Below, piece after piece: positions 1 through 10,211 of a DNA stretch of 10,211 nt (position 1 is the first letter of the stretch; every line of letters begins with the position of its first letter). This stretch comes from Candidatus Poribacteria bacterium. Lineage in GTDB: Bacteria > Poribacteria > DTPJ01 > WJIO01. The notes under the pieces are model-generated. The model was not told the origin of the DNA, did no database searches, and saw only the letters and a program-made list of their open reading frames with translations. Made by a program: the position numbers and the translations under genes. The stretch is from positions 1 through 10,211 of the forward strand of contig WJIO01000091.1 in the NCBI GenBank assembly GCA_014730235.1. Reading direction: 5' to 3'.

Positions 1-545
1 GCCGTCTGGCGTATAGGGGATGCTGTATTTTGCTTCCAGATGATCTTTCCGGATAAGGCATCAACGGCAAGAAAAATACCATTTCTGGCACCGATAAATA
101 TTTTACCATCAGAAATTACAGGAGCGGCTGAAAATCCCCCCTGACCAGCATACAAACTCCATTTTACTTCCCCTGATTTGTTATCCAGTGCGTAAAGGTA
201 TCCATCAGTACAGCCAGAGATTACTAAATTCCGAAAGACTGCGGGAGAATTTAAGAAGCATCCGTCTGTATGAAAACGCCATATGGCCTTTCCCGATTCA
301 TCATCCAGTGCATACACACTTCCATTATGGGTATTTACAAAAACCCGGTCTTCTGAAAACACAGGTTCAAAGTTAGAGCCAAAGCGTTCGCTCAGAAAAT
401 AAGTTGACCATGCAGGATGCAAGGGGGCTTTGATTTCTCCGGTAACAAAACCTGTATGATGTTTTTCATTCCTTATCATATCCCATTCTATTTGAGTCTG
501 GCAAATTAAAATCAAAGCTAAAATTAAAGGAATACCTGTTATCAA
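1..545 (-). CDS. PQQ-binding-like beta-propeller repeat protein, 3' end beyond the window (partial)
   Basis: Partial; 181 codons are visible. I read this frame by translating the minus strand from a TTG at 545-543, preceded by AAAGGA six bases upstream and lying 12 bp after the stop of the PilZ-like gene. The N-terminus is hydrophobic (GIPLILALILI), like a signal peptide or membrane anchor. It is followed by repeats of the PQQ/BamB blade type: SVYALDDESGKAIW, YLYALDNKSGEVKW and FLAVDALSGKIIW, each with the A-x-D-x-x-(S/T)-G-x-x-x-W signature. Such propellers act in the periplasm or on the surface, either as quinoprotein dehydrogenases or as scaffolds like BamB. No cofactor or catalytic residues can be judged from this fragment, so the function stays open. 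It is the last visible gene of the heat-shock/PilZ transcript. An ATG lies further in (the M of EWDMIRN), but it has no good ribosome site and would drop the hydrophobic segment. Confidence 0.8.
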   Translation of the reverse strand, partial: MITGIPLILALILICQTQIEWDMIRNEKHHTGFVTGEIKAPLHPAWSTYFLSERFGSNFEPVFSEDRVFVNTHNGSVYALDDESGKAIWRFHTDGCFLNSPAVFRNLVISGCTDGYLYALDNKSGEVKWSLYAGQGGFSAAPVISDGKIFIGARNGIFLAVDALSGKIIWKQNTASPIRQT

Positions 546-557
546 TATATGTCCTTT

Positions 558-1280
558 CTATTCACATGGAAATATGCCGCGTATTATTAACATAAGTACC
601 TGATTTATTCTCGGTGAATTATTGGCAACCTCCAGGGTTTTTTCGTTATAATAGTGCATGGCTTTTATCTTGATAGTATCGGCAAGTCCATCAAGTCCGG
701 CCTGGTGATAGTGAGAAACGGCTTTTGCCAGAGAATAGCAAAAACCCTCTATAGCTGCTTCGTTATTCATATCCATCTTCAGGGCATCTTCAAAACTTCT
801 TAAGGCATCATGGTATTTCAGGGAAAGTAGTTCGTGCATTAAAGATTCCAGTCTTTCTCCAACACCATCACCTATGGTTACCTCCCCGGCTTCTTTAAGG
901 GATTCCTCTCCCTGCTGTATCAGATAGTCTATAATCTCCGAGCCGGAATGGGGTATAAGGAAATTGCAGAACCGTCTTAAATGTTCCTTCGAACTATCAT
1001 CAATATCAGATATGGATATTTCCATTTCATAGATGTTATCAGTTTTCTTGCATTCTTCCACTATTCCTTCACATACTATGGTTTCCACATGCGCAGGAAC
1101 AGGAAGGCTTATTGTAACATGTTCACCCGCTTCTTTACATTTGTTAGAACGTATTGCTATATAATCACCAGATGCGCTTAAGCCAGAAAGTGAGCCGTCC
1201 GCGAATTGTTTACCTTTGAAGGCGACTTTTACCCTTAAAAACCCTTCGAAATATGGACTTTTATGTTTTTCATCGGCCAT
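558..1280 (-). CDS. PilZ-like domain protein with C-terminal helical repeat region
   Basis: 240 residues, cytosolic (no signal peptide or membrane segment). Residues about 12-108 match the PilZ beta-barrel pattern: a short basic strand (FLRVKVAFKG), a glycine/serine turn (SLSGLSASGDYIAI), a strand ending in SLPVP, and a closing helix (SSKEHLRRFCNFL). The two c-di-GMP signatures are eroded. RxxxR is reduced to a single R16, and (D/N)xSxxG reads GLSASG. It may therefore be a non-binding PilZ relative. Residues about 140-225 look like TPR-type helices (YHDALRSFEDALKMDMNNEAAIEGFCYSLAKA). The start has GAGGGG upstream at good spacing. It sits 54 bp after hsp20 and 12 bp before the propeller gene, suggesting co-transcription. 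The domain call rests on pattern recognition; the function is unknown. Confidence 0.75.
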   Translation of the reverse strand: MADEKHKSPYFEGFLRVKVAFKGKQFADGSLSGLSASGDYIAIRSNKCKEAGEHVTISLPVPAHVETIVCEGIVEECKKTDNIYEMEISISDIDDSSKEHLRRFCNFLIPHSGSEIIDYLIQQGEESLKEAGEVTIGDGVGERLESLMHELLSLKYHDALRSFEDALKMDMNNEAAIEGFCYSLAKAVSHYHQAGLDGLADTIKIKAMHYYNEKTLEVANNSPRINQVLMLIIRGIFPCE

Positions 1281-1334
1281 TTTATTACCCCTCTTGTATT
1301 GAGGTCAGGCATCTGCATATTAATAAAATATGTT

Positions 1335-1769
1335 TTACGATTCCAATATAACCTTTTTACCTATTTTATGATCAGTCTTTTTAGGAAGTTTTACAGTCAA
1401 AACACCATCTTTATAAATGGCTTTTACATTTTCCTCTTCCACAGGTGCAGGTAGGCTTATATACCTGCGAAAATTTCCAAATCCCCGTTCTATAGTATGG
1501 AAATTTTCATCTTTTCTGCCTGTTTCTGGTTTTCTTGTACCTCTAATCATTAGGGAATTCCCGGAGATAGAAAGATCAATAGAATCTGAACTCATACCCG
1601 GCAGATCGATCCTGACCGTTATATTATCTTTGTCCTCAAGAACATCCAGTTCCGGTATCCAATCAAGGTCTTCCAAAGTTTCTGGTTCATTTATAGATCC
1701 AACAAGGATTTTATCCATTTTTTCTCTCAACTTCTTCAGTTCCTTTTCAAAATCCCTGAAATCTTGCAT
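1335..1769 (-). CDS. hsp20: Small heat-shock protein (Hsp20/alpha-crystallin family)
   Basis: 144 residues, the usual length for a bacterial sHSP: an ATP-independent holdase that binds unfolding proteins in the cytosol as large oligomers. The alpha-crystallin domain spans about 38-130. Visible landmarks are W37-P39-D42 at its entry, TVRIDLPGM (51-59), the SGNSLMIRG strand (69-77), RGFGNFRRYISLP (95-107) and the signature KDGVLTVKLPK (120-130). The C-terminal tail carries V140-I-L142 in place of the IxI motif that docks on neighbouring subunits. The N-terminal arm (1-36) is short, charged and predicted helical. The start has AGAAAGGAA eight bases upstream. It is the first gene after a clear sigma70 promoter and probably heads a transcript with the PilZ-like and propeller genes. 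No CIRCE (HrcA) inverted repeat was found upstream. Confidence 0.95.
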   Translation of the reverse strand: MQDFRDFEKELKKLREKMDKILVGSINEPETLEDLDWIPELDVLEDKDNITVRIDLPGMSSDSIDLSISGNSLMIRGTRKPETGRKDENFHTIERGFGNFRRYISLPAPVEEENVKAIYKDGVLTVKLPKKTDHKIGKKVILES

Positions 1770-1839
1770 CTAAAAATTCCTTTCTAAACATAGGATAATC
1801 AAGCCTTTTAATAGGCATATAAAAGTATTTCCTTTTGGA

Positions 1840-1868
1840 ATTTTACCACATACATCCCCCTTTGTCAA
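1840..1868 (-). promoter_or_regulatory. Sigma70-type promoter of hsp20
   Basis: Minus strand: -35 TTGACA (1868-1863), 17-bp spacer, -10 TAAAAT (1845-1840). Predicted start near 1833, giving a leader of about 63 nt before the hsp20 ATG. No heat-shock sigma32-type boxes are needed to explain it. Confidence 0.8.
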
Positions 1869-1929
1869 TTTTCCTGATACTAACCAAGCATAAATTTTAC
1901 ATGCCTGTGTTATTGCGAAGAATGGAATG

Positions 1930-2002
1930 ATGATATAATAAATTATGATATAATATATAAGCAGTAAAAATATTGACAATATAACATGTTATTAACTATA
2001 AG
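1930..2002 (+). promoter_or_regulatory. AT-rich promoter region of the NPP-type hydrolase gene
   Basis: Two direct copies of ATGATATAATA lie 15 bp apart (1930-1940 and 1945-1955), each holding a perfect TATAAT (1934-1939, 1949-1954). Both lack a good -35. Further down, TTGACA (1973-1978) faces TATAAG (1997-2002) across 18 bp, but this would start transcription only about 3 nt before the ATG and would cut away the ribosome site AAGGAC (2000-2005). Which pair is used cannot be settled from sequence. Confidence 0.45.
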
Positions 2003-2011
2003 GACGATATA

Positions 2012-2833
2012 ATGCAAGCACTTTGTAAGCGGGTTTTTGTAATCGGATTAGATGGGGCTGTGGGCAAATCTGTTCGGGAAGCTGATACTCCCAACGTTGA
2101 CAGAATAGCATCCCAGGGTGTTATAACCTATTCTGGCACATCGGTATACCCATCTGCCAGTTTTGAGGCCTGGGGGGCCATGTTTCACGGCGTAGGGCCA
2201 GAAAAGCATAAACTCAACGGTGAAAATCCTATATCTGAGGATGCACCCTGGCCATCCTTTATGAAAGTAATAAAACAAAATCAGCCTGATATTATATGCG
2301 CTTCATTTAGCTGCTGGGGGCCTATCAATACCCATATTATAGAAAAATCCTGCAACTGTCACTGCGAATCCATGCCTGATCCTGATCTGACAGATGCTGC
2401 TGTCGGATATATCCGAAAATCGCCGCCCCATGTATTTTTTATGCAGTTGGATTTTATAGACGGCGCGGGACATTCTCAAGGATACGGCACAGAGAAATAT
2501 ATGAAGCAGATAAGTATAACAGACAAACTTTTAGGCAAAGTCCTTGATACAGTTCAGGATGCCGGTGTATTTGACGAAAGCCTCTTCATCCTGCTTTCGG
2601 ATCACGGCGGTAAAGACACATCTCACGGCGGGGATAACCCTGAGAGCATGAATATATTCTGGGCTTGCAGCGGGCCTGGTGTGAATTCTGGTGTGGAATT
2701 AAAAAATCCTGTAAACATTATGGACACAGGGGCCGTCATTACTTATGCTTTTGGGCTTAATAGACCTAAAGCATGGGATGGAAAAATTCCCCAGGGAATA
2801 TTTATCAATCCCATAAAAGATCGTTCAGGTTAG
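2012..2833 (+). CDS. Alkaline phosphatase superfamily hydrolase, NPP/phosphodiesterase type
   Basis: 273 residues without a signal peptide, so cytosolic. The full two-metal set of nucleotide pyrophosphatase/phosphodiesterases (type I phosphodiesterase family) is visible. D14 sits in VIGLDGA. The nucleophile position is filled by S50 in YPSASFEAW, aligning with the PTKTFPN motif where the family usually has Thr. D150 and H154 are in DGAGH, D197-H198 in LLSDHGG, and H205 in SHGG. These enzymes hydrolyse phosphodiesters, phosphomonoesters or phosphonates through a covalent intermediate; the substrate here is not predictable. The cap region is short, and a cysteine-rich stretch (CNCHC, 114-118) is unusual. 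The start is supported by AAGGAC six bases upstream. It is divergent from hsp20 and 82 bp ahead of the TonB receptor on the same strand, so the two might share a transcript. Confidence 0.85.
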   Translation: MQALCKRVFVIGLDGAVGKSVREADTPNVDRIASQGVITYSGTSVYPSASFEAWGAMFHGVGPEKHKLNGENPISEDAPWPSFMKVIKQNQPDIICASFSCWGPINTHIIEKSCNCHCESMPDPDLTDAAVGYIRKSPPHVFFMQLDFIDGAGHSQGYGTEKYMKQISITDKLLGKVLDTVQDAGVFDESLFILLSDHGGKDTSHGGDNPESMNIFWACSGPGVNSGVELKNPVNIMDTGAVITYAFGLNRPKAWDGKIPQGIFINPIKDRSG

Positions 2834-2839
2834 TATCAA

Positions 2840-2885
2840 AAGCAGATTCCCAGGACCGCTCATCCTGTCAACTCAGAATCTGCTT
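2840..2885 (+). terminator. Two-tier inverted repeat between the hydrolase and receptor genes
   Basis: A perfect 10-bp stem (AAGCAGATTC 2840-2849 with GAATCTGCTT 2876-2885) encloses a second perfect 5-bp hairpin (CAGGA 2851-2855 with TCCTG 2863-2867) and eight unpaired bases. There is no U-tract after it, so a classical terminator is doubtful. A leader structure or protein-binding site for the receptor gene is equally possible. Confidence 0.4.
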
Positions 2886-2915
2886 ATCCAAGAATTACAA
2901 AAAGGATGGAGTGAA

Positions 2916-5171
2916 ATGTTGAAGAAATATAACGCTATTAGTTTGCTCTTAATATGTTTGTTTTTCATCCTTGTGCTTTTTCTCATAACGTTTAACCACG
3001 CAATAGCCTCTGAGAACGGTTCAATATCAGGAACAGTTTACCAAAAGGGATCAGGTGATCCATTAGCCGATGTCAGGATTTACCTTCTGGGAAACAACAC
3101 AAATACTCTGACGGATACCAGCGGTCAGTATAAATTCTCAAATCTGGCGGCGGGAAAATACAAAATACTGGTGTCCATCGAGGGTTATAAATCAATCAGG
3201 GAAGAACTGCAAGTTCAGGATGGAAAGTCTGTTGAAACCGATTTTTACCTGGAAAAAGAAATACTGGACGCGGGTAATGTTACAGTTACCGGCAAAAGGA
3301 GTGTGGCCGTACCTCCCAGTAAAGTAGAAGTGACAAATACCGAGATCACCCGAATCCCCGGAACCGGCGGGGATGTGCTTAAAGCCATACAAACATTACC
3401 CGGGATTTCCACTATGGGTGATTTTTCCGGTCAGTTATTTATCCGGGGAGGCAGTCCCGAAGACAACAGTTTCTATTTCGATGATATTTTTCTGCCCTAT
3501 CCGTATCACTTCGGCGGGTTTACCTCCACTTTAAATCCGGAGATTATAAAACAGGTGGATGTCTATGCCGGCGGCTTTGACGCGGAATACGGCGACTCCC
3601 AGGCAGTGGTGGATATATCCTCTTACAACAGAAAGAAAGATAGCCTGAGTTCAACCCTGAATATCAATATGCTCATGGCAGAAGGTCTTATGGAAGGCAG
3701 TTTCGGCGACAAAGATTCATGGTACATAGCCGGCAGAAGAAGCTATATTGACCTTTTTCCCATAAAATCCGATAATATCATAGCTCTTCCCCAGTTCTGG
3801 GATTACCAGACCAGATTTAATTATACCATTAACGATAATAACTCAATAAGCATAAGCAGTTTTGGTGCTGACGACTTCATGAAATTGTATCTGAAAGAAG
3901 AGGATGTTACCGATGACCCGGAACTGGCTGGAACTTTCCACTGGCGTAACGCCTATCATTCCCAGGGGATAACATGGCATACCGAATCCTTACGCCGTCT
4001 GTCCTCATCCCTGACCCTGTCCCATAATTACTTGCTGTGGGATATGAAAATGGGTAAAGGCCTTTTCCTTCGGGCTGATCCGCATCTTTACACTTTAAGA
4101 AATGATAACACCATACCCCTGGGGGATAAATACAGCTTACAGGCGGGTGTGGGCGCGGGATGGATGAATTTTAAAATTAAAGCCCACTTTATCCGACCTC
4201 CAGGTGAGGACAATCCGGATGTATCCACTTTTACGGAAAGCGAAAAAGTTTTTTCGGATACGGAGGAAAACTATGCCTTTGGTAACACCTATATACAAAT
4301 TAACTACAGATTGTTCGAACCATTGGTTTTATCTATAGGTGGTAGAGGGGATTACAACGGTGAGATAGAAGAATTCACACTCAGCCCTCGCTTAAGCCTA
4401 TCCTTTGCCCTCGATGATATGTCCAATTTCAAACTTGCCTACGGAAAATACAGCCAGAGTCCAGATGAATCCCAGGTTTCTGAGGATTGGGGTAATCCAG
4501 ATCTCACAAACTCAATGGCATATCATTATGTGGCTGAATTTGAAAGAAAACTGCCCAATAATCTGCTGGCAAAAGTCGCCTTTTATCGGAAAGACCTGGA
4601 AAATCTGGTAACGTCAGATCCAGAGGAAATATATCTAAATCAAGGTAAAGGTTATGCCCAGGGATTGGAGTTGTTTATAAAGCAAAAAGAGATAGGCCCA
4701 TTTTTCGGCTGGCTCAGTTATTCATATTCCATATCAAAGCGAAAGGACAGGCCGGAAGAACCCTGGCGACTGTATTCATATGATCAAACCCATGTGTTGA
4801 CGGCTGTCGCCAACTACAAAATTACCCCTTCAATGGAATTGGGAGGTAAATGGCGATATTCTACCGGAACTCCTTATACTCCCGTCATAGGCGCAACAGA
4901 GGTATACAATCCCATAACGGGAACTATCGGTTGGAATCCCATATACGGTGCGGATAATTCAGAGAGATTATCACCATACCACCGGCTGGATTTGCGATTA
5001 TCCAAATATTTCAGCATCAAGGGTGTCCAGATGTCAGCTTATCTGGAAATTATGAATGTATACAACCGTAAAAACGTAATGGCTTTGGATTATAATGACG
5101 ACTATACAGAAGAAGAAAAAGTCTACATGCTGCCTGTAATCCCTTATTTTGGAATTACAGCGAGATTTTGA
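2916..5171 (+). CDS. TonB-dependent outer-membrane receptor with N-terminal carboxypeptidase-regulatory-like domain
   Basis: 751 residues. The signal peptide spans about 1-31 (KKYN, then a long hydrophobic core, likely cleaved at AIA|SE). A carboxypeptidase-regulatory-like beta-sandwich follows at about 34-112 (SISGTVYQKGSGDPLADVRI, SGQYKFSNLAAGKYKI). A TonB-box-like strand, NVTVTGKR, is at 121-128. The plug domain is at about 138-238 (LPGIST, FIRGGSPEDNSFYFDD, VYAGGFDAEYGDSQAVVDISS). A 22-strand-type barrel fills the rest and ends in aromatic ...YFGITARF, the expected C-terminal Phe for BAM insertion. Such receptors import siderophores, cobalamin, glycans or other ligands using TonB-ExbBD energy, none of which is encoded here. 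The neighbouring feoA makes iron plausible, but no ligand-specific motif was seen. Ribosome site: GGAG four bases and AAGGA nine bases before the ATG. The gene appears intact. Confidence 0.93.
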   Translation: MLKKYNAISLLLICLFFILVLFLITFNHAIASENGSISGTVYQKGSGDPLADVRIYLLGNNTNTLTDTSGQYKFSNLAAGKYKILVSIEGYKSIREELQVQDGKSVETDFYLEKEILDAGNVTVTGKRSVAVPPSKVEVTNTEITRIPGTGGDVLKAIQTLPGISTMGDFSGQLFIRGGSPEDNSFYFDDIFLPYPYHFGGFTSTLNPEIIKQVDVYAGGFDAEYGDSQAVVDISSYNRKKDSLSSTLNINMLMAEGLMEGSFGDKDSWYIAGRRSYIDLFPIKSDNIIALPQFWDYQTRFNYTINDNNSISISSFGADDFMKLYLKEEDVTDDPELAGTFHWRNAYHSQGITWHTESLRRLSSSLTLSHNYLLWDMKMGKGLFLRADPHLYTLRNDNTIPLGDKYSLQAGVGAGWMNFKIKAHFIRPPGEDNPDVSTFTESEKVFSDTEENYAFGNTYIQINYRLFEPLVLSIGGRGDYNGEIEEFTLSPRLSLSFALDDMSNFKLAYGKYSQSPDESQVSEDWGNPDLTNSMAYHYVAEFERKLPNNLLAKVAFYRKDLENLVTSDPEEIYLNQGKGYAQGLELFIKQKEIGPFFGWLSYSYSISKRKDRPEEPWRLYSYDQTHVLTAVANYKITPSMELGGKWRYSTGTPYTPVIGATEVYNPITGTIGWNPIYGADNSERLSPYHRLDLRLSKYFSIKGVQMSAYLEIMNVYNRKNVMALDYNDDYTEEEKVYMLPVIPYFGITARF

Positions 5172-5199
5172 TGACCAAAATGTAAATTTGTTGTGTAGA

Positions 5200-5223
5200 T
5201 TGGATTGAGTCCGGGAAATCCAA
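5200..5223. terminator. Hairpin between convergent receptor and feoA genes
   Basis: TTGGATT (5200-5206) pairs with AATCCAA (5217-5223) across a 10-nt loop. It is placed between two converging genes where a bidirectional terminator would be expected, but neither side has a convincing T-run, so the call is weak. Confidence 0.35.
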
Positions 5224-5248
5224 CCATGAAAAAATGTAGTTTCTTAGC

Positions 5249-5485
5249 TTAATTTTTTGAAACATATATTCTATGGGCCATACCTCTTCCAAGAGCAATT
5301 CTGGAATCCATTACACCTACAACAACAGAGCCGCTCATAGAATTTCTTACCATGGTAATTTTCATACCGGCGTTTAGTCCCATAGAAGCTAGGCGCCGCC
5401 TAAAACCATGACCACCCCGGACATCTACCAAAAACGCCTCTTCACCCTCTGCCAACATACTTAACGGCATTATATTTTGATCCAT
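5249..5485 (-). CDS. feoA: Stand-alone FeoA domain protein
   Basis: 78 residues, the usual length of a single FeoA. The SH3-like fold pattern is clear: MPLSMLAEGEEAFLVDV (6-22), RRRLASMGLNAGMKITMVR (29-47), then SGSVVVGVMDSRIALGRGMAHRIYV (51-75). The LASMGL motif and the closing ALGRGMAxxI(Y)V strand are diagnostic. FeoA is a small cytosolic partner of the ferrous-iron permease FeoB. No feoB lies in this window, so this copy may serve a distant FeoB or have a separate role. It converges on the TonB receptor gene. The start has GAGGT nine bases upstream, and the gene has its own strong promoter. Confidence 0.9.
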   Translation of the reverse strand: MDQNIMPLSMLAEGEEAFLVDVRGGHGFRRRLASMGLNAGMKITMVRNSMSGSVVVGVMDSRIALGRGMAHRIYVSKN

Positions 5486-5525
5486 ATACTATAACCTCAA
5501 AAAAACATATGTATTGACTGGATAA

Positions 5526-5569
5526 AAATTAATTTCCATTATATTTATTTAGTCTTCCCGTGTCAAGAC
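5526..5569 (-). promoter_or_regulatory. Perfect-consensus sigma70 promoter of feoA with palindromes over +1 and -35
   Basis: Minus strand: TTGACA (5566-5561), 17-bp spacer, TATAAT (5543-5538), predicted start near 5531 and a leader of about 46 nt. Two inverted repeats overlap it: AAATTAATTT, a perfect 10-bp palindrome (5526-5535) on the start point, and GTCTT/AAGAC (5552-5556, 5565-5569) over the -35. A promoter this strong ahead of an iron gene would normally be repressed, so these are candidate operator sites (inference). Confidence 0.8.
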
Positions 5570-5641
5570 CTATGATTTTTAGTGTACCTGTTTCAATTTA
5601 GTAAATATAGGATTTTATATGGATTTAACAGGTTGGTCAGC

Positions 5642-5683
5642 TTTAACAATTTGCTGCGCTGGCCAGCGCAGCAAATTGTTAAA
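5642..5683. terminator. 42-bp perfect palindrome downstream of the LamG gene
   Basis: Two 21-bp arms with no spacer, centred between 5662 and 5663: AT-rich ends (TTTAACAATTT) around a GC-rich core (GCTGCGCTGG/CCAGCGCAGC). In RNA it forms a very stable hairpin about 40 nt after the LamG stop codon, suiting a terminator for that gene, though no U-tract follows on either strand. It may instead be a dispersed palindromic repeat. Confidence 0.6.
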
Positions 5684-5722
5684 TTGGTTTCTTGAAGAGG
5701 GTAATACTTGAGTCTTTAAAAT

Positions 5723-6492
5723 TTACTTAACCATACCCCATGTAACAGCAAGTTTGCCGGAAGCTTCTACAGCCGCCATTTCACCGGACATGGCCTCGGT
5801 TATTTCGTCCTCCGAAAGCTCTCGATTGTAAAGTCTTACATCATCGATCATTCCCACAAACAGGAAAAGATGCGGATCAAGCTCATTAGCTCCAGCTCCT
5901 ATCAGGAGCTCATTGGCGGTATTCAGGTTAAGTTCGGCTACTGCTTCACCTACAAATTCCCCGTTTACATAAAATTTCTGCGTACCATCGGAATATACTA
6001 TTGTCAGATGAGTCCAACTACCAGTTTCCACAACAGGTCCCTGCACCTGATTCCAGGTTACTCCACCTGCCCCAACACCGATCCAGTATTGCCATGTATC
6101 CGCCGGTTCAGCATAAATAATATAACCTCTCTGGGGAAATCGTCACGACAGCTAATAGCAGCCCTGTGGTTTCCAGCACTTCCCGGTTCAACATTAGCCC
6201 AGAGACATGCGGTAAATTCCTCTGGATTCAGGTCTTCATGATAAGGCACATTTACCTCATCTTCAACGCCGTCAAACTCCAGCGCGCCGCCGAAATGGCC
6301 TTCCACCCACTGAGGATCACCCATAAGCGCTCCATCGTGACCATTACCGCTCGAGTCAACAGCCGTATCGCCGTTAACTTCATTGAACATCCAGTATGCA
6401 ACCAGTCCCTCTTTGAGGTTCTGAGCAAATACAGGCATTGCAAAGAGCATAATCACAAACGCAAACAAACATGCAAAGACTGAAATTTTCAT
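5723..6492 (-). CDS. Secreted LamG/concanavalin-A-like domain protein, interrupted by a -1 frameshift
   Basis: The protein is readable as 256 residues only if one base is re-read at 6133-6139. The first reading frame runs 6492-6058 and the second enters at 6133 and ends at 5723. Residues 1-23 form a signal peptide (hydrophobic core, VFA|QN). The Laminin_G_3-type jelly-roll follows: GLVAYWMFNEVNGDTAVDSSG, GALEFDGVEDEVNVPY, ISCRDDFP, then in the new frame QRGYIIYAEPADTWQYWIG, SWTHLTIVYSDGTQKFYVNG and MIDDVRLYNRELSEDEI. The family binds glycans or acts as an adhesion module; the ligand is unknown. The tail KLAVTWGMVK resembles a short C-terminal motif I recall from LamG proteins of Poribacteria-like genomes (unverified). 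The start has AAGGA seven bases upstream. Without recoding, the product stops at 144 residues with half a fold and 24 out-of-frame residues. Confidence 0.8.
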
Positions 6493-6552
6493 AATGCTTT
6501 CCTTTCTCCATATTTTTGCACTTTTTGATAAAGCAATTTTTTATATGATTTT

Positions 6553-6574
6553 GGGGCACGCGTCGACGTGCCCC
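6553..6574. repeat. Palindromic hairpin between the LamG and ThuA genes
   Basis: GGGGCACG (6553-6560) and CGTGCCCC (6567-6574) form a perfect 8-bp GC-rich stem around CGTCGA, much more GC-rich than its flanks. It lies upstream of lamG and 97 bp after the thuA stop on the minus strand. It could terminate thuA transcription or be a dispersed intergenic palindrome. No U-tract follows on the minus strand. Confidence 0.5.
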
Positions 6575-6670
6575 TAAGACATTTAATTATGAGCGCAGTA
6601 TAGGGATTTTAGTAAAACCCAACTTTTTAATGGAAACTCCATAATTAGTGATTTACTTGCTTAATAAAGC

Positions 6671-7339
6671 CTATGTTCTTTTAGCAGCCCACAACGTTCC
6701 GTTATAAACCACTTTTAGAACTTCCGGCTGGCGCATGATAGGGAAAGTTTCATGCCCTGGGCGGAAATAGAAAACCCGACCTTCTTCTACTGTCCAGCAA
6801 GATCCTGAGCGGAACCAGAGCTTATCATCAGTCTCAAAAGTTGAACGTAAAACAACAGCCTCAGGTTCAGGTACGTCAAAGGGTTCTGTAAAGTATTCAG
6901 TCTGGGGAACTACAAAATCCGTTACGCCTTCAGCAATGGGATGATCCGGCATAACCACTGATACAGTTTCCGCACCACCATTGCCTACGCCGCCTAAACC
7001 ACATCCTGTTTCCAGAAGTGCTATAAGGCCCCGGGAGTAATGGGCTGAATGTATGGCAAAATAACCCATACCACGTTCTTTAACGTGTTTTACTATCCGG
7101 GCCAGATTTTCGTCAGTAATGTCCCGATGGCGTTTATGCCCCCACCAAAGAAGAACATCAGCCCAGGCCAGGGATTCTTCACTTACTCCCTGCTGTGGGT
7201 CTTCGATTTGCGCTGTCTTTGCCTCTACATCCGACTGAGCGTTAAGGTGTTTGGCAATTTCACCATGTATGCCAACAGGATATACGTCTTTTGGTTCAGT
7301 AAATTCAGACCACACCAGGGCTTTTACTTTATCTGCCAT
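6671..7339 (-). CDS. ThuA-like domain protein
   Basis: 222 residues, the normal length for a single ThuA-like domain, a class I glutamine-amidotransferase-like flavodoxin fold. No signal peptide. Visible landmarks are KALVWSEF (6-13), ADVLLWWGHKRHRDI (60-74), RGMGYFAIHSAHYS (89-102), a short glycine-rich CGLGGVGNGG (113-122), DHPIAEGV (132-139) and GRVFYFRPGHETFP (187-200). The family often lies beside Gfo/Idh/MocA dehydrogenases and sugar-isomerase-type genes and is assigned to sugar or polyol catabolism. No biochemical reaction is securely established for most members, so none is claimed here. The ribosome site GGAGG lies six bases upstream. It follows the Gfo/Idh/MocA gene by 59 bp, but a strong hairpin separates them. 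Confidence 0.88.
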   Translation of the reverse strand: MADKVKALVWSEFTEPKDVYPVGIHGEIAKHLNAQSDVEAKTAQIEDPQQGVSEESLAWADVLLWWGHKRHRDITDENLARIVKHVKERGMGYFAIHSAHYSRGLIALLETGCGLGGVGNGGAETVSVVMPDHPIAEGVTDFVVPQTEYFTEPFDVPEPEAVVLRSTFETDDKLWFRSGSCWTVEEGRVFYFRPGHETFPIMRQPEVLKVVYNGTLWAAKRT

Positions 7340-7358
7340 TATATTCCTCCATTTTTAC

Positions 7359-7383
7359 AAAGCCCGACGCAGCGTCGGGCTTT
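7359..7383 (-). terminator. Rho-independent-type hairpin between gfo and thuA genes
   Basis: A perfect 11-bp stem (AAAGCCCGACG 7359-7369, CGTCGGGCTTT 7373-7383) with a 3-nt loop, beginning 15 bp after the Gfo stop and ending just before the ThuA ribosome site. On the minus strand it ends in CTTT followed by GTAAAAA, so the U-tract is short. It probably acts as a partial terminator or mRNA-stabilising element that sets the ThuA to dehydrogenase ratio. Confidence 0.75.
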
Positions 7384-7398
7384 GAATTTCTGATCTAT

Positions 7399-8358
7399 TT
7401 ATACGTCAACAGCTTTACCGGTCATAAATGACTTGCTGGCTGCCATAGTGATCTTGTGAGTTTCCAGAGCATCTGAATAAGGAGAAAGAATCTTGGAATC
7501 GTCACCGGATTTAACCGCGTCTATAAACACCCGATCTCTATCCAGACTCGGTTTCGTCTCCATTTCTTCAGCTTTGCCCTCTCTATTAACCAGAGGAGCA
7601 TTTCCACCTACAGTAATTACCAAACCGTGGCAGAATACCTCCAGTTGCACACGCCCCCATCCTTTCATGGCACATGATGAAGCTATATTGGCCACCACAC
7701 CATTTTCAAATACGATATTGACCATGCTAATGTCATCAACGTCATAATCCGGCACATCAGTCATGCCGCCGCTGTTGGCTACACCGTGAACCAGGACAGC
7801 ATTACTGCCTACCAGGAATCGGCACAGGTCAAAGATATGAGTAGTCTGTTCAACATGCTGACCACCGGATTCGGCTCTTACACGCCACCAGTGGACACCG
7901 GGCATGCCGCCCATCCAGTATCCAAGTGAACCGAGAATAATTTCGTCTTCCAATACTGAAAGGGCTGTCTGGGCATTGCCACCATAACGCCAGTGATAAC
8001 CCACACTGCTTATAACTCCTGATTTTTCTATCATGTCATTTATTATAACGGCCTGTTCCCATGTGACGCCAATGGGTTTTTCGATGAACATATGGACGCC
8101 TTTATGACAAGCTATAGATTCCTGTTCACCATGAGCAAAGGGCGGGGTACAGATATAGACAGCATCCATATCAACTTTATCAAACATCTCTTTATAATCG
8201 GTGAAAGGTTTGCCACCAAATTCATCGGCCCGGGCTTTTGCCTTTTCTTCCACCACATCGCACATAGCGACAAATTCCACATCCTCAAAGGTCTTTAGGT
8301 TATTAAGATGAGCACCAGCGATCCCACCAGTACCAATAAACGCAACTTTTGCAGACAT
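7399..8358 (-). CDS. Gfo/Idh/MocA family NAD(P)-dependent oxidoreductase
   Basis: 319 residues, typical for the family. The N-terminal Rossmann fold (1-120) has the dinucleotide loop G9-T-G-G-I-A14, the acidic end of strand 2 (MCDV, 32-35) favouring NAD(H), the DAVYICTPPFAHG segment (65-77) and the hallmark E93-K94-P95. The C-terminal dimerisation/substrate domain carries E170-Q-T-T-H174-I-F-D177, the HxxD active-site pair expected of catalytically competent members. These enzymes oxidise or reduce hydroxyls of sugars, inositols or related compounds; the substrate is not predictable. The ribosome site AGGAGG is eight bases upstream. ThuA follows on the same strand, a common pairing that suggests a carbohydrate catabolic role (inference). 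It has its own promoter upstream. Confidence 0.93.
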   Translation of the reverse strand: MSAKVAFIGTGGIAGAHLNNLKTFEDVEFVAMCDVVEEKAKARADEFGGKPFTDYKEMFDKVDMDAVYICTPPFAHGEQESIACHKGVHMFIEKPIGVTWEQAVIINDMIEKSGVISSVGYHWRYGGNAQTALSVLEDEIILGSLGYWMGGMPGVHWWRVRAESGGQHVEQTTHIFDLCRFLVGSNAVLVHGVANSGGMTDVPDYDVDDISMVNIVFENGVVANIASSCAMKGWGRVQLEVFCHGLVITVGGNAPLVNREGKAEEMETKPSLDRDRVFIDAVKSGDDSKILSPYSDALETHKITMAASKSFMTGKAVDV

Positions 8359-8389
8359 TTCTTAATCCTCCTGAGTTCTTATTCAAGCC

Positions 8390-8407
8390 ATTGATCAGAT
8401 TGATCAG
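8390..8407. repeat. 9-bp tandem repeat ATTGATCAG x2 in the gfo leader
   Basis: Two perfect adjacent copies (8390-8398, 8399-8407), each containing the palindrome TGATCA, lie between the predicted transcription start and the Gfo start codon. Candidate operator; no regulator is identified. Confidence 0.6.
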
Positions 8408-8429
8408 AATGAATTCTCAATAGTGTCTA

Positions 8430-8458
8430 ATCATAAAATAAAACCTTATTAGTGTCAA
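8430..8458 (-). promoter_or_regulatory. Sigma70-type promoter of the gfo-thuA genes
   Basis: Minus strand: TTGACA (8458-8453), 17-bp spacer, TATGAT (8435-8430), predicted start near 8423 and a leader of about 65 nt. The 7-mer GACACTA occurs twice in the same orientation, at the -35 (8456-8450) and at the start point (8427-8421), 29 bp apart: a possible repressor site pair. Confidence 0.78.
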
Positions 8459-8502
8459 TAGTAATTCTGCAAGCTGAAATGAGCCAGCATTCTATTTTTT
8501 TC

Positions 8503-8637
8503 CTAATGTAATCGTTAAAAAACGAATACAATTTAGTTGCCATTCCTTCGAAAGCAGGAATGACATATTTTGTAATTTACCATCATGGTAAAGGTATTAT
8601 TCTAAACACATTTTTCATTTTTTAACGATTACCTAAT
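8503..8637 (+). mobile_element. Complete MITE-like element with 15-bp TIRs and 5-bp target duplication
   Basis: The element proper is 8508-8632 (125 bp). Its ends are perfect 15-bp inverted repeats (GTAATCGTTAAAAAA at 8508-8522; its complement at 8618-8632). The direct repeat CTAAT flanks it on both sides (8503-8507 and 8633-8637), as left by transposition. It has no coding capacity. Inside is a hairpin, CATTCCT/AGGAATG around TCGAAAGC, reminiscent of the ATTCC-N-GGAAT palindromes found scattered in many genomes (for example Neisseria dRS3). A diverged second copy begins at 10130. The mobilising transposase is not in the window. Confidence 0.85.
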
Positions 8638-8661
8638 ACCAAAAACATGATCAGGTTTTAG

Positions 8662-8862
8662 CTATAGAACAGGTGGGAGTTTGGGATCCAGAGTAATTCT
8701 ATGTTCCTCAAGAGTGCCCTCATGCGCCCGGGTAAGTTCCAGTGACCATACATCATCTGAGTTGTCGCCTGCAACAATATTATACATAATGCTCTCATCC
8801 CACTGTAATCTGCTCTTTGTCTGTTATGTAGACCATTCTATGTATTTGGGCTTATAAATCAT
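8662..8862 (-). pseudogene. Decayed or very small reading frame after the kinase gene
   Basis: A protein-like frame runs from an ATG at 8862, which overlaps the kinase stop, to TAG at 8664-8662. A single TAA at 8826-8824 interrupts it. Before the stop it reads MIYKPKYIEWST; after it come 12 residues (QTKSRLQWDESI) and then 41 residues from an internal ATG at 8787 (MYNIVAGDNSDDVWSLELTR..., ending DPKLPPVL). The alternation of polar and hydrophobic residues looks coding rather than random. I do not recognise the family. It could be a point-mutated small gene, the tail of a larger lost gene, or a genuine 41-residue gene at 8662-8787 with a weak ribosome site. Another frame over 8823-8850 also reads acceptably (RMVYITDKEQITVG), so an indel is an alternative to the stop. 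Confidence 0.35.
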
Positions 8863-9496
8863 TATGAAGGATGTAATATTCTTTGCCGCCTTTCATGCGT
8901 CTTATTTCTTCCATCAATTCCATTAAATCCCGCTCATTATTAACAAAATCCAGGTTATCGGTATTTACCACCAGAAGGGGAGTATGGGAATAATGAAAGA
9001 AAAAGCTGTTATATCTTTCGTTCAGATCTCTTATATAATCTTCGGATATATTCTCCTCATATTTCCGACCTCTGTTCTTTATACGTTCAACAAGAGTATC
9101 TGTGCTGGCTTGAAGATAAACCACAAGATCGGGTCTGGGTATTGCATCGTCCAGAAATTCGTATATCCGCTCATAAAGCATTAATTCGTCTTCATTAAGG
9201 TTCAGATAGGCAAATATCCGATCTTTGGCAAACAGATAGTCACATATAACACAATCATAAAACAAATCCTGCTGTAGCAGTTCCCTTTGCTGATTATAAC
9301 GACTTAACAGGAAAAAAAGCTGGGTCTGGAAAGCGTATTTATCCCTATCTTCATAAAACTTTTGTACGAATGGATTATCATCAAGATTTTCCAGTATAAG
9401 CAGAGATCTGGACTTCTCTGCCAAAAGCTGGGCAAAGCTGGTTTTTCCTGCACCAATAGCACCCTCTATAGTAATATATTTATGACGCAGATTCAT
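8852..9496 (-). CDS. Deoxynucleoside kinase (dNK family)
   Basis: 214 residues, normal for bacterial dNKs, which phosphorylate salvaged deoxynucleosides in the cytosol. The P-loop is G12-A-I-G-A-G-K-T19. Next comes LENLDDNPFVQKFYEDRDKYAFQTQLFFLLSRYNQQ (35-70), the family's substrate-site helix region, with Q58 placed to read the base. CDYLFAKDRIFA (85-96) holds the DR motif, PDLVVYLQAS (122-131) is a core strand, and RIKNRGRKYE (138-147) is the arginine-rich lid. The pattern fits deoxyadenosine/deoxyguanosine kinases better than thymidine kinase, but the substrate is not proven. Pairing with folK is known from other bacteria. The start at 9496 is fixed by the family's N-terminus and an in-frame stop just upstream, yet no Shine-Dalgarno precedes it directly; the nearest AGGAG (9529-9525) serves a duplicated out-of-frame start. 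Confidence 0.92.
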   Translation of the reverse strand: MNLRHKYITIEGAIGAGKTSFAQLLAEKSRSLLILENLDDNPFVQKFYEDRDKYAFQTQLFFLLSRYNQQRELLQQDLFYDCVICDYLFAKDRIFAYLNLNEDELMLYERIYEFLDDAIPRPDLVVYLQASTDTLVERIKNRGRKYEENISEDYIRDLNERYNSFFFHYSHTPLLVVNTDNLDFVNNERDLMELMEEIRRMKGGKEYYILHNDL

Positions 9497-9518
9497 ATAT
9501 TAAATGACGGGATTCCAT
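9480..9518 (-). other. 12-codon upstream ORF overlapping the kinase start, from a duplicated start region
   Basis: ATG at 9518, six bases after AGGAG (9529-9525), reads MESRHLIYESAS and stops at 9482-9480, 16 bases inside the kinase gene. The 22-23 bp from this ATG are an imperfect tandem copy of the kinase's own start region (shared ATG-AATC-CGTCAT-AATATAT). Reinitiation from its stop could feed the kinase start. Confidence 0.5.
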
Positions 9519-9550
9519 AAAATACTCCTGAAAATATAGAAACCGCCTTT

Positions 9551-9558
9551 ACCTCCTT
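9551..9558 (-). promoter_or_regulatory. Orphan full-length Shine-Dalgarno AAGGAGGT
   Basis: A perfect 8-base match to the anti-SD lies 10 bases after the folK stop. No ATG, GTG or TTG follows at usable distance; the next start codon is about 32 bases away. It may mark a lost start or load ribosomes for the kinase. Confidence 0.45.
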
Positions 9559-9567
9559 CCTGATTTA

Positions 9568-10077
9568 TTATTCTGAAAAACGGTGGATAAGCTTTTTATC
9601 TTCTAGATTGCGTAACAAACAGCTAACGGCTTTGTTAATTAACGGGTGGACGACACTTGGAGCTATCTCTGATAAAGGTACGAGGACGAAAGCCCTCTGA
9701 TGCATTCGTGGATGCGGGATCACTAATTCTGAGGTATTCAGGTATAATTGATCATAGAGCAGTATATCCAGGTCTATTATCCGGGGGCCCCATCTTACTG
9801 TTTTTTCTCTCCCCATTTGTAATTCTATGTGCTTTAGAGTTCTCAAGAGCTCCACAGGCGGCAGAGAGGTCTTTATTTCAGCAGCAGAATTAATAAACCA
9901 TGATTGGCATTCATAGCCAACAGGCTCTGTCTCATACATTGATGAAACAGTTTCCACCTTTATATGCTGAAATTGATCCAGCAATTTAAGTGCATTTTGT
10001 ATATTAACAGACCTATCACCCAGATTTGAGCCTAAACCAATATAAGATGTATTTTTTCCAACCAAATTATACCCCAT
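9568..10077 (-). CDS. folK: 2-amino-4-hydroxy-6-hydroxymethyldihydropteridine diphosphokinase (HPPK)
   Basis: 169 residues. It transfers pyrophosphate from ATP to 6-hydroxymethyl-dihydropterin, the step before dihydropteroate synthase in folate synthesis. Motifs: YIGLGSNLGDR (12-22), SSMYETEPVG (45-54), FINSAAEI (61-68) and the signature R95-W-G-P-R99-I-I-D102-L-D104-I-L. D102 and D104 match the two magnesium-binding aspartates of E. coli HPPK. IPHPRMHQRAFVLVPLSEIAP (120-140) closes the fold. HPPKs usually begin two to four residues before YIGLGSN, so the first ten residues here (MGYNLVGKNT) look like an extension. The ATG at 10077 has no clear ribosome site and lies inside a near-consensus promoter, so the start is uncertain. 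The deoxynucleoside kinase follows by 71 bp, likely co-transcribed. Confidence 0.94.
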   Translation of the reverse strand: MGYNLVGKNTSYIGLGSNLGDRSVNIQNALKLLDQFQHIKVETVSSMYETEPVGYECQSWFINSAAEIKTSLPPVELLRTLKHIELQMGREKTVRWGPRIIDLDILLYDQLYLNTSELVIPHPRMHQRAFVLVPLSEIAPSVVHPLINKAVSCLLRNLEDKKLIHRFSE

Positions 10078-10093
10078 GACTTTTTCATGTCAA
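10066..10093 (-). promoter_or_regulatory. Near-consensus sigma70 promoter overlapping the folK start
   Basis: Minus strand: TTGACA (10093-10088), 16-bp spacer, TATAAT (10071-10066). The -10 is codons 3-4 of the annotated folK, so transcription would begin near 10059, inside the reading frame. Either translation starts further in, or this promoter is not the functional one. Confidence 0.55.
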
Positions 10094-10124
10094 TAGAAAT
10101 TTGATAAAAACGATGAATTGTAAT

Positions 10125-10211
10125 ATAATGTAATCGTTAAAAATTAATATCACTTATGTTGTCATTTCTTCGAAGGCAGGAATGACAAGCTGAGAGAATT
10201 TTCAATTATAA
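10125..10211 (+). mobile_element. Second MITE-like copy, truncated by the window edge
   Basis: The element begins at 10130 with GTAATCGTTAAAAAT (14 of 15 bases of the TIR of the 8508 copy), preceded by ATAAT (10125-10129). The inner hairpin GTTGTCATTTCT...AGGAATGACAA lies exactly 28 bases from the left end, as in the first copy, and pairs over 11 positions (one G-T). Beyond it the two copies diverge. It lies upstream of folK and in the same orientation as the first copy. Confidence 0.75.

Follow-up and report, generated by a model that had tools for sequence, protein, structure and literature searches.

The closest described counterparts of the element analysed here are the ISMac2-related MITEs of Methanosarcina acetivorans, which come from IS1182-family elements, are 160-169 bp long and occur in 7 and 14 copies (PMC3852290). 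The characterised IS1182-family members that a literature search brought up have a 4-bp target duplication or none (PMC3281130, PMC3852290, PMC5678879), and one of them, ISPse1, has a length of 1,653 bp and a 4-bp duplication. A second group to be compared is the REP/REPIN repeats (PMC2817692, PMC3116915), which share with the hairpins described below the short palindromes, a number of about 200 copies, and the occurrence either singly or in inverted pairs separated by a spacer.

Like the ISMac2-related MITEs, the 125-bp element in the window (the entire contig C5, 10,211 nucleotides) belongs to a family of small size, mostly 91-173 bp, which has no coding capacity and shares its ends with a full-length insertion sequence, and the predicted parent carries a DDE transposase in the IS1182/IS5 neighbourhood. 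In contrast, the family has about 130 copies rather than 7 and 14, its inverted ends are 17 bp instead of 25-26 bp, its target duplications measure 5-7 bp where theirs measure 4 or 0, and, unlike the ISMac2-related MITEs, it has a REP-like core nested inside. We propose, with a probability of about 0.93, that the element is a MITE of this family of about 130 copies and that an insertion sequence with the same ends, on contig C228, supplies the DDE transposase which mobilises it in trans. The kind of element is well known, and the family appears to be new. The features are as follows.

8503-8507, no strand: left target-site duplication CTAAT, 5 bp (sequence and family duplication statistics)
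8508-8632, plus strand: MITE, 125 bp, without coding capacity (genome-wide homologues and family alignment)
8508-8522, plus strand: left terminal inverted repeat GTAATCGTTAAAAAA, perfect, 15 bp (sequence and family alignment)
8539-8564, no strand: REP-like hairpin GCCATTCCTTCGAAAGCAGGAATGAC in the window copy (genome-wide pattern count)
8618-8632, minus strand: right terminal inverted repeat, perfect complement of the left one, 15 bp (sequence)
8633-8637, no strand: right target-site duplication CTAAT (sequence)
10130-10211, plus strand: second, partial element, in which the hairpin connects the left half of a member of this family with the right half of one from a second MITE family (CCGGGTTTAGTGTGG ends)
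Contig C228, 12327-13637: very probable parent insertion sequence, 1,311 bp, with inward-facing GTAATCGTTAAAAAATG at both ends

The orientation of the MITE was set by convention, the left arm being the one with ATTTAGTT. A sequence-only reading of this stretch had described a 125-bp element with perfect 15-bp terminal inverted repeats and CTAAT on both flanks, and its coordinates proved exact to the base. The family consensus of the inverted repeat extends to 17 bp (GTAATCGTTAAAAAATG), and the window copy is mutated at position 16 of its left repeat. The neighbouring genes, both on the minus strand, are one for a Gfo/Idh-type oxidoreductase (7399-8358) and one for a deoxynucleoside kinase (8852-9496); the element is located between them, 149 bp upstream of the predicted start of the former. 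When the 125 nucleotides were folded, the energy was -32.8 kcal/mol against -14.4 kcal/mol for shuffled sequences (z -6.1), and such a strong fold is expected because of the inverted ends and the hairpin.

The ends recur throughout the genome, as a search with the end motif TGTAATCGTTAAAAA at no more than one mismatch makes clear. The draft assembly (5.53 Mb, 451 contigs, 91.6% complete) gave 138 and 123 matches, that is, about 260 ends, against 3 and 0 for the reversed-pattern control, and the window itself holds 3 matches against 0.15 expected after shuffling; the recurrence is thus not due to chance. These counts correspond to roughly 130 elements, which is a minimum, since the searched motif begins with a T that lies outside the element. 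Homologues of the window MITE throughout the genome are 83-97% identical to it over all or most of its length, the best ones over the full 125 bp being up to 96% identical, and an alignment of copies shows intact ends. The copy numbers come from pattern counts in the whole genome, and the statistics were obtained from sampled loci (0.70 Mb including overlaps), which were chosen largely for holding these repeats and are therefore enriched in them. Among these loci, 79 elements could be paired, with both ends within 1.5 kb; most of them are 123-125 bp long, and further classes have 91 bp and 171-173 bp.

Insertion of the family leaves recognisable marks at the target. Exact flanking duplications of 5-7 bp were found for 56 of the 79 paired elements (5 bp in 31, 6 bp in 21 and 7 bp in 4), against a mean of 1.6 and a maximum of 6 when the partners were shuffled, values that apply to exact duplications; a looser count that allows one mismatch adds nine more elements. 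A+T makes up 87% of the duplicated bases, 72% of the flanks and 59% of the window, and the duplicated bases are preceded by T-rich and followed by A-rich sequence. When each pair of flanks was joined through a single target copy and matched against the sampled loci, empty sites with a single target were found for four other copies of the family, all of them paralogous, that is, in other copies of the invaded repeat. For example, the site of the copy on contig C353 is present with a single GATAT on contigs C79 and C93 (90-93% identity across the junction, with a gap only beyond it), and the site of the copy on C161 is present with a single ATAAT in three other elements (97-98%). The copy on C423 is inserted in an element of the second MITE family, another copy of which provides the empty site, and that on C314 is inserted in a further type of repeat, with the empty site again in another copy. 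The genome nearest to the source among those searched belongs to the same order only. Insertion into genes is avoided: only 9 of 72 insertion points fall within a reading frame that is 120 aa or longer, compared with 65% of random points in the same flanks, which shows an intergenic bias.

The sequence-only reading had left the parent transposase family unnamed, and contig C228 carries a transposase gene with these same ends on either side. There, a single reading frame of 402 aa without stops fills an element which terminates in the same 17-bp repeat as the MITEs. This element is identical to the MITE over its leftmost 17 bp and roughly its rightmost 22 bp, and the similarity is limited to these ends. 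The protein matches the Pfam DDE catalytic domain DDE_Tnp_1 (PF01609) with 31.4 bits, above the gathering score of 23. Its nearest curated family is IS1182 (NCBIfam NF033551), with which it also shares the single reading frame and the short inverted ends. Since the score for this model is 46.4 bits against a cut-off of 270, the parent is, as judged from its sequence, better called IS1182-like than an IS1182 member; at 1,311 bp it is also shorter than ISPse1, and the 5-7-bp duplications of the MITE family depart from the 4 bp or none of the IS1182 members found in the literature. A distant homologue, 28% identical, is the transposase on an Alicyclobacillus plasmid. In the pairwise alignment with it, D143, D245 and E358 of the C228 protein are conserved, with E358 in an RRxIE motif, and these residues appear to be placed like a DDE triad, as expected. 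Beyond this one match, nothing related to the MITE or the transposase was found in plasmids. Likewise, no relatives were found in the genomes of the phylum that were searched (sets of 58 and 84, the latter for the transposase), in phages, or by peptide patterns in the genome_contigs and viral_contigs collections, and no paired MITE ends were found in viral contigs. With such a distance from the curated families, the C228 transposase may add a type of insertion sequence.

Taken as a mechanism suggested by the sequence comparison, the C228 transposase would bind the 17-bp inverted ends of an element and then move it, and in this way it would mobilise the roughly 130 MITE copies in trans; the element would be inserted into AT-rich intergenic targets between T-rich and A-rich sequence and would leave a 5-7-bp duplication. 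What was observed is the family's ends and copy number, the duplications and empty sites at its targets, its intergenic bias and a parent reading frame with the same ends. The movement would probably be of the cut-and-paste type, and the system seems to have been active fairly recently. The MITE reading of the earlier note is supported by the checks it had proposed, namely the recurrence of the ends, the single-target empty sites of four other copies and the transposase with matching ends. A true MITE could have been moved by a relative with the same ends which has been lost or is missing from an assembly of 91.6% completeness, and the C228 element would then be a bystander. Such a relative would fit with the fact that the C228 element occurs only once and is flanked by TATAT and ATTAA, without a recognisable target duplication, and with the duplication length, which differs from that of IS1182 relatives (PMC3281130, PMC3852290, PMC5678879). 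The single parent copy without a duplication and the restriction of the similarity to the ends also count against our own explanation, although the C228 element may have lost its duplication or been rearranged. On the other hand, its ends are identical to those of the MITEs over 17-22 bp, its frame is intact, no other protein of the genome matches its transposase, and among the 79 paired elements the only other one seen to bear a reading frame is one of 867 bp with an unrelated gene. We therefore regard a lost mover as unlikely; the C228 element is very probably the parent of the MITE family as judged from these ends, and we infer that its transposase moved the copies.

An explanation of a different kind is that the repeat spreads through its hairpin rather than its terminal repeats, as a REP/BIME-type repeat, a structured RNA or a terminator unit. 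The central hairpin is indeed a dispersed repeat by itself, and a transcript of the element would fold strongly. However, the 91-bp copies have no hairpin and have nevertheless kept their ends intact and carry target duplications, the duplicated bases sit directly next to the terminal repeats and not to the hairpin, and the only Y1 transposase match in the genome is in a short frame near which no such hairpins were seen. Spread driven by the hairpin is largely refuted by these hairpin-less copies with duplications, and we consider it scarcely credible. The preferred reading, a MITE moved by the C228 transposase, would represent a clean pair of insertion sequence and MITE in a draft bacterial genome, where a transposase gene present only once is accompanied by about 130 non-autonomous copies, and a single assembly suffices to read the duplications at the targets, the empty sites and the bias toward intergenic positions.

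The hairpin requires a separate description. The CATTCCT/AGGAATG stem noticed in the sequence-only reading is present inside the element (8541-8547 and 8556-8562), but it is not specific to the MITE, being a separate, dispersed REP-like repeat. Its genome consensus GTCATTCCTGCGAAAGCAGGAATGAC has 196 matches within 3 mismatches, counted on both strands as it is a palindrome, against 0 for the control; many copies lie in the MITE family studied here and many others in the second MITE family. Elements of the 171-173-bp class contain the core as an inverted pair, GTCATTCC...GGAATCCAG and CTGGATTCC...GGAATGAC, separated by a spacer of about 20 bases. The arrangement of a REPIN, a dispersed pair of REP palindromes inverted about a spacer, was found in spacer arm types 4-7 as well as in the 173-bp class. 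Only one hairpin is present in copies of the 124-125-bp class, among them the window copy. Relative to the MITE ends, the spacer of the 171-173-bp class is found either way round, which is the pattern that inversion between the two palindromes would give; examples among the 173-bp copies are L066:4749-4921 and L080:16707-16879, and there are others. The hairpin of the window copy is probably a single-hairpin remnant of the REPIN-like core of the longer copies, and the single hairpin is most simply understood as a collapse of the inverted pair. We infer this order of events, with the hairpin as a REP/REPIN-type passenger which was collapsed, inverted or lost in different copies.

Compared with REP/REPIN repeats elsewhere, the hairpins here lie mostly inside MITEs, as far as the sampled loci are concerned, and no RAYT-type transposase is evident. 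The search for one in the assembly, which is 91.6% complete, gave one Y1_Tnp protein, IS200-like by its appearance and with no such hairpins around it; as a RAYT-type candidate, this lone protein with a short frame is not convincing. A text search of the literature with the hairpin sequence returned only papers of unrelated appearance.

The second MITE family, with ends GGTTCTTCCGGGTTTAGTGTGG, is more abundant, with about 330 copies estimated from 341 and 322 end matches. About half of its 45 sampled pairs have outer repeats compatible with an 8-bp duplication. Its elements, such as L088:1462-1567 and L089:1462-1567, have about 106 bp between CCGGGTTTAGTGTGGT ends, an outer GGTTCTT, probable 8-bp duplications and the same central hairpin. 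An ISL3 element is a possible parent and provides a lead: matches to the ISL3 transposase model on contigs C236, C342 and C391 (L271-L273) are fragments below the cut-off, two of them at contig ends, with one weak match to the ends of the second family (L272:1462).

The two families are also found joined. A further match to the end motif at 10130, absent from the earlier note, belongs to the hybrid at 10130-10211, which is cut by the contig end and whose second-family half is CCGGG-ended. When 113 hairpins were classified by their nearest ends, 42 had both ends from the family studied here, 40 had both from the second family and 14 had one of each. Some of these 14 are nested insertions, and several look like true half-and-half joins. 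The joins that were inspected by eye have no evident shared duplication, which suggests rearrangement rather than transposition as a unit; misassembly at repeats is also possible. A tentative reading, which we think unlikely, is that two unrelated MITE families share a REPIN-like core whose palindrome acts as a recombination hot spot, inverting the spacer and joining half-elements from different families. If this were true, recombination at the palindrome would reshuffle the ends of mobile elements and rearrange the chromosome at these points. The shared core, the two-way spacer and the hybrids could help to explain how palindromes spread and are rearranged, and in this respect they are suggestive only.

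Two minor observations were made in the same genome. At L071:3574-4440 (contig C76), a short gene of about 160 codons stands between degenerate MITE copies, the whole measuring 867 bp and lacking a target duplication, and the arrangement is possibly a chance neighbourhood or a mobile cassette. In addition to the complete rpoB on C235, C261:26887-29526 holds another rpoB-like match, within a single long open frame of 2,246 aa, and this could be a contamination or an unusual paralogue.
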